Positions 1 through 64,000 of a stretch of DNA of 64,000 nucleotides are shown here, piece after piece; position 1 is the stretch's first letter; each line of letters starts with the position of its first letter. Made by a program: the position numbers and the translations under genes. The stretch is from Actinotalea subterranea (GTDB lineage: Bacteria > Actinomycetota > Actinomycetes > Actinomycetales > Cellulomonadaceae): contig NZ_VTTP01000008.1 of the NCBI RefSeq assembly GCF_008364845.1, forward strand, positions 1 through 64,000. The letters are read 5' to 3'. The notes beneath the pieces are model-generated. The model worked only from the letters and a program-made list of their open reading frames with translations, ran no database searches and was not told the DNA's origin.

Positions 1-360
1 TCGGGATACTTCCTCGGTGCTGCCATGACCCTCATCCTCCGTGGGTTGAGAGCCTCTACGGAAGTCGGGGCGGTTCACATCGAAACTCGCGGACTTCACA
101 TGGCAGAATCGCACTTACCGGATGCCCTTCTTCCAGGCACGCATGGACCCTCGAGAAGTCCTATCGTCCCAGGCCAGAAGGGCATTCGCGTCTCACGACC
201 CACCCTCGGCCGCGACCCGCATCGGCGGATCCAGGCTGAAGGGGCGGGGGAACGACTAGTCCGCCTCAAGCGAGGGGCAGGATGCCCGGGTGTGTTCGAG
301 CACCCGGGCATCCTGCATGCAGGGTCAGAGTCCTCGGCAGGTGTCGTTGCCGGGCCCAGG
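1..360. other. Left-end stretch without a recognisable gene
   Basis: No reading frame here has convincing actinobacterial coding character or a recognisable domain. An open frame runs from 25 to 504, but only its last 46 codons look like a real protein (transposase remnant, listed separately). The base composition is less extreme than in the neighbouring genes, which fits decayed mobile DNA. The one clear structure is the perfect inverted repeat at 277-316. Confidence 0.5.
277..316. repeat. Perfect 16-bp inverted repeat, 8-nt loop
   Basis: Left arm GCAGGATGCCCGGGTG (277-292), loop TGTTCGAG, right arm CACCCGGGCATCCTGC (301-316), with every base paired. A stem this strong could terminate transcription in either direction; there is no T-tract. 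It could also be a structural relic of the mobile element whose transposase remnant begins about 45 bp downstream. Confidence 0.7.
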
Positions 361-504
361 GCCGGGCGCACCGTCGACCACGTCGAGCTCGCGACCGCCG
401 AGTGGGTCGACTGGTTCAACCACCAGCGCCTCTACGAGTACTGCGGAGACATCCCACCCGCCGCCCTCGAGGCGCGGGGCCACTCGGCTCACACGCGTGC
501 GTGA
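361..504 (+). pseudogene. IS3-type transposase (OrfB) C-terminal remnant
   Basis: The last 46 codons of an open frame encode the end of an rve/DDE integrase-core transposase of the IS3 group. Visible are the strand TVDHVELATAEWVDWFNHQR and the closing motif EYCGDIPPAALE. This segment normally follows the catalytic Glu of OrfB. The DDE residues, the rest of the core and OrfA are absent, so it cannot be active. The family tail after PPAALE is also replaced by an unrelated ARGHSAHTRA. The remnant overlaps the antisense 3' end of the WYL regulator gene, which suggests an old insertion followed by deletion. Family assignment comes from motif recognition only. Confidence 0.7.
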
Positions 505-1492
505 GTCGACGCGCGAGGTCCTGCGCGGCGTCGCGCAGCTCGGCCGGCCCGACGAGTTCGAGCTCGGCCTCGAACATGCTGAGCCAGGCGACGAGACTGG
601 TCCACGACCACGAGCTCGCGACGACCCTGCAGCGGTCCGGGCCGAGGGGCTCGACGACGGCGCCCGAGCCGGCCCACCGGGCGACGCGCTCGGCGGGTGC
701 GTGGAGCACAGCCTCGCCGGTGCAGGGCAGCGGCATGCTCGCGAAGCGTTCGGCGATGAACGTCGCGACGTCGGGCGCGGGCAGGGGCCGGGGTGTGAAG
801 CGCGGACCGGTCATGGTGCGCGGGTCCATCCGGTCCACCCGGAACGTGCGCCAGTCGGCGCGGTCGAGGTCCCACGCGACGAGGTACCAGCGCCCGCCCC
901 AGGTGACGAGGTGGTGCGGCTCGGCCCGGCGCGGAGGTGCGGGGGAGACCGCGTGCGCGGGGCCGCCGCCCGCTGCGTCGGTGTCCTCCGTGCCCTGGCC
1001 GGGCGACGCGTAGTCGAAGCGCACCACCTCGCGGGCGCGGACGGCGGTGCCGAGCAGGAGGAGGCGGTCGGCGTCGACCGTCGTGCGACGTCCGGGACGC
1101 CCGACGGCGGTGACGTGAAGCGCGTCGACCCTGGAGCGCAGGCGCGTGGGTATGACCTGGCGCACGGTCGCCAGCGCGCGCAGCGCCGCCTCGTCGACCC
1201 CGTCGATGCCGGTCGAGGCGGTCTGGAGTGCGACGGTCACGGCGACGGCCTGCTCGTCGTCGAGCAGCAGGGGTGGCATCTCGGCGCCGGCCTCGAGGCG
1301 GTAGCCGCCGTCGGGCCCCTTGGTCGCGCGCACCGGGTAGCCGAGGCCGCGGAGGCGGTCGACGTCGCGCCGGACTGTCCGTGGGCTCACGCCGAGCCGG
1401 GACGCCAGGGTCTCACCGGGCCAGTCGCGTCGCGCCTGGAGCAGGGACAGCAGCGTGAGGAGTCGTGCGGGGGGCGAGGGCTGCTCGGTCAT
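416..1492 (-). CDS. WYL-domain, DeoR/YafY-like transcriptional regulator
   Basis: A 358-residue protein. An N-terminal winged HTH (about residues 5-60, LASRLGVSPRTVRRDVDRL) is followed by a WYL domain with the WYLVAWD core and a C-terminal WCX-like part. Such proteins are DNA-binding regulators, often ligand-responsive. I chose the ATG at 1492 because MTEQPSPPARLL is the usual family start and GATACT lies six bases upstream. The gene is divergent from the DrrAB-type exporter, its likely target by inference. The homologous region ends near RRLTHA; about 26 further residues are antisense to the transposase remnant, so the original stop was probably lost. Confidence 0.85.
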   Translation of the reverse strand: MTEQPSPPARLLTLLSLLQARRDWPGETLASRLGVSPRTVRRDVDRLRGLGYPVRATKGPDGGYRLEAGAEMPPLLLDDEQAVAVTVALQTASTGIDGVDEAALRALATVRQVIPTRLRSRVDALHVTAVGRPGRRTTVDADRLLLLGTAVRAREVVRFDYASPGQGTEDTDAAGGGPAHAVSPAPPRRAEPHHLVTWGGRWYLVAWDLDRADWRTFRVDRMDPRTMTGPRFTPRPLPAPDVATFIAERFASMPLPCTGEAVLHAPAERVARWAGSGAVVEPLGPDRCRVVASSWSWTSLVAWLSMFEAELELVGPAELRDAAQDLARRLTHACEPSGPAPRGRRVGCLRSTRRGAGG

Positions 1493-1498
1493 GCGTGA

Positions 1499-1519
1499 AG
1501 TATCCGCCCGGGTAGCGGA
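1499..1519 (-). promoter_or_regulatory. Leaderless promoter box and small palindrome for the WYL gene
   Basis: On the minus strand GATACT (1504-1499) ends six bases before the ATG, the spacing of a -10 box with transcription starting at the start codon. Overlapping it is TCCGC-N7-GCGGA (1503-1519), a candidate operator in the 95-bp region shared with the ABC exporter. No convincing -35 box is visible. Confidence 0.4.
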
Positions 1520-1587
1520 CAGGATCCGGCCTCTTCTCCCGGCATCGTCGGTCCTGACAGATCGGGCGCGACCCCAAGGAGCCACAC

Positions 1588-2619
1588 ATGATCCGCACCC
1601 AAGGACTCACGAAGGACTTCGTCGTGAGCCGCACCGAGACCGTGCACGCGGTCCGGGGCATCGACCTCGAGGTCGCCCCGGGCGAGCTCGTCGCGGTCCT
1701 CGGGCCCAACGGCGCAGGCAAGACGACCACGATGCGCATGCTGACGACGCTCATCCGGCCGACGTCGGGCACCGCCGAGGTCGCCGGCCTCGACGTCGCG
1801 CAGGACGCCGCGTCCGTCCGCCGCCGCATCGGCTACGTGGGCCAGGGCAACGGCGCGGGCCACACCCAACGCGTGCGCGACGAGCTCGTCGTCCAGGGCG
1901 TCGTCTACGGGCTGGACCGTCGCTCGGCCGCGCGCCGGGCGGGCGAGCTCCTCGACGCGCTGGACCTCGCCGAGCTCGCGCGGCGCAAGGTCGCGGACCT
2001 CTCCGGCGGGCAACGTCGGCGGCTCGACGTCGCGCTCGGGCTCGTCCACGCGCCCGGGCTGCTCTTCCTCGACGAGCCGTCCACGGGCCTGGACCCGCAC
2101 AACCGCGCGAACCTGTGGGAGCACATCATGCGGCTCCGCGCGGAGCACGACATGACGATCATGCTGACCACGCACTACCTCGACGAGGCCGACTCGATGG
2201 CCGAGCGCGTCGTCGTCGTGGACCACGGGCAGGTGATCGCCGACGACACCGCGGACGGCCTCAAGCGCGACCTCGCGGGCGACCGCCTCGTCGTGGAGGC
2301 CGGCGGGGGCGGTGACAGGTCGGTCGCCGCCGTCGAGCGGCTCGTGCGGATCGTGCACGCCCAGCCCGGTGCGCGGGACGTGTCCGTGGACGGCGTACGG
2401 GTCACGGCCCGAGTCGCCGACAGCGCCGGCGCCGTGCCCGAGGTCGTCCGGGCCGCCGCCGCGCAGGGCGTCGCCGTCGTGCGCGCCCAGGGCTACGCGC
2501 CGACGCTCGACGACGTCTTCCTCGCCCTCACCGGGCGCAGCCTGCGCGAGAGCGCGGCGACCCAGCACACCGGCACCACCGACCGCGAGGCCGGCCTCGC
2601 AGGAGAGGACGCAGCATGA
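1588..2619 (+). CDS. ABC transporter ATP-binding protein, DrrA type
   Basis: A 343-residue ATPase of the daunorubicin-resistance (DrrA) group of ABC-2 exporters. The Walker A motif GPNGAGKT is at residues 39-46, the signature LSGGQRRR starts at 138, and the Walker B aspartate in LLFLDEPSTGLD is at 162. The roughly 100-residue C-terminal extension with APTLDDVFLALTG is typical of DrrA/NatA-type ATPases. The ATG follows AAGGAG at seven bases. It overlaps the permease gene by four bases (ATGA), so the two are co-translated. The likely role is ATP-driven export of a drug or lipid-like compound. The substrate cannot be told from sequence. The divergent WYL gene is the likely regulator. Confidence 0.9.
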   Translation: MIRTQGLTKDFVVSRTETVHAVRGIDLEVAPGELVAVLGPNGAGKTTTMRMLTTLIRPTSGTAEVAGLDVAQDAASVRRRIGYVGQGNGAGHTQRVRDELVVQGVVYGLDRRSAARRAGELLDALDLAELARRKVADLSGGQRRRLDVALGLVHAPGLLFLDEPSTGLDPHNRANLWEHIMRLRAEHDMTIMLTTHYLDEADSMAERVVVVDHGQVIADDTADGLKRDLAGDRLVVEAGGGGDRSVAAVERLVRIVHAQPGARDVSVDGVRVTARVADSAGAVPEVVRAAAAQGVAVVRAQGYAPTLDDVFLALTGRSLRESAATQHTGTTDREAGLAGEDAA

Positions 2620-3500
2620 GCGCCAGCACCAGCACCACCCCGGCGTCGACCCGTCGCGGCTCGACGGGACCCGGCACGCCCGCCCCGGCCGGCGCCGGCA
2701 CGACGACGCGTGCGGGCACCTCGGCCGGCGCGGTGGCCGGCCGCGGCTGGCTCGCGGACACGGTCACCGTGATGGCGCGCGAGCTGCGGCCGGTCGTACG
2801 GGAGCCCTTCTCCGTCGTCTTCGGCCTCGTCCAGCCGATCGTGTTCCTCGCGCTGTTCGGGCCGCTGCTCGCCGGGTCGCTCGGCGGGCAGCTCGGCACG
2901 GGCGTGTGGCAGTGGTTCGTGCCGTCGATCCTCGTGATGATCACGCTGTTCGGCACGTCGACGACCGGCTCGAACCTGCAGATGGAGATGCAGACGGGTG
3001 CGCACGAGCGACTGCTCGTCACCCCGCTGTCGCGGTCCGCGCAGCTCGTCGGCCGGTCGCTCAAGGAGATGGTGCCGATCGTCGTGCAGGCCGTCGTCGT
3101 CATCGCGGTCATGCTGCCGTTCGGGTTCGACCTCCACGGCGTCGGCACGGTCATCGGCCTCGCACTCCTCGCGGTGCTCGGCGTGGGGCTCGGCTCGCTC
3201 AGCTACGCGCTGGCGATCGCGGTGCGCCGTCAGGAGTGGATGTTCTGGGTGGTCCAGCAGACGTTCCTGTTCCCGGCGATGATCCTGTCCGGGATGCTGC
3301 TCCCGCTCGACGAGGGGCCGCGCTGGATGCAGGTCGCCGCGCTCGCCAACCCGCTGCACTACGTGGTCGATGCCGAGCGCGCGCTGTTCGCGGGTGAGGT
3401 CGCGTCGGCGACGGTGCTGTGGGGCTGGGTCGCGGCTGTCGTGACCGCGCTGCTGGGGCTCGCGGTGGGCATCCGGACGATCGTGCGCAGCACGGACTGA
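2616..3500 (+). CDS. ABC-2 type permease, DrrB type
   Basis: A 294-residue membrane subunit partnering the preceding ATPase. After a Thr/Ala/Gly-rich, roughly 45-residue cytoplasmic N-terminus come about six hydrophobic segments, including FSVVFGLVQPIVFLALFGPL and a QTFLFPAMILSGMLLPLDEG loop typical of ABC-2 permeases. The cytoplasmic stretch GAHERLLVTPLSRSAQLVGR matches the conserved DrrB loop. It starts inside the stop codon of the ATPase gene. A strong hairpin 13 bp after the stop (3513-3560) probably ends the operon. Confidence 0.88.
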   Translation: MSASTSTTPASTRRGSTGPGTPAPAGAGTTTRAGTSAGAVAGRGWLADTVTVMARELRPVVREPFSVVFGLVQPIVFLALFGPLLAGSLGGQLGTGVWQWFVPSILVMITLFGTSTTGSNLQMEMQTGAHERLLVTPLSRSAQLVGRSLKEMVPIVVQAVVVIAVMLPFGFDLHGVGTVIGLALLAVLGVGLGSLSYALAIAVRRQEWMFWVVQQTFLFPAMILSGMLLPLDEGPRWMQVAALANPLHYVVDAERALFAGEVASATVLWGWVAAVVTALLGLAVGIRTIVRSTD

Positions 3501-3512
3501 CGCCACGGGTGC

Positions 3513-3560
3513 CGCCGACGGGCGGGCCGGTCCCGGAGGGGGTCGACCCGCCCGTCGGCG
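3513..3560. terminator. Bidirectional terminator hairpin
   Basis: A perfect 14-bp stem: CGCCGACGGGCGGG (3513-3526) pairs with CCCGCCCGTCGGCG (3547-3560) around a 20-nt loop. It sits between the convergent permease and universal stress genes, so it can serve both. No T-tract is present, which is common in high-GC actinomycetes. Confidence 0.65.
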
Positions 3561-3594
3561 TGCAGCGGACGCGGGCGCCGTCAGGCCGAACGGG

Positions 3595-3990
3595 TCAGTG
3601 CGGCGCCTTGACGGCGACGACCGGGCAGGGCGCCTCGAGGATGATCTGCTGGGAGTTGCTGCCGAGCAGGAGCTTGCCGACGGGGCTGCGGTGCCGCAGC
3701 CCGATGACCACGAAGTCGGCGAGGGTCTCGGTGGCGAGGTCGATGATTTCGTCGGCGGCGTCCTTGCCGCGGACGAGCTGGCGCAGGGTGTACGGCACGC
3801 CGCTCGCGTCGAGGGTGGCGCGCACGGCGGCGAGCTCGGTGTCGGTGGCGAACGTCGTCTCGGGCGGGTCGCTCGTGGCCGAGACGTTGACGACGAGGAG
3901 GTCGTGCTCGTGCACCTTGGCCTCGGCGATCGCGTGCCGCAGCGCGGCCTCGCCCTCGGGGGTGGGGGTGTAGCCGACGATGATCGACAA
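3595..3990 (-). CDS. Universal stress protein (UspA family)
   Basis: A 131-residue single Usp domain. The N-terminal strand SIIVGYTPTPEG and the ATP-binding signature GLRHRSPVGKLLLGSNSQ near the C-terminus are both present, so it is probably an ATP-binding Usp. The start is a TTG at 3990: it gives the family's exact N-terminus and is preceded by GAGGAG at seven bases. Upstream in-frame codons reach 4524 but are not family-like. It lies head-to-head with clpB, another stress gene, with about 200 bp between them. Confidence 0.87.
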   Translation of the reverse strand: MSIIVGYTPTPEGEAALRHAIAEAKVHEHDLLVVNVSATSDPPETTFATDTELAAVRATLDASGVPYTLRQLVRGKDAADEIIDLATETLADFVVIGLRHRSPVGKLLLGSNSQQIILEAPCPVVAVKAPH

Positions 3991-4120
3991 GGCCGCGCTC
4001 CTCTCGTCCGTGCTGGGGCCCGGACGAGGTCCCGGACCCTCCGGCGCGATCATCGCAGCACGCGCACGCCGAGGATAGGGGTCAGCGAGCGGCTCGCTGC
4101 ACCCGGGCTCGCCCGCAAGA

Positions 4121-4141
4121 CTTGAGTGGAATAGGCTCAAG
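4121..4141 (+). promoter_or_regulatory. HAIR operator (HspR site) over the clpB promoter
   Basis: CTTGAGT-GGAATAG-GCTCAAG matches the HspR-associated inverted repeat CTTGAGT-N7-ACTCAAG with one mismatch. TAGGCT (4132-4137), a plausible -10 box for clpB, lies inside it, so bound HspR would block RNA polymerase. In actinomycetes HspR represses clpB and the dnaK operon until heat shock. HspR itself is not encoded in this window. Confidence 0.85.
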
Positions 4142-4194
4142 TCTGCAGAGGTTGCTCTGATCGGACGATCGGACCGCCACGGAGGCACACCCAG

Positions 4195-6834
4195 ATGGAC
4201 CAGAAGTTCACGACCAAGTCGCAGGAAGCGCTCGCCGAGGCGATCCAGAGCGCCTCGGGTGCGGGCAACCCGCAGATCGAGCCCGTCCACGTCCTCGAGG
4301 CCCTGCTCGGCCAGTCCGGGGGCGTCGCGAACGGGCTGCTCGACGCCGTCGGCGTCGACCGCGCGGCCCTCGTGCGCCGGGCCGAGACCGCGCGCGCGAC
4401 CCTGCCCGCGGCGTCGGGCGGGACCGTGAGCCAGCCGACGCTCTCGCGGGCCATGAGCGCCGTGCTCACCGCCGCCAAGGCCGAGGCGGACGCGCTCGGC
4501 GACGAGTACGTCTCCGCCGAGCACCTGCTCATGGGCATCGCGGCCGGCTCCTCACCCGCCGCCGAGGCGCTCAAGGCCGTCGGCGCGACTCGTGACGCGC
4601 TGGCCGCCGCGCTGCCCGGCGTCCGGGGCTCGGCACGGGTCACGACACCCGACCCCGAGGGCACGTACAAGGCGCTCGAGCAGTACGGCGTCGACCTCAC
4701 GGCCGCCGCGCGCGAGGGCCGCCTCGACCCGGTCATCGGCCGCGACAGCGAGATCCGTCGCGTCGTCCAGGTGCTCTCGCGACGCACCAAGAACAACCCT
4801 GTGCTCATCGGGGAGCCCGGCGTGGGCAAGACCGCCGTCGTCGAGGGCCTCGCGCAGCGCATCGTCGCGGGCGACGTCCCCGAGTCCCTGCGCGGCAAGC
4901 GCCTCATCGCGCTCGACCTCGCGTCGATGGTCGCCGGCGCCAAGTACCGCGGCGAGTTCGAGGAGCGGCTCAAGGCCGTGCTCGAGGAGATCAAGGGGTC
5001 CGACGGGGAGGTCGTCACGTTCATCGACGAGCTGCACACCGTCGTCGGCGCGGGCGCGGCTGAGGGGTCGATGGACGCCGGCAACATGCTCAAGCCGATG
5101 CTCGCGCGCGGCGAGCTCCGCATGGTCGGCGCGACCACGCTCGACGAGTTCCGTGAGCGCATCGAGAAGGACCCCGCGCTCGAGCGCCGCTTCCAGCAGG
5201 TGTTCGTCGGTGAGCCGAGCGTCGACGACACCGTCGCGATCCTGCGCGGCCTCAAGGAGCGCTACGAGGCGCACCACAAGGTCGGCATCTCCGACGCCGC
5301 GCTCGTCGCCGCCGCGACCCTGTCCGACAGGTACATCAGCGGCCGCCAGCTCCCCGACAAGGCGATCGACCTGGTCGACGAGGCCGCGTCCCGGCTGCGC
5401 ATGGAGCTCGACTCGTCGCCCGTCGAGGTCGACGAGCTCCGCCGCACCGTCGACCGGCTGACGATGGAGGAGTCCTACCTCTCCGACGCCGACGACGACG
5501 CCTCGCGCGACCGGCTCGAGCGGCTGCGCGCCGAGCTCGCGGACCGTCGCGAGGAGCTCGCGGCGCTCACCGCCCGGTGGGAGCGCGAGAAGGCCGGCCA
5601 GAACCGTGTCGGTGACCTGCGCGTGCGGCTCGACGAGCTGAAGATCCAGGCCGAGCGGCTGCAGCGCGAGGGCGACCTCGACGCGGCCTCCCGCCTCCTG
5701 TACGGCGAGATCCCGGCCGTTCAGAAGGAGATCGCCGCCGCCGAGGCGGCCGAGGCGGGACGCGGCGACGCCGCGCAGGTGCCCGGCGAGGCGCCGATGA
5801 TCGCGGAGAAGGTCGGCACCGACGAGATCGCCGAGGCCGTCTCCGCCTGGACCGGCATCCCCACGGGCCGCCTGCTCGAGGGCGAGACGGCCAAGCTGCT
5901 GCGCATGGAGGACGTCCTCGGGCGCCGGCTCATCGGCCAGCGCCGCGCGGTCGCGACCGTCTCGGACGCCGTACGTCGCTCCCGCGCGGGCATCGCCGAC
6001 CCGGACCGGCCGACGGGCTCGTTCCTCTTCCTCGGGCCCACGGGTGTCGGCAAGACCGAGCTCGCCCGCTCGCTCGCCGACTTCCTCTTCGACGACGAGC
6101 GCGCGATGGTCCGCATCGACATGTCGGAGTACGGGGAGAAGCACTCCGTCGCGCGCCTCGTCGGCGCCCCGCCCGGGTACGTCGGCTACGAGGAGGGCGG
6201 GCAGCTCACGGAGGCGGTGCGCCGCCGGCCCTACTCCGTGGTGCTGCTCGACGAGGTCGAGAAGGCGCACCCCGAGGTGTTCGACATCCTGCTCCAGGTG
6301 CTCGACGACGGCCGCCTGACCGACGGGCAGGGGCGCACGGTCGACTTCCGCAACGTCATCCTCGTGCTCACCTCGAACCTCGGCTCGCAGTTCCTCGTGG
6401 ACCCGATGCTCGACGACGTCTCGAAGCGGGAGTCCGTGATGACCGCGGTCCGTGCCGCCTTCAAGCCCGAGTTCCTCAACCGGCTCGACGACGTGGTGGT
6501 GTTCGACGCGCTCACGCTCGAGGAGCTCAGCCGCATCGTCGACCTCCAGATCGAGCGGCTCGGCCGACGCCTCGTGGAGCGGCGCCTGACGCTCGACGTG
6601 AGCCCCGCCGCGAAGGAGTGGCTCGCGATCGAGGGCTTCGACCCCGCCTACGGCGCGCGGCCGCTGCGGCGCCTCGTGCAGCGCGAGATCGGCGACCGGC
6701 TCGCGCGGATGCTGCTCGCCGGCGAGGTCCCCGACGGCTCGACGGTGGTCGTCGACCGCCCCGACGCCACCGCGGACGCCAGCCAGGCGCCGGTCGCCGA
6801 GGAGGGGTCGAGGCTCGTGCTGCGCGTCGCCTGA
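4195..6834 (+). CDS. ATP-dependent chaperone ClpB
   Basis: A 879-residue Hsp100 disaggregase, full length for the family. It has a Clp N-domain (about 1-145), a first AAA+ module with Walker A GEPGVGKT at 206-213, a coiled-coil middle domain (about 400-520), a second AAA+ module with Walker A GPTGVGKT at 614-621, and a C-terminal D2 small domain. The C-terminal tail ([22 protein letters not shown]) is slightly extended. It works with DnaK to rescue aggregated proteins in the cytosol. The ATG follows GGAGG at nine bases, and a HAIR operator lies upstream, so heat-shock control by HspR is expected. Confidence 0.97.
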
Positions 6835-6869
6835 GCACCGGTCGCCCTGCCGCGACGCGCGCGCGGGCG

Positions 6870-6875
6870 TAGCGT
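6870..6875 (+). promoter_or_regulatory. Leaderless -10 box for the HAD gene
   Basis: TAGCGT ends six bases before the ATG at 6882, so transcription probably starts at the start codon. There is no Shine-Dalgarno sequence. A -35 box is not evident. Confidence 0.45.
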
Positions 6876-6881
6876 CGGGCC

Positions 6882-7607
6882 ATGCGTTGGCAGCAGGCGG
6901 AGGCGGTCCTGTTCGACCTCGACGGCGTGCTGACGCCCACGGCCGCGCTCCACCGGCGCGCGTGGGCCCAGGTGCTCGGCGCGTGGTTCACGGCCCACGG
7001 CGTGCGGCCCGGGTACACCGAGGACGACTACTTCGAGCACGTCGACGGGCGTCCGCGCCTCGACGGGATCCGCGCGGTCCTCGCGTCGCGCGGCGTGACC
7101 CTGCCCGACGGCGAGCCGGGCGACCCGCCCGACGCGGCGGGGGCGGCGACCGTGACGTCGCTCGGCAACGCGAAGAACGCGGCCTTCGGCGCGCTCCTGG
7201 CCGAGGGCGTCGCGCCGTACCCCGGTGCGACGGACGTGCTCGACGACCTCGCCCGCCGCGGCGTCCCGACGGCGGTGGTCTCCGCGTCCCGCAACACCAC
7301 CGCGGTGCTGGCAGCGGCGGGCCTCACGGAGCGCTTCGGCGTCGTCGTCGACGGGGTGCGCGCAGCGGCCGAGGGCCTGCCCGGCAAGCCCTCCCCGCGG
7401 ACGTTCCTGCGCGCCGCCGAGCTGCTCGGGGTCCCGCCGGACCGGGCGGCCGTCGTGGAGGACGCGGTGTCCGGTGCGGCCGCAGGACGCGCGGGCGGGT
7501 TCGGCCTCGTCGTCGGCGTGGACCGGGGCGCGGGCGAGGACGCGCTGCGCGAGGCGGGTGCCGACGTCGTCGTGCACGGCCTGACCGAGCTGGTGGCCGC
7601 ACCGTGA
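6882..7607 (+). CDS. HAD-superfamily hydrolase, beta-phosphoglucomutase-like
   Basis: A 241-residue HAD protein. Motif I FDLDGVLTP gives the nucleophile Asp12 and acid/base Asp14. A helical cap domain follows, then VSASRN (motif II), GKPSPRTF (motif III) and VVEDAVSGAAAGRAGG (motif IV). The start LTPTAALHRRAW is typical of the HAD partners of GH65 enzymes. The expected reaction is interconversion of beta-glucose 1-phosphate and glucose 6-phosphate, or a sugar phosphatase activity. The gene overlaps the GH65 gene by GTGA, so it would process the glucose 1-phosphate released there. Pairing and motifs are seen; the substrate is inferred. Confidence 0.88.
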   Translation: MRWQQAEAVLFDLDGVLTPTAALHRRAWAQVLGAWFTAHGVRPGYTEDDYFEHVDGRPRLDGIRAVLASRGVTLPDGEPGDPPDAAGAATVTSLGNAKNAAFGALLAEGVAPYPGATDVLDDLARRGVPTAVVSASRNTTAVLAAAGLTERFGVVVDGVRAAAEGLPGKPSPRTFLRAAELLGVPPDRAAVVEDAVSGAAAGRAGGFGLVVGVDRGAGEDALREAGADVVVHGLTELVAAP

Positions 7608-10210
7608 GGGTCCCCGGCCCCTCCCTGCCCGCACCCGACGGGCCGACGCGCTGGGGCACGCCACGGTCGCCCGGCGGTTCGATCCCGGGCGGGGCGGGCG
7701 GCGACGAGCCGCTCGACCGGCTGCGCTTCCCCGTCGACCCGTGGCGGCTCACCGAGCGCTTCCTCGACACGTCCGACCTCGGGCGTACGGAGACGCTCTT
7801 CGCGGTCGGCAACGGCTACCTCGGCATGCGCGCGAACCCCGAGGAGGGGCGCGACAGCGAGCGCCACGGCACGTTCATCAACGGCTTCCACGAGACGTGG
7901 CCGATCCGCCACGCGGAGTCGGCGTACGGGCTAGCGCAGGTGGGCCAGACCATCGTCGACGTCCCCGACCCCAAGGTCATCCGCCTCTACGTCGACGACG
8001 AGCCCCTGCTGCTCTCCGTCGCCGACCTCATCACCTACGAGCGCACGCTCGACCTCGCCGACGGCGTGCTGCGCCGGGACGTCCTGTGGCGGACGCCGGG
8101 CGGTCACCGGGTGCGCATCCGCTCGCAGCGCATGGTCTCCTTCACGCAGCGCCACCTCGCGCTCATGACGTTCGAGGTCACGGTGCTCGACGCGTCCGTG
8201 CCCGTGGGCATCTCCTCGCAGCTGATCAACCGCCAGGAGGGCGTCGACGAGTACCGGAGCGCCGCGGTCGCAGCCGGGGCGTCCGAGGGCGTCGCGGTCG
8301 CGGAGGGTGAGGGGGCGCCCGCACCGGACCCGCGCCGAGCTCAGCCGCTGCACGAGCGCGTCCTGCTGCCCGAGGTGCACGGCTCCGAGGGCGCGCGCGC
8401 CGTCCTGGCGTACCGGAGTGCGTCGTCGGGCATGAGCCTCGCGGTCGCCGTCGAGCACGCCATCGAGACGGAGAACGAGTACGAGGAGCAGGTCACCGTC
8501 GGGCCCGACGCCGCCAAGCACGTGTTCCGCGTGCAGGCCCGGGCGGGCCGGCCGATCACGATCACCAAGGTCGTCAGCTACCACACGTCACGCAGCGTGC
8601 CCCCGCGCGAGCTCGTCGACCGCTGCCACCGCACCCTCGACCGGGCCTGCGCCGAGGGCGTCGAGCACCAGCTCGCCGACCAGCGCGCGTGGCTCGACGA
8701 CTACTGGGCGCGGTCCGACGTCGAGGTCGAGGGCCGCCCGGAGCTCCAGCAGGCGATCCGCTGGAACCTCTTCCAGGTCGCCCAGGCGGCGGCACGCGCC
8801 GAGGGGAACGGCATCCCGGCCAAGGGCGTGACGGGCAGCGGCTACGGCGGCCACTACTTCTGGGACACCGAGATCTACGTCGTGCCCTACCTGGTGCACA
8901 CCTCGCCGATGATGGCCCGCAACGCCCTGCGCTTCCGGTACACGATGCTCCCCGCGGCCGAGCGGCGGGCGCGCGACCTCACGGAGGACGGCGCGCTCTT
9001 CCCGTGGCGCACCATCAACGGTGAGGAGGCCTCGGCCTACTACGCGGCCGGGACCGCGCAGTACCACATCGACGCGGACATCGCGTATGCGCTGAGCGCG
9101 TACGTCGAGGCCACGGGCGACGAGGAGTTCCTCGCGCGCGAGGGCATCGACGTGCTCGTCCAGACGGCCCGGCTGTGGGCTGACCTGGGCTTCTGGCGCG
9201 GCAACGGCGAGCGCACGTTCCACATCTACGGGGTGACGGGGCCGGACGAGTACACGACCGTCGTGAACGACAACCTCTACACGAACGTCATGGCGCGCTT
9301 CAACCTGCGTCGCGCCGTGCAGGCCGTGCGCGACCTCGAGCGGTCCTGGCCGGGCGAGCACGCGCGCATGGTCGCCCGGCTGCACCTGCGCCCGGAGGAG
9401 CTCGACGCCTGGACCCGTGCCGCCGACGCCATGGCGATCCCCTACGACGAGGGCCTGGGCATCAACCCGCAGGACGCCCAGTTCCTCGAGCGTGAGGTGT
9501 GGGACCTCGCGAGCACGCCTGCCGACCGCCGGCCCCTGCTGCTCTACTACCACCCGCTCGTGATCTACCGCTTCCAGGTGCTCAAGCAGCCCGACGTGGT
9601 GCTCGCGATGTTCCTGCGCGGCGAGGACTTCACGCCCGAGCGCAAGCGCGCCAACTTCGAGTACTACGACCCGATCACCACGGGCGACTCGACGCTCTCC
9701 GCGGTGGTTCAGGCGATCATGGCCGCGGAGGTCGGGTACCACGCCCTCGCCCTGCGGTACTTCGAGGACGCCCTGTACGTGGACCTCGCGGACCTGCACC
9801 GCAACACGGCCGACGGCGTGCACGTGGCCTCGGCGGCGGGCGTGTGGGGCGCGCTCGTCCAGGGGTTCGGCGGGATGCGCCAGCGGCACGGGACCGTGCA
9901 CCTGGACCCGCGGCTGCCCGAGGGCTGGCAGGCCCTGACGTTCCGCCTCACGATCCGGCGCAGCCGCGTGCGGGTCACGGTCCGGCAGGACGCCGTCGAC
10001 CTCGCGGTGGAGACGGATGGCGCGGTCGTGGTCGCGGTGCGGGGCGTGGAGGTCCGGGTGGAGCCCGGGGTCACGACGACGGTCCCGCTCGACGGGCACG
10101 GCCCGCGCATCGCCGGCGAGCCCGACCCGGAGGCGCTGACGGGGACGGTCCGTGCCGACGGGACCGTGATCAGGTCGTCGGTGCCCCGCAGGCCCCCGCG
10201 ACGGCGCTGA
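7604..10210 (+). CDS. Glycoside hydrolase family 65 disaccharide phosphorylase
   Basis: A 868-residue protein with the three GH65 parts: N-terminal beta-sandwich (about 60-330), (alpha/alpha)6 barrel and C-terminal beta domain. FWDTE at 419-423 and GPDEYTTVVNDNLYTN are the hallmark motifs; Glu549 in GPDEY is the expected general acid. The family phosphorolyses alpha-glucosides such as maltose, trehalose or kojibiose to beta-glucose 1-phosphate. Which one cannot be decided here. A GTG start at 7604 overlaps the HAD stop. An Ala/Glu/Pro-rich insertion at about residues 220-250 (AAVAAGASEGVAVAEGEG) is unusual. The protein is cytosolic, with no signal peptide. Confidence 0.92.
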   Translation: MRVPGPSLPAPDGPTRWGTPRSPGGSIPGGAGGDEPLDRLRFPVDPWRLTERFLDTSDLGRTETLFAVGNGYLGMRANPEEGRDSERHGTFINGFHETWPIRHAESAYGLAQVGQTIVDVPDPKVIRLYVDDEPLLLSVADLITYERTLDLADGVLRRDVLWRTPGGHRVRIRSQRMVSFTQRHLALMTFEVTVLDASVPVGISSQLINRQEGVDEYRSAAVAAGASEGVAVAEGEGAPAPDPRRAQPLHERVLLPEVHGSEGARAVLAYRSASSGMSLAVAVEHAIETENEYEEQVTVGPDAAKHVFRVQARAGRPITITKVVSYHTSRSVPPRELVDRCHRTLDRACAEGVEHQLADQRAWLDDYWARSDVEVEGRPELQQAIRWNLFQVAQAAARAEGNGIPAKGVTGSGYGGHYFWDTEIYVVPYLVHTSPMMARNALRFRYTMLPAAERRARDLTEDGALFPWRTINGEEASAYYAAGTAQYHIDADIAYALSAYVEATGDEEFLAREGIDVLVQTARLWADLGFWRGNGERTFHIYGVTGPDEYTTVVNDNLYTNVMARFNLRRAVQAVRDLERSWPGEHARMVARLHLRPEELDAWTRAADAMAIPYDEGLGINPQDAQFLEREVWDLASTPADRRPLLLYYHPLVIYRFQVLKQPDVVLAMFLRGEDFTPERKRANFEYYDPITTGDSTLSAVVQAIMAAEVGYHALALRYFEDALYVDLADLHRNTADGVHVASAAGVWGALVQGFGGMRQRHGTVHLDPRLPEGWQALTFRLTIRRSRVRVTVRQDAVDLAVETDGAVVVAVRGVEVRVEPGVTTTVPLDGHGPRIAGEPDPEALTGTVRADGTVIRSSVPRRPPRRR

Positions 10211-10225
10211 CGCGCGGGGCGCCCG

Positions 10226-10813
10226 TCAGGGCGTCGTGACGTCGTCGCCTGCGGTGAAGGAGCCGCGGACGCCGCCGCCGTCGAGCCACGCCAGGCACAG
10301 GCCCTCGCGGTCGCCCCGCGCCCAGCCCGCCTCGGACGGCGCCCAGACGACGGGTACGAACCCGGCGTCGGTCTGCGAGGTGTCCATCTCGCACGAGGCC
10401 GCGACCTTGGCGTCGACGACGTCCTGCCCGGGCCACGCGTCGTCGGTGAGCTTGCGGACGCCGAGCACCTCGGCCGCGTGGGCGTCGTCGCACGGCACGA
10501 CGTCGACCGTGTCGACCGTGCCGTCGTCGGGCAGCTCCGCGACGCAGTGCCCGACGCCGAGGCGCTGCGCGCCGACCGTCATGGCGCGGTCCACGTCGCC
10601 GAGCGGACGCGTGCCGAGCCAGGCGCGCAGCCCCACGACGCCGCCGGCGAGGACCGCGACGACCAGCACACCGGCGACCGACGCCAGCACGACGCGACGA
10701 CGACGGCGGTCGCGCGGCGGTGGCGGGCCCTCGGGCACCGGCTGCTGCCAGCCCGGCGCGTAGTAAGGCTGCTGCGGGTAGTAGCCCTCCGGCGGAGGGG
10801 GAGGTGTGCTCAT
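10226..10813 (-). CDS. Septum-formation-type membrane protein
   Basis: A 195-residue protein. The N-terminus is Pro/Tyr-rich and cytosolic, ending in a basic RDRRRRR stretch, followed by one membrane helix (VVLASVAGVLVVAVLAGGVV). The extracytoplasmic domain has the Cys pattern of the Septum_form family: VGHCV, VVPCDDAHAAEV, a central Cys and GDREGLCLAW. The function of the family is not well defined; a cell-envelope role is assumed. The start overlaps the upstream DUF4190 gene by four bases (ATGA), so the two are one operon. Confidence 0.75.
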   Translation of the reverse strand: MSTPPPPPEGYYPQQPYYAPGWQQPVPEGPPPPRDRRRRRVVLASVAGVLVVAVLAGGVVGLRAWLGTRPLGDVDRAMTVGAQRLGVGHCVAELPDDGTVDTVDVVPCDDAHAAEVLGVRKLTDDAWPGQDVVDAKVAASCEMDTSQTDAGFVPVVWAPSEAGWARGDREGLCLAWLDGGGVRGSFTAGDDVTTP

Positions 10814-11790
10814 GAACCGGACCCCGAGTCGACGATCAAGCCGATGATGAACAGGACGAGGATCACCGTCGCCACCACGCCGATCGCGATCCCCGCGATG
10901 GCGAGGCCCTGCCCGCGCGTGCCCCGGCGGGCCGTCAGGCGGATGCCGGCGATGCCGAGGCCGACGGCGACCGGCCCGAGGAAGAAGAGGCAGAGGAGGC
11001 TGACGATGCTCGTGACGAAGGCGGCCACGGCCATGGGCTCGTTCGCGGGCGGCGGCGGTGCGCCCCAGCCCGGCACGGTGCCGTAGCCGGGCCCCCCGCC
11101 GTAGCCGGGCACGCTGCCGTTGCCGGGTCCCCCGCCGTAGCCGGGTGGCCCGGCGTACGGGCCGACGGGTGGGTACGTCGTCGGGCCGACGGGTGGGTAC
11201 GCGGTCGGACCGACCGATGCCTGCGCGGACGGGTGGGCAGGCGGGTAGGCGGGCGTCGTGCCGGGCGGGTAGGCCGGCGAGGGCGGCGGGTATGCCCCCG
11301 TCGCAGGACCGTGCGGCGGCCCGGGCTGACCCGGAGGCGGGAAGGGTGGGCCGGGGCGGCCGACGGGCGCGAAGCCCGGGCCGGGGATCCCTCGGGGCGG
11401 GGCACCGCCGGGGACGCCGGGGCCTGTGAAGCCGGGCGGTGGGCCGGCGGGACCGCCGGGGCCTGTGAAGCCGGGGGGCGGGCCGGCGGGACCGTTGGGG
11501 CCGGGGAAGCCGGGCGGCGGTGCGCCGTGCCCGGGCGGACCGGGGAACGCCCGGTGGGGGTGTGGCGCGTCGTCGGGCTCCGGCGGGTAGCCCTGGGCGG
11601 GGTACGTGTCCGCGAGATAACCGGCGAGGCGGGTCGAGACGGACCTCGGGGCGTCGGTGACGAGATCGGTGCGGGCGGCCCGGCTGTCGAGGGGCTCCGT
11701 CTGAGGGACCTCAGCCTGATCGTGGCCGCCCGGCTCGTCGGCCGCCGTGCCCTGCGGAGTCTCGGGCCCCGGGACCGACGGCGTGCTCAT
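10810..11790 (-). CDS. Proline-rich DUF4190 membrane protein
   Basis: A 326-residue protein. A long low-complexity N-terminal part (about 1-245) has collagen-like Pro/Gly repeats (GPPPGFTGPGGPA twice, TYPPVGP repeats). The C-terminal DUF4190 domain has two membrane helices (VAAFVTSIVSLLCLFFLGPV and GLAIAGIAIGVVATVILVLF) separated by the positively charged ARRGTRGQ loop. Biochemical function is unknown; it probably tethers something at the cytoplasmic membrane. I chose the ATG at 11790 because a TAGGTT box lies seven bases upstream and the frame beyond it reads antisense to xthA. It is translationally coupled to the septum-formation-type gene. Confidence 0.8.
   Translation of the reverse strand: MSTPSVPGPETPQGTAADEPGGHDQAEVPQTEPLDSRAARTDLVTDAPRSVSTRLAGYLADTYPAQGYPPEPDDAPHPHRAFPGPPGHGAPPPGFPGPNGPAGPPPGFTGPGGPAGPPPGFTGPGVPGGAPPRGIPGPGFAPVGRPGPPFPPPGQPGPPHGPATGAYPPPSPAYPPGTTPAYPPAHPSAQASVGPTAYPPVGPTTYPPVGPYAGPPGYGGGPGNGSVPGYGGGPGYGTVPGWGAPPPPANEPMAVAAFVTSIVSLLCLFFLGPVAVGLGIAGIRLTARRGTRGQGLAIAGIAIGVVATVILVLFIIGLIVDSGSGS
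11422..11499. repeat. 39-bp tandem repeat inside the DUF4190 gene
   Basis: Two adjacent copies (11422-11460 and 11461-11499), nearly identical, encode the duplicated 13-residue block PGGPAGPPPGFTG. In-frame units like this can change number by slippage, altering the length of the Pro-rich arm. Confidence 0.7.
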
Positions 11791-11797
11791 GGCGCAC

Positions 11798-11803
11798 AAC
11801 CTA
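11798..11803 (-). promoter_or_regulatory. Leaderless -10 box for the DUF4190 operon
   Basis: On the minus strand TAGGTT ends seven bases before the ATG at 11790, with no Shine-Dalgarno sequence. Transcription probably starts at or next to the start codon. Confidence 0.45.
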
Positions 11804-11852
11804 GCGCCCGAGCGCGTCGTGGGGCCGCCCGTCCACCGCCGGCGCGTGCGTC

Positions 11853-12656
11853 TCAGTCGGCGAGGTCCAGGACCACCGGGACGTGGTCGGAGGCGCCCTT
11901 GCCCTTGCGCTCCTCGCGGTCGATCGTCACGCCGGTGACGCGTGAGGTCAGCGCGGGCGACGTGTACGCGAAGTCGATGCGCAGGCCGCGGTTCTTGGGG
12001 AACGCGAGCTGCTGGTAGTCCCAGTACGTGTAGCGGCCCTCGTCGGGGATGTGCACGCGGGAGACCTCGGTGTAGCCGGCGTCGCCGAAGGCGAAGAACG
12101 CGGATCGCTCCACGGGCGTCACGTGTGTGTGCCCCTCGAACGCCGTCACGTCCCACACGTCCGTGTCCAGCGGGATGACGTTCCAGTCGCCGACGAGCGC
12201 GACCTGGGCCTGCAGGTCGCCCGTCGCCGGGTCGATCCAGCCCGCGGCGGCCCGGCGCAGACGCTCGAGCCACTCGAGCTTGTACGTGTAGTGGGGATCC
12301 TCGGGCGAGCGGCCGTGGGGCACGTACAGGCTCCACACCCGCACGCCGCCGCACGTGGCGCCCAGGGCGCGGGCCTCGACGACAGGGGTCTCGGCGCCGA
12401 AGGTCGGCTGGTCCGGGAACCCGACCTCGACGTCCGCGAGGCCGACGCGCGAGACGATCGCGACCCCGTTCCACTGGCTCAGGCCCACGTGGGCGACCTC
12501 GTACCCCGCCGCCTCGAACACCGAGTACGGGAACTGCGCGTCGGAGCACTTGGTCTCCTGGAGAGCGAGCACGTCGGTGCCGCTCCGCTCGAGCCACGCC
12601 ACCGCACGGTCCGCCCGGGCCCGCACGGAGTTGATGTTCCATGTCGCGATGCGCAT
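11853..12656 (-). CDS. xthA: Exodeoxyribonuclease III (AP endonuclease)
   Basis: A 267-residue enzyme of the exonuclease-endonuclease-phosphatase fold that cleaves DNA at abasic sites during base-excision repair. Visible motifs are MRIATWNINSVRAR at the N-terminus, the metal-binding Glu34 in LALQETKC, VGDWNVIP, GLRIDFAYTS and the catalytic SDHVPV near the C-terminus. All key residues are present and the length is normal. The ATG at 12656 gives the canonical start and has TACCGT seven bases upstream; the longer frame adds eight unlike residues. It is monocistronic. Confidence 0.95.
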   Translation of the reverse strand: MRIATWNINSVRARADRAVAWLERSGTDVLALQETKCSDAQFPYSVFEAAGYEVAHVGLSQWNGVAIVSRVGLADVEVGFPDQPTFGAETPVVEARALGATCGGVRVWSLYVPHGRSPEDPHYTYKLEWLERLRRAAAGWIDPATGDLQAQVALVGDWNVIPLDTDVWDVTAFEGHTHVTPVERSAFFAFGDAGYTEVSRVHIPDEGRYTYWDYQQLAFPKNRGLRIDFAYTSPALTSRVTGVTIDREERKGKGASDHVPVVLDLAD

Positions 12657-12663
12657 GCGTCGC

Positions 12664-12669
12664 ACGGTA
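12664..12669 (-). promoter_or_regulatory. Leaderless -10 box for xthA
   Basis: TACCGT on the minus strand ends seven bases before the xthA ATG. No ribosome-binding site is seen, which supports a leaderless transcript. Confidence 0.45.
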
Positions 12670-12741
12670 TCGGCAGCCACCGACGCGCGCGGCCCGCCAC
12701 CGACGCGCGGTCACCTGCGCCCCCGGCCAGGGCCCGGCACG

Positions 12742-12747
12742 TAGGCT
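12742..12747 (+). promoter_or_regulatory. Leaderless -10 box for the SDR gene
   Basis: TAGGCT ends six bases before the ATG at 12754, with no Shine-Dalgarno sequence. The gene is divergent from xthA, whose own box is about 75 bp away. Confidence 0.45.
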
Positions 12748-12753
12748 GACCGC

Positions 12754-13551
12754 ATGGCTACGGCACTCATCACCGGCGCGAGCGCCGGGCTCGGCCTCGA
12801 GTTCGCGTGGCAGCTCGCGACCGCCAGGCACGACGTCGTGCTCGTCGCGCGCAACGGCGAACGCCTCGAACGCCTCGCGTCGCAGCTCGGTGCCGCCGCC
12901 GGCGTCCGGGCCGAGGTGCTCGTCGCGGACCTGGCCGACCGCGCGCAGGTCGATCTCGTCGCGCAGCGCCTCGCCGACCCTGAGCGCCCCGTCGGCCTCC
13001 TGGTCAACAACGCGGGCTTCGGCCTCGGTGAGCCGTTCGTGGGTGGCGACCTCGCGTCGCACGAGCGCGCGCTCGACGTCATGGTCCGCGCGGTCATGGT
13101 CCTCTCGCACGCCGCCGTCGGGCCGATGGTCGAGCGCGGCCGCGGGGCCGTCCTCAACGTCTCCTCGATCGCGGCGCTCGCCGCGGTGGGCACCTACTCG
13201 GCGCACAAGGCCTGGGTCCGCACCTTCACCGAGGGGCTCGCCGTCGAGCTCCGGGGTACGGGCGTGACCGCCACGGCGCTGTGCCCGGGCCTCGTCCACA
13301 CCGAGTTCCACGAGCGCGCCGGCCTCGAGCACGGGGCGTACCCGGAGATCGCTTGGCTCAACGCCGAGGCCGTCGTGACCGCGGCGCTCGCGGACGTGCG
13401 TCGTGGGGCGGTCATCTCCACCCCGAGCCTGCGCTACGGGCTCGCGGCCGAGGTCGCGCGCCTGCTCCCGCGTGCCGCGATCCGTGCGCTCTCGGGTGAC
13501 CGCCGCGTGCGTACCGCGACGTCCGAGCCGGCCGACGGCCCGGTGTCCTGA
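12754..13551 (+). CDS. SDR-family oxidoreductase
   Basis: A 265-residue classical short-chain dehydrogenase. The cofactor motif TGASAGLG is at residues 7-14, NNAG follows the fourth strand, and the catalytic Ser lies in LNVSSIAA, with YSAHK as the Tyr-Lys pair. An Arg just after the second strand (VARNGERL) suggests NADPH. The substrate is unknown; the sequence resembles the YqjQ/DltE-like group of SDRs often annotated only as short-chain dehydrogenases. It stands alone, upstream of pyrE by 21 bp, which has its own promoter box. Confidence 0.88.
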   Translation: MATALITGASAGLGLEFAWQLATARHDVVLVARNGERLERLASQLGAAAGVRAEVLVADLADRAQVDLVAQRLADPERPVGLLVNNAGFGLGEPFVGGDLASHERALDVMVRAVMVLSHAAVGPMVERGRGAVLNVSSIAALAAVGTYSAHKAWVRTFTEGLAVELRGTGVTATALCPGLVHTEFHERAGLEHGAYPEIAWLNAEAVVTAALADVRRGAVISTPSLRYGLAAEVARLLPRAAIRALSGDRRVRTATSEPADGPVS

Positions 13552-13559
13552 CTCGCCAG

Positions 13560-13565
13560 TAGCCT
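13560..13565 (+). promoter_or_regulatory. Leaderless -10 box for pyrE
   Basis: TAGCCT ends seven bases before the GTG at 13573. This spacing supports the GTG as start over the ATG at 13600. Confidence 0.45.
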
Positions 13566-13572
13566 GGGCGCC

Positions 13573-14163
13573 GTGACCTTCGACGACGCCCGCACCGTGA
13601 TGTCCCCGACCCCGCGTGAGCAGCTCCGCGACCTCATCGCCGAGCTCGCCGTGGTCCACGGGACCGTGACCCTCGCCTCGGGCAAGCAGGCCGAGTACTA
13701 CGTCGACCTGCGCCGCATCACGCTGCACCACCGTGCCGCGCCGCTCGTCGGGCACGTGCTGCTCGACCTCCTCGAGGAGGTCGGCCTCGGCGCGGGCGAG
13801 ATCGACGCCGTCGGCGGCCTCACGCTCGGGGCTGACCCCGTGGCCGCGGCGCTGCTCCACGCGGCCGCGTCGCGCGGGCAGGACCTCGACGCGTTCGTCG
13901 TGCGCAAGGAGGGCAAGGCGCACGGCATGCAGCGACGCATCGAGGGCCCGGACGTCGCGGGGCGGCGCGTCGTCGCCGTCGAGGACACGTCCACCACGGG
14001 CGGTTCCGTCCTCACGGCGGTCGAGGCGCTGCGCGAGGCGGGCGCGGATGTCGTGGGAGTCGCGGTGATCGTCGACCGCGGCACGGGTGCCCGCGAGCGC
14101 ATCGAGGCCGAGGGGCTGAGCTACCACTACCTGTACGGCCTGGCCGACCTCGGCCTGGCCTGA
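13573..14163 (+). CDS. pyrE: Orotate phosphoribosyltransferase
   Basis: A 196-residue enzyme joining orotate to PRPP to form OMP in pyrimidine synthesis. The PRPP-binding motif RVVAVEDTSTTGGSV is intact, as are the YYVDLRRITLHH segment and the catalytic-loop Lys region (VRKEGKAHG). The start is taken as GTG 13573 because of the promoter box; ATG 13600 (MSPTPREQL) is the alternative. No other pyrimidine gene is adjacent. The next gene starts 14 bp later and may be co-transcribed. Confidence 0.93.
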   Translation: MTFDDARTVMSPTPREQLRDLIAELAVVHGTVTLASGKQAEYYVDLRRITLHHRAAPLVGHVLLDLLEEVGLGAGEIDAVGGLTLGADPVAAALLHAAASRGQDLDAFVVRKEGKAHGMQRRIEGPDVAGRRVVAVEDTSTTGGSVLTAVEALREAGADVVGVAVIVDRGTGARERIEAEGLSYHYLYGLADLGLA

Positions 14164-14177
14164 GCGGCGCGGCGGCC

Positions 14178-14858
14178 ATGGGCGACTCGCTGCCGTTCCT
14201 CCTCTTCGCCCTCCTCGTCCCGGTCGCGCTCGTCGGCTCGTTCCTCTACCAGCGGCACCGCGAGAAGCTGCTGCGCGAGTGGGCGGCGCGCGTCGGGTGG
14301 ACGTACGTCGGCACCGACCGCTCGCTCGTCTCGCGCTGGCAGGGCCAGCCGTTCGGCATCGGCAGCTCCCGCAACGCGACCGAGGTCGTGACCGGCCCGT
14401 TCGCCGGCCGGCAGGCGATGTCGTTCGCCTACCGCTACACGACCGGCTCCGGCAAGAACCGCTCGACCCACACCTTCCACGTCGTGGCCCTCGCGCTGCC
14501 CACGTACCTGCCGATGGTCGAGCTCACGCCCGACGGCCTCGGCGCCAAGCTCGCCAAGACGTTCGGCGGCCAGGACATCGACTTCGAGTCCGAGGCCTTC
14601 AACGACGCGTGGCGCGTGCGCGCCCACGACCCCAAGATCGCCCACGACATCGTGCACCCGCGGCTCATGGAACGGCTGCTCCAGCCCGACGCGCGGGGCA
14701 TGGCGATCCGCGTGCACGGCACCGACGTCCTCTGCTGGCACCCGGGGACGCCGGACATGGACCGTGTCGCGTCGCGCCTCCAGGTGCTCACCGCGCTCGT
14801 CGAGTCGGTGCCCCGTTTCGTGTGGCTCGACCACGGCTACGATCCGGCCAGGACCTGA
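14178..14858 (+). CDS. Membrane-anchored protein, DUF3137-like
   Basis: A 226-residue protein with one N-terminal membrane helix (PFLLFALLVPVALVGSFLY) and a soluble cytoplasmic domain. The pattern AARVGWTYVGTD, then GxxxSFAYRYTTGSGKNRSTHTFHVVAL, then the ending RLQVLTALVESVPRFVW resembles DUF3137-type proteins, which often neighbour lemA. Function is unknown. It lies between pyrE (14 bp) and lemA (28 bp), probably in one transcript; the lemA linkage suggests an envelope role. Confidence 0.65.
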   Translation: MGDSLPFLLFALLVPVALVGSFLYQRHREKLLREWAARVGWTYVGTDRSLVSRWQGQPFGIGSSRNATEVVTGPFAGRQAMSFAYRYTTGSGKNRSTHTFHVVALALPTYLPMVELTPDGLGAKLAKTFGGQDIDFESEAFNDAWRVRAHDPKIAHDIVHPRLMERLLQPDARGMAIRVHGTDVLCWHPGTPDMDRVASRLQVLTALVESVPRFVWLDHGYDPART

Positions 14859-14886
14859 TCCGGTCCGCAACCAGGGAGGCATCCGC

Positions 14887-15456
14887 ATGGAGCCCGTGTC
14901 CGTCGTCCTCATCGTGATCGCCGTGCTGGTGGTCGTCGTCCTGCTCTGGGCGGTCGCGACCTACAACGGGTTCGTGCGGCTGCGGAACCTCGTGCAGGAG
15001 TCGTGGCGGCAGATCGACGTCGAGCTGCACCGCCGGCACGACCTGATCCCGAACCTCGTCGAGACCGTCAAGGGCTACGCGGCGCACGAGCGCGGCGTGT
15101 TCGACGAGGTCACGACGGCGCGCGCCGCCGCGGCCAACCCGGCCTCCGGTCCCGCCGCGCAGGCCGCGAACGAGAACCAGCTCACGGCCGCCCTGGGCCG
15201 GCTGTTCGCCGTCGCCGAGGCGTACCCGCAGCTGCGCGCGAGCGAGAACTTCAGCCAGCTCCAGACCGAGCTGACGACGACCGAGGACCGCATCGCGGCC
15301 GGGCGCCGCTTCTACAACGCGAACGTGCGCGAGCTCAACACCAAGGTCGAGAGCTTCCCCGCGAACGTCGTCGCGAACATGTTCGGCTTCACGCGCGCCG
15401 AGTACTTCGAGGCCGACGACCCGGCCGTGCGCGCGGTGCCCCAGGTCGGCTTCTGA
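14887..15456 (+). CDS. lemA: LemA family protein
   Basis: A 189-residue LemA protein. It has one N-terminal membrane helix (VVLIVIAVLVVVVLLWAVAT), then a long helical domain starting with the family signature YNGFVRLRNLVQESWRQID and RRHDLIPNLVETVKGYA, and ending NMFGFTRAEYFEAD. LemA proteins are membrane-anchored helical bundles of unclear function. I chose the ATG at 14887 because a GGGAGG ribosome site is nearby and the upstream extension is unlike the family. Confidence 0.93.
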   Translation: MEPVSVVLIVIAVLVVVVLLWAVATYNGFVRLRNLVQESWRQIDVELHRRHDLIPNLVETVKGYAAHERGVFDEVTTARAAAANPASGPAAQAANENQLTAALGRLFAVAEAYPQLRASENFSQLQTELTTTEDRIAAGRRFYNANVRELNTKVESFPANVVANMFGFTRAEYFEADDPAVRAVPQVGF

Positions 15457-15488
15457 CGGCATAGCCCGCCCTCGACGCGGCGCCTGCC

Positions 15489-16343
15489 TCAGCCGAGCAG
15501 GAGCACCAGGGCGAGGAGCGTCGTCGCGACGATCTCGCCGATCCCGACGGCCTTGGGCGACGCCGTCGGCCACCGTCGCGGCACGACGGCGGCGCGCACC
15601 GTGAGCCCGGCGAACAGCGCCGCGAGCAGCCACGGCGTCGGCCCGTCGAGCAGCGCGACGGCGTCGCCCGACCCCCACCGGTCGAAGGCGTCGTCGGGCA
15701 GGACCGCGACGGTCGCGAGGAGCGCGGTGACCGCTGCGTGGTACGCCACCGACCCGCGGTACATCGCACGGTTGCCGCGCTCACGGATCATCGTCTTGAC
15801 GTAGGGGACCGTCCCGGCGAAGTACGCGAAGAGCAGCGCGGCGAGGAGCCACGCGCTGCCGTCCGCGCCGCCGGGCAGCCACCCCGCGTGCGGCGCCGAC
15901 TCCAGGGTCGTGACCGGTGCGTGCACCACGACGGCCATGAGGCAGGCGGCGGCGACGGTCACGAGGTCGTTGGTCATCGACCGGTCGTCCCGCCGCGCGG
16001 AGAAGCCGAGGCTCACGAGCAGGAGCGGGCCGTACACGAGGCCCCAGCGCAGCACTGCGGGCTCGAGCGCGAGGGTCGCGAGCCCGAGGACGGCGGTCGC
16101 GATCGCGTACGCGCGCACCGGCGGCAGGTACTTGGGCTTGCGGCGCGCGCGGAGCCAGAGCCCGGTCGCGAAGAACGCGAGGTACGCCACGAGCCAGGTG
16201 ACGAGCAGCAGCAGGTGCCACCAGCGTGGCCCGGCGGCAACGGCACCCACCACGACGGGAGCGACGAGCATCGCCCACGCGCCGTGCTGGTTGGGCACCC
16301 ACCCGGGCGAGCGTCGCGGTCGTCGGGACGCGTCGGGAGCCAT
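15489..16343 (-). CDS. YwiC-like family integral membrane protein
   Basis: A 284-residue polytopic membrane protein, about eight to nine hydrophobic segments. The N-terminal WVPNQHGAWAMLVAPVVVG is the YwiC-like family signature, followed by RRKPKYLPPVRAYA and a later PYVKTMIRERGN loop. Function is unknown in this family. The gene is convergent with lemA and has its own leaderless-type promoter, so it is monocistronic. Confidence 0.85.
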   Translation of the reverse strand: MAPDASRRPRRSPGWVPNQHGAWAMLVAPVVVGAVAAGPRWWHLLLLVTWLVAYLAFFATGLWLRARRKPKYLPPVRAYAIATAVLGLATLALEPAVLRWGLVYGPLLLVSLGFSARRDDRSMTNDLVTVAAACLMAVVVHAPVTTLESAPHAGWLPGGADGSAWLLAALLFAYFAGTVPYVKTMIRERGNRAMYRGSVAYHAAVTALLATVAVLPDDAFDRWGSGDAVALLDGPTPWLLAALFAGLTVRAAVVPRRWPTASPKAVGIGEIVATTLLALVLLLG

Positions 16344-16349
16344 GGCGGC

Positions 16350-16355
16350 ACGCTA
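16350..16355 (-). promoter_or_regulatory. Leaderless -10 box for the YwiC-like gene
   Basis: TAGCGT on the minus strand ends six bases before the ATG at 16343, with no Shine-Dalgarno sequence. Confidence 0.45.
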
Positions 16356-16524
16356 GGCAACGGCCCCACAGGCGCCCGGGACGAAGGTCCCGTCAGCCGG
16401 TCCGTCATATCGACCGAGTCGGTGCCGCATCACGAGCTCGGTGCCAGCGACCCCGGCGGTCGGTCCAGGGTCGCGCTCTCCAGGTAGCGACCGCATGGCA
16501 TCGGGACACGCCGACAACCCTCCG

Positions 16525-16552
16525 TTGAAACAGGAGCTCGTCGGGCCATCCT
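16525..16552 (+). promoter_or_regulatory. Candidate promoter of the HTH/membrane pair
   Basis: TTGAAA (16525-16530), a 16-bp spacer and CATCCT (16547-16552) end six bases before the ATG at 16559. It is one of few places here with both hexamers visible, and it implies a leaderless transcript. Confidence 0.45.
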
Positions 16553-16558
16553 TGCGCC

Positions 16559-16987
16559 ATGACGCACCTCGTGGACGACCGGTGGCAGGAGGCGTTGCCG
16601 CACCGGTCGGGCAGTGCCCTCACGGACGCGGTGGCGAGGTTGGAGGGTGCCGGTGTCGGGCCGTCGACGGTGGCTGCAGTGCTCCGTGACCTCGGGGAGA
16701 ACCTGTGGCGGACCCGGGCCGGAGGCGACCTGGTGGAAGACCCGCTCTCCGGCGCCGAAGCCCGCCTGGTCGTCCTGACCGAGCTCGCTGCGTTCTTGAC
16801 CGCGAGCGTCGAGCGCGCCGCCTGCCTCCGCAGGCAGGCCGTCGAGGAGCTGAATGCCCACGAGAGCCTCAGCGCGATCGCACGACGCCTCGGGGTGTCG
16901 CCCCAGGCCGTGCACAAGCTGCTTCGTAGGAAGGCGTCGGTGGGCAGCGCGAAGTACCCGCACGCATCTGAGATGGGGGCACGATGA
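16559..16987 (+). CDS. Small helix-turn-helix protein, unrecognised family
   Basis: A 142-residue protein I cannot place in a family. The N-terminal two-thirds are helical with no known motif. The C-terminus holds a clear helix-turn-helix, ESLSAIARRLGVSPQAVHKLLRRK (about 103-126), of the kind that reads DNA in sigma-70 region 4 or Xre/MerR-like proteins. The stop overlaps the start of the next gene by four bases (ATGA), so this regulator is coupled to a membrane protein and may control or respond to it. There is no ribosome site; the promoter looks leaderless. Confidence 0.6.
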   Translation: MTHLVDDRWQEALPHRSGSALTDAVARLEGAGVGPSTVAAVLRDLGENLWRTRAGGDLVEDPLSGAEARLVVLTELAAFLTASVERAACLRRQAVEELNAHESLSAIARRLGVSPQAVHKLLRRKASVGSAKYPHASEMGAR

Positions 16988-17649
16988 CCGCGACCGAACG
17001 CCAGTCTCCTGGCGGGACGCATGCTGTCGAGGGCCCCGCCCCCGGCCGGGCGCTCGCCCTCTCCGCGTGGGCTGTGAGTCGTGGAGCCGTCCTCACGGGC
17101 GCTCTGGTCACGGCACAGATGCTCCGCGCGGACGTGTACACCGCCGCGAAGGCGGTCCTTCTCGTGGTCGCGCTTCTTGCCGTGCTCGCCATGCTGCTGT
17201 GGGCGGGTGAGCTTCGCACGCGTGCGTGGTGGACGGTCCCCGATGCGGGACGCCGCGCACCCCTGCCTGCGCGATGGCAGGTGCTGGACGGGCTCCTTGA
17301 CGGACTCCTCGTCGGTGCCCTCGCCACGCTGCTCGTCCGTCACCCGGGGCTGGGCACGGTCTACCCAGGGGCCCTGGTCGCCGTGATGCTGGGTGCGTTC
17401 GCGGGCGTGCACGCCATCGTCACCTTCGTGCGTCAGGCACGTGCCGGTGCTGCCGCGGGGATCGTCGCGCTCCTTCTACGCATGCTCGGCCCGGGCGTCG
17501 CGATGTGGAGCGGGATGACCGCCATGCCGTCGGTGTGGCTTCTCGAGCAGGTGGCGGTCGGCGCCTCGGTCGGTTGCTTCACCTACGCAGCGATCGTCGT
17601 CGTGCGCATCTGGGCGAGCAGGGCTCCGATGCTGGCAGGCGGCAGCTAG
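16984..17649 (+). CDS. Unrecognised integral membrane protein paired with the HTH gene
   Basis: A 221-residue protein with about six hydrophobic segments (for example VLLVVALLAVLAMLLWAG, GLLDGLLVGALATLLV, VAVMLGAFAGVHAIVTF and VGASVGCFTYAAIVVVRIW) after a 25-residue hydrophilic N-terminus. No domain is recognised. It is translationally coupled to the small HTH protein. A DNA-binding protein overlapping a small polytopic membrane protein suggests a two-gene unit in which the membrane protein senses something or modulates the regulator. That is inference only. Confidence 0.6.
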   Translation: MTATERQSPGGTHAVEGPAPGRALALSAWAVSRGAVLTGALVTAQMLRADVYTAAKAVLLVVALLAVLAMLLWAGELRTRAWWTVPDAGRRAPLPARWQVLDGLLDGLLVGALATLLVRHPGLGTVYPGALVAVMLGAFAGVHAIVTFVRQARAGAAAGIVALLLRMLGPGVAMWSGMTAMPSVWLLEQVAVGASVGCFTYAAIVVVRIWASRAPMLAGGS

Positions 17650-17681
17650 GTCGCCGCGTCGCCGCTCGTCTCGGTAGCTCC

Positions 17682-18470
17682 TCAGACGCGGGCGATGAGG
17701 TCCGCGACCGAGTCGACGACGTGGCTCGGCCGGTAGGGGTACGTGCCGACGTCGGCCGCGCGGGTCGAGCCGGTCAGGACCAGGTAGGTGAGGAGACCGG
17801 CCTCGATGCCCGCGACCACGTCGGTGTCCATGCGGTCGCCGACCATCGCGGTGCTCTCCGAGTGCGCGTCGATCCGGTTGAGGGCCGAGCGGAACATCAT
17901 CGGGTTGGGCTTGCCCACGAAGTACGGTGCACGGCCCGTCGCGGCGGTGATCATCGCGGCCACGGCGCCCGTCGCGGGCAGGTCGCCCTGGGTGCTCGGG
18001 CCGGTGACGTCGGGGTTCGTCGCGATGAAGCGGGCGCCGCCCTGGATGAGCCGGACGGCCTTGGTGATCGCCTCGAACGAGTAGGTGCGGGTCTCGCCCA
18101 GCACCACGTAGTCGGGGTCCGACTCCGTGAGGGTGTAGCCCGCCTCGTAGAGCGCCGTCGTGAGGCCGGCCTCGCCGATCGCGTACGCGGACCCGTCGGG
18201 CACCTGGTCGGTGAGGAAGTCGGCTGTCGCGAGCGCGGACGTCCAGATGGCCTCCTCGGGCACCTCGATGCCGGCCGCGGCGAGGCGTGCACGCAGGTCG
18301 CGCGGCGTGAAGATCGAGTTGTTCGTGAGGATGAGGAACGGGCGGCCCGCGTCACGCAGCGCCCGGATGAACTCGGGAGCCCCCGGCACGGCCCGGCCCT
18401 CGTGCACGAGCACGCCGTCCATGTCCGTGAGCCAGGACCGGATCTCCCTGTCCTGGGTCCCGCGCGTCAT
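17682..18470 (-). CDS. HAD-IIA family hydrolase (NagD-like)
   Basis: A 262-residue HAD phosphatase of subfamily IIA. Motif I TDMDGVLVH gives Asp16 and Asp18, motif II is ILTNNS, the C2 cap follows, motif III is GKPNPMMF and motif IV is MVGDRMDTDV. These enzymes dephosphorylate small phosphates such as sugar phosphates, nucleotides or phosphoglycolate; NagD of E. coli is the best-known relative. Substrate unknown. It overlaps the upstream DedA gene by four bases (ATGA) and so belongs to a two-gene operon. Confidence 0.9.
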   Translation of the reverse strand: MTRGTQDREIRSWLTDMDGVLVHEGRAVPGAPEFIRALRDAGRPFLILTNNSIFTPRDLRARLAAAGIEVPEEAIWTSALATADFLTDQVPDGSAYAIGEAGLTTALYEAGYTLTESDPDYVVLGETRTYSFEAITKAVRLIQGGARFIATNPDVTGPSTQGDLPATGAVAAMITAATGRAPYFVGKPNPMMFRSALNRIDAHSESTAMVGDRMDTDVVAGIEAGLLTYLVLTGSTRAADVGTYPYRPSHVVDSVADLIARV

Positions 18471-19198
18471 CCCTCGATGTCCTCGCCCGCGACGCGCTCG
18501 CGCTCGGCCGGCTCGTCGTACCGCGGGTCGCGTGACTTGCTCCGCGCACGCAGGAGCTCGATCGCGACGGGGATCACGGAGACGCCGACGATCGCGATGA
18601 GGATGAGCTCAATGTTCTCCTTGATGAACGTGACGTTCCCCAGGAGGTAGCCGAGGACCGTCACGCCGACGCCCCAGAGGAACGCGCCGACCACGTTGTA
18701 CGAGACGAAGTGGCGGTATTGCATGTTGCCGACGCCGGCAGCGACGGGTGCGTAGGTCCGGACGAACGGCACGAACCGCGCGATGATGATGGTCCGGCCG
18801 CCGTACTTGTCGAAGTACGCGTACGTCTGGTCGATGTACTGCTGCTTGAAGAACCGCGAGTCAGGCCGGTTGAAGATCTTGGGCCCGGCCTTGCGGCCGA
18901 TGAAGAACGCGACCTGGTCGCCGAGGAACGCCGCCGCGAAGAGCGCCAGGCACAGCACCCACAGCGGAACCGTGATGTGCTCCTGCGCGACGAGCATGCC
19001 CGCCGTGAAGAGCAGCGAGTCGCCGGGCAGGAACGGGAAGAGCAGGCCCGTCTCGATGAACACGACCACGACGACGCCGATGAGCGCGTACGGGCCGAAC
19101 GACTCGATGAGCTTCTCGGCGTTCAGGAAGTCGGGCCCGAGCGTGGAGACCGGACCTCCCGCGAGCACGGCGTCGGCCAGGGCGGAGGTGAGGTGCAC
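18467..19198 (-). CDS. DedA family membrane protein
   Basis: A 243-residue DedA/VTT-domain protein. Visible are FIETGLLFPFLPGDSLLFTAG near the N-terminus, GDQVAFFIGRKAGPKIFNRP, and the re-entrant-loop signature ARFVPFVRTYAPVAAGVGNM. The family includes phospholipid flippases and is linked to membrane homeostasis. The C-terminal tail is charged and cytoplasmic. The GTG at 19198 is supported by TACCCT six bases upstream. It is the first gene of the operon with the HAD-IIA hydrolase. Confidence 0.92.
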   Translation of the reverse strand: MHLTSALADAVLAGGPVSTLGPDFLNAEKLIESFGPYALIGVVVVVFIETGLLFPFLPGDSLLFTAGMLVAQEHITVPLWVLCLALFAAAFLGDQVAFFIGRKAGPKIFNRPDSRFFKQQYIDQTYAYFDKYGGRTIIIARFVPFVRTYAPVAAGVGNMQYRHFVSYNVVGAFLWGVGVTVLGYLLGNVTFIKENIELILIAIVGVSVIPVAIELLRARSKSRDPRYDEPAERERVAGEDIEG

Positions 19199-19204
19199 GT
19201 GCCC

Positions 19205-19235
19205 AGGGTACGTGGTGCGGCCCGGCCGCTAAGGT
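19205..19235. promoter_or_regulatory. Divergent promoter boxes: DedA (-) and ABC exporter (+)
   Basis: TACCCT on the minus strand (19210-19205) lies six bases before the DedA GTG, a leaderless arrangement. On the plus strand TAAGGT (19230-19235) is a plausible -10 box for the ABC operon, with a leader of about 30 bases carrying a GA-rich ribosome site. Confidence 0.4.
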
Positions 19236-19271
19236 CTCGACCAGGACGCAGGGAGAGGTGAGGACGGGGCT

Positions 19272-20243
19272 GTGCGGGACGAGCAGGCAGGCGACGCGGG
19301 CGACGAGCTGACCCTCACGGGCGTCTCCCGCAGCTTCGGGGACCGCCTGGTGCTCGACGACGTGGGCTTCACCGTCCGCCCCGGCCGCATGACCGGGTTC
19401 ATCGGCGCCAACGGCGCGGGCAAGACCACGACGATGCGCATCGTGCTGGGCGTCCTGGCGCCCGACGCGGGCCGGGTCGAGCTCGGGGGCCGCGAGCTCA
19501 CGCGCCCCGTCCGGCGCCGGTTCGGGTACATGCCCGAGGAGCGGGGCCTGTACCCGAAGATGCGCATCGACGAGCAGCTCGTCTACCTCGGTCGCGTCCA
19601 CGGCCTCGGCCTGCGTGACGCGCGCCGTCGCACCGACGAGCTCCTGGACCAGCTGGGCCTCGCCGACCGCGCGCACGACCAGCTCCACACCCTCTCGCTC
19701 GGCAACCAGCAGCGCGTGCAGGTGGCGGCCGCCCTGGTCCACGACCCCGTCCTGCTGGTACTCGACGAGCCGTTCTCCGGCCTCGACCCGATCGCCGTCG
19801 ACGCGATGGGCGCCCACCTACGCGCACGGGCCGACGCCGGCGTCCCCGTCCTGTTCTCGTCGCACCAGCTCGAGCTCGTCGAGCGGCTGTGCGACGACGT
19901 CGTGATCATCGACCACGGCCGGGTCGTCGCCGCCGGGTCCGCCGACGCCGTCCGCACCCAGCGCAAGGGCCGGCGTTTACGCCTCCTCGTCGAGCCGGAG
20001 CCGGGCGAGATGGCGTCCGCCGCGCCGCTGGCCGAGGGCGCGCCCACGGGGCTGTCCGCGTTCCTCGAGCAGGTGCCGGGCGTCAGCGTCCACAGCCAGG
20101 ACGGGCTGCGCGTGGTCGTCGACCTCGCGGACGACGCCGACGACCAGGCGCTGCTCGCCACGGCCCAGCAGCACGGGGTGGTCCGGGAGTTCACCCCGCT
20201 GGTGCCGACCCTGGCCGAGATCTTCCGGGAGGTCGTCCGATGA
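19272..20243 (+). CDS. ABC transporter ATP-binding protein, NatA type
   Basis: A 323-residue ATPase. Walker A is GANGAGKT at 45-52, the signature is the degenerate LSLGNQQR, Walker B is LLVLDEPFSGLDP, and the H-loop is FSSHQLE. The roughly 90-residue C-terminal part ending TLAEIFREVV is a DUF4162-like tail of NatA-type exporters. The GTG start at 19272 follows a GA-rich Shine-Dalgarno region. It overlaps the permease gene by four bases. Substrate unknown; NatAB of Bacillus extrudes sodium, but drug or lipid export is equally possible. Confidence 0.9.
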   Translation: MRDEQAGDAGDELTLTGVSRSFGDRLVLDDVGFTVRPGRMTGFIGANGAGKTTTMRIVLGVLAPDAGRVELGGRELTRPVRRRFGYMPEERGLYPKMRIDEQLVYLGRVHGLGLRDARRRTDELLDQLGLADRAHDQLHTLSLGNQQRVQVAAALVHDPVLLVLDEPFSGLDPIAVDAMGAHLRARADAGVPVLFSSHQLELVERLCDDVVIIDHGRVVAAGSADAVRTQRKGRRLRLLVEPEPGEMASAAPLAEGAPTGLSAFLEQVPGVSVHSQDGLRVVVDLADDADDQALLATAQQHGVVREFTPLVPTLAEIFREVVR

Positions 20244-21538
20244 GCACGCGCGCGGGCGTCGAGGTCGACGCGATGTCACCGTGGACCGCCGTCCGGGTCG
20301 TCGCGGCACGCGAGATCATGGTCAAGCTGCGGGACAAGGCGTTCATCGGGTCGACCGTCTTCATGCTCCTGCTCGTCGTGGTCGCGACCGCGATCCCGCT
20401 GCTCCTCGGCAACCAGACGCCGAGTCTGCGGGTCGCGGTCCAGGGCTCCGCGGCGCACGACGCCGTCGAGCTCGCCACCGCGCTCGGCCGCGAGGCGCAG
20501 GAGCCGTCGGCCGAGGGCACGGACGTGTCCTCCGTCCTGTCGCTCCTCGGCGTCGGGACGCTCCCGGGGGCGGACCTGACGACGGTCGAGGTCGAGCCGG
20601 GCTCCGACGTCGGGCGCCTGGTGCGGGACGGTGACGTGGACGCGGCCGTCGTCGGTGACGACCTCGCGACGCTCCGCGTGCTCGGCGCCGAGTCGGTGCC
20701 CGACGAGGTCGCGCTGCTCCTGCGTGCGGCGTCCACCGAGCTGCAGGTCGCGCAGACCGCGGAGCGCGGCGGGCTGACCACGGCGGAGGTCCAGGCGCTG
20801 ACGAGCCCGCCCGCGCCGACCACGGAGCTGCTCGAGCCCCGGCCCACGGGGTCCATGCCGCCCGAGCTGCTGGTCCTGGCCTTCGCGTTCCTCTTCTACA
20901 TCTCCGTGCTCACGTTCGGCATGTCGATCGCGCAGAGCGTCGTCGAGGAGAAGCAGTCGCGCATCGTCGAGCTGCTCGTCGCGGCCCTGCCGGTCCGCTG
21001 GCTGCTCGCCGGGAAGGTGCTGGGCAACACGGTCATGGCCGTCGGCCAGATCGTCCTCGTGGTGGGGACCGGGCTGCTCGGTGCGTCGCTCGCGGGCCAG
21101 GGCGCGATCCTCGGCCAGGTGCTGCGGGCGTCGGGCTGGTTCGTGCTGTTCTTCGTGCTCGGGTTCGTCATGCTCGCGTGCCTGTGGGCCGTCGCCGGGT
21201 CGCTCGCGTCACGCGTCGAGGACCTCCAGTCCACGACCGTGTTCATGCAGGTGCTGGTCATCGCCCCGTTCTTCGCCGCGATCTTCGCGATCGACCCGGG
21301 GCCGACCCAGACCCTCCTGTCCTACATCCCCTTCACCGCCCCCCTGCTGATGCCCGCCCGCGTGGTGCTCGGCACCGTCGAGGTGTGGGAGCCGTACGTC
21401 GCGGCCGCCGTCGTGCTCGTCACGGCGCTCCTGTTCGTCGGCCTCGGCGCGCGCCTCTACGAGGGGTCGGTGCTCCACACGTCGAACCGCCTCAAGGCCG
21501 TGCAGGCGTGGCGCTCGGCCCGGCGCACGGGGGCCTGA
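20240..21538 (+). CDS. ABC-2 family permease, NatB type
   Basis: A 432-residue permease. One N-terminal membrane helix ([17 protein letters not shown]) is followed by a large extracytoplasmic domain (about 55-205), then five further membrane helices. The conserved stretch [29 protein letters not shown]-type cytoplasmic loop is typical of NatB/YhaP permeases. The ATG at 20240 overlaps the ATPase stop, so the two proteins are made together. The last helix is followed by a basic cytoplasmic tail. Confidence 0.9.
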
Positions 21539-21542
21539 GGAC

Positions 21543-22787
21543 GTGGTCCTGCCCGACGCCGGCCATCTCGGCACACCGCTGACCCCCGGGGCGACCCGCG
21601 TCCTCCTGCTCGGCTCGGGTGAGCTCGGCAAGGAGGTCGCGATCGAGCTCCAGCGCCTCGGTGTCGAGGTCGTCGCCGCGGACCGGTACGCCGACGCCCC
21701 GGCCATGCAGGTCGCGCACCGCTCCCACGTGCTCGACATGCTCGACCCGGTGGCGCTGCGGGCGCTGCTCGACGCGGAGCGGCCGCACGTCGTGGTGCCC
21801 GAGATCGAGGCGATCGCGACGCAGGTGCTCGCCGACGTCGAGGCCTCGGGCCTGCGCGTCGTGCCCACGGCGCGTGCCACGGTGCTCACGATGGACCGCG
21901 AGGGCATCCGGCGCCTCGCGGCCGAGGACCTCGGCCTGCCGACGTCGCCCTACCGGTTCGCGGGGACCCGCCACGAGCTCGACGCCGCGGTCGCCGCCGT
22001 CGGCTTCCCCTGCGTGGTCAAGCCCGTCATGTCCTCGTCCGGCAAGGGCCAGTCGGTCCTGCGCGGACCGGACGACGTCGACACCGCGTGGGCGTACGCG
22101 CAGACCGGTGGGCGCGTGGCGGCCGGCACCGGTGACGGGTCGGGTGACCACGCGGCGCGTGTCATCGTCGAGGGATTCGTGCCCTTCGACTCGGAGATCA
22201 CGCTCCTGACGGTGCGGCACACGGGCGGCACCACGTTCTGCGACCCGATCGGCCACACGCAGGTCGACGGCGACTACCGCGAGTCGTGGCAGCCGGCCGC
22301 GCTCCCGCCCGGCGTCCTCGAGCGGGCCCAGGAGGTGGCCGCGACGGTCACGGACGCGCTCGGCGGCTGGGGCGTGTTCGGCGTCGAGCTCTTCGTCGTC
22401 GGCGACCAGGTGCTCTTCTCGGAGGTGTCGCCCCGCCCGCACGACACGGGGCTGGTCACGCTCGTCTCGCAGGACCTCTCCGAGTTCGCCCTGCACGCGC
22501 GTGCCGTGCTCGGCCTGCCGGCTGCGCCCGTGCTGCGGCTCGGTGCCGGGCAGGGCCAGGACGCCGCGGCGTCGTGCGCGGTGCTCGCCGAAGGCCACGG
22601 GGTGCCCGACGTCGCGGGGGTCGAGCGGGCGCTCGCGGTCCCGACCGCGCAGGTGCGCCTGTTCGGCAAGCCCGTCGTGTCCGGCCGCCGGCGGGTCGCC
22701 GTCACGCTCGCCCGCGGCGCCGACGTCGACGAGGCGCGTGCGCGGGCCACCCGGGCCGCCGCGGCGCTCGACGTCCGGCTGGTCTGA
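21543..22787 (+). CDS. purT: Formate-dependent phosphoribosylglycinamide formyltransferase
   Basis: A 414-residue ATP-grasp enzyme, slightly longer than the usual 390-400. It makes formyl-GAR from GAR, formate and ATP, purine step 3, without formyl-tetrahydrofolate. Visible are [20 protein letters not shown] at the N-terminus, EIEAIAT, the ATP-grasp [12 protein letters not shown], and the metal site GVELFVVGD followed by [14 protein letters not shown]. The GTG start is four bases after the permease stop, so the gene may ride on the ABC operon transcript. Whether a folate-dependent PurN also exists cannot be seen here. Confidence 0.94.
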
Positions 22788-22791
22788 CCGC

Positions 22792-23508
22792 GTGGGGGAC
22801 CAGGCCCACGAAGCGCCCGACGCGCGGGCGGGAGACCACGCGGCGCCCGGCGGTGCCCCGTCGGACGCTCGCCCGGCCGAGGACCTGGCGCCCGAGGTCG
22901 GCGTCGGCCCCTGGCCCGGCGGACCGGACGCCTGGCCCGACCTCGACGTCGACGGGGTGCGCCGCTACGACCCGGACCTGCTCGCTCACGGCGACCGCCG
23001 CAACGTCGTCGACCGCTACCGCTACTGGACGGTCGAGGCAGTCGTCGCGGACCTCGACACCCGACGGCACCCCTTCCACGTCGCGATCGAGAACTGGGCG
23101 CACGACCTCAACATCGGGTCCGTCGTCCGGACCGCCAATGCCTTCGCGGCTGCCGAGGTGCACATCGTCGGTCGCCGCCGCTGGAACCGCCGCGGGGCCA
23201 TGGTGACGGACCGGTACCAGCACCTGCGGCACCACCCGGACGTCGACGACCTGCTCACCTGGGCGCGCGACGCGGGGCTGCCCGTGCTCGGCGTCGACAA
23301 CCTGCCGGGCTCGGTGCCGCTCGAGGGCTACCCGCTGCCCCGCGCGTGCGTGCTGCTGCTCGGCCAGGAGAGCGTGGGCCTGTCCGACGCCGCGCGCGCC
23401 GCCTGCACGGACGTGCTGCACATCCGCCAGTTCGGCTCGACGCGCTCCATCAACGCCGGTGCTGCTGCGGCCATCGCGATGCACACCTGGATCACCCTGC
23501 ACGCCTGA
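22792..23508 (+). CDS. TrmH/SpoU family RNA 2'-O-methyltransferase
   Basis: A 238-residue SPOUT methyltransferase. The three family motifs are intact: motif 1 NIGSVVRTANAFAA, motif 2 LLLGQESVGLSDAA and motif 3 RSINAGAAAAIAMH, which together form the knotted SAM site. The N-terminal 60 residues are acidic and Ala/Pro-rich and may be disordered. It probably methylates a ribose in tRNA or rRNA; the target is not predictable. The GTG start is four bases after purT, so co-transcription is likely. Confidence 0.9.
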   Translation: MGDQAHEAPDARAGDHAAPGGAPSDARPAEDLAPEVGVGPWPGGPDAWPDLDVDGVRRYDPDLLAHGDRRNVVDRYRYWTVEAVVADLDTRRHPFHVAIENWAHDLNIGSVVRTANAFAAAEVHIVGRRRWNRRGAMVTDRYQHLRHHPDVDDLLTWARDAGLPVLGVDNLPGSVPLEGYPLPRACVLLLGQESVGLSDAARAACTDVLHIRQFGSTRSINAGAAAAIAMHTWITLHA

Positions 23509-23650
23509 CCGGCACACGGGTCGCCGGATCGGCAGGTGCGGCGGGTCGGCTCGCGGGGCGCCGGGACCAGGGGGCGAGAAGTCCCGGTGCCTTTTCCGCG
23601 GGTGGTGGGAGGATGTCGGTGATCCAACCCCACATACAGCAGGAGTCTTC

Positions 23651-24673
<1,023 letters not shown>

Positions 24674-24688
24674 CACACCGCAGCGGAC

Positions 24689-24737
24689 CGACGAGGCCGC
24701 CGCCACCACCCACGGGTCGGTGACGGCGGCCTCGTCG
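24689..24737 (+). terminator. Terminator after fbaA
   Basis: CGACGAGGCCGCCGC (24689-24703) can pair with GACGGCGGCCTCGTCG (24722-24737), about 15 bp with one mismatch, around an 18-nt loop. It begins 16 bases after the aldolase stop codon. There is no T-tract. Confidence 0.65.
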
Positions 24738-24764
24738 CGTCAGGCGGAGAATCGGCGACGGGGT

Positions 24765-24787
24765 CGGCCGGTGCCTAGGTCCGGCCG
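24765..24787 (-). terminator. Terminator hairpin after the first STAS gene
   Basis: CGGCCGG (24765-24771) pairs with CCGGCCG (24781-24787) around a 9-nt loop. It lies 26 bases downstream of the STAS gene stop on the minus strand. Confidence 0.4.
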
Positions 24788-24812
24788 GCGCGGTGGGTCG
24801 GACGGACCAGCG

Positions 24813-25331
24813 TCAGGCGACGTCCTCGGGGCCGGACGGCACCGGCTGGGTGCTGCGGCCCCCGGGCCCGATGGTCGGCAGGCCGTGCGCCTGCGGCGCG
24901 GGCACGGGCTCGCCGTCCTCGACGAGCTCGAGGAGCTCCCCGATCCGCGTGACCTGGAGCAGGAACCGCACCGTCTCGGGTGCCCTGAGCACGCGGACGC
25001 GCTCGGTGCTGCGCGTCGCGATGCGCGCGAGGAAGGCGATGCCCGACGAGTCCATGAAGGTCACGTGCTGGGCGTCGATGTCGATGGGCAGGCCGGTCGC
25101 CTCGGCGTCGGCCGTGGCCTCCGTCAGATCGGCGGCGAGGTCCGCGTCGACCTCGCCCGACAGGACGATCCGGGTGCGCTCACCCTCGACGATGACGTGC
25201 ACGGACGCGGGCTCCGCCGCGGTCTCGGACAGGGGGGCGAGGCTGGCGTCGGACGCGTCGCCGGTGGCACGCTCCTGGGAGCCCCCTGGCTCGACAGGCC
25301 CGCCCGGCGTCCGGCTGTTACCGTCGCGCAC
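24813..25331 (-). CDS. STAS-domain anti-sigma factor antagonist
   Basis: A 172-residue protein with a disordered N-terminal 50 residues, a STAS domain (about 55-145) and a Pro-rich tail. The core RIVLSGEVDADLAADLTEA and HVTFMDSSGIAFLARI match the RsbV/SpoIIAA fold; the Ser in MDSSG is the expected phosphorylation site. I chose the GTG at 25331 because AGGGAG lies just upstream and longer frames run into the next gene. It is divergent from the PAS-SpoIIE-HATPase gene, which carries both a phosphatase and a kinase-like domain, so it is a likely partner. Confidence 0.85.
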   Translation of the reverse strand: MRDGNSRTPGGPVEPGGSQERATGDASDASLAPLSETAAEPASVHVIVEGERTRIVLSGEVDADLAADLTEATADAEATGLPIDIDAQHVTFMDSSGIAFLARIATRSTERVRVLRAPETVRFLLQVTRIGELLELVEDGEPVPAPQAHGLPTIGPGGRSTQPVPSGPEDVA

Positions 25332-25425
25332 GTCGCTCCCTCCGGCCGAGCCCTCGCTCCGTGCCCCGTCTGGGACGCGTGACCCGCAGGGCGTCTGTGC
25401 GAACGGTAGACGATCGGAGGTGCTG

Positions 25426-27594
25426 ATGGTCAACCAGCACGAGCCCGGCGCCTCCCCGACGTCCGCCCCACCCCCGTCCGGCCCGCCTGACGGCCTGCTC
25501 GCCGAGGTCAGGGACCGGGCGCTGCACGCCACTGACGTGTCCTTCGTCATCACGGACGCGGCCGAGCCGGGCCGCGGGATCGTCTGGGTCAACGACGCCT
25601 TCACGCGAACGACGGGCTACCCGCTCGAGGAGGTCCTGGGCCGCACGCCCTCGATGCTGCACGGGCCGGACACGGACCGCACGGCCACCGCTCGCCTCGG
25701 CGCGGCGGTCGCCGAGGGCCGGCCGGGGACGGCGACGGTCCTCAACTACCGGCGCGACGGCACGACGTTCTGGAACCAGGTGTCCGTCTCGCCGGTGCCG
25801 GACGAGCACGGTCGGATCACGCACTGGGTGGGCATCCAGGTGGACGTGACCGACCAGGTCGAGCGCACCGACGAGCAGGCGCGCGAGATCGAGGTGGAGC
25901 GTCGTGCACGCGCCGGGCTCGCCCTCGTGTCGCAGGTCTCGGACCTGCTCTCGGACCTCGAGGACCCGTACGTGCTGCGGGAGATCGCGTCGCTCCTGCG
26001 CGCCGAGGTCGTCGCGTGGGCGGCGTTCTTCGTGGACGACGCGGGCCTGCGACCGGCCAACGGCATCGACCCCGCCTTCCACGAGCGTTCCGTCGTGCCC
26101 CGTGCACGTAGCGGCGGTGTGCCCGGCGTCGACGCGCAGGGCCGCCCGGACCCCGTCCTGGCCCTGCTCGACGGCAGCGCAGCGGGCCCGATCGAGCTGT
26201 CGCTCGACCCGGTGGCGTCCGGCACGACGACGACCTGGCTCGCCGACCAGGTGCGCGCCGCCCTGCGGGGACGCGACGCACCGCCCGAGGTCGTGGTCGT
26301 CCACGCGGTGCCTGGGCGCCGCCGGACCCAGGGCGTCCTGGTGAGCGTGCCGCGGGGCGGGCCCGGCCTCGAGTCGCTCGACGAGAACGACCGGACCGTG
26401 CTCAGCCTCGTGGTGCGGCGCGTGGGCATGGCCGTCGACAACGTGCGCCTGTACACGCGCGAGCACCGCCTCGCCGAGACCCTCCAGCGCGCGATGCTGC
26501 CCGAGCAGGCCGAGATCCGTGACCTGGACGTGTGGACGTACTACGCCCCCAGCTCGGAGCACGCGCAGGTGGGCGGCGACTGGTTCGACGTGCTCCAGGT
26601 GTCGCCCGACGTCATCGCCCTGGTGATCGGTGACGTGGTGGGGCACGACGTCGAGGCGGCTGCGGCGATGGGCCAGCTCCGCTCCGTCGTCCGCTCCTAC
26701 GTGTTCGACAGCGTCGAGCCGGGCGCGGTGCTCGACCGCGTGGACCAGCTCGTCGCAGGCATGCGGATCCCGCGGTCTGCGAGCCTCGTGCTGGCGATGC
26801 TCGTCCGCGCGGACGGGGCGTGGACCCTGAGGTACTCCCGCGCGGGCCACCTGCCGCCGCTCCTCGCGCGCTCCGGCGAGGTCCTCCAGATGTCCGACGC
26901 CGGGGGCGCCATGGTCGGCTTCGGCACGTCCGGGCGCACCACGGGCCAGGAGGAGCTGCAGCCCGGGGACGTGCTGGTCCTGTACACCGACGGCCTCATC
27001 GAACGGCGCGACCGCACGCTGCGTGCAGGGCTGGGCGCCCTCGTCGACGCGATGGCCCTGGTCGGTGCGGTCGACGCCGCAGGCGTGGGCGAGGAGCTCC
27101 TGTCCAGGCTCGCCGACGGGCCGGAGGACGACGTCGCCGTCGTCGTGCTGCGGGTCCCTGACCCTCAGGCGCCCGTCACCCACGGCCCCGGCACACCGCG
27201 GCGCCGGCGGTGGTCCCTGCCGAGCGAGCCGTCGTCGATCGCGCGGGCCCGGCATGCCGTGGTCCGCACGTGCGCCGCGTGGGGGATCGAGCGCCCGCAG
27301 GCCGCCGAGCTCGTGGTGTCGGAGATGGTCGCGAACGCCGTGCTGCACGGCTGGGGGCACGTGGTGCTGCGGCTGTTCGACACGGGCGAGGGTCTGCGCA
27401 TCGAGGTCGAGGACGCCAACCCGGCGCCGCCGGTCACGACGGACGGGCACCCCGGGCGCGTGGGTGGCTACGGCATGCAGATCGTCGAGCGGCTCGCGGA
27501 CTGGGGCTGGCGGCCGTCGGGCGGCGGCAAGCTCGTGTGGGCGAAGGTCCACCCGTCACCGTTCGGCCTCACGGGCGCGCCGCCCGCCCCCTGA
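25426..27594 (+). CDS. PAS - GAF-like - SpoIIE phosphatase - HATPase switch protein
   Basis: A 722-residue protein. Residues 32-140 are a PAS domain of LOV type (WVNDAFTRTTGY, then GRTPSMLHGPDTD), but the flavin-adduct Cys position is Pro75. A poorly conserved GAF-like region follows (about 165-345). The PP2C/SpoIIE domain (about 355-585) has Asp385 in GGDWFD and GDVVGHD, and ends DDVAVVVLR. The C-terminal HATPase (about 605-715) has an N-box with Asn637 in SEMVANAVLHG and a G2 box GGYGMQIVERL. It therefore combines RsbU-like phosphatase and RsbW-like kinase modules. ATG 25426 follows GGAGG at five bases. Confidence 0.92.
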   Translation: MVNQHEPGASPTSAPPPSGPPDGLLAEVRDRALHATDVSFVITDAAEPGRGIVWVNDAFTRTTGYPLEEVLGRTPSMLHGPDTDRTATARLGAAVAEGRPGTATVLNYRRDGTTFWNQVSVSPVPDEHGRITHWVGIQVDVTDQVERTDEQAREIEVERRARAGLALVSQVSDLLSDLEDPYVLREIASLLRAEVVAWAAFFVDDAGLRPANGIDPAFHERSVVPRARSGGVPGVDAQGRPDPVLALLDGSAAGPIELSLDPVASGTTTTWLADQVRAALRGRDAPPEVVVVHAVPGRRRTQGVLVSVPRGGPGLESLDENDRTVLSLVVRRVGMAVDNVRLYTREHRLAETLQRAMLPEQAEIRDLDVWTYYAPSSEHAQVGGDWFDVLQVSPDVIALVIGDVVGHDVEAAAAMGQLRSVVRSYVFDSVEPGAVLDRVDQLVAGMRIPRSASLVLAMLVRADGAWTLRYSRAGHLPPLLARSGEVLQMSDAGGAMVGFGTSGRTTGQEELQPGDVLVLYTDGLIERRDRTLRAGLGALVDAMALVGAVDAAGVGEELLSRLADGPEDDVAVVVLRVPDPQAPVTHGPGTPRRRRWSLPSEPSSIARARHAVVRTCAAWGIERPQAAELVVSEMVANAVLHGWGHVVLRLFDTGEGLRIEVEDANPAPPVTTDGHPGRVGGYGMQIVERLADWGWRPSGGGKLVWAKVHPSPFGLTGAPPAP

Positions 27595-27599
27595 GGGGG

Positions 27600-27623
27600 G
27601 CCCGCACCCCGAGCCCTGCGGGC
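27600..27623. terminator. Possible bidirectional terminator between convergent genes
   Basis: GCCCGCA (27600-27606) pairs with TGCGGGC (27617-27623) across a 10-nt loop, directly after the switch-protein stop and before the end of the convergent STAS gene. The stem is short, so confidence is low. Confidence 0.35.
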
Positions 27624-27651
27624 TGAGTGCGGCAGGCCGAACGCCCTGGCC

Positions 27652-27990
27652 CTACAGGTGGGCGGCCTCGATCGGCGGGCACGCGTGCTCGGTGTCGATG
27701 CGGAACAGCTCGAGCGCACCGCACACCTCGAGCACGAAGAGCTCGCGCTCGTCGCAGCCGCGCAGCACGGTCGCGCCGCCGCGGCGGCGACTCGAGTCGG
27801 CGAGCGAGATGAGGAACGCGGCGCCCGTCGAGTCCATGAACGTCACGCGGCACATGTCGATGACGAGGAGCTGGCGGCGCAGACCGGTCACCCGTGCGGC
27901 GATCTCGGGGAACTGCTCGCGTTCCGCGAGGTCGAGGTCGCCCGAGATGGTCAGCGTGGTCGTCGCGGACGACATCGCGATCTCGATCAT
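27652..27990 (-). CDS. STAS-domain anti-sigma factor antagonist (second copy)
   Basis: A 112-residue single STAS domain. LTISGDLDLAEREQFPE and CRVTFMDSTGAAFLISLAD give the RsbV-like core, with the Ser of MDSTG as probable phospho-acceptor. The later helix SSRRRGGATVLRGCDERE is also typical. ATG 27990 follows AAGGAG at nine bases, and TACAGT (28043-28038, minus strand) is a candidate -10 box. It is convergent with the PAS-SpoIIE-HATPase gene and differs clearly from the longer STAS protein on the other side of it. Confidence 0.87.
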   Translation of the reverse strand: MIEIAMSSATTTLTISGDLDLAEREQFPEIAARVTGLRRQLLVIDMCRVTFMDSTGAAFLISLADSSRRRGGATVLRGCDERELFVLEVCGALELFRIDTEHACPPIEAAHL

Positions 27991-27992
27991 GA

Positions 27993-29516
<1,524 letters not shown>

Positions 29517-29567
29517 CGCACCGGGCGGCACGGCAGCGGGCCGGGGCGGGTCGGTGGTGCGCGCCGC

Positions 29568-30851
29568 TCACGCGTCCGGGTTGGCCCGCTCGGCCGCCTC
29601 GACCGTCGACCGCCGCACCCTGAGCGCGGGGTACGCGGCGGCGAGCGCCGTGACCACGGCGGCACCGACGAGGACCGGGGCGACGTCGACGCGCTCGGCG
29701 GCCGCGCCCGCCAGGAGGGCGCCGACGGGCATCAGGCCGTAGCCGATGGTCCGCCCGGCGCCGGACGTGCGGCCCAGGAGGGCACGCGGCACGACGCGCT
29801 GGCGCAGGGACATCGAGATCGTGTTGCCCACGGTGTTCGTGGCCCCGACGAGGAGCATGACGACGGCGAGCGCGGGCACCGTGGGGACGAGGACGGGCAC
29901 GAGCAGCAGCGGGGCGACGGCGAGCCAGCACGCGTACATGACGCGGAGCTCCGCGACGTGCCGGAGCAGGCGCTCGGTCAGGAGCGACCCGGCCACGGCG
30001 CCGACGGCGAGGACCGTGGTCAGCAGCGGGTAGTGCGCGGCCTCCATCTGCATGCGGGACCCCGGCCCGACGACCCAGAGCAGGAACACGGCCATGTACG
30101 CGGTCGAGGCCATGTTCATGAGCCCGCCAGCGAGGACGAACGGTCGCAGCACGGGGTGGTGGACCACGTAGCGGATGCCCTCGAGGACGTCCGCGACCGG
30201 CCGCGTGGGCGTCGTGGGCTGCGCGCGGTGCGGGCCGGGGACGCCGCGCAGCAGCACCACGGCCGCGGCGACGGCCAGTGCCGCGGGCACTCCCAGCACC
30301 CACCCGGCGCCGAGCGTCAGGAGCACGCCCGCGACGGGGCTCCCGACGAACGTGTTGGTCACCTGCTGGGTCGCGAGGAGGCGTCCGTTCGCGGCCTGGA
30401 GCCGGCTGCGGGGGACGAGGTCGGGCACGAGCGCCGTCTCGGCGAGGTCGGCGAACACCTCCGTGACGCCGTAGGCCAGGACCAGGCCGACCAGGACGGG
30501 CATGGTGAGGCGGTCGGCCGCGGCGAGCGACGCGCCCGCGAGGAGGAGCGCCGCACGGGCCGCCAGGGCGACGACCTGCGCGGTGCGGCGGTCGGTGCGG
30601 TCGACCACGACGCCGCCGACGAGGCCGAGCACCAGCCAGGGCAGCCAGGTGGCGGCCGCGACGAGCGCGAGCTGGCCGGGGGAGCGGGTGATCGTCAGGG
30701 CGACGAGGGGTGCGCCCATCTGCACGACGCCGTCGCCCAGGTTGGCGAGGCCGGTCGAGGTGAGCAGGGCGGTGAACGGCCGTCCGAGCGGGGCCGGGGG
30801 CGCGTCGACGTCCGCCGCGCGGGTCGTCGGGTGCGCTGCGCTCGTGGTCAT
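29568..30851 (-). CDS. MFS transporter, probable drug exporter
   Basis: A 427-residue major facilitator protein with twelve predicted helices and a cytoplasmic N-terminus. The loop VVVDRTDRRTAQVVALAARA between helices 2 and 3 is the MFS motif A equivalent (here GGVVVDRTDRR). Overall it resembles the MFS_3/enterobactin-exporter-like group, often linked to macrolide or siderophore export; the substrate is unknown. The ATG at 30851 follows GGGGGAA. It is divergent from an ArsR-like regulator across an 87-bp gap that contains four 14-bp repeats, so repression by that regulator is likely. Confidence 0.9.
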   Translation of the reverse strand: MTTSAAHPTTRAADVDAPPAPLGRPFTALLTSTGLANLGDGVVQMGAPLVALTITRSPGQLALVAAATWLPWLVLGLVGGVVVDRTDRRTAQVVALAARAALLLAGASLAAADRLTMPVLVGLVLAYGVTEVFADLAETALVPDLVPRSRLQAANGRLLATQQVTNTFVGSPVAGVLLTLGAGWVLGVPAALAVAAAVVLLRGVPGPHRAQPTTPTRPVADVLEGIRYVVHHPVLRPFVLAGGLMNMASTAYMAVFLLWVVGPGSRMQMEAAHYPLLTTVLAVGAVAGSLLTERLLRHVAELRVMYACWLAVAPLLLVPVLVPTVPALAVVMLLVGATNTVGNTISMSLRQRVVPRALLGRTSGAGRTIGYGLMPVGALLAGAAAERVDVAPVLVGAAVVTALAAAYPALRVRRSTVEAAERANPDA

Positions 30852-30877
30852 GGTTCCCCCGGTTAGGCTCGGCTCGT

Positions 30878-30933
30878 TGCAGAGGAGTCGTTGCAAAGGA
30901 TTCTCTGCAGAAGTATCGATGCAAAGGTATCTC
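30878..30933. promoter_or_regulatory. Four tandem 14-bp operator-like repeats
   Basis: The repeats are TGCAGAGGAGTCGT (30878), TGCAAAGGATTCTC (30892), TGCAGAAGTATCGA (30906) and TGCAAAGGTATCTC (30920), followed by a fifth TGCA at 30934. Each repeat plus the next TGCA forms an imperfect dyad, best as TGCAAAG-N4-CTCTGCA. The array is far less GC-rich than its surroundings. It fills the gap between the MFS gene and the ArsR-like gene and ends five bases before the latter's ATG. It is the obvious candidate operator for that regulator. Confidence 0.8.
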
Positions 30934-30938
30934 TGCAT

Positions 30939-31619
30939 ATGACCGAGAACAAGACCCCCGTCGACCCCGCCGCGCCCGCAGGTGTCCCCGCACGCGGGCC
31001 GGGGCCCGACGACGGGCTCCCCTCGGGCGCACCGGCGGCCGTCGGCGACGCGCCCCCCATCGGGCCGGAGGCGCTCAAGGCGTTCGCCCACCCCCTGCGG
31101 ATGGCCATGTACCGGTACCTCACGGCGCACGGGTCCGGGACGGCCAGCGCGCTCGCCCGGCACACCGGGGAGAGCACCGGCCAGACGAGCTACCACCTGC
31201 GCCAGCTCGAGCGGCACGGCCTGATCGAGGACGACCCCGAGCGGGCCGGCTCGGGCCGTGAGCGGTGGTGGCGCCCCACGGGCTTCAGCCTCGACCCCCG
31301 CACGTTCGACGACCCGGCGGTCAGGCTCGCGGCGGATGTCGCGCTGCGCGCCCTCGTCGACGAGCGCTCCGAGCTGCTGCTCGGCTGGTTCGACCGCGCC
31401 CAGCGCAGCTCCGTCGACCCGTGGGTCGACGCGTCGATGCACAACGTCGCGACCGGGGACCTGACCGTGGACGAGCTGGCGAACCTGCGTGAGCGGCTCG
31501 GGGAGGTCCTGGACGACGCGTTCGCGGCGGCCAAGGCCCGCAAGGCCGCAGACGGCCCGGCCGGCAGGCGTCGCGTCCGCGCGTACGTGGACGCGTTCCC
31601 GCTCGACGTCACGGACTGA
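30939..31619 (+). CDS. ArsR-like winged-helix regulator
   Basis: A 226-residue regulator. After a disordered Pro/Gly-rich 45 residues comes a winged helix (about 48-115): LKAFAHPLRMAMYRYL, then HTGESTGQTSYHLRQLERHGL as the recognition helix, then a wing with GSGRERWWRPT. The C-terminal half is helical and may bind ligand or dimerise. No metal-binding Cys cluster is visible, so a small-molecule signal is more likely than metal. ATG 30939 lies right after the 14-bp repeat array; a TTG at 30891 would place the start inside it and is less likely. Targets: probably itself and the divergent MFS gene. Confidence 0.87.
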   Translation: MTENKTPVDPAAPAGVPARGPGPDDGLPSGAPAAVGDAPPIGPEALKAFAHPLRMAMYRYLTAHGSGTASALARHTGESTGQTSYHLRQLERHGLIEDDPERAGSGRERWWRPTGFSLDPRTFDDPAVRLAADVALRALVDERSELLLGWFDRAQRSSVDPWVDASMHNVATGDLTVDELANLRERLGEVLDDAFAAAKARKAADGPAGRRRVRAYVDAFPLDVTD

Positions 31620-31669
31620 CTCCGCTGCATGACCGGGCGTCGGACCGCGCTGACCCCGGCGCCCCGCAC

Positions 31670-31675
31670 TAGGCT
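31670..31675 (+). promoter_or_regulatory. Leaderless -10 box for purD
   Basis: TAGGCT ends eight bases before the GTG at 31684, with no Shine-Dalgarno sequence. It supports the GTG as the true start. Confidence 0.45.
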
Positions 31676-31683
31676 GACGGCCC

Positions 31684-33051
31684 GTGAGGATCCTCGTCAT
31701 CGGTTCGGGCGCGCGCGAGCACGCCATCGTCGTGGCGCTCTCCCGGGGGGCCGCCCCGGGCGACCCCCCAGGTGCCGAGACCCCGCACGAGCTGCACGCC
31801 GCACCCGGCAACCCGGGCATCGGCACCCGCGCGACGCTCCACGACGTGGACCCCCTCGACCCCTCGGCCGTCGCCGCGCTGGCCGGTGAGATCGGAGCGG
31901 ACCTCGTCGTCGTCGGGCCCGAGGCCCCGCTCGTCGCGGGGGTCGCGGACGCTGTGCGTGACGCGGGCATCGCGTGCTTCGGCCCGAGCGCCGAGGCCGC
32001 CGCGCTCGAGGGTTCCAAGGCGTTCGCGAAGGAGGTCATGGCGGCCGCGGGCGTGCCCACCGCGATGGCCCACGTGTGCACGACGGTCGACGAGGTGGCC
32101 GACGCGCTCGACGCGTTCGGCGCCCCCTACGTCGTCAAGGACGACGGCCTGGCCGCCGGCAAGGGCGTCGTCGTGACGTCGGACCGCGACGAGGCCCTGA
32201 CCCATGCGCGCACGTGCCTGGAGCGCCGGTCGGGCGCCGTCGTCGTCGAGGAGTACCTCGACGGGCCGGAGGTGTCGCTGTTCTGCCTCAGCGACGGCGC
32301 GACCGTCGTCCCCCTCGCCCCGGCGCAGGACTTCAAGCGCGCGCTCGACGACGACGAGGGGCCGAACACGGGCGGCATGGGCGCCTACTCGCCGCTGCCC
32401 TGGGCGCCTGCGGACCTCGTGGACGAGGTCGTCGAGCGCGTGGCGCAGCCCACGGTCGACGAGATGCACCGCCGCGGTACCCCCTTCGCGGGGGTCCTGT
32501 ACTGCGGGCTCGCGCTGACGTCGCGCGGCGTGCGGGTCATCGAGTTCAACGCGCGCTTCGGGGACCCCGAGACGCAGGTGGTGCTCCCGCGCCTCGCGAC
32601 GCCGCTCGCCGACGTGCTCCTCGCGGCCGCGACCGGACGCCTCGAGCACGTCGCGCGGCTGCGCTGGCACGACTCCGCGGCGGTGACGGTCGTCGTCGCC
32701 GCGCACGGGTACCCCGGCCCGGTACGGGCCGGTGACGAGGTCGAGGGCATCGACGACGCCGAGGCCGTGCCGGGCGTGCACGTGCTCCAGGCCGGCACGG
32801 CGGCCGCGGACGACGGCGGGATCGTGTCCGCAGGCGGGCGCGTGCTGTCCGTCGTGGGCGTCGGGCCCGACGTCGCGGCGGCGCGCGAGACCGCGTACGC
32901 GGGCGTCGACCGGATCGGGCTGCGCGGGTCGCACCACCGCGGCGACATCGCGGCGCGCATGCCCGAGCCGGTGGCCGGGACGCCTGGGACACCCGGGACA
33001 CCTGGGGCGCCCAGGTCGTCGGCGGGGGCCGACGTCGAGGCGGGGATCTGA
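31684..33051 (+). CDS. purD: Phosphoribosylamine-glycine ligase
   Basis: A 455-residue ATP-grasp enzyme making GAR from phosphoribosylamine and glycine, purine step 2. The N-terminal MRILVIGSGAREHAI, VVGPEAPLVAGVAD, the ATP-grasp core VVKDDGLAAGKGVVVT, and NTGGMGAYSPLPW and EFNARFGDPETQVVLPRL are all present. It is longer than the usual 420-430 residues because of a low-complexity tail (VAGTPGTPGTPGAPRSSAG) built from a short DNA repeat. The YkuD-like lipoprotein gene follows by eight bases. Confidence 0.96.
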   Translation: MRILVIGSGAREHAIVVALSRGAAPGDPPGAETPHELHAAPGNPGIGTRATLHDVDPLDPSAVAALAGEIGADLVVVGPEAPLVAGVADAVRDAGIACFGPSAEAAALEGSKAFAKEVMAAAGVPTAMAHVCTTVDEVADALDAFGAPYVVKDDGLAAGKGVVVTSDRDEALTHARTCLERRSGAVVVEEYLDGPEVSLFCLSDGATVVPLAPAQDFKRALDDDEGPNTGGMGAYSPLPWAPADLVDEVVERVAQPTVDEMHRRGTPFAGVLYCGLALTSRGVRVIEFNARFGDPETQVVLPRLATPLADVLLAAATGRLEHVARLRWHDSAAVTVVVAAHGYPGPVRAGDEVEGIDDAEAVPGVHVLQAGTAAADDGGIVSAGGRVLSVVGVGPDVAAARETAYAGVDRIGLRGSHHRGDIAARMPEPVAGTPGTPGTPGAPRSSAGADVEAGI

Positions 33052-33059
33052 GGTACGCG

Positions 33060-33914
33060 GTGCGCCGCGCCGGACGGCGGTCTGAGGTCGGGGCGCCGGG
33101 CGCGTCGACCCTGCCGCGCGGTCAGGTGACCCGGCGGGTGCTCCGCGCGGCCCGTGCCTGCGCGGGCGGTGCGCTCGTCGCCGTGCTGCTCGTGGCGTGC
33201 TCGGCCGGTGGCGACCCCGTGCCCACGCCGACGCCGTCGGCCACCCCCACGCAGACGCCCGAGCCCACGCCGGAGCCCGAGCCCTGGCTCTCGGTCCTCG
33301 CGACCGCGACCGGACCGACGGTCGACCTCTACGCGGAGCCCGACCCCGCGGTCGCCGTCCCGGTGCCCGTGCGCACGCTGGCCGCGGCCGAGGTGGTCTC
33401 GCGGCCCGACGCCGTCCCCCTGACGCTCCTGGTGATCGAGCAGCGGGACGGCTGGCTGCACGTGGCGCTCCCCGTCGCCCCGCACGGCTCGACGGGGTGG
33501 GTCCGGGCCGCGGACGTGACGCTGTCCTCGACGGACCTGCGCCTCGAGGTGCGCCTCACGGAGCACAGGCTCCTGCTGCACCGGCGTGACGAGGTCGTCC
33601 TCGACGTCGCGGTGGGCGTCAACCCGCAGGCCGCGCCGGCGCCGGGCACCGGGTACTTCGTGACAGAGCTGCTCCAGCCGCCGACGCCGGACGGCGTCTA
33701 CGGCGCCTACGCGTACGGGCTCTCGGGCGCGCCGCCCGTGCTGAGCGCGTTCGCGGCAGGTGCCGGCCTGGTCGCCCTGCACGGCACGAGCCAGCCCGAG
33801 ACGGTGGGTACGGACACCCCGACGGGCTCCATCCGGATGCTCGACACGGACGTCACACGCCTCGTCCAGGAGTTCGGGCTGCCGCTCGGCACGCCCGTCG
33901 ACGTCGTCGCCTGA
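33060..33914 (+). CDS. YkuD-like (L,D-transpeptidase) lipoprotein with Ser for catalytic Cys
   Basis: A 284-residue lipoprotein. A basic signal peptide ends in the lipobox LLVAC (Cys47), followed by a Thr/Pro/Glu linker, an SH3-like stretch (about 85-160) and a YkuD-type domain (about 163-284). The family motif is HX14-17[S/T]HGCxR. Here His241 in ALHGTSQ is kept, but the cysteine segment reads PTGSIRM, with Ser257 where the nucleophile should be. It may be inactive, use Ser, or only bind peptidoglycan. The start is GTG 33060; GTG 33126 gives a tidier signal peptide and is a good alternative. It lies between purD and purC. Confidence 0.8.
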   Translation: MRRAGRRSEVGAPGASTLPRGQVTRRVLRAARACAGGALVAVLLVACSAGGDPVPTPTPSATPTQTPEPTPEPEPWLSVLATATGPTVDLYAEPDPAVAVPVPVRTLAAAEVVSRPDAVPLTLLVIEQRDGWLHVALPVAPHGSTGWVRAADVTLSSTDLRLEVRLTEHRLLLHRRDEVVLDVAVGVNPQAAPAPGTGYFVTELLQPPTPDGVYGAYAYGLSGAPPVLSAFAAGAGLVALHGTSQPETVGTDTPTGSIRMLDTDVTRLVQEFGLPLGTPVDVVA

Positions 33915-33956
33915 ACGGTGCCGCCCCTGGCCCCCCGACCCTGGGAGACTGCCGCC

Positions 33957-34868
33957 ATGACCCTCGAGCTCCCGGGCTGGACCCACACCTACTCAGGCAA
34001 GGTCCGCGACCTGTACGTGCCGGCGGCGCCGCACCCCGCGGGTGACGTGGTGCTCGTCGTGGCGAGCGACCGGATCAGCGCGTACGACCACGTGCTGGCC
34101 ACGCCGATCCCCGGCAAGGGCACCGTCCTGACCCAGCTGAGCCTGTGGTGGTTCGACCAGTTCGCCGACCTCGTGCCCAACCACGTGGTGACCGCGGACG
34201 GCGGCCCGCACGGGGTGCCCGACGCCGTCGCAGGCCGGGCGATGGTGTGCCGCCGGCTCGAGATGTTCCCGGTCGAGTGCGTCGTGCGCGGCTACCTGAC
34301 CGGGTCGGGTCTCGTCGAGTACCGCGCGGGCGGTGCGGTGTGCGGCGTCGAGCTGCCCGTGGGTCTCGAGGACGGGTCCCGGCTGCCGCACCCGATCTTC
34401 ACGCCCGCGACGAAGGCCGAGCTCGGCGAGCACGACGAGAACGTGACGTTCGAGGCCGTCGTCGGGCAGCTCGGCGAGCCGGACGCCACGGCCCTGCGGG
34501 ACCTCACGCTCGCGGTCTACGCGCGGGCCGAGGAGGTCGCGCGGGAGCGGGGGATCGTCCTGGCCGACACCAAGCTCGAGTTCGGCCGCGCTCCGGACGG
34601 ACCCGACGCGGGTGCGATCGTGCTGGGGGACGAGGTCCTCACACCTGACTCGTCCCGCTTCTGGCCGGCCGACGCGTGGCAGCCCGGCCGGGCGCAGCCG
34701 AGCTTCGACAAGCAGTACGTCCGGGACTGGCTCACGGGGGAGTCCGGGTGGGACCGCGCGTCGGACACCACGCCGCCGCCGCTGCCCGACGACGTGGTGC
34801 GGCGCACGCAGGAGCGGTACCTGGACGCGTTCCGTCGCCTCACGGGCCGGGACCTCGACCTCGGCTGA
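33957..34868 (+). CDS. purC: Phosphoribosylaminoimidazole-succinocarboxamide synthase
   Basis: A 303-residue SAICAR synthetase that couples CAIR to aspartate with ATP, purine step 7. Visible are YSGKVRDLY at the N-terminus, ASDRISAYDHVLATPIPGKG, VECVVRGYLTGSG, and the late DTKLEFGR and LTPDSSRFWP motifs. Its SKQYVRDW-like FDKQYVRDWL is also typical. Length matches actinobacterial PurC. The ATG at 33957 follows GAGACT at six bases, a weak leaderless-type box; the upstream in-frame sequence is not conserved. Confidence 0.96.
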   Translation: MTLELPGWTHTYSGKVRDLYVPAAPHPAGDVVLVVASDRISAYDHVLATPIPGKGTVLTQLSLWWFDQFADLVPNHVVTADGGPHGVPDAVAGRAMVCRRLEMFPVECVVRGYLTGSGLVEYRAGGAVCGVELPVGLEDGSRLPHPIFTPATKAELGEHDENVTFEAVVGQLGEPDATALRDLTLAVYARAEEVARERGIVLADTKLEFGRAPDGPDAGAIVLGDEVLTPDSSRFWPADAWQPGRAQPSFDKQYVRDWLTGESGWDRASDTTPPPLPDDVVRRTQERYLDAFRRLTGRDLDLG

Positions 34869-34980
34869 CCCCGGGGACTGACCCGGGGACCGCCCTGGGG
34901 ACGGCGTTGCGCGGGGCGGGTGCGGGGGCCGGGGTGTGGCCCGGCTCACACCCTCCCGGCCCCGGGCAGGGCTACCTTGC

Positions 34981-34999
34981 TTAGGTAAGCCTATGCTTT
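34981..34999 (+). promoter_or_regulatory. IdeR/DtxR-type iron box
   Basis: TTAGGTAAGCCTATGCTTT matches the IdeR/DtxR consensus TTAGGTTAGGCTAACCTAA at about 13 of 19 positions. It lies about 65 bp before the siderophore-interacting protein gene, and TATGCT within it could be the -10 box. Iron-loaded IdeR would repress the whole uptake operon. The AT-rich site stands out in GC-rich DNA. Confidence 0.75.
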
Positions 35000-35064
35000 A
35001 CTGAAGCCGCCCGAGAGGCCGCTGACCCGGCGGCCACCGCCGCAGCAGCAGCCCGAGGAGCCGG

Positions 35065-36090
35065 ATGACCGCCGTCGCGCAGCCCTCCGTGGCACCGCAG
35101 GCAGCGGTGCTGCCGTACCGCGGGTTCGCCGTGCACGTCGCCCGGACGCGGCGCCTGAGCCCCAGCTTCCTGCGGATGACCTTCAGCGGTCCCGACCTGG
35201 ACGAGTTCGGCACCGACGGCCTCGACCAGCGCATCAAGCTCGTGCTCCCGATGCGCCGCGGCGAGGTGCTCGACCCCGCGGACTTCTCGAGCCCCGACTG
35301 GTACGCGGCCTGGCGGCAGCGCCCCGACCACGAGCGCAACCCGCTGCGCACCTACACCGTCCGCGCCGTCCGGCCCGCCCAGCGCGAGGTCGACGTCGAC
35401 GTCGTGCTCCACGGCGTGAGCCCCGGCGCGGTCACGACGCGCGGCTGCGGCCTCGCCGAGGTCCTGGGCTGCGCGTGCGCCGACGACGCCGCAGGCCCCG
35501 CGGTGCGGTGGTGCGCCGCCGCCCGCACGGGCGACCCCATCGTCCTCATCGGTCCCGACGGGCGGTGGACCGGTGCGCCGTCGGGCATCGAGTTCCGGCC
35601 CCCGGCCGACGCCGCGACCTACCTCCTCGCGGGCGACGAGACCGCCGTGCCCGCGCTGTGCGCGATCCTCGAGAGCCTGCCCGCCGACGCCCGCGGCTAC
35701 GCCTACCTCGAGGTCCCCACCGAGCACGACGTCCTCGACGTCCGCAGCCCCGCCGGGGTGGACGTGCGCTGGCTCCCGCGCTCCCGACGTGACGTCCCCT
35801 CGGCCGCGCCCCACGGGCGCCCCATGTCCGAGGCCGTGCGCACCACCGCCGGACGCCTGGCCCGAGCGAGCGCCGCGGGCATCGAGCCCGAGGACGTCGA
35901 CGTCGAGCACGCGATCCTGTGGGACGTCCCCTCCAGCGCGAGCGCACCCGACGGCCTCTACGCCTGGATCGCGGGGGAGGCGGGCGTCATCCGTGACCTG
36001 CGCCGCCACCTCGTCCGTGACATCGGCATGGACCGTGGCGCCGTGGCCTTCATGGGCTACTGGCGCACCGGCCGTTCCGAGGCCGCCTGA
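35065..36090 (+). CDS. Siderophore-interacting protein (FAD-dependent ferric reductase)
   Basis: A 341-residue SIP/ViuB-type flavoprotein that releases iron from imported siderophores by reduction in the cytosol. The N-terminal FAD-binding barrel has RTYT at 95-98 (the RxYT/S flavin motif). The C-terminal NAD(P)H-like domain contains YLLAGDETAVPALCAILESL, and the closing KHxxxxG-like segment reads LVRDIGMDRGAVAFMGYWRTG. There is a Gly/Ala-poor insertion around residues 145-165 compared with short SIPs. It is the first gene behind the iron box; the binding-protein gene follows by 111 bp. ATG follows GAGGAG at four bases. Confidence 0.9.
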   Translation: MTAVAQPSVAPQAAVLPYRGFAVHVARTRRLSPSFLRMTFSGPDLDEFGTDGLDQRIKLVLPMRRGEVLDPADFSSPDWYAAWRQRPDHERNPLRTYTVRAVRPAQREVDVDVVLHGVSPGAVTTRGCGLAEVLGCACADDAAGPAVRWCAAARTGDPIVLIGPDGRWTGAPSGIEFRPPADAATYLLAGDETAVPALCAILESLPADARGYAYLEVPTEHDVLDVRSPAGVDVRWLPRSRRDVPSAAPHGRPMSEAVRTTAGRLARASAAGIEPEDVDVEHAILWDVPSSASAPDGLYAWIAGEAGVIRDLRRHLVRDIGMDRGAVAFMGYWRTGRSEAA

Positions 36091-36201
36091 GGCGCCTGGG
36101 ATCTCGTCCGAGCGCCGAGCACCACCCTCGCACCCCGTGCGAGCCCGCCTGAGCACGCTGAACCCCGCACGCCCCCCGTGCGGTCACCGAACGGAGCACC
36201 C

Positions 36202-37260
36202 ATGTCCGCACGCCCCCGTCGATCCACCGTGGGCCGTCGCGCCCGCGCCGCGGCAGCCGTCGCCGCCGTCGCGCTCCTCGCCGCGTGCGGGGCGGGCGGC
36301 GGGGAGGCCGAGGACGGCGCCGAGTCGTCGGCCCCCGCGGCCGAGGCCGACGCGTTCCCCGTGACCATCGAGCACGCGCTCGGCACGACCGAGATCACCG
36401 AGCAGCCCGAGCGCGTCGTCACCATCGGCTGGGGCTCGCAGGACACGGTCCTCGCGCTCGGCATCGTGCCCGTCGGCGTCCCCGCCGACACGTGGGCCGG
36501 TGACCCCGACACGGGCCTGCTGCCCTGGACGGCCGAGGAGGTCGAGGAGCTCGGCGGCGAGGCGCCGACCACGTTCATCGACATGCCCGAGGTCGACGTC
36601 GAGGAGATCGCGCTCCTCGCACCCGACCTCGTCCTCGCGACCTACTCCGGCATCACCGCCGAGGTCTACGAGCAGCTCTCCGCGATCGCGCCGACCGTCG
36701 CCTACCCCGACCAGCCGTGGCTCGTCAGCTGGCAGGACCAGACGGTCATCAACGGCACCGCGCTCGGTCGCAAGGCCGACGCCGAGAAGCTCGTCGAGGA
36801 GATGACGCAGACCATCGCGACGGCCGCCGAGGCGAACCCGACCCTCGAGGGCAAGACGTTCGCGTACGTCTACGCGAGCCCCGACGGGACCCTCGGCGCC
36901 TACGTCGCCGGTGACCCGCGCGTCGACCTCCTCACGGACCTCGGCATGGTGCTCGCGCCGTCGATCGACGAGCTCGAGGTCCCCGCGGGCACGTTCTACG
37001 TGGACCTCGGCACCGAGAACACCGACCTGCTCGCGGACGTCGACGTGCTCGTGACCTTCTTCAACGACGAGGCCGAGCAGGCCACCGTCGAGGGCCTCGG
37101 CACGTTCTCGTCGATCCCCGCGGTCCAGCGCGGCTCCTACGTCGCCCTCCTCGACCGGCAGCTCGGCATGGCCATGAGCACCACGACCGCGCTCAGCCTG
37201 CCCTGGGGTCTCGAGGAGTTCGTGCCGCAGCTCGTGACGGCCGCCGAGGCAGCCGAGTGA
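36202..37260 (+). CDS. Iron-siderophore ABC transporter substrate-binding lipoprotein
   Basis: A 352-residue periplasmic-binding (FepB/FhuD-type) lipoprotein. The signal peptide ends in the lipobox LLAAC with Cys29. An acidic linker is followed by the TroA-like fold: ITEQPERVVTIGWGSQDTVLALG, then PEVDVEEIALLAPDLVLATY, a long helix and a C-terminal lobe. It captures ferric siderophore outside the membrane and passes it to the two FecCD permeases downstream. The ATG at 36202 follows CGGAG. The stop overlaps the first permease start by four bases. Confidence 0.92.
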   Translation: MSARPRRSTVGRRARAAAAVAAVALLAACGAGGGEAEDGAESSAPAAEADAFPVTIEHALGTTEITEQPERVVTIGWGSQDTVLALGIVPVGVPADTWAGDPDTGLLPWTAEEVEELGGEAPTTFIDMPEVDVEEIALLAPDLVLATYSGITAEVYEQLSAIAPTVAYPDQPWLVSWQDQTVINGTALGRKADAEKLVEEMTQTIATAAEANPTLEGKTFAYVYASPDGTLGAYVAGDPRVDLLTDLGMVLAPSIDELEVPAGTFYVDLGTENTDLLADVDVLVTFFNDEAEQATVEGLGTFSSIPAVQRGSYVALLDRQLGMAMSTTTALSLPWGLEEFVPQLVTAAEAAE

Positions 37261-38261
37261 CGCGGACGGTGGCGGCGAGGACCACGGTCCTCGCCGCTGC
37301 CGTCGCGCTCCTGGTCGTCGCCGTCGTGCTGAGCATCGCGGTCGGCGCCCGCTCCATCCCGCTCGACCAGGTGTGGAGCCTCCTCTGGTCTCCCGACGGG
37401 TCGAGCGACGCCGCCGTGGTCCGCGAGCTCCGCGTGCCGCGCACCCTGCTCGGCCTCGCCGCGGGCGCCGCCCTCGGCCTGTCCGGCGCACTCATGCAGT
37501 CCCTGACGCGCAACCCGCTCGCCGAGCCCGGCCTGCTCGGCGTCAACGCGGGCGCGGCGGCCGCCGTCGTCGCCGGCATCGCGTTCCTCGGGCTCGGCCA
37601 GGTCAGCGAGTACGTGTGGCTCGCGTTCGTCGGCGCCGGTGGTGCGGCGGTGCTCGTGTACCTCGTCGGCGGACGCGGCGGCGCGGGCCAGACGCCGATC
37701 CGGCTCGCGCTCGCGGGCGCGGCGGTCACGGCCGCGCTCATGGCGCTCGTGTGGGCCATGACGTTCCTCGACGCCCAGGCGCTCGACCTCTACCGGTTCT
37801 GGGCGATCGGCAGCCTCTCCGGCCGCGACCTCGACGTGCTGCGGCAGGTGCTGCCGTTCCTGGTCGTGGGCCTCGTGACGGGGCTGCTCCTCGCGGGACC
37901 GCTCAACGCGATGGCGCTCGGCGAGGACACCGGGCGCGCCCTCGGGCTGCGCCCCGGCGTCGTGCGCGCCGGGACCGCGGTCGCCGTGACGCTGCTGTGC
38001 GGCGCGGCCACGGCGGCCGTCGGGCCGCTCGCGTTCGTCGGCCTCGCCGTGCCCCACGCGGTGCGTGCGCTGACCGGGCCCGACGACCGGTGGGTGCTGC
38101 CGCTGTCCGCCGTCGCCGCGCCCGTGCTGCTGCTCCTCGCGGACGTCCTCGGGCGGGTCGTCGCCGCGCCCGCGGAGCTGCAGGTAGGTGTCGTGACCGC
38201 GTTCCTCGGTGCCCCGGTGCTCATCGCGCTCGCGGGTCGACGCCGGGTCGTGGCGGTATGA
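37257..38261 (+). CDS. FecCD-family iron-siderophore permease, first subunit
   Basis: A 334-residue polytopic protein with about nine to ten helices. Family hallmarks are LRVPRTLLGLAAGAALGLSGALMQSLTRNPLAEPGLLGVNAGA split over helix 2-3, RFWAIGSLSG in the middle, and the coupling loop GPLAFVGLAVPHAVRAL that contacts the ATPase. Its GTG start lies in the stop of the binding-protein gene, and its own stop overlaps the second permease start, so translation is fully coupled. Confidence 0.92.
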   Translation: MTRTVAARTTVLAAAVALLVVAVVLSIAVGARSIPLDQVWSLLWSPDGSSDAAVVRELRVPRTLLGLAAGAALGLSGALMQSLTRNPLAEPGLLGVNAGAAAAVVAGIAFLGLGQVSEYVWLAFVGAGGAAVLVYLVGGRGGAGQTPIRLALAGAAVTAALMALVWAMTFLDAQALDLYRFWAIGSLSGRDLDVLRQVLPFLVVGLVTGLLLAGPLNAMALGEDTGRALGLRPGVVRAGTAVAVTLLCGAATAAVGPLAFVGLAVPHAVRALTGPDDRWVLPLSAVAAPVLLLLADVLGRVVAAPAELQVGVVTAFLGAPVLIALAGRRRVVAV

Positions 38262-39442
38262 CCGCCGCTGCGCCGCCCGTCCCGGGCCCGACCGGCAGGC
38301 CGACGACGTCCGTCCGGGTGCTGCGCGGACCCCTCGGCCTCTCCTGGCGCTGGCGCCCGCGGGCCGTCGCCGTCGGGGCCGGGCTCGTCGTCGTGCTCCT
38401 CGCGCTACTCGTCCTCTCCGTCATGGTCGGGGACTTCCCCGTGGCGTTCGGTGACGTGGTCGCCGCGCTCCTGGGCCGGGCCGAGGGGCCGGCGGCGTTC
38501 ATCGTCGGGGAGCTCCGCCTGCCGCGCGCGCTCGCCGGGATCGGTGCAGGCGCCGCCTTCGCGGTCAGCGGCGCGATCTTCCAGACCCTCGTGCGCAACC
38601 CGCTCGGCAGCCCCGAGCTCATCGGCTTCACCCAGGGCGCCTCCGCCGGTGCGGTCGCCGGCATCGTCCTCGGTGGTGCCACGGGAGCGGCGCTCGCCGG
38701 CTCCGCGCTCGCGGGCGGCATCGCCACGGCCGTGGTCGTGTACCTCGCGGCGTTCCGCAGGGGGCTGCTCGGCACGCGGCTGGTCCTCGTCGGCATCGGG
38801 GTCGGGGCCATGCTCAACGCGGTGACGTGGTGGCTGCTCACCCGTGCCGAGCTCACGACCGCGCAGTCCGCGGCCGCCTGGCTCGTCGGCAGCCTCAACG
38901 CGCGCACCTGGACCAACGTGCTCGTGCTCGCCGTGGCCCTCGCGGTCCTCGTCCCCGGGGGCGTCGTCGTCGCCCGGTGGCTGCGGATGGTCGAGCTCGG
39001 CGACGAGGCGGCGCGTGCGCTCGGCCTCCCGCTCCGCCGAGTCCAGCTCGCGGCCGTCGCGCTCGCGATCGCGCTGTGCTCGGCCGCCGTCGCGACCGCC
39101 GGGCCGGTGCCGTTCATCGCGCTCGCCGCGCCGCAGCTCGCCCGACGGCTCGTGCGCGGGCCAGGGATCGGGCTGGTCACCTCGGCGCTCGTCGGGGCGG
39201 TGCTGCTGCTGGCGAGCGACATCGTCGCCCAGCGCGCGCTCGCACCCGTCGGCCTGCCCGTCGGGGTCACGACGGGCATCCTCGGTGGGGCCTACCTCGC
39301 GTGGCTGCTCGGCACCGAAGGGCGGGGGCGCGCACGGGGTTCGCGGGGCGCAGGTCGGTCGGGCGGCGCGGGGGTCTCGGGAAGTGCGGGACGTCCGGGG
39401 CCCGCAGGTCGCGCGGGACGCACGGAAGGACAGATCGCGTGA
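38258..39442 (+). CDS. FecCD-family iron-siderophore permease, second subunit
   Basis: A 394-residue partner permease. A 45-residue hydrophilic N-terminus precedes the usual core: ELRLPRALAGIGAGAAFAVSG, then FQTLVRNPLGSPELIGFTQG, AAWLVGSLNARTW, and the coupling loop GPVPFIALAAPQLARRL. The C-terminal tail is extended by about 40 Gly/Arg/Ala-rich residues (GRGRARGSRGAGRSGG) beyond the normal end, possibly read-through into low-complexity DNA. ATG 38258 overlaps the first permease stop. Confidence 0.92.
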   Translation: MTAAAPPVPGPTGRPTTSVRVLRGPLGLSWRWRPRAVAVGAGLVVVLLALLVLSVMVGDFPVAFGDVVAALLGRAEGPAAFIVGELRLPRALAGIGAGAAFAVSGAIFQTLVRNPLGSPELIGFTQGASAGAVAGIVLGGATGAALAGSALAGGIATAVVVYLAAFRRGLLGTRLVLVGIGVGAMLNAVTWWLLTRAELTTAQSAAAWLVGSLNARTWTNVLVLAVALAVLVPGGVVVARWLRMVELGDEAARALGLPLRRVQLAAVALAIALCSAAVATAGPVPFIALAAPQLARRLVRGPGIGLVTSALVGAVLLLASDIVAQRALAPVGLPVGVTTGILGGAYLAWLLGTEGRGRARGSRGAGRSGGAGVSGSAGRPGPAGRAGRTEGQIA

Positions 39443-39453
39443 GAGGGGACGGC

Positions 39454-40338
39454 ATGACGCAGGGCGCCAGGCCGCCGGCAGGGGCCGGCGACGGCCGGAG
39501 GGTCGCGGACGCTGTGGACGGCGCGGACGACACGCGTGCGGCGAACAGCCTCGTCGCGGAGGCCGTGACGCTCGCGTACGACCGTCGCGTCGTCGTCGAG
39601 GACCTGAGCCTCGAGATCCCCCCGGGGTCGTTCACCGTCGTCGTCGGGCCCAACGCGTGCGGCAAGTCGACGCTCCTGCGTGGCCTGGCCCGGCTCCTCG
39701 CACCGCGTTCCGGGGCGGTGCTCCTCGACGGCCGCGCGGTGCACACGCTGCCCACCAAGGAGGTCGCGCGGCGCATCGGCCTGCTGCCGCAGAGCGCGAT
39801 CGCCCCGGAGGGCATCACCGTGTCCGACCTCGTCGCGCGCGGCCGGTACCCCCACCAGGGCCTGCTGCGCCAGTGGTCGGTCGCCGACGAGGACGCCGTC
39901 CGCGAGGCCATGGACCTGACGGACGTGACCGACCTCGCCGAGCGAGCCGTCGACGAGCTGTCCGGCGGACAGCGGCAGCGGGTGTGGCTCGCGATGGTCC
40001 TCGCGCAGCAGACGCCGATCCTCCTGCTCGACGAGCCGACGACGTTCCTCGACATCGCGCACCAGTACGAGGTCATGGACCTGTGCGCCGACCTGCACGA
40101 GCAGGGGCGCACCCTCGTGGCCGTGCTGCACGACCTCAACCAGGCCGCGCGCTACGCGACCCACCTCGTGGTGATGAAGGACGGCGTGGTCGTGGCGCAG
40201 GGCCACCCGGGTGACGTCCTGACGGCCGAGCTCGTCGAGCACGTCTTCGGTCTGCCGTGCCGCGTGGTCCCGGACCCCGCGAGCGGCACGCCGCTCGTCG
40301 TCCCCGAGGTCCGCAGAGGCGCGGCCGGCCGCGCCTGA
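39454..40338 (+). CDS. Iron-siderophore ABC transporter ATP-binding protein
   Basis: A 294-residue FepC/FecE-type ATPase. Walker A is GPNACGKST at 65-73, then LLPQSAIAPEGITVSDLVARGRYPH (Q-loop region), signature LSGGQRQR, Walker B ILLLDEPTTFLDI and H-loop VLHDLNQAARY. It powers the two FecCD permeases. I prefer ATG 39454, which has AGAGGGG upstream; a GTG at 39439 overlapping the permease stop is the alternative. It closes the operon of iron-box, SIP, binding protein, two permeases and ATPase. Confidence 0.93.
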   Translation: MTQGARPPAGAGDGRRVADAVDGADDTRAANSLVAEAVTLAYDRRVVVEDLSLEIPPGSFTVVVGPNACGKSTLLRGLARLLAPRSGAVLLDGRAVHTLPTKEVARRIGLLPQSAIAPEGITVSDLVARGRYPHQGLLRQWSVADEDAVREAMDLTDVTDLAERAVDELSGGQRQRVWLAMVLAQQTPILLLDEPTTFLDIAHQYEVMDLCADLHEQGRTLVAVLHDLNQAARYATHLVVMKDGVVVAQGHPGDVLTAELVEHVFGLPCRVVPDPASGTPLVVPEVRRGAAGRA

Positions 40339-40430
40339 GGTGCTTCGATGAGCAGGCCACGCACCGTTGGCCCGCCCAGCGACCCGTTCGCGACCTGATC
40401 GCGCGGCGCGCACCCTGCCTGGAGGCACTC

Positions 40431-42071
40431 GTGCTCCACCCGTCCGACGACGCCGCGCCCACCGGGACCCTCCTGCGGCACGCCCGCGTCGTGCCGCTCG
40501 ACGGGCCCGGGGTCGGTGCGGGCGGTGCCGACAGGTCCGACCACGGTGCCGTAGGTGCGGTCGGTGGGCGCTCGGCGTCGTCGCCCGCGGCGGGCGCCGA
40601 CCGTCCTGTCGACGTCCGGATCCGCGACGGCCTCGTCGTCGAGGTGGGCACCGACCTCGCCCCGGCGGACGGATCGGGGGGAGCGGGCGGCCGGGACGTC
40701 GTCGTCGACCTCGAGGGCCGGTGGCTGCTGCCCGGCCTGTGGGACGCGCACGTCCACATGACGCAGTGGGCCCTGAGCAGGCGCCGCCTCGACGTCTCCG
40801 GCGCGTCGTCAGCGGGGGAGGTCGCCGCGCTCGTGCGCGAGCGCCTGCGGGAGGACCCGCCGCCGCCCGGGCTGCCGCTCGTCGGCGTCGGCTTCCGCGA
40901 CGCGCTGTGGACCGACGTGCCCACGTCGGTGCTGCTCGACGACGCCGCGCACGACGCCGGGGTGCCCTCGGCCGTCGTCGTGCTGGTCAGCGGCGACCTG
41001 CACTGCGGGTGGCTCGGCGGACCGGCCGCGCGCACGTACGGCGTCGACGGCCTCGTCGGTGCGGACGGCACCGGGCTGCTGCGTGAGGCGCCGTGGTTCG
41101 CACTCATGGACCGGCTCGGTGAGGCTCCCGACGACGTGACCGACGCGTGGGTGGCCGACGCGGCACGCGCCGCCGCCGCCCGGGGCGTCGTCGGGGTCGT
41201 CGACTACGAGGCGGCCTCCGACGTCGAGGTGTGGCGCAGGCGCGTCACCGGCGGGTTCGACCTGCTGCGCGTCGAGGCCGCGGTGTGGCCCGACAGGCTC
41301 GACGCCGCCCTGCGTCGGGGCCTGCGCACCGGTGAGCCCGCGCCCGGGACCGGTGGCCTCGTGACCATGGGCGCCCTCAAGGTCATCAGCGACGGTTCGC
41401 TCAACACCCGCACCGCGTACTGCCACGACCCATACCCGGGCCTGCGCGGACCCGACGCGCACGGCGTGATGTCGGTCCCGCCCGAGGAGCTCGAGCCGTT
41501 GATGGCCCGCGCGGCGGCGGGCGGCCTGCGGTGCGCGATCCACGCGATCGGCGACCGGGCGAACACCCTGGTGCTCGACGCCTTCACGCAGACGGGCGCG
41601 CGGGGCAGCGTCGAGCACGCCCAGCTCCTCACCTGGGCCGACGTCGCCCGGTTCCGTGACCTCGGCGTCGTCGCGAGCGTGCAGCCCGAGCACGCGATGG
41701 ACGACCGGGACGTCGCCGACCGGCACTGGTCGGGCCGCACCGGCCGCGCGTTCGCGTTCCGTGCCCTGCACGACGCCGGCGTGCGGCTCGTTCTCGGCTC
41801 CGACGCGCCGGTCGCCCCGCTCGACCCGTGGTTCGCCGTCGCGTCGGCGGTCGGTCGTAGCCGGGACGGACGGGAGCCGTGGCACCCCGAGCAGGCGCTG
41901 CCGCTTGCCGTCGCGCTCGCGGCGTCCGTGCGCTCGCGCGTCGCGGTCGGTGAGGTCGCGGACCTCGCGGTGCTCGACGCCGACCCCGTCGCTGTCGACG
42001 TCGTGGCGCTGCGGACGCTGCCCGTGGCCGCGACGCTCCTCGGTGGGCGCTGGACGCACCGCACGTTCTGA
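40431..42071 (+). CDS. Amidohydrolase family protein (YtcJ-like)
   Basis: A 546-residue metal-dependent hydrolase. The first metal motif DAHVHMTQW follows LPGLWD. Later ligands are in CAIHAIGDRAN (HxxGD) and SVEHAQLL, and the final Asp in LVLGSDAPVAPLDPW. The C-terminal VAVGEVADLAVLDADP is the usual beta-barrel return. This subgroup hydrolyses C-N bonds in amides or exocyclic groups; substrate unknown. The GTG at 40431 follows GGAGG at five bases and begins just before the typical LRHARVVPLDG strand. An internal Ala/Gly-rich loop (about 27-60) looks disordered. It may be co-transcribed with the alcohol dehydrogenase 46 bp downstream. Confidence 0.88.
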   Translation: MLHPSDDAAPTGTLLRHARVVPLDGPGVGAGGADRSDHGAVGAVGGRSASSPAAGADRPVDVRIRDGLVVEVGTDLAPADGSGGAGGRDVVVDLEGRWLLPGLWDAHVHMTQWALSRRRLDVSGASSAGEVAALVRERLREDPPPPGLPLVGVGFRDALWTDVPTSVLLDDAAHDAGVPSAVVVLVSGDLHCGWLGGPAARTYGVDGLVGADGTGLLREAPWFALMDRLGEAPDDVTDAWVADAARAAAARGVVGVVDYEAASDVEVWRRRVTGGFDLLRVEAAVWPDRLDAALRRGLRTGEPAPGTGGLVTMGALKVISDGSLNTRTAYCHDPYPGLRGPDAHGVMSVPPEELEPLMARAAAGGLRCAIHAIGDRANTLVLDAFTQTGARGSVEHAQLLTWADVARFRDLGVVASVQPEHAMDDRDVADRHWSGRTGRAFAFRALHDAGVRLVLGSDAPVAPLDPWFAVASAVGRSRDGREPWHPEQALPLAVALAASVRSRVAVGEVADLAVLDADPVAVDVVALRTLPVAATLLGGRWTHRTF

Positions 42072-42104
42072 GCCCGAGGCGGGTGCGTGCCGCGGCGGGC
42101 AGGG

Positions 42105-42110
42105 CAGAAT
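42105..42110 (+). promoter_or_regulatory. Leaderless -10 box for the first alcohol dehydrogenase
   Basis: CAGAAT ends seven bases before the ATG at 42118, supporting that ATG over the in-frame ATG at 42109. Confidence 0.35.
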
Positions 42111-42117
42111 GCCGAGC

Positions 42118-43158
42118 ATGCGCGCGACGATCATCCACGGTGGCTTCGACGTCCGGGTCGAGGACGTGCCCGACCCCGTGCTCCTCGAACCGACGGACGC
42201 GATCGTCCGCGTCCTGCTGTCCTGCATCTGCGGCAGCGACCTGTGGCCGTACCGGAGCACGACGCCGCGCCGCAACGGCCCCGGGCGCATCGGCCACGAG
42301 TTCCTCGGCGTCGTCGAGGAGACCGGCCGGGACGTGGCGTCCGTGCGGCCCGGCGACGTCGTCGTCGCGCCCTTCATGTGGAGCGACGGGACGTGCCCGC
42401 ACTGCCGGGCCGGCATCCACACGTCGTGCCTGCACGGCGGCGGCTGGGGCTCCGACCGGGTCGACGGCGGCCAGGGTGAGGCCGTGCGCGTCCCGCAGGC
42501 CGACGGGACGCTCGTCGCCGCACCCGTCGAGCCCGACGACGAGCGGCTGCCCGCGCTCCTCACGCTGTCCGACGTCATGGGCACCGGGCACCACGCGGCG
42601 CTCGCGGCCGGCGTCGGCCCGGGCTCGCACGTCGCAGTCGTGGGCGACGGGGCCGTCGGGCTGTGCGGGGTGCTCGCCGCGCGTCGGCTCGGGGCCGAGC
42701 GCATCACGCTGCTCGGCCGGCACCCGGACCGCATCGCGGTGGGCCGGGCGTTCGGTGCGACGGACGTGGTGACTGAGCGCGGCGACGACGCCGTGGCGCG
42801 CGTCCTCGAGATGACCGACGGGCTCGGCGTCCCGCACGTCCTCGAGTGCGTCGGCATGCAGTCCTCCTGGGACACCGCCGTCGCGATCGCCCGACCCGGC
42901 GGGACCGTCGGGTACGTCGGTGTGCCGAACGGCCTCGAGTCGGGCCTGCCGATCCGCGCGATGTTCGGCAACAACGTTTCGGTCCACGGCGGCGTCGCCC
43001 CCGTCCGCGCGTACCTGCCCGAGCTCATGGCCGACGTGCTCTCGGGCGCCATCGACCCGTCGCCCGTCTTCGACCTCGAGCTCCCGCTCGACCGCGCGCC
43101 CGAGGGCTACGCGGCGATGGACGAGCGCCGGGCGATCAAGGTGCTGCTGCGGCCCTGA
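42118..43158 (+). CDS. Zinc-dependent alcohol dehydrogenase, first
   Basis: A 346-residue medium-chain dehydrogenase/reductase. Catalytic zinc ligands are Cys38 (CGSDLW) and His60/Glu61 (GHEFLG). The structural-zinc loop reads [14 protein letters not shown], with three of the usual four Cys; the first is Ser. The Rossmann motif is [15 protein letters not shown]. Such enzymes oxidise alcohols or reduce aldehydes with NAD(P); the substrate is unknown. A second, only distantly similar MDR gene follows 61 bp downstream. Confidence 0.9.
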
Positions 43159-43219
43159 CGGGTGGTGGGGTCTCGTGTCGCCGGTCTTCCGGCGGCCGCT
43201 GATCCGGGACGATGGGTGC

Positions 43220-44272
43220 ATGCGCGCCGTCGTGGTCGAGGAGTTCGGACGTCAGCCCGAGGTGCGGGAGGTGCCCGCTCCGGCGTGCCCGCCGCACGGT
43301 GTGGTGATCCGGGTCGAGGCGACGGGCGTGTGCCGCAGCGACTGGCACGGCTGGCAGGGGCACGACGACGGCATCACGCTGCCGCACGTCCCGGGGCACG
43401 AGCTTGCCGGGACCGTCGTCGAGGTCGGTCCGGGCGTGCGGTCCTGGCGCGCGGGCGACGTCGTGACCGTGCCGTTCGTGTGCGCGTGCGGCACGTGCGT
43501 CGCGTGCCAGGCCGGTGAGCAGCAGGTCTGCGAGCGGCAGACCCAGCCGGGGTTCACGCACTGGGGCTCGTTCGCCGAGCTCGTCGCGATCAGCAACGCC
43601 GACCTCAACCTGGTCCGGGTTCCGGCCGGGATGTCGGCCGTGACGGCGGCGTCCCTCGGCTGCCGGTTCGCGACCGCCTACCGCGCGCTCACCGTCCACG
43701 GGCGCCTGCGCCGCGGAGACTGGCTGGCCGTGCACGGGTGCGGCGGCGTCGGGCTGTCGGCCGTCATGATCGCGGTGGCGTCGGCTGCGCGGGTCGTCGC
43801 GCTCGACCCGTCCGCCGACGCGCGGACCGCCGCCACCGCGCTCGGTGCGCACGTCGTCCTCGACCCCGGGACGGCCGACCCCGAGGCACTCGCCGAGCTC
43901 GTCGTCGAGGCGTCCGAGGGCGGTGTGCACGTCTCGCTCGACGCGCTCGGCAGCCCGGCGACGGCCCTCGCGTCGGTCCTGGGGCTGCGCCGTCGAGGCC
44001 GTCACGTGCAGGTCGGCCTCCTGCTCGCCGACGACGCGCGCACGGCCCTGCCCATGGACCGCGTCGTCGGCTGGGAGCTCGAGGTCTACGGGAGCCACGG
44101 CATGGCCGCGCACGAGTACCCGGCGATGCTTGAGCGCGTGGCCCGCGGCGAGCTGCGGCCCGAGCAGCTCGTGGGTCGCGTCGTCGCCCTCGACGAGGCA
44201 CCGGCCGCGCTCGTCGCGATGGGCGGCCCGCCGTCGACCGCGGGCATGACCGTCGTCGACCCCACCCGCTGA
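43220..44272 (+). CDS. Zinc-dependent alcohol dehydrogenase, second
   Basis: A 350-residue zinc MDR protein. Catalytic-site residues are Cys38 ([10 protein letters not shown]) and His60/Glu61 (GHELAG). The structural-zinc loop [17 protein letters not shown] has all four Cys. The cofactor motif is [13 protein letters not shown]. The [14 protein letters not shown] stretch places it near the zinc alcohol dehydrogenases related to AdhB-type or benzyl-alcohol enzymes. The ATG at 43220 has GACGAT six bases upstream. Its final codons and stop are included in a 125-bp duplication that continues into the intergenic region. Confidence 0.9.
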
Positions 44273-44478
44273 CGCCCGCGGCGCCGAGGTCGGACGCTCC
44301 GGCTGAGGTCGGACCTCCCGAGGCCCGACGTCGGCACGCCGGGCCGACCTCAGCGCACACGCGGGCTGCGGGAGCCGTCGGTCGCCGCACCCGCTGACGC
44401 CCGCGGCGCCGAGGTCGGGCGTCCCGGCTGAGGTCGGCCCTCCCGAGGCCCGACGTCGGCACGCCGGGCCGACCTCGG
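44263..44478. repeat. 125-bp tandem duplication containing a 73-bp palindromic element
   Basis: The sequence from 44263 recurs with an offset of 125 bp at 44388. Within each unit lies a 73-bp element (44281-44353 and 44406-44478) with about five differences between copies. It carries GAGGTCGG twice and then the reverse forms CCGACGTCGG and CCGACCTC, so each copy can fold on itself. A third diverged copy lies at 47930-48002. The first unit includes the last two codons and the stop of the upstream dehydrogenase. The rest of the gap up to 44614 (about 135 bp) shows no gene; it is G-rich with no further repeat seen. Confidence 0.8.
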
Positions 44479-44614
44479 TGGGCGGAGAGGGCCCGCGGAC
44501 GCCGTCGTCGGGCTGGGGTGTCTCGCGGGGGCGCGGAGGGGGCAGACTCGGGGGACCTAGGCCCCTGTCGGCGGCTCGGTCGCGGGTCTTGCCTGGGTGC
44601 TGGAGGTGGTCCCC

Positions 44615-44968
44615 ATGCCCGCACCGTCACGTGCCACGTGGTTCCGTCCGCTGGTCGGCGTCGCGGTCGTCGCGGGTCTCCTCCTGCTGAGCGCGTGCGC
44701 ACCGGGGTTGAACGACGTCGCGACCACGGCGTCCCCCGGCAGCAGCGACCCGGCCGGGTTCTGGTTCGGCCTCTGGCACGGGCTGATCAGCCCGATCACC
44801 TTCATCATCTCGTTGTTCACCGAGACCGTCGGGATCTACGAGGTGCACAACAACGGCGGCTGGTACGACTTCGGTTTCATGATCGGCGTCTCGATGGCCT
44901 TCGGGGGAGCCGCACGCTCCGGTCACGCAGGTCAGAAGCGCGCGACGAGCCGGCGACGCTCCCGCTGA
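44615..44968 (+). CDS. Small membrane lipoprotein, unrecognised
   Basis: A 117-residue protein. The signal peptide GVAVVAGLLLLSAC ends in a lipobox with Cys28. Two further hydrophobic stretches follow (GFWFGLWHGLISPITFIISL and WYDFGFMIGVSMAFGG), separated by FTETVGIYEVHNNGG, and the tail is basic (KRATSRRRSR). I do not know a function; short proteins with the EVHNNGGWYDFGF pattern are, as I recall, scattered in actinobacteria and other bacteria. ATG 44615 follows GGAGG at nine bases. It sits between two repeat-rich intergenic regions. Confidence 0.75.
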   Translation: MPAPSRATWFRPLVGVAVVAGLLLLSACAPGLNDVATTASPGSSDPAGFWFGLWHGLISPITFIISLFTETVGIYEVHNNGGWYDFGFMIGVSMAFGGAARSGHAGQKRATSRRRSR

Positions 44969-45004
44969 GGCTGCCCGCACGGAGCGAACCGCGCCCGCCT
45001 GGCG

Positions 45005-45175
45005 CCCACGTGCCGATCGAGCGCGCACGCACGGAGCGGGCCCCGGCCACCGCACGTGCGTGGGGCCGCTCCGCCCGGCACCCACGTGCCGACCGCGCAC
45101 GCACGCACGGCGCGGGCCCTGGCCGCCGTACGTGCGGCGGGGGCCGCTCCGCCGGGCACCCACACGCTGACCGGG
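45005..45175. repeat. 76-78-bp tandem repeats, two copies plus a partial
   Basis: Unit 1 runs 45005-45080 and unit 2 45081-45158; a partial third starts at 45159 and decays by about 45175. Each begins CCCACGTGCC and contains GCGCACGCACGG, a GGCCCC/GGGGCC-type self-complementary core and GGGGCCGCTCCGCC at its end. A weak partial copy may also precede unit 1. Each unit can form a hairpin. There are no spacers, so it is not a CRISPR. Confidence 0.7.
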
Positions 45176-45237
45176 CGCGACGTCGTCGGGCAGGGTCCAC
45201 AGGTGGACACGGCGTCGGACCCGCGCCGGGCGCTGGG

Positions 45238-45243
45238 TACGCT
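45238..45243 (+). promoter_or_regulatory. Candidate -10 box for purSQ
   Basis: TACGCT at 45238-45243 would give a leader of about 50 bases ending in a GGAG ribosome site before the purS GTG. No -35 box is clear, and no PurR-like operator was recognised. Confidence 0.35.
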
Positions 45244-45300
45244 GGCCTCCGGGCACTCGCCCCCGCAGCCGCCGCAACTCCGATCACCCTGGAGCACTCC

Positions 45301-45558
45301 GTGGGACGTGTCGTCGTCGATGTGATGCCGAAGCCCGAGATCCTCGACCCGCAGGGCAAGGCCGTCGCGGCCGCCCTGCCGCGGCTCGGGTTCACGGGCT
45401 TCACCGGGGTGCGTCAGGGCAAGCGGTTCGAGCTCGAGGTCGACGGTGACGTCACCGAGGAGGTGCTCGAGGCCGCTCGGCGCGCCGCGGAGACGCTGCT
45501 GTCGAACCCCGTGATCGAGGACGTGATCCGCGTCGCCGACGCGCAGGACCGGGCGTGA
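45301..45558 (+). CDS. purS: FGAM synthase subunit PurS
   Basis: A 85-residue small subunit of formylglycinamidine synthase. [21 protein letters not shown], then [21 protein letters not shown] and the closing [11 protein letters not shown] are the family core. PurS bridges PurQ and PurL so that ammonia can be passed to formyl-GAR in purine step 4. The GTG at 45301 follows GGAG at six bases; in-frame codons upstream are in repeat DNA. It overlaps purQ by four bases. purL is not in the window. Confidence 0.95.
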
Positions 45559-46298
45559 CCGCCGTGACCGCGGACCGCGCCCAGCCGGCGACGGGCGCGG
45601 CGGGCGCGCGCATCGGCGTCGTCACGTTCCCGGGCACGCTCGACGACCGCGACGCCGCACGCGCGGTCCGCCTCGCCGGAGCCACGCCCGTGCCGCTGTG
45701 GCACGCGGACGCGGACCTGCAGGGTGTGGACGCCGTCGTCCTGCCCGGCGGGTTCTCCTACGGCGACTACCTGCGCGCCGGTGCCATCAGCCGGTTCGCG
45801 CCGGTCATGGACGTGCTCGTCGACGCCGCGCGCGGCGGCCTGCCGGTGCTGGGGATCTGCAACGGCTTCCAGGTGCTGTGCGAGGCCCACCTGCTGCCCG
45901 GTGCCATGATCAAGAACGATCACCGGACGTTCATCTGCCGCGAGCAGGTCCTCACCGTCGAGAACATCGACACCGTGTGGACGCGCGACTACCAGGCGGG
46001 TGAGCAGATCACGATCCCGCTGAAGAACCAGGACGGCCAGTACGTCGCCGACCCGCACGTGCTCGACGAGCTCGAGGCCGAGGGGCGCGTCGTGTTCCGC
46101 TACGCGGGCTGGAACCCGAACGGGTCGCGGCGCGACATCGCAGGCATCACGAACGCGGCGGGCAACGTGGTGGGCCTCATGCCTCACCCGGAGCACGCCG
46201 TGGAGTCGGGCTTCGGGCCCGACGGCGCCCGTGGCCCGCGCACGGGGACGGACGGGCTGCGGTTCTTCACGTCGGTGATCAGCACCCTCGTCGGCTGA
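45555..46298 (+). CDS. purQ: FGAM synthase glutaminase subunit PurQ
   Basis: A 247-residue class I glutamine amidotransferase. The nucleophile is Cys102 in [10 protein letters not shown]; the His-Glu pair is in MPHPEHAVE near the C-terminus. [18 protein letters not shown] and [15 protein letters not shown] are typical of PurQ. It supplies ammonia from glutamine to PurL. The GTG start overlaps the purS stop (GTGA). About 12 extra N-terminal residues precede the usual start. The GNAT-kinase gene follows by seven bases, so it may be in the same transcript. Confidence 0.95.
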
Positions 46299-46305
46299 CA
46301 CGTCG

Positions 46306-47373
46306 GTGGACCAGAGCCTCGAGGGCGGTCCCGGCATCGTCGCCGGAGTCGTTCCCCCTCCCGCAGCCGCAGCGGCGGGTGATGCAGCTGCGCCCCGGGT
46401 CGAGCTGCGCCAGGTCGGTTGGGACGACGCCGACGCCGAGGTGCTGCGGGTCGAGCAGCAGGCTGAGCTCGCCGAGATGTACGACGGCGAGGGCGACATC
46501 GAGCCCGAGCTGCCGCGGGACGAGATGGTCGCGACGGTGCTCGTCACGGTCGACGGCGAGGTCGCCGGGTGCGGCTCGCTGCGGGACGCCGCGCGGTACG
46601 GCGAGGGGTACGGCGAGCTCAAGCGCATGTTCGTGCGACCGGCGTTCCGTCGGCGTGGGCTCTCGCGCTTGGTCGTCACCGAGCTCGAGGCGATCGCCCG
46701 CGCCGCGGGGTACGTGCGGCTCATCCTCGAGACCGGGGTGCGGCAGCAGCAGGCCATCGGCCTGTACCGGTCCTGCGGGTACCGGCGCATCCCCAGCTAC
46801 GGCCCGTACGAGTTCGAGGAGCACTCGGTCTGCTACGGGCGCTGGCTGCGCGGCGTCGGCATGCGTGTCCTCGTGGTCAGCGGGACAGTCGGCGCGGGCA
46901 AGACGACGATCGCGGCCGAGGTCGCTGCGGCCCTCGAGTCGCGCGACGTGCCGCACGCGTGGATCGACGTCGACACGGTGTGCCAGGTGTGGCCGCGCAC
47001 GTCCGAGGACCCGTTCGCGCAGCAGCTCGTCTTCGAGAACCTGGGCGCGATCGCACCGAACCTGGCGCGGCACGGGTACCGCCACGTGGTGCTTGCGCGG
47101 GTCGTCGAGGACGTGGCCGACCGGGAGCGCTACGAGGTCGCGTTCGACGGCGCCGAGGTCTCGGTCGTACGGCTGACCGCGACGGAGGCGACGCGGCTGG
47201 CCCGGCTGGAGCGCCGGGAGCAGGTCGACCGCTGGCGAGCCTGGCACCAGGCCCGGACCGTCGAGCTCGACCGCGTCCTGTCGGCAGCCGGCATCGAGGA
47301 CGCGGTGGTCGAGAACGAGGGCCGCGCGCCGCAGGAGGTCGCCGCCCAGGTGCTCGCCGAGATCGGCTGGTAG
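46306..47373 (+). CDS. GNAT acetyltransferase fused to a P-loop kinase-like domain
   Basis: A 355-residue two-domain protein. Residues 30-182 are a GNAT domain with the acetyl-CoA loop RRRGLSRLVVTELEAIA and the end motif LYRSCGYRRIPSYGPY. Residues 186-355 are a separate P-loop domain: MRVLVVSGTVGAGKTT has Walker A GTVGAGKT at 193-200, and a later Arg-rich lid (LARLERREQVDRWR) resembles nucleotide/nucleoside kinase-like ATPases. There is no stop or frame shift between the domains. An internal ATG at 46861 could also start the kinase alone. Substrates are unknown. It is seven bases after purQ. Confidence 0.82.
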   Translation: MDQSLEGGPGIVAGVVPPPAAAAAGDAAAPRVELRQVGWDDADAEVLRVEQQAELAEMYDGEGDIEPELPRDEMVATVLVTVDGEVAGCGSLRDAARYGEGYGELKRMFVRPAFRRRGLSRLVVTELEAIARAAGYVRLILETGVRQQQAIGLYRSCGYRRIPSYGPYEFEEHSVCYGRWLRGVGMRVLVVSGTVGAGKTTIAAEVAAALESRDVPHAWIDVDTVCQVWPRTSEDPFAQQLVFENLGAIAPNLARHGYRHVVLARVVEDVADRERYEVAFDGAEVSVVRLTATEATRLARLERREQVDRWRAWHQARTVELDRVLSAAGIEDAVVENEGRAPQEVAAQVLAEIGW

Positions 47374-47395
47374 GCCCCCGCGCCCGAGGGCGCCG

Positions 47396-47830
47396 TCAGA
47401 TCGTCACGGCCCCGTCGGCGGCGACGCTCCACGACGGGTTGAAGGCGACCTCCCACAGGGTCCCTGCGGGGTCGGCGAAGTAGCCGTGGTACCCGCCCCA
47501 CTCGGCCCGACGGGCCTCCTTGACGAGGCGGCCACCGGCGCGGACGGCATCGGCGAGGGCGGTGTCCACCTCGGCCTCCGACCCGACGTTGTGCGCGAGG
47601 GTGACGCCCGCGGGGGCGGCTGCGGGCACTGCGGTGCCGTCCGGGTCGACGTCGCGCGCGAGCGCCGCCGCGCCGAACAGGGACAGCGCGAGCCCGTGCC
47701 CGACCTGGAGGAACACCACCTCTCCGGGCACCTCGAACAGGGGCTGCCACCCGAGGCCGTCGACGTAGAAGGCGCGGGCCCGGGCGACGTCGGGCACGCC
47801 GAGCGTGATGAGCGAGAGTCGAGGTTCCAT
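47396..47830 (-). CDS. VOC-superfamily (glyoxalase-like) protein
   Basis: A 144-residue protein with the paired beta-alpha-beta-beta-beta units of the vicinal-oxygen-chelate fold. The N-terminal LSLITLGVPDVARARAFYVDGLGW and the closing GGYHGYFADPAGTLWEVAFNPSW are characteristic. Members include glyoxalases, dioxygenases and antibiotic-binding proteins; the activity cannot be named. ATG 47830 has TAGCGT seven bases upstream; longer in-frame starts run into repeat DNA. It is convergent with the GNAT-kinase gene. Confidence 0.88.
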   Translation of the reverse strand: MEPRLSLITLGVPDVARARAFYVDGLGWQPLFEVPGEVVFLQVGHGLALSLFGAAALARDVDPDGTAVPAAAPAGVTLAHNVGSEAEVDTALADAVRAGGRLVKEARRAEWGGYHGYFADPAGTLWEVAFNPSWSVAADGAVTI

Positions 47831-47837
47831 GCCCCGC

Positions 47838-47843
47838 ACGCTA
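47838..47843 (-). promoter_or_regulatory. Leaderless -10 box for the VOC gene
   Basis: TAGCGT on the minus strand ends seven bases before the ATG at 47830, with no ribosome site. Confidence 0.45.
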
Positions 47844-47929
47844 ACCACCCCCACCGACACGCCCGCCCCAGCCGTGGAGCGCACGACCGGGCGCCCACTA
47901 CCCGTCCCGGCCGCGGAGCTGACCACCCG

Positions 47930-48002
47930 GCGCTGAGGTCGGACTCTCGCGCTGAGGTCGACCCTCCGGATGCCCGACCTCGGCACGAGCTACCGACCTC
48001 GG
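47930..48002. repeat. Third copy of the 73-bp palindromic element
   Basis: GCGCTGAGGTCGG starts a 73-bp stretch that aligns along its length with the two copies at 44281 and 44406, at roughly 75-80 percent by eye. GAGGTCG occurs twice and CCGACCTCGG twice. It again lies in intergenic DNA, between the VOC gene promoter and the 3' end of the MaoC gene. Confidence 0.7.
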
Positions 48003-48020
48003 CGACGTCGGGGACGCCAG

Positions 48021-48047
48021 CGACCTCAGCGACCTCAGCGACGTCAG
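48021..48047. repeat. Three 9-bp tandem repeats at the MaoC stop codon
   Basis: CGACCTCAG, CGACCTCAG and CGACGTCAG follow each other directly. The stop codon of the MaoC gene (48046-48044 on the minus strand) lies inside the third repeat. The sequence is related to the CCGACCTC arms of the nearby 73-bp element. Confidence 0.6.
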
Positions 48048-49213
48048 CGAGGCGGCGTGACCGAGCCCGTGAGGTGTCGGCGGCCGCGGCCGTCCCAGGC
48101 GTCGTAGCGCCAGACGTCGCCCTCACGGGCCACGCGGACGTTGACGTTCGACGGCAGCAGCACGGGCTTGGCGAACGTGACGTCCCACGTGAACGCCTCG
48201 CCGCGAGCCGCGGGGCCGATGTCGGCGAGCGCGCGGGACGCCGTGTACATCCCGTGCGCGATGGCGCGGGGGAACCCGAACGCCTTGGCCGTCAGCGCGG
48301 ACATGTGGATCGGGTTCCGGTCACCGGACACGGCCGCGTAGGCCCGCCCGACGCCGCCACCGAGCGCCCAGCGTCCCGTCGGCAGCGGCGGCTCCCACTC
48401 CGCTCGCAGGTCCGGGGCGCCGGCGTTCTGAGGCGCCCTGCCGTTGTGCGCGCTGCTGCCCGTTGCCGCGGCGTCCACCCCGACGTCGTGCCCGCCACCG
48501 CGCACCCCGGCGAGTCGGACGCCCTTCGCGAGGTACGTCGAGATGCCGCGCCACACGTGCTCCCCGCCGACGCTGACGTCGGCGACGACCTCCACGGTGA
48601 CGCCGGCCCGGTGGGCGCGCAGGTCACGGGCGTGCGCGTCGATGTCCAGTCGTTCACCGAGGCGCACCGCCCGCCGCTGCTCGACGCGGTTCGCGACGTG
48701 CACGAGCCCGAGGAGGCCGAGCGGGAAGTCCGGGCGGACCATGACCGCGGTCGCCACCGGGAAGGCCACGACGTGCACGAACCCGGCCGGCAGCGCATCC
48801 GCGCCGGGCTCGCCCAGCAGGTGCTGGTAGGCCGTGAGGTGGTCGGCGTGGGGTCGGACGTCTCGCACGACGACGTGCGTGTCCGGCAGGTCGCCCGCGC
48901 GCACGGTCGTGCGGCGGGTCGCGGCCGCGCGTGCCGAGCCGGCGAGCCCGCGCGCGTAGAGGCCGCCGAGGGCCGGGACGGTCGCGAGCTCGACCGCGGG
49001 CTCGTCCGGCGCGGGGGCGTCGGGCATACCAGCGGCATGGGCCAGGCCGGGGACGTCGGGTACGGGGACGGCGGGCACGCCGTCGTCAGGCACGGACGCG
49101 CCGTCGTCGGGCACGCCTTCGCCGGGCATCCCGGGCACGGCCCCGCCGCGTGCGCCGTCGTCGGGCACGGGCGCACCGCCGCTCCGACCCACCCCCGCGT
49201 TGTCGGAGCTCAT
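48044..49213 (-). CDS. MaoC-type hotdog dehydratase (HtdX-like)
   Basis: A 389-residue protein. After a long Pro/Asp/Gly-rich N-terminus (about 1-65, repeated VPDDG units) come two hotdog halves. The second holds the hydratase motif SGDRNPIHMSALTAKAFGFP and the RAIAHGM segment, with the expected catalytic Asp and His. It probably hydrates enoyl-CoA or dehydrates 3-hydroxyacyl-CoA. It overlaps the FabG4-like gene by four bases and matches the gene order of mycobacterial htdX-fabG4-fadA2. The N-terminal extension and the Ala/Gly-rich linker near residues 250-270 are longer than usual. Confidence 0.87.
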   Translation of the reverse strand: MSSDNAGVGRSGGAPVPDDGARGGAVPGMPGEGVPDDGASVPDDGVPAVPVPDVPGLAHAAGMPDAPAPDEPAVELATVPALGGLYARGLAGSARAAATRRTTVRAGDLPDTHVVVRDVRPHADHLTAYQHLLGEPGADALPAGFVHVVAFPVATAVMVRPDFPLGLLGLVHVANRVEQRRAVRLGERLDIDAHARDLRAHRAGVTVEVVADVSVGGEHVWRGISTYLAKGVRLAGVRGGGHDVGVDAAATGSSAHNGRAPQNAGAPDLRAEWEPPLPTGRWALGGGVGRAYAAVSGDRNPIHMSALTAKAFGFPRAIAHGMYTASRALADIGPAARGEAFTWDVTFAKPVLLPSNVNVRVAREGDVWRYDAWDGRGRRHLTGSVTPPR

Positions 49214-50553
49214 GCCCCGACCATGTTCTGCCCGCACACGCGCACGACCTGCCCGTTGATGCCGCCCGCCTGGGGCGACGCGAGGAACGCGATGGTCTCG
49301 GCGACGTCGATCGGCTGCCCGCCCTGCTGGAGCGAGTTGAGCCGGCGGGCGACCTCGCGCGTCGCGAACGGGATGCGCGCGGTCATGTCGGTCTCGATGA
49401 AGCCGGGTGCGACGGCGTTGATGGTGCCCCCGGCGGACGCGAGTGCCGTCGCGGACGCGCGCACCATGCCGATGACCCCGGCCTTGGAAGCGCCGTAGTT
49501 GGTCTGCCCACGGTTCCCGGCGATGCCGCTGGTCGACGCGAGGCCGATGACGCGCGGGGCGGGGCCGAGCGTGCCGGACGCGAGGAGCGCCTCGGTGATC
49601 CGCAGCGGTGCCGTCACGTTGACGGCGAGGACCGGGTCCCACCTCTCGGGCCGCATGTTCACGAGGAGCTTGTCGCGCAGGATCCCGGCGTTGTGGACGA
49701 CGACGTCGAGCCGGCCGTACCGGGCGCTCACGTGCTCGAGCAGGCGCTGCGCGGCGTCGTCGGCCGTGACGTCGAGCTGCAGGGCCGTGCCGCGCACCTC
49801 GTTGGCGACCTTCGCGAGCGCGTCGCCGGCGCCGGGGACGTCGACGACCACGACCGTCGCGCCGTCGCGCGACAGCGTCCGCGCGATGGCCGCGCCGATG
49901 CCGCGTGCGGCGCCCGTGACGACCGCGACGGTCCCGTCGAGCGGGCGGTCCCAGTCCGCGGGGACCGCGCCCCCGGTGGAGCCGACGTGCACGAGCTGCC
50001 CGTCGACGAACGCGGACCGGCCGGAGAGCAGGAACCGCAGGGCCCCGACCGCCGAGGGCGCGTCGACCCCGACCCCGTCGTCGAGCACGATCCCGTTGCC
50101 GGTGGCCCCCGCGCGCAGCTCCTTGGCGAGCGAGCGCAGCATGCCGTCCACGCCCTGGCGGGCCGCGGCGACGGCGGGTGCGGCGTCGGACGGCGCCCGG
50201 GAGACGGTCACGACCCGACCGCCGGGAGCGAGCGAGCGCAGCACGCCGCCCAGCTCGAGCATGGGCGCTCCGAGCTCGGCGGGCGCGCCCACCTCGGTGA
50301 GCACCACGACGACGGCGCCGTACCGGTCGTCGCCACCGTGGCGGCGCACGTCGAGGTCCCAGTCGAGCAGGGTCGCGGCGAGCGCGTCGGCGTCCTTGCC
50401 GGACGCGGCGTCGGCGAGGACGAGCACGGGCCCCGGCACGAGCGGGGCGCCGGGGCTGTGGCGGCGCAGCACGGCGGGGCGCGGCAGGCCCAGCTGCTTG
50501 GCGAGCTTCTTCGTGAACCCCGAGTTGACGAGGTTCAGGTACGTGTCGGTCAC
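49210..50553 (-). CDS. 3-oxoacyl-(ACP/CoA) reductase, FabG4-like
   Basis: A 447-residue two-domain SDR. The N-terminal 200 residues are a degenerate flavodoxin/Rossmann-like domain (VLVLADAASGKDAD). The C-terminal SDR has TGAARGIGAAIA for cofactor, NAG, the Ser in LASTSGIAG, and NYGASKAG as the Tyr-Lys pair. This layout is that of high-molecular-weight FabG (FabG4, Rv0242c in mycobacteria), which reduces 3-oxoacyl-CoA with NADH. The GTG at 50553 follows GGAGG and overlaps the thiolase stop; the MaoC start overlaps its own stop. Confidence 0.9.
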   Translation of the reverse strand: MTDTYLNLVNSGFTKKLAKQLGLPRPAVLRRHSPGAPLVPGPVLVLADAASGKDADALAATLLDWDLDVRRHGGDDRYGAVVVVLTEVGAPAELGAPMLELGGVLRSLAPGGRVVTVSRAPSDAAPAVAAARQGVDGMLRSLAKELRAGATGNGIVLDDGVGVDAPSAVGALRFLLSGRSAFVDGQLVHVGSTGGAVPADWDRPLDGTVAVVTGAARGIGAAIARTLSRDGATVVVVDVPGAGDALAKVANEVRGTALQLDVTADDAAQRLLEHVSARYGRLDVVVHNAGILRDKLLVNMRPERWDPVLAVNVTAPLRITEALLASGTLGPAPRVIGLASTSGIAGNRGQTNYGASKAGVIGMVRASATALASAGGTINAVAPGFIETDMTARIPFATREVARRLNSLQQGGQPIDVAETIAFLASPQAGGINGQVVRVCGQNMVGA

Positions 50554-51908
50554 GCTGCCTCCAAGATCGCGACGACGCCCTGCCCACCGGCAGCGCAGAC
50601 GGAGATGAGGCCGCGGCCCGAGCCCTTGGCCGCGAGGGCCTTGGCGAGGGACGCGACGATGCGGCCGCCCGTGGCGGCGAACGGGTGGCCCGCGGCGAGC
50701 GACGAGCCGTGGACGTTGAGCTTGGCGCGGTCGATGGACCCGAGGGCGCGGTCGAGGCCGAGGCGCTCGCGGCAGTACTCCTCGCTCTCCCACGCGGCGA
50801 GGTTGCACAGGACGGTCCCCGCGAACGCCTCGTGGATCTCGTAGAAGTCGAAGTCCTGGAGGGTCAGGCCGTTGCGGGCGAGCAGGCGGGGCATCGCGTG
50901 CACGCCGGCCATGAGGAGCCCGTCGCGCCCGTGCACGAAGTCCACGGCGCCGGCCTCGGCGTCGACGACGGTCGCGAGGGGGCGCAGCCCGCGCTGCTCG
51001 GCCCAGTCGTCGCTCGCCAGGAGGACGGTGGACGCGCCGTCGGTCAGCGGCGTCGAGTTGCCCGCGGTCATGGTCGCGGGGGCGCCGAGGCGCTTGCCGA
51101 AGACGGGCTTGAGCGACGCGAGCTTCTCCATGGACGTGTCCGCTCGCAGGTTCGCATCGCGCGTGAGCCCGCGGTACGGCGTCATGAGGTCGTCGAAGAA
51201 CCCGGCCTCGTAGGCGGCCGCGAGGTTGTGGTGGCTCGCGAGGGCGAGCTCGTCCTGGGCCTCGCGCGTGATGGCGAACGCCGCGGTGGTCAGGGCCTGG
51301 TGCTCGCCCATGGATAGCCCCGTGCGCGGCTCGGCGGTGTCGGGGGCCGACGGCGTGAAGTGGCCGGGCCGGATGCGCGTGATGTGCTTGAGCTTCTGCC
51401 CGGTGGTGCGCGCCCGGTTGATGTCGAGGATGACGGCGCGCAGCGGGTCGCTGACGACGATGGGGGCGTCGGACGCGGAGTCGACGCCACCGGCGACGGC
51501 CGAGTCGATCTGGCCGAGGCGGATCTTGTTGGACAGGCCGACGACGGTCTCGAGGCCTGTCGCGCAGGCCTGCTGGAGGTCGTAGGCGGGCGTCTCCGGG
51601 GAGAGCGCCGAGCCGAGGACCGCCTCACGCGTGAGGTTGAAGTCGCGCGAGTGCTTGAGGACGGCACCCGCGGCGACCTCGCCGATGCGCTCGTCGGCGA
51701 GGCCGAAGCGTGCGACGAGCCCGTCGAGGGCTGCGGTGAGCATGTCGAGGTTGGTGGCGCGCGTGTAGGCGCCGCCGGCCCGGGCGAAGGGGATCCGGTT
51801 GCCGCCGACGACGACGGCCCGCCGCGTGGCGGGGGTGCCCGCGGGGCCGGGGGAGTCGGGTGCTCCGCCCGTGGGTGTCGAGCCGGTCGTGCTGCGGGGT
51901 GCCGCCAT
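50550..51908 (-). CDS. Acetyl-CoA C-acyltransferase (thiolase), FadA2-like
   Basis: A 452-residue thiolase. The nucleophile Cys is in DLQQACATGLE, the catalytic His in EIHEAFAG, and the second Cys in ISVCAAGGQG; NVHGSSLAAGHPFAATGGR is the signature. It cleaves 3-oxoacyl-CoA to acetyl-CoA or condenses two acyl units. I chose ATG 51908, which has AGAGGACC upstream; a start at 51932 (MTTREDQAM) is possible. It leads the operon thiolase, FabG4-like, MaoC, all coupled by four-base overlaps. Confidence 0.92.
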   Translation of the reverse strand: MAAPRSTTGSTPTGGAPDSPGPAGTPATRRAVVVGGNRIPFARAGGAYTRATNLDMLTAALDGLVARFGLADERIGEVAAGAVLKHSRDFNLTREAVLGSALSPETPAYDLQQACATGLETVVGLSNKIRLGQIDSAVAGGVDSASDAPIVVSDPLRAVILDINRARTTGQKLKHITRIRPGHFTPSAPDTAEPRTGLSMGEHQALTTAAFAITREAQDELALASHHNLAAAYEAGFFDDLMTPYRGLTRDANLRADTSMEKLASLKPVFGKRLGAPATMTAGNSTPLTDGASTVLLASDDWAEQRGLRPLATVVDAEAGAVDFVHGRDGLLMAGVHAMPRLLARNGLTLQDFDFYEIHEAFAGTVLCNLAAWESEEYCRERLGLDRALGSIDRAKLNVHGSSLAAGHPFAATGGRIVASLAKALAAKGSGRGLISVCAAGGQGVVAILEAA

Positions 51909-52017
51909 GGCCTGGTCCTCTCGCGTCGTCATTGAGCGTGTGATCCGGGGTGGTGCGCTGCGAGCAGGTGCACGACTCGGGACCACGGTCCCGGGTGAGG
52001 CGGCTCGCAGAGTGATA

Positions 52018-52047
52018 GTGCCTGACACGCACAGTACCTGATACCGT
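52018..52047. promoter_or_regulatory. Two palindromes over the divergent TetR/thiolase promoters
   Basis: GTGCCTGACACGCAC (52018-52032) is an imperfect 15-bp palindrome of form GTGCNTG-N-CANGCAC. GTACCTGATAC (52034-52044) is a second, of form GTANCNGNTAC. TACCGT (52042-52047) ends seven bases before the TetR GTG, a leaderless -10 box. The palindromes would occlude that promoter and probably also that of the thiolase operon, so they are likely TetR operators. Confidence 0.55.
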
Positions 52048-52054
52048 CGGTTTC

Positions 52055-52957
52055 GTGAGCCGCATCACACCGGCAGGGTCGCCGGCGTCCCGCACCGCGG
52101 GCGAGCAGGAGTCCGTCAGCCCGGGCACGCCCCCGGCCGACGGGCAGGTGCTGCCCCCGCCGCCCGCCCCGTCGTCGCTGCCCACCACGTCGCCCCTGCC
52201 GGCCGACGGGCGCTCGACCCGGTGGGAGGACCACCGCGCCGCGCGTCGGGCCGAGCTGGTCCACGCCGCGCGCCGGGCGGTCCACCGCCAGGGCCCCGAC
52301 GTCTCCATGGACGAGATCGCGACCGCCGGCGGCACGTCGAAGTCGATCGTCTACCGGTACTTCGTCGACAAGACCGGCCTCCAGCTGGCCGTCGGCGAGG
52401 CCGTGATCTCGCAGATGCACGCGGCCCTCGACGCCGCAGCCCAGGCCGCGACGACGCCGCGCGAGGGCCTGCGCTCGATGATCGACGTGTACCTCGAGAT
52501 GGTGGAGGCCTCGCCCAACGTCTACTGGTTCGTCACCCGGCCGGTCGCCGACGACGCCTCCGGGCCCCTCGGCCCGTTCCTCGAGCAGGTCGCGGCGCTC
52601 ATCGCGCGGCCCTTCGCCCGGGTCCTCACGGCGGGCACCCCGGCGCCCGACCTCGCCGACGTGTGGGCGGCGGGCGCCGTCGGGTTCATCCGCGGCGCGG
52701 GGGAGTGGTGGCTCAAGCACCGCTCCGACCCGGCCGCGCCCCCGCGCGAGGAGCTCACCGAGCGCGTCACCGCCTGGCTGTGGGCCGGGCCCGTGAGCGT
52801 GCTCGCCCGCGCACGTACAGACGTCGGGCAGGTCGACGAGGGTGTCGACCTGCCGCCCGGCACCACCACGCCGCCCGTCCTCGACGCCTCACGGGGCGCC
52901 GGCACGGGCACCGACCAGCGCACGTCCCATCACCTCACCGACGAGGAGCACCGATGA
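52055..52957 (+). CDS. TetR-family regulator of the fatty-acyl cluster
   Basis: A 300-residue regulator. A Pro/Ser-rich N-terminus (about 1-60) precedes the HTH, with GPDVSMDEIATAGGTSKSIV followed by YRYFVDKTGLQLAV (about 80-115). The C-terminal ligand domain is helical, with GFIRGAGEWWLKHR near its end. TetR proteins in acyl-CoA clusters usually sense acyl-CoA. GTG 52055 fits a leaderless promoter. Its stop overlaps the acyl-CoA oxidase-like gene by four bases, so the regulator is co-expressed with one target and divergent from the other operon. Confidence 0.9.
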   Translation: MSRITPAGSPASRTAGEQESVSPGTPPADGQVLPPPPAPSSLPTTSPLPADGRSTRWEDHRAARRAELVHAARRAVHRQGPDVSMDEIATAGGTSKSIVYRYFVDKTGLQLAVGEAVISQMHAALDAAAQAATTPREGLRSMIDVYLEMVEASPNVYWFVTRPVADDASGPLGPFLEQVAALIARPFARVLTAGTPAPDLADVWAAGAVGFIRGAGEWWLKHRSDPAAPPREELTERVTAWLWAGPVSVLARARTDVGQVDEGVDLPPGTTTPPVLDASRGAGTGTDQRTSHHLTDEEHR

Positions 52958-55101
52958 CCACCCTGAGCGACAAGCGCCCGAGCCACGGCCGCACGGACCA
53001 CCCGGCGACGTCCCGCGCGGAGCGCACCGACCACGGCCCGACGCCGCGCGTCGACGTCCCCCTGCTCGAGCAGGTCGTGCTCGGACGGTGGGCCGATGTG
53101 CGCCGCGAGGCCCGCGAGTTCCTCAAGGACCCGCGCATGCACCGCATCGAGGGCCTGTCGATGGCCGAGCACCGGGCGCGCGTGCTCGAGCAGGTCAAGA
53201 TCCTCGCGACCGAGGGCGACGTGCTGCGTGCCTTCCCCACGGCGCTCGGCGGCGCGGACGACCACGGCGGAAGCCTCGCGCGGTTCGAGGAGGTCGTCAC
53301 TGCCGACCCGTCGCTGCAGATCAAGGCGGGCGTCCAGTGGGGGCTCTTCGCCTCGGCGATACTGCACCTGGGCACCCAGGAGCACCACGAGCGCCTCCTG
53401 CCCGCCGCCATGTCCGTCGACGTCCCGGGTGCGTTCGCGATGACGGAGACCGGCCACGGGTCCGACGTCGCGAGCATCGGCACGACCGCGACGTACGACG
53501 CGGCGACCCAGGAGTTCGTGATCCACACGCCCTTCCGGGCCGCCTGGAAGGACTACCTCGGCAACGCGGCGCTGCACGGGACCGCGGCCGTCGTCTTCGC
53601 CCAGCTGATCACCGCCGGCCCCGGCGAGGAGCCCGTGAACCACGGGGTCCACGCCTTCTACGTCCCGCTGCGCGACCCCGCGACCGGCGAGCTCCTGCCC
53701 GGCGTCAGCGGAGAGGACGACGGGCTCAAGGGCGGCCTCAACGGCATCGACAACGGTCGCCTGTGCTTCGACCAGGTGCGCGTGCCCCGCCACGACCTGC
53801 TCAACCGCTACGGCGACGTCGCGCCCGACGGCACCTACACCTCGCCGATCACGAGCCCCGGCCGCCGGTTCTTCACGATGCTCAGCACCCTCGTCCAGGG
53901 CCGCGTGTCGCTCGACGGCGCCGCGGTGAACACGAGCAAGCTCGCGCTGATCATCGCCATCACGTACGCGAACGAGCGCCGGCAGTTCTCGGCCGCGTCG
54001 GAGACCGACGAGGTCGTGCTCCTCGACTACGCGGAGCACCAGCGACGCCTCCTGCCGCGGCTCGCGCAGACGTACGCGGGCGCGTTCGCGCACGAGAGGC
54101 TCCTCGAGGCGTTCGTCGGCGTGTTCTCGGGCGCGGACGACACGGACGAGAGCCGCCAGGACCTCGAGACGATCGCGGCGGCCCTCAAGCCCGCGTCGAC
54201 GTGGCACGCGCTCGACACCCTCCAGGCGGCGCGCGAGGCGTGCGGCGGCGCGGGCTTCCTCACGGAGAACCGCCTCGTGTCGCTGCGCGCGGACCTCGAC
54301 GTGTACGCGACGTTCGAGGGCGACAACACGGTCCTCATGCAGCTCGTCGCCAAGCGGCTGCTCGCGGACTACTCCAAGGAGTTCAAGGACATCGACGCGA
54401 GCGGCGTCGCGCGCTACGTCGCGGGCCGGGCTGCGGACGCCGCCCTGCACCGCACCCCGCTCCTGCGCGTCGTGCAGACGCTGGCCGACGGCGGCAACCG
54501 CCGCAGGTCCGCGGGCCAGCTCCGGGAGACGGAGACGCAGCGCGAGCTCCTCACGGACCGCGTCGAGACGATGGTCGCGGAGGTCGCCACGGCGCTGCGT
54601 CCGGCGATGAAGGGCTCGCGCGAGGAGGCGGCCCGCCTCTTCAACGAGCACCAGCACGCGCTGATCGAGTGCGCGCGGGCGCACGCGGACCTGCTCCAGT
54701 GGGAGGCGTTCACCGCGGGCCTCGAGAAGGTCGGCGACCCCGGGACGCGCCGGGTCCTGACGTGGCTGCGCGACGTCTTCGGCCTCAGCATCATCGAGCG
54801 GAACCTCGCGTGGTACCTGATCAACGGGCGCCTGTCGGCGGGCCGCGCGCGCACGGTGACCTCCTACATCGACCGCCTGCTCGTCCGCCTGCGCCCGCAC
54901 GCGCAGGACCTCGTCGACGCGTTCGCCTACGGCCCGGAGCACGTGCGCGCCGCGATCGCGACGGGTGCCGAGCGTGAGCGCCAGGACGAGGCGCGGGCGC
55001 ACTACCGCAAGCAGCGCGCGACCGGCGAGGAGCCCCGCAAGGAGAAGTCGAGCGTCAAGCCGGCCGTCAAGGCGGTCAGGCAGGCGCCGAGCCCCGCCTG
55101 A
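52954..55101 (+). CDS. Acyl-CoA oxidase/dehydrogenase family flavoprotein
   Basis: A 715-residue protein, longer than acyl-CoA dehydrogenases and close to acyl-CoA oxidases. The FAD-contact segment AFAMTETGHGSDVASIGTTA and DPATGELLPGVSGEDDG-like middle, then GRVSLDGAAVNTSKLALIIA and EACGGAGFLTENRL, follow the ACOX pattern; the C-terminal ACOX-like domain covers about 470-690. It would introduce the 2,3 double bond into acyl-CoA, feeding the MaoC, FabG4-like and thiolase products of the divergent operon. Whether oxygen or a flavoprotein takes the electrons is unknown. ATG 52954 follows GAGGAG. The tail is Lys-rich. Confidence 0.9.
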   Translation: MTTLSDKRPSHGRTDHPATSRAERTDHGPTPRVDVPLLEQVVLGRWADVRREAREFLKDPRMHRIEGLSMAEHRARVLEQVKILATEGDVLRAFPTALGGADDHGGSLARFEEVVTADPSLQIKAGVQWGLFASAILHLGTQEHHERLLPAAMSVDVPGAFAMTETGHGSDVASIGTTATYDAATQEFVIHTPFRAAWKDYLGNAALHGTAAVVFAQLITAGPGEEPVNHGVHAFYVPLRDPATGELLPGVSGEDDGLKGGLNGIDNGRLCFDQVRVPRHDLLNRYGDVAPDGTYTSPITSPGRRFFTMLSTLVQGRVSLDGAAVNTSKLALIIAITYANERRQFSAASETDEVVLLDYAEHQRRLLPRLAQTYAGAFAHERLLEAFVGVFSGADDTDESRQDLETIAAALKPASTWHALDTLQAAREACGGAGFLTENRLVSLRADLDVYATFEGDNTVLMQLVAKRLLADYSKEFKDIDASGVARYVAGRAADAALHRTPLLRVVQTLADGGNRRRSAGQLRETETQRELLTDRVETMVAEVATALRPAMKGSREEAARLFNEHQHALIECARAHADLLQWEAFTAGLEKVGDPGTRRVLTWLRDVFGLSIIERNLAWYLINGRLSAGRARTVTSYIDRLLVRLRPHAQDLVDAFAYGPEHVRAAIATGAERERQDEARAHYRKQRATGEEPRKEKSSVKPAVKAVRQAPSPA

Positions 55102-55145
55102 ACGACCCGAGGCGCCGGGGCGTCGCGTGGAACGTGCGGCAGCGG

Positions 55146-55178
55146 GCGACCCGACCGGGCTCAGTCCGGTCGGGTCGC
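55146..55178. terminator. Bidirectional terminator between convergent genes
   Basis: GCGACCCGACCGG (55146-55158) pairs perfectly with CCGGTCGGGTCGC (55166-55178) around a 7-nt loop. The stop codon of the alpha/beta hydrolase (55163-55161) is in the loop, so the hairpin overlaps the end of that gene. Confidence 0.65.
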
Positions 55179-56057
55179 TCGCGCGGCGTGCTCGAGCACC
55201 GCGGTCGCGACCTCGGACGCCCGGTGCTCGGGAAGCCAGTGGTCGGCGTCGAGCTCGCGGTGCTCGAAGGGTCCGGTGACGAACGCCGCGGTCCCGGCGA
55301 CGGCGTCGGGCGCGAAGAAGGGGTCGCGGCGGCCCGTGAGATAGGTCGTCGGCACGCGTGTGCGGCCGGCGCCACCACCCCGGGTCACGGGCAGCGCGCG
55401 GTACCAGGCGAGCGCCGCGGTCAGGGCACCCGGCTCGCGCATGCGCTGCACGTAGCGGTCGGCGGAGGCCTCGGACAGCCCCGAGCGCATGAGCGACGAG
55501 CGCAGCCGCGCACCGTCACGTGCGAGCAGGCGCGCCTCGGGGAGCCAGGGCAGCTGGAACCCGAGCATGTAGCGCGAGCGGCGCGCCTGGTCCCGGTGCC
55601 TCAGCGCGGCGGCCATCGCCGCGGGGTGCGGCGTCGAGAGCGCCGTGAGCGACAGGGTTCGCTCGGGCCGGCGGCCCGCGAACGTCCACGCGACGGACCC
55701 ACCCCAGTCGTGCCCGACGACGTGCGCCCGCTCGACCTGGGCGGCGTCGAGCAGGGCGACCACGTCCTCGACGAGCTCCGGCACCGTGTAGGCCCGGCGC
55801 CCGCGCGGCCGGGCCCCGGGCGAGTAGCCGCGCTGGTCGGGGACGAGCACGCGCATGCCGCCGGCCACGAGGAGCGGGATCACGGCGTCGTACGCGGAGC
55901 CGTTCTGGGGGAAGCCGTGCAGCAGGACCGCCGTCGGCGGATCGGCGCGCGCTGCGTCCGGCGCCGCCGGTCCGGGTGCGGCAGGGGTTCCGGGCGCCTG
56001 CGGTGGGCGGTGGTCGCGGACGTCGAACGTGAGGCCCGCGCGCGAGAACGTCTCCAT
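55161..56057 (-). CDS. Alpha/beta hydrolase, epoxide-hydrolase-like
   Basis: A 298-residue hydrolase. The oxyanion-hole motif is LLHGFPQN, the nucleophile elbow VVGHDWGGSVAW has Asp117 rather than Ser, and the late catalytic His is in DADHWLPEH. An Asp nucleophile with HGFP is typical of epoxide hydrolases and haloalkane dehalogenases. DQRGYSPGARP and a helical lid with YMLGFQLPWLPEARLL also fit. Substrate unknown. ATG 56057 has CAGGAT six bases upstream, a leaderless arrangement; the longer frame adds 12 unlike residues. Cytosolic. Confidence 0.9.
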   Translation of the reverse strand: METFSRAGLTFDVRDHRPPQAPGTPAAPGPAAPDAARADPPTAVLLHGFPQNGSAYDAVIPLLVAGGMRVLVPDQRGYSPGARPRGRRAYTVPELVEDVVALLDAAQVERAHVVGHDWGGSVAWTFAGRRPERTLSLTALSTPHPAAMAAALRHRDQARRSRYMLGFQLPWLPEARLLARDGARLRSSLMRSGLSEASADRYVQRMREPGALTAALAWYRALPVTRGGGAGRTRVPTTYLTGRRDPFFAPDAVAGTAAFVTGPFEHRELDADHWLPEHRASEVATAVLEHAARATRPD

Positions 56058-56063
56058 CCGCCC

Positions 56064-56069
56064 ATCCTG
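56064..56069 (-). promoter_or_regulatory. Leaderless -10 box for the alpha/beta hydrolase
   Basis: CAGGAT on the minus strand ends six bases before the ATG at 56057. Confidence 0.4.
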
Positions 56070-56146
56070 GTCCCGGCGGCCTCGCCAGGTCACGCACCGG
56101 GTGGGCGGGGTCGTCTGCCCGCATCGCTGACCAGGGCCGCTGCCCG

Positions 56147-57250
56147 ATGTGTGGCATCCTTCTCGCCGTGATCCCCCTCCCGCGAGCCGTCCGTCGCGCG
56201 CGCCCGCGGGCCGCGACCGTCCGCGCGTGCGTCGTCCTCGGCGTCGCGGCAGCCCTCGCCGGGTGCGCGTCCACCGTCCAGGGCACGGCAGTCGTCGGGG
56301 AGGCGCCCAACGCGCTCGTGCCCATCGACGGCGACAGCGTGTCCCTGCGGGTCGAGTACGAGCGGACCGTCGACGAGGTCAACGACTACTGGACGGCCGA
56401 CCGTCAGGGCGACGCCGCGCCGTTCGACCCGATCGTGCCCGGCGGTGACCGCACCGCCGGCGCGGGCGACTCCGCGACGGGCGTGATCGTGGACCCCACG
56501 ACCGGGCCGGTGAACCCGGTGGGCCCGCAGGTGGCCGCGTCCAGCGCGGGCGACCAGTTCGTGGCGACCGGGCTGGCCGCGGGGACGCAGGGACGTCTCT
56601 ACATGGGCTTCAGCACGGGTGACTCGGTGTGCTCGGCGAGCGTCGTGAACTCGGCCGCCGGCAACGTCGTCGCGACGGCCGCGCACTGCGTGTGGGACAT
56701 GGACGCCGACGTCGTCGCGGACTACCTCGCCTTCGTGCCCGCGGACGCGGACTCCGGGGCGAGCGCGCCGTACGGCATCTGGGCGGTCGAGTCCGTCGTC
56801 CTGCCGGAGCAGTTCGCGCAGGACGCCAACCTCGACCCGGTCGACCGCTACATCGTCGGCGAGGGCTGGGCGTACGACTTCGCGTTCCTCGTCATGGCGC
56901 CGAGCTCGTCCGGTCAGGAGATCGAGTCCGTCACGGGCGGGCAGGGCATCGCGTTCGGCATCCCCGCCCAGGAGCTCGTCGTGACCGGCTACCCCACGAT
57001 GGAGCCGTTCGACGGCACGTCGCAGCGCTACTGCGCGTCCGACGACTGGGACCCCTACGACTACGCCTACTACATCTCGTGCGACATGACGCCGGGCTCC
57101 TCGGGCGGGGGCTGGTTCACCAACTACGACGCCGCCAGCGGGTCCGGCTACCTCGTCGCGACCACGTCGTTCGGCTCCCCGGGGACCCTCGGTGCCGCGC
57201 CGCTCGGTGCCACGGCGCTGAGCCTGTTCACGGAGGTGGGTGGCCTGTGA
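56147..57250 (+). CDS. Trypsin-like serine protease lipoprotein
   Basis: A 367-residue exported protease. The signal peptide ends in LAGC (Cys40), so it is probably lipid-anchored. After an acidic linker comes a chymotrypsin-fold domain: His180 in TAAHCVWD, Asp244 in YDFAFLV and Ser319 in PGSSGGGW form the triad. The usual GDSGG is changed to GSSGG, as in some glutamyl endopeptidase-like and actinobacterial proteases. Substrate unknown. ATG 56147 is chosen; GTG 56168 would give a shorter signal peptide and is possible. It starts a three-gene operon of surface proteins. Confidence 0.88.
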   Translation: MCGILLAVIPLPRAVRRARPRAATVRACVVLGVAAALAGCASTVQGTAVVGEAPNALVPIDGDSVSLRVEYERTVDEVNDYWTADRQGDAAPFDPIVPGGDRTAGAGDSATGVIVDPTTGPVNPVGPQVAASSAGDQFVATGLAAGTQGRLYMGFSTGDSVCSASVVNSAAGNVVATAAHCVWDMDADVVADYLAFVPADADSGASAPYGIWAVESVVLPEQFAQDANLDPVDRYIVGEGWAYDFAFLVMAPSSSGQEIESVTGGQGIAFGIPAQELVVTGYPTMEPFDGTSQRYCASDDWDPYDYAYYISCDMTPGSSGGGWFTNYDAASGSGYLVATTSFGSPGTLGAAPLGATALSLFTEVGGL

Positions 57251-58221
57251 TGCGCTCGACGTCACGGGAGCGTCGCTCGTCGCGCTCCGCGCGGGTCCGC
57301 GTGGTCTCAGCCGCGGGCCTCCTGCTCCTCCTCACCGCGTGCGCCGGGACCACGCAGGGTCAGGCGTTCCCCGACTGGGAGGACCTGGAGGAGCGCGACG
57401 CAGCGCGCTTCGAGGCCCAGCTCGAGGCCCTGGGCACCGCGATCAACGAGTCGAGCCCGTTCACGACCACGGCCGAGATGAGCGTCACGGGGGTCTCCTA
57501 CGTGCACGCCGCGTACGGCGAGCGCGACTCCGGGTCGCAGGCCGTCGTGCACGTGCTCGGCAACCCCGCGTCGATCTTCATCCAGCAGACCGACGCCGAC
57601 GCCGGCTACACGATCGACACCCTCCACGTGGGCGGGCAGACCTGGGACTACCTGCTGCTCGGCGACGGGTACGCCTCCCTCGCCCCGACGCCGTGGGTCC
57701 AGATGCCGACCATCTACGGCCACCCCGACGAGGACCCGCTCACCGCGTCCCTGCGCACGGTCTGCTTCATCGAGGGCTTCCAGCAGATGTGCGAGATCCA
57801 CGACACCGTGGTGACGACGGCCGAGTCGCCGCGCGGGCAGGACATGCGGGCCTCGGTCACGGTGGAGCCCGACGGCGTCGTCCGGTCGGAGACCGAGGTC
57901 ACCCTCGCGGCCGTGATCGAGAACAACGGCCTGCTGCACATCCCGCCGGAGATCTCCTCCGAGCTGACGCAGGCGATGCTCGACTCCTTCATCCCGGTCA
58001 CGCTGTGGCAGGACGCCGACGGGATGATCATCAAGGTCGAGATGAACGGGAGCGTGCCCGGTACCGACGGCGCCGACGACTTCGTGGTGCAGGCGGGCTT
58101 CGAGATCACCGGGACCGCGTCACCCGAGGACTTCCCCACCCCACCGATCGCCTGGGACACCACGGTGATCACCGACGAGCAAGCGATCGACGACTTCTAC
58201 ACGAAGATGGGGAACCTGTGA
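57250..58221 (+). CDS. Exported lipoprotein, possibly LolA/LppX-like
   Basis: A 323-residue lipoprotein with signal peptide VVSAAGLLLLLTAC (Cys31 at the lipobox). The mature part is rich in beta-strand patterns: FTTTAEMSVTGVSYVHAAYG, then VLGNPASIFIQQ, GQTWDYLLLGDGYASLAP and a final DDFVVQAGFEITGTASPEDF. The overall form recalls the LppX/LprG/LolA beta-sheet lipoproteins that carry hydrophobic molecules, but no signature confirms it. The start overlaps the protease stop as TGATG (a GTG at 57247 is equally possible). Between a protease and a DUF4333 protein, it may be their substrate or partner. Confidence 0.72.
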   Translation: MRSTSRERRSSRSARVRVVSAAGLLLLLTACAGTTQGQAFPDWEDLEERDAARFEAQLEALGTAINESSPFTTTAEMSVTGVSYVHAAYGERDSGSQAVVHVLGNPASIFIQQTDADAGYTIDTLHVGGQTWDYLLLGDGYASLAPTPWVQMPTIYGHPDEDPLTASLRTVCFIEGFQQMCEIHDTVVTTAESPRGQDMRASVTVEPDGVVRSETEVTLAAVIENNGLLHIPPEISSELTQAMLDSFIPVTLWQDADGMIIKVEMNGSVPGTDGADDFVVQAGFEITGTASPEDFPTPPIAWDTTVITDEQAIDDFYTKMGNL

Positions 58222-59087
58222 CCCACCCGCCGCAGCCCGGACCGACCCCGGCGCCCCAGCCCACGCCCGACGCCGCGCCCGACCCCGCCGCGCAGGCGCC
58301 CGGTCCCGCCGCGCAGGCGCCGGTTCCGCAGTACGCGCCCCCGCCCGCGCCGCAGCAGCGACCGGCCGGTCAGCAGCACCCCCAGCAGCCGCCTCACCAG
58401 GGCTCCCAGCCGTTCGCGCCGCCGCGCGCGCAGCCCTTCGCGGCCCCCGGCGCCCAGCCGTACGCCGCGCCACCCGCACAGCCGGGCGCCCAGCCGTACG
58501 GAGCCCCGCCGGCCCGCCCGGCGCACCCGCAGCAGGGCCAGCCCGGTCAGCAGCCGCACCCCGGCCAGCAGCCGCACCCCGGCGAGCAGCCGTACCGCGG
58601 CCAGCAGCCGGGCCACCCCGGTCAGCAGCCGGGCCACCCCGGCCACACGGCGCCGTCCGGCCCCGCAGCGCAGTCGCGCCCCGCAACGCCCGCCGAGCAG
58701 CCCCGGGCGGACGGTGCGACCGGTGAGGCCCCGGCCGCGCCCGTCGACGGCACGCCGAAGCGGTCCCGTGGGTCGGCACTGCTCCCGTTCGTCATCACCG
58801 GCGCGGTGACCGCGCTCGTCTCGGTGGCCCTGACCCTCCTGGTCACGGGTGTCATCGGCGGTCCGCCGGCGTTCGACGAGGAGGCGCTCGAGCGAGACGT
58901 GACGAGCGTCGTGCAGAACGACTTCGACGTGGCGGACTTCCGGCGGGTGGACTGCCCCTCGGGTCTCACCGCCGAGCCGGGCCTCGAGTTCGAGTGCACG
59001 TTCACGTCGGGCGGCGTCGAGCTGTCGGTGCCCGTCGAGGTGCTCAACGACGCGGGTCAGTACCGCGTGGGCGGCCCCACCGAGTGA
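58218..59087 (+). CDS. Proline/glutamine-rich membrane protein with DUF4333 domain
   Basis: A 289-residue protein. The N-terminal 185 residues are a Pro/Gln/Gly/His-rich cytoplasmic arm with repeated GQQPHPGQQ units. One membrane helix (LLPFVITGAVTALVSVALTL) precedes an extracytoplasmic DUF4333 domain (about 215-289): FDEEALERDVTSVVQNDF, VDCPSGLTAEPGLEFECTF, with two Cys that may form a disulfide. Function unknown. The GTG overlaps the lipoprotein stop (GTGA), completing a three-gene operon of exported or membrane proteins. Confidence 0.82.
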   Translation: MTHPPQPGPTPAPQPTPDAAPDPAAQAPGPAAQAPVPQYAPPPAPQQRPAGQQHPQQPPHQGSQPFAPPRAQPFAAPGAQPYAAPPAQPGAQPYGAPPARPAHPQQGQPGQQPHPGQQPHPGEQPYRGQQPGHPGQQPGHPGHTAPSGPAAQSRPATPAEQPRADGATGEAPAAPVDGTPKRSRGSALLPFVITGAVTALVSVALTLLVTGVIGGPPAFDEEALERDVTSVVQNDFDVADFRRVDCPSGLTAEPGLEFECTFTSGGVELSVPVEVLNDAGQYRVGGPTE

Positions 59088-59093
59088 CGGGCC

Positions 59094-60161
59094 TCAGCCC
59101 GACAGCACGTCGGCGAGGCTGAACCGCACCGGGACCTCGAGCTGTGCGTACGTGCAGCTCGAGGGGTCGCGGTCCGGCCGCCAGCGGACGAGCTGCGCGG
59201 TGTGCCGCAGCCGCGCGCCCTCCATGTGGTCGTAGCGGACCTCGACGACGCGCTCGGGCCGCAGGGGTGTGAAGGACAGGTCCTTGCCGGAGTTCCACCG
59301 GCTGCCGGCGGCCTCCGTGGGCGTCCGGGTCCCCGCGGCCTGGGCCGCGGCGGTCCACGGGTGGTCCTCGCCGGGGCCGACGACGAGCGGCTGCAGCTCC
59401 GCGAACAGCTCCTTGCGCCGGGCCATGGTGAAGGAGCTCGCGACGCCGATGGACGCGAGCGTGCCGGCGTCGTCGTACAGGCCGAGCAGCAGCGACCCGA
59501 CGGCGTCGTCGGCGGCCTTGTGCACGCGGTATCCGCCGACGACGCAGTCGGCCGTGCGCTCGTGCTTGATCTTGGACATCACGCGCTTGTCCGGCTCGTA
59601 CGCGAGGTCGCCGCGCTTGGCGACGACGCCGTCGAGCCCCGCGCCCTCGAAGAGCTCGAACCACTCGCGTGCCAGCTCGGCGTCGTCCGTCGTCCGGGTC
59701 AGGTAGACGCCGGGACCCGTGCCGGGCACCGCCTGCTCGAGCCGGGCGCGGCGTTCGGCGAAGGGGCGCGACGTCAGGTCCTCGTCGCCGAGCGCGAGGA
59801 GGTCGAACACGACGAGCACGGCGGGCGTCTCGCGCGCGAGCAGCTGGACGCGGGAGTCCGCGGGGTGGATGCGCTGGAGCAGCGCCTCGAAGTCCAGGCC
59901 CGCGCCGTCGGCGGAGGCGACCACGATCTCGCCGTCGACGACGCACCGCTCGGGGAGCTCGCGCAGCGCCGCGGTGACGACCTCGGGGAAGTACCGCGTG
60001 ATGGGCTTGGTGTTCCGGCTGCCGATCTCCACCTCGTCGCCGTCGCGGAAGACGATGGCCCGGAAACCGTCCCACTTGGGCTCGTAGTGCTGGCCCGGCG
60101 GGATCTCGGGCACGGACTTGGCGAGCATCGGCGCGACGGGCGGCATCACCGGGAGATCCAT
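59094..60161 (-). CDS. ATP-dependent DNA ligase, LigC-like
   Basis: A 355-residue stand-alone ligase. The adenylated Lys29 is in EPKWDGFRA (motif I); VVDGEIVV is motif III-like, LDGVVAKRGD motif IV, and KIKHERTADCVVGG motif V. A C-terminal OB domain follows. Length and layout match mycobacterial LigC, an ATP ligase used beside the main NAD ligase in DNA repair and end joining. No polymerase or nuclease domain is fused and no ku gene is adjacent. The ATG at 60161 has CACACT six bases upstream, fitting a leaderless transcript. It is convergent with the DUF4333 operon. Confidence 0.92.
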   Translation of the reverse strand: MDLPVMPPVAPMLAKSVPEIPPGQHYEPKWDGFRAIVFRDGDEVEIGSRNTKPITRYFPEVVTAALRELPERCVVDGEIVVASADGAGLDFEALLQRIHPADSRVQLLARETPAVLVVFDLLALGDEDLTSRPFAERRARLEQAVPGTGPGVYLTRTTDDAELAREWFELFEGAGLDGVVAKRGDLAYEPDKRVMSKIKHERTADCVVGGYRVHKAADDAVGSLLLGLYDDAGTLASIGVASSFTMARRKELFAELQPLVVGPGEDHPWTAAAQAAGTRTPTEAAGSRWNSGKDLSFTPLRPERVVEVRYDHMEGARLRHTAQLVRWRPDRDPSSCTYAQLEVPVRFSLADVLSG

Positions 60162-60167
60162 CGCCCC

Positions 60168-60173
60168 AGTGTG
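60168..60173 (-). promoter_or_regulatory. Leaderless -10 box for the ligase gene
   Basis: CACACT on the minus strand ends six bases before the ATG at 60161. Confidence 0.35.
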
Positions 60174-60231
60174 CTGTCCGCGTGACGCCGACGCACCTGG
60201 TTGCCCACCGCCACGCGTCGTCGGAGGGGCT

Positions 60232-61233
60232 TCACCAGCGGTTGTGCGCCTCCTCGGCCCAGCCCTCGACGCCGTCGACCCGGATGCGGCGCCCTGCGTC
60301 GTCGGTCATCGCGCCGGACCAGGTGCCGAAGCACTGGTGGGTCTCGCCCGCGACGATCAGGAGGTCGGTGCGCGCGGCCCGCTCGTGGAACGGCGTGAAC
60401 GTGAGGTCGACGCGCGCGCGGTCGGCGTCGTGCACGTGCCAGGGGGCGAGCCAGTCCGTGCGGTCGTACTCCCACACGAGGTCGTCGCTGTTCTTGTGCA
60501 GCCGGCCGTCGACGAGCAGCGCGTTCTCGGTCGAGCCCGTCCCGTCCGTCCACGCGCCGCCCACCTGGACGCCGACGACGTGCCCGTCGACCACCCCGCT
60601 GCCCGCGCCCCAGTTCCAGCGCATCCGGTACGGCCACCGGCCGCGGCCGTGGTCGAGGACCGCCCACGACGCGCCGTCGGGCAGGGTGTGGCGCACGCCG
60701 TCGACAGTGAGGCTGCCCGACGCCGGGCGGGCGACGTCCTTGACCGTGTACTGGAAGCGCCGGTCGCTCCACGGCACGACGACGCCGAGCGACTCGTGGC
60801 CCTCGGGTGACGCGGCGACCACGTCGACCTCGACGCGAGGGGTGCGGGCCCGCAGCCGGGTGCCGCCCGCGACGTCCTCGATGCGGATGTCGAGCCCGCG
60901 CGCCCGGGCGACCGCCGGGCCGTCGCCCAGGCTCGCGGGCAGCTGGACCCCTCTGCCCAGGGGCACGACGGCGACGGTGTCGACGTCGCCCGACGTCGCG
61001 CGGTCGAGCACCCACACCTGGTGCTGCGCGGCGTAGTCGAGGTCGGCGACGGTCAGTGCGATCACGTGGCGGGGCGTCATGACCGCCCAGTACTCCCAGC
61101 GCTTGCTACGGCCCCACCCGCGCAGACCGGTCCGGTGCAGGGGCCTGCGGGTCCAGCCGACGGCGGCGGGGTCGAGCCGCCCGTCGGCCCGGCACAGCTC
61201 GACCGTCGCGGTGATCTCCAGCTCCGTCGCCAT
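60232..61233 (-). CDS. DUF2804 family protein
   Basis: A 333-residue protein of the DUF2804 family. The N-terminal RRPLHRTGLRGWGRSKRWEYWAVMTP, the central WAVLDHGRGRWPYRMRWNWGAG, then GGAWTDGTGSTENALLVDGR and HQCFGTWSGAMTDDAG are typical. The beta-rich pattern and Trp/Asp/Asn motifs suggest a carbohydrate- or lipid-related enzyme of unproven activity. There is no signal peptide. ATG 61233 has CAGACT six bases upstream, again leaderless in form. The ligase gene follows 70 bp downstream and has its own box. Confidence 0.85.
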   Translation of the reverse strand: MATELEITATVELCRADGRLDPAAVGWTRRPLHRTGLRGWGRSKRWEYWAVMTPRHVIALTVADLDYAAQHQVWVLDRATSGDVDTVAVVPLGRGVQLPASLGDGPAVARARGLDIRIEDVAGGTRLRARTPRVEVDVVAASPEGHESLGVVVPWSDRRFQYTVKDVARPASGSLTVDGVRHTLPDGASWAVLDHGRGRWPYRMRWNWGAGSGVVDGHVVGVQVGGAWTDGTGSTENALLVDGRLHKNSDDLVWEYDRTDWLAPWHVHDADRARVDLTFTPFHERAARTDLLIVAGETHQCFGTWSGAMTDDAGRRIRVDGVEGWAEEAHNRW

Positions 61234-61239
61234 CCGCGC

Positions 61240-61245
61240 AGTCTG
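61240..61245 (-). promoter_or_regulatory. Leaderless -10 box for the DUF2804 gene
   Basis: CAGACT on the minus strand ends six bases before the ATG at 61233. Confidence 0.35.
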
Positions 61246-61292
61246 CCGTGCCGGCGGCCCGGCCGGGACCCCGCAGCCGCCGGCGGTCGCCG

Positions 61293-62051
61293 TCACACGT
61301 CGCGCACGCGGAGCGCGGCGTAGGCCGCGACGACGACGGCGTCGACTGCAAGGACGAGGACGGCCAGCCCCGTCGAGGGCGTGAGCGCGCCGTCGACCGG
61401 GACGACGGTGTACGCGGCCTGGCCGGCGGTGACGGGCCAGTAGCCGGCGAACCAGTCCCCGAGGGCACCGGGCAGGCCCGGCCCGAGCGCGGGCACCAGC
61501 AGGAGCGCGCCGACGAGGACGGCGAGGCTCGTCGTCGTCGAGCGGGTGAGGACGCCGACGGCCATCCCCGCGAGCGTGACGAGCGTCAGGTAGAGCGTCC
61601 CGCCGACGAGCGCCCCGGCTACGCCAGGGTCGCCCGGTCCGGCAGCGGGCAGGCCGGCGCCGCGCAGCGCGACCTGCACGACGGTGAAGCTCAGCAGGGT
61701 GGTGGCGGCGCCCGTGGCGAGCCCGACGGCTGTCACGACGAGGGCCTTGGCCCGGAGGAGGCGGGCCCGGGACGGGACGGCGGACAGGCTCGTGCCGATC
61801 ATCGCGGTGTCGTACTCGGGCGTGATGCTGAGCGCGCCGAGCATGCCGACGAGCAGCTGCGCGAAGAGGAAGCCCTTGAGGCTCGTCGCGGTCGGGTCCC
61901 AGGGCGTGGGCAGGTCGGACGGGGTGCCGCCCAGCACCTCGGACACGCCGAGGATGCCGAGGGCGGCGCCTGAGACCACGGCGCTGAGGGCTGTGAGCCA
62001 GGTGCTGCGGACGCTGCGGAGCTTGGTCCACTCGGAGCGGAGGACGTTCAT
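61293..62051 (-). CDS. ABC-2 type permease
   Basis: A 252-residue membrane subunit with six predicted helices. It starts MNVLRSEWTKLRSVRSTWLT, the usual cytoplasmic entry of small ABC-2 permeases in Streptomyces-type exporters, followed by ALSAVVSGAALGILGV. EYDTAMIGTSLSAVPSRARLLRAKAL is the conserved cytoplasmic loop. It overlaps the ATPase gene by four bases (ATGA) and belongs to the TetR-controlled exporter. Substrate unknown. Confidence 0.88.
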   Translation of the reverse strand: MNVLRSEWTKLRSVRSTWLTALSAVVSGAALGILGVSEVLGGTPSDLPTPWDPTATSLKGFLFAQLLVGMLGALSITPEYDTAMIGTSLSAVPSRARLLRAKALVVTAVGLATGAATTLLSFTVVQVALRGAGLPAAGPGDPGVAGALVGGTLYLTLVTLAGMAVGVLTRSTTTSLAVLVGALLLVPALGPGLPGALGDWFAGYWPVTAGQAAYTVVPVDGALTPSTGLAVLVLAVDAVVVAAYAALRVRDV

Positions 62052-63034
62052 GCGGCGTGGCTCCCGTAGTCGGTGGCGTCGTGGGTCAGGCGGAGGAAGA
62101 CGTCCTCGAGGGACTCGCGGACGGCCGTGAGCTCGTCGAGGGCGATGCCCTCGGCGGCGGCGACGTGGCCGACGGCGGACGGGTCGGCTCCCGTGACGAG
62201 GAGCGCGGCGCCGGCGCCGGCAGGGGCACCGGTCTCGGCGTCGGCGCCGGTGCGCGCGGCGACGGTCAGGCCGGCCCGCTCGAGCGCGCGGGCGAGCTCG
62301 ACCGTGGACGCGGCCCGGACCAGGACGTCACGGCTCGTGTTGTCGCGGACGAAGTCGCGCAGCGAGGCCTGCGCGATGAGCCGGCCCTGGCCGATGACGA
62401 CGAGGTCGTCGGCCGTGAGCTCCATCTCGGACATGAGGTGGCTCGAGAACAGGATCGTCCGGCCCTCGCCTGCGAGGTCGCGCATGAGCGTGCGCATCCA
62501 GCGGATGCCCTCGGGATCGAGGCCGTTGAGGGGCTCGTCGAGCACGAGGACCCCGGGGTCGCCGAGCAGCGCGGTCCCGATGCCCAGGCGCTGGTGCATG
62601 CCGAGCGAGAACTCGCCGACACGGCGCGTGGCCGCGTGGTCGAGCCCCACGAGCTCGAGCACCTCCTCGACCCGCCGCCTGCCGAGGCCCGCGGCCTGTG
62701 CGAACGCGAGGAGGTGCGCGTAGGCGGTGCGGTGGGGGTGTACCGCGCGTGCGTCGAGGAGGGCGCCGATGGTCCGCGCGGGGTCCTCGAGCTCGGCCAT
62801 GCGCCGGTCGCCGATGGTGATGGTGCCGCTCGTGGGCCGGGCCAGGCCCAGAAGCATCCGGATGGCGGTGCTCTTGCCCGCACCGTTCGGGCCCAGGAAC
62901 CCGGTGATGACTCCGGGGCGCGCGGTGAAGGTGAGGTCGTCCACGGCCGTCGTGCTGCCGTAGCGCTTGGTGAGCCCTCGGGCTCGGATGCCGACGCCGG
63001 CCGTCGGGCGGGGTGCGGGGTCCGTGATGGGCAC
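62048..63034 (-). CDS. ABC transporter ATP-binding protein
   Basis: A 328-residue exporter ATPase. Walker A is GPNGAGKST at 48-56, the signature is the variant FSLGMHQRLG, Walker B is VLVLDEPLNGLDPEG, and the H-loop is LFSSHLMSEME. The C-terminal 100 residues, ending LTAVRESLEDVFLRLTHD, are typical of BcrA/DrrA-like ATPases linked to peptide-antibiotic resistance. It is the first gene of its operon, divergent from a TetR gene, with a perfect 23-bp palindrome between them. Confidence 0.9.
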   Translation of the reverse strand: MPITDPAPRPTAGVGIRARGLTKRYGSTTAVDDLTFTARPGVITGFLGPNGAGKSTAIRMLLGLARPTSGTITIGDRRMAELEDPARTIGALLDARAVHPHRTAYAHLLAFAQAAGLGRRRVEEVLELVGLDHAATRRVGEFSLGMHQRLGIGTALLGDPGVLVLDEPLNGLDPEGIRWMRTLMRDLAGEGRTILFSSHLMSEMELTADDLVVIGQGRLIAQASLRDFVRDNTSRDVLVRAASTVELARALERAGLTVAARTGADAETGAPAGAGAALLVTGADPSAVGHVAAAEGIALDELTAVRESLEDVFLRLTHDATDYGSHAA

Positions 63035-63055
63035 GGGTGCTCCTTCGGTTGGAAA

Positions 63056-63078
63056 CTACACTGCACGGTGCAGTGTAG
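63056..63078. promoter_or_regulatory. Perfect 23-bp palindrome, probable TetR operator
   Basis: CTACACTGCAC (63056-63066), one central G, then GTGCAGTGTAG (63068-63078): every base is symmetric. It lies 22 bp before the ATPase start and 30 bp before the TetR start. Such a long exact dyad is the classic TetR-type operator and would control both directions. Confidence 0.85.
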
Positions 63079-63095
63079 ATATCCATTCCTGAAGG

Positions 63096-63101
63096 TACGC
63101 T
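63096..63101 (+). promoter_or_regulatory. Leaderless -10 box for the TetR gene
   Basis: TACGCT ends six bases before the ATG at 63108. The palindrome at 63056-63078 covers the -35 region expected for this box, consistent with autorepression. Confidence 0.5.
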
Positions 63102-63107
63102 GAGAGC

Positions 63108-63848
63108 ATGGCGACAGCGCCGGCGGGAGCGCCGACACCCGCAAGGGGCACGACACGGACCGGCGAAGCCCCCGCGCGCACGCCCTCCCGCGGCCCGCGC
63201 CAGCGGTCCGAGCGCAAGCACGCGGCCATCCTCGCCGCGGCGCAGAGCCTGTTCGTCGCGGAGGGCTACGAGCGGGCGAGCGTCGACGCGATCGCCGCGC
63301 AGGCCCAGGTCTCCAAGCGCACGGTCTACGACCACTTCGGCGACAAGCGGGCGCTGTTCCAGCGTGTCCTCGAGGAGGTCGACGACGCCGTGGTCGCCAC
63401 GGTCCGCACGGCGATCGAGGAGGAGATCACCGACGACCGCGAGCTGCGCGAGTCGCTGGTGGCCTTCGCGGCCCGCGTCACGACGCGCACCTTCCCGTCG
63501 CCCGCCTACGCGACGTTCCGGCGGCTCGAGCGGCAGCGGCGGACGGTGCCGCAGGCCCACGGACCCGGTACCGAGGTCCCCGAGCGCATGCTCGAGCAGC
63601 GGTTCGCCGAGCTCGTCGACGCCGGCAGGCTCCGGGCGGCCGACCCTGCCCTGGCGGCCCGGCACTTCACGGCCCTGACCGTCCGTCTCGCGCTCGACGC
63701 GCTCGACGCGACGCCCGCGCTCAACGCACTCGACGCGAGGCCTGCGCCCGACGCGCTCGACGCGAGCGCGGCGCCCGGTCCGTCCGAGGAGGACCTGCGC
63801 GTGATCGTCACCGACGGCGTCGACGCGTTCCTGCGCGCCTACACCTGA
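63108..63848 (+). CDS. TetR-family regulator of the divergent ABC exporter
   Basis: A 246-residue regulator. A Pro/Thr/Arg-rich 25-residue N-terminus is followed by the HTH: HAAILAAAQSLFVAEGYERA, then SVDAIAAQAQVSKRTVYDHF as turn and recognition helix, about residues 35-82. The C-terminal ligand domain is helical and resembles the TetR_C_AefR-like group (FPSPAYATFRRLERQR). Near the end three 9-residue repeats (LDATPALNA, LDARPAPDA, LDASAAPGP) interrupt the helical domain. By position and operator it controls itself and the ABC exporter. Confidence 0.9.
   Translation: MATAPAGAPTPARGTTRTGEAPARTPSRGPRQRSERKHAAILAAAQSLFVAEGYERASVDAIAAQAQVSKRTVYDHFGDKRALFQRVLEEVDDAVVATVRTAIEEEITDDRELRESLVAFAARVTTRTFPSPAYATFRRLERQRRTVPQAHGPGTEVPERMLEQRFAELVDAGRLRAADPALAARHFTALTVRLALDALDATPALNALDARPAPDALDASAAPGPSEEDLRVIVTDGVDAFLRAYT
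63702..63782. repeat. 27-bp tandem repeats in the TetR gene
   Basis: Three in-frame copies (63702, 63729 and 63756), each beginning CTCGACGCG, encode the 9-residue LDA-led blocks near the C-terminus of the TetR protein. The period is clear by eye; copies differ at several bases. Confidence 0.6.
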
Positions 63849-63854
63849 GCGTCC

Positions 63855-63870
63855 CCCGCGCAGACGCGGG
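63855..63870. terminator. Short hairpin between convergent genes
   Basis: CCCGCG (63855-63860), loop CAGA, CGCGGG (63865-63870), directly after the TetR stop and before the end of the convergent DUF2599-like gene. The stem is short but GC-only. Confidence 0.4.
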
Positions 63871-63878
63871 CGGTGCGC

Positions 63879-64000
63879 TCAGGCGTTGCAGGCGGCCGCG
63901 AGCGTCGCGAGGAGCCCCACGTCGGGCCGCCACGGCTCGAGGTTCCAGCTCTCCTTGTCCGGCGCGCCCACGCTGTGGCACACGAGCTGGTCGCGCATGC
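63879..64000 (-). CDS. DUF2599-like protein, 3' end only
   Basis: The last 39-40 codons of a minus-strand gene that enters from beyond the right edge. The readable end runs MRDQLVCHSVGAPDKES, then WNLEPWRPDVGLLATLAAACNA and stop. The pattern QLVCH, then WNLEPWRP, then a terminal Cys-Asn is what I recall of the DUF2599 domain, a small exported Cys-containing domain of unknown function. The two Cys may form a disulfide. The start and any signal peptide are outside the window. Confidence 0.6.
   Translation of the reverse strand, partial: MRDQLVCHSVGAPDKESWNLEPWRPDVGLLATLAAACNA

Follow-up and report, generated by a model that had tools for sequence, protein, structure and literature searches.

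Between two divergent genes of Actinotalea subterranea lies a short array of 14-bp repeats, and the question it raises is which protein reads it, and how. We analyzed the array both in the window, i.e., the whole 64,000-nucleotide stretch of DNA under study, and in the relatives of the regulator encoded beside it. We compared how well the array is conserved, its pitch, the phase of its dyads, its register with the promoter and how helix types pair with link letters, and on this basis the array is very probably the autoregulatory operator of the adjacent HTH_20 regulator, also controlling the MFS exporter. Binding itself, repression, release by a ligand and joint occupancy of the sites are steps that we infer from these comparisons.

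The array and its two genes

The genes and the parts of the array are as follows.

29568 to 30851, minus strand: divergent MFS transporter, 427 aa, MFS_3 / MFS_1 (translation, Pfam)
30878 to 30937, no strand assigned: predicted ladder operator with a TGCA link every 14 bp, five in all, which make up four overlapping TGCARAG-N4-CTYTGCA dyads (sequence, repeats, shuffles, single genomic occurrence)
30878: unit 1, TGCAGAGGAGTCGT
30892: unit 2, TGCAAAGGATTCTC
30906: unit 3, TGCAGAAGTATCGA
30920: unit 4, TGCAAAGGTATCTC
30934 to 30937: fifth TGCA, which completes the last dyad
30892 to 30909, no strand assigned: second strong dyad, TGCAAAGGATTCTCTGCA
30920 to 30937, no strand assigned: regulator-proximal dyad, TGCAAAGGTATCTCTGCA, the position with the top mean symmetry in relatives
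30939 to 31619, plus strand: regulator, 226 aa, HTH_20 winged helix and long helical C-terminal part (translation, Pfam, structure model)

The gap between the MFS gene and the regulator spans 30852 to 30938, the 87 bp that the sequence-only reading had given it, and is AT-richer than its flanks, as that reading had also said: its GC content is 53%, compared to 77-84% in nearby 100-bp windows outside the gap. The four head-to-tail 14-bp TGCA units described there are real. They start at 30878 as proposed, but the feature does not end at 30933; it runs four bases further, through the fifth TGCA, and a single base then separates this last link from the regulator's ATG at 30939. Each dyad is 18 bp long and overlaps its neighbor by a common TGCA. 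The overlapping, imperfect dyads of the earlier description were thus borne out, the best being those of units 2 and 4, while dyads 1 and 3 are imperfect. When the gap was shuffled 20,000 times with dinucleotides preserved, no shuffle gave more than two successive TGCA at 14-bp steps (two were reached 20 times), compared to the run of five observed.

In the whole 4.03-Mb genome, TGCA-N10-TGCA-N10-TGCA occurs at a single place, the array, and the reversed-pattern control gave 0. With at most one mismatch allowed, all six genomic places matching the dyad pattern fell inside the array; the reversed control gave five matches, their places not given. Since the array stands alone in the genome, the regulator looks local.

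The regulator scored 47 bits against HTH_20 (PF12840; gathering cut-off 27) over residues 49-97, and so the earlier label "ArsR-like" holds at the level of the domain. It does not extend to a metal-sensing ArsR regulator, a candidate that was ruled out: with NF033788 (ArsR/SmtB metalloregulators) the protein reached 40.5 bits, under the NCBIfam cut-off of 55, and none of its 226 residues is cysteine. Cysteine was likewise absent from the matched part in 48 of 52 cluster representatives. Because of the missing cysteine and the missed cut-off, a metal is an unlikely ligand.

An AlphaFold model of the regulator (mean pLDDT 85.6) placed the winged helix between about residues 43 and 113, together with two long helices at 126-156 and 177-205, which may form a dimer interface or a ligand pocket. 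By E-value, the top Foldseek match among those listed was Kfla_6221 of Kribbella flavida (PDB 4g6q, 2.4e-05), aligned to model residues 34-222 with Z 10.9 and an rmsd of 4.7 A over 171 residues. This match also spans the C-terminal part, although its identity to the regulator is just 19-20%. Short ArsR proteins gave Z values equal to or above that of Kfla_6221, over the winged helix alone, and short ArsR-type proteins were the only, weak, matches in the PDB by sequence. A search of open PubMed Central text found no paper naming Kfla_6221.

The divergent gene product exceeded the gathering cut-offs of both MFS_3 (90.6 bits against 27) and MFS_1 (82.8 against 33.4), and all eight NCBIfam matches to a named drug-efflux subfamily (e.g., Tet(V), Tap, TIGR00900) fell under their cut-offs. 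As read by eye from translations, purine genes flank the pair at 28065-29516, 31684-33051 and 33918-34868 of the window (adenylosuccinate synthetase, phosphoribosylamine-glycine ligase, SAICAR synthetase). Between two of these, at 33060-33914, lies a frame that looks lipoprotein-like, its C-terminal part possibly resembling an L,D-transpeptidase, also by eye.

Conservation, pitch and phase among relatives

The comparison used 175 regulator homologue loci, window included, each oriented by its own tblastn match; copies of the window (L031-L034) and one copy of another locus (L121, of L097) were left out. Some organisms occur twice (e.g., L055/L071 and L062/L080), and this, like relatedness in general, was handled only by clustering at 60% identity. 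An array was present in 131 of the 175 loci and, in its strict TGCA form, in 124, leaving 51 without the strict form; three dyads was the commonest size (83/124). Named genomes contributed 32 loci, mostly from Cellulomonas, with others from Ornithinimicrobium, Nesterenkonia, Brevibacterium, Tessaracoccus, Actinotalea, Citricoccus, Propionicimonas and less well named bins. The strict-register array was found in 29 of these 32, and the named genera that retain the array number at least eight.

An MFS gene was divergent in 53 loci, co-directional downstream in 23, upstream on the same strand in four and unmatched in 95, of which 58 had short flanks on both sides. Repeats missing where both genes are kept, the case that the sequence-only reading had named as speaking against it, did not occur: all 53 divergent-MFS loci (window included; 22 clusters at 60% identity) kept the array. 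In 52 the register was strict, and the remaining one, L048, has a 13-bp step. The strict array was also found with 17 of the 23 co-directional downstream MFS genes, with none of the four upstream same-strand genes and in 55 of the 95 unmatched loci. Since the array is also present in Brevibacterium senegalense (L050, L056) and Citricoccus (L060), where nothing beside the regulator matched MFS, exporter control is not universal. In Brevibacterium jeotgali (L062) there was neither array nor MFS match. The divergent neighbor in L050 and L062 reads by eye as a CMD/peroxidase-like protein.

The pitch was close to constant. Among adjacent spacings of 30 bp or less between links with a recognizable half-site, 262 of 273 were 14 bp; the others were 12 (1), 13 (4), 20 (1), 25 (1) and 28 bp (4). 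The 13-bp and 12-bp steps mean that the pitch is not absolute. The 13-bp steps in L048 (Cellulomonas phragmiteti) and L053 (C. iranensis) correspond to a 3-bp spacer instead of a 4-bp one, and these arrays are natural variants that bear on how strict the pitch is.

We also scored the period without prescribing any letters, combining chained dyads and self-match and taking the expectation from shuffles. Period 14 was best in 121 of 175 loci (14.8 expected) and in 50 of 72 representatives at 60% identity (4.8 expected). Among the controls, both of them small sets, it was best in 4 of 24 TetR genes, somewhat above the expected 1.75, and in 3 of 27 HTH_20 genes at large (2.2 expected); 6 of 30 TetR and 3 of 30 HTH_20 loci had been dropped for short flanks. 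This comparison with small controls suggests that the ladder is a trait of this regulator clade, not one of HTH_20 regulators in general.

A further comparison was anchored on the most regulator-proximal good dyad alone in 57 cluster representatives, with no letters required upstream. An exact TGCA stood at -14 in 48, at -28 in 28 and at -42 in two of the 57, and besides -14 and -28 no offset from -60 to -1 reached three. Within the unit at -14, the link and RAG kept 0.9-1.75 bits per column, while three of the four spacer columns kept 0.15-0.45; the unit at -28 followed the same trend, more weakly. That the -14 unit retains link and RAG but not the spacer argues that it is under selection of its own.

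Since TGCA is self-complementary, a dimer could in principle sit on a link or on the gap between links. The end links distinguish the two. Across 80 arrays with at least three exact links, the two end links carried an outward arm in 7 and 7 cases and an inward arm in 59 and 66; in 52 cluster representatives the outer arms numbered 6 and 2 and the inner arms 40 and 43. The link-centered dyad CTYTGCARAG was ruled out as the dimer site because end links lack the outward arm, and the binding unit is most likely the gap-centered dyad, internal links serving two neighbors.

The array is not fully symmetric, given that at internal links the left arm (44/129) is weaker than the right (105/129). An alternation of TGCAGA and TGCAAA units, noticed in the first reading, holds in the window but was not found as a general feature of relatives, where AAG predominates in the inner units (94/129 links). 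Positions were ranked by dyad scores and column information in 52 cluster representatives; arrays had been picked by exact TGCA and a near-complete arm, so the link conservation in these columns is partly built in. Proximal dyads were on average more symmetric than distal ones. In 97 arrays with at least three dyads, whose end links may be imperfect, the mean left-arm score from the regulator outwards was 2.78, 2.37 and 2.20 in the 49 divergent-MFS arrays and 2.85, 1.94 and 1.65 in the 48 others. The gradient can be read in two ways, as nucleation at the proximal dyad or as a result of the promoter letters that lie in this same dyad.

The promoter letters in question are the following.

30905 to 30910, plus strand: putative -35 box CTGCAG, overlapping the common link 30906-30909, 17 bp before 30928; register found in 97/124 arrays
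30928 to 30933, plus strand: putative -10 box TATCTC inside the last dyad; TAnnnY at offset -6 of the last link in 66/124 arrays

A TAnnnT/C box in register was present in the same 97 of 124 strict arrays, lying 6 bp before the last link in 66 and 8 bp after it in 32, with one array having both. Of these 98 cases, 80 had TTGCAA or CTGCAA as the hexamer 17 bp upstream and the rest were close to it, i.e., the hexamer is a link. Among cluster representatives the -10-like box was found in 42 of 52, against a background of 24 in 4108 other offsets. Thus, a common tetramer is likely to serve as the -35 of the regulator promoter. We base this assignment on conservation, since no promoter was detected in the gap by a general sigma-70 scan. 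The putative -10 lies just before the ATG at 30939, and so the regulator message probably has little or no leader. By eye, the minus strand close to the start of the MFS gene shows an AnnnT-like pattern, a candidate MFS promoter in array register.

Recognition helix and link letters

The letters of the links followed the recognition helix of the regulator. A strict TGCA array accompanied the [T/M]SYH helix in 123 of 149 loci and the other helix types in 1 of 26 (Fisher p about 4e-15, relatedness ignored). By eye, LVSYH proteins went mostly with GCGC, VTSWH with TCGA or close to it, and [N/S]CS[F/Y]H with TCGA, GCGA or others. Period 14 was nonetheless best in 13 of 14, 4 of 8 and 7 of 11 loci of these three groups (0.9, 0.95 and 0.65 expected); the 33 loci came from a targeted search and are partly independent, several of them (e.g., L144, L160, L166) being already in the first set. 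Helix types that have their own link letters at the same step tie the protein to the array, and they indicate that the step outlives the letters. Together with the 53 divergent-MFS loci, this match lends good support to the connection between regulator and array that the sequence-only reading had drawn by inference.

Where a link stood between two perfect RAG-N4-CTY cores, it was TGCA in 31 cases, TCGA in three, GCGC in two and another tetramer in six; the same search found no such pair of cores in coding sequence. Self-complementary links made up 36 of these 42, but just 5 of the 11 that were not TGCA. In L245, an LVSYH-class locus with a minus-strand match (turned for reading), the outer links are GCGA and TCGT and the inner ones GCGC, a pattern that would be expected if an inner link had to suit two opposed half-sites at once.

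Proposed mechanism, alternatives and known systems

In the mechanism that we propose, one dimer would occupy each 18-bp dyad (RAG-N4-CTY with a TGCA link on each side), with one recognition helix per half-site. The link common to neighboring dyads would fix the pitch at 14 bp. Because the proximal dyad lies over the putative -10 and a link doubles as the putative -35, binding would repress the regulator. Repression probably extends to the divergent MFS gene, given that the array takes up the upstream region of this gene. A ligand would release repression. Binding would probably start at the proximal dyad and extend to the weaker distal dyads through contacts between neighboring dimers. Fourteen bp is 1.33 helical turns, as had been calculated before, and each dimer would be rotated by about 120 degrees against the next. 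The polymerization of a protein around DNA that the sequence-only reading suggested goes further than this evidence. A clash may arise where two helices meet on a single 4-bp link.

A more specific version of this mechanism, which we hold only tentatively and would not yet favor over doubt, is that an actinobacterial clade of winged-helix repressors assembles on DNA in a short three-fold spiral whose pitch outlives changes of helix and link. There would be one dimer per 14 bp, turned by 120 degrees, with neighbors touching over the common 4-bp link. This touching geometry would constrain the pitch, while helix and link letters would change together (TGCA, GCGC, TCGA). The link would tend to self-complementarity, since its four bases have to serve two opposed half-sites.

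Overlapping sites might instead be mutually exclusive, with dimers on alternate dyads 28 bp apart and extra dyads just raising the chance of occupancy, a somewhat unlikely arrangement. It is consistent with the window, whose strong dyads are the second and fourth and whose locus scores best at a 28-bp lag, and with the weaker arm CTA of the second dyad in 13 of 49 divergent-MFS arrays; over the 97 arrays of the gradient, however, mean left-arm scores become lower the further a dyad lies from the regulator, with no alternation. We consider it improbable that the repeats are mainly promoter parts, a link being the -35, a unit carrying the -10, the other units being slippage copies and protein sitting on the last dyad alone. 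Such a role would account for the -35/-10 register and for the top mean symmetry of the proximal dyad, but not for the selection that the -14 unit shows on link and RAG over spacer, nor for the same pitch in the other link classes. Chance, or a functionless simple tandem duplication, has next to no probability: slippage can yield short direct repeats, but no shuffle reached three links in register and conservation across genera refutes it.

MetJ at its met boxes and TrpR at its tandem operators are known cases of multiple dimers bound side by side where sites overlap or adjoin; their folds and steps differ from those found here. The Fur overlapping-dimer model, mentioned in the part of PMC10415144 covered, has the same side-by-side arrangement, again with a different fold and step. 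Among the literature compared, the nearest known mechanism is that of CodY. As described in the covered part of the same source, its winged-helix dimers bind two overlapping 15-nt sites with a 6-nt overlap and a 9-bp step, showing strong cooperativity through cross-dimer contacts, and cutting the overlap from 6 to 5 or 4 nt lowers affinity to that of a single site. Overlapping dyads with a common half-site at a fixed step are found in the array as well (14 bp, TGCA). The array differs in having four 18-bp dyads with a 4-bp overlap and a 14-bp step in place of CodY's two sites, and CodY is a global regulator with GAF domains, whereas the regulator here looks local, with one array in the genome.

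Rv2034 of Mycobacterium tuberculosis, as far as the covered text of PMC3338718 describes it, is an ArsR-like dimer and autorepressor. Over its own promoter it binds an inverted repeat whose halves are 4 bp apart, and a single half suffices for weaker binding. It shares with the array an ArsR-like protein and a 4-bp-spacer dyad over the regulator's own promoter; its operator is a single dyad, CCGTAAGT-N4-ACTTACGG, and no ladder is described in the text covered. Compared by DNA letters alone, and with these partly covered sources, the array is laid out like CodY sites and built like a chain of Rv2034 dyads. Among the matches listed, the titles and abstract openings of open PubMed Central papers held no description of a 14-bp ladder operator.

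The regulator clade is large, and the open literature searched yielded no operator for it; what was an isolated repeat becomes a readable rule. Once such a regulator is found, the operator grammar (link-RAG-N4-CTY-link at a 14-bp step) and its promoter register are predictable from DNA. Since helix and link letters change as pairs, a recognition code could be worked out on natural data, and the common links make contacts between neighboring dimers testable by small insertions. For the exporter, a small, local and self-limiting switch is predicted.
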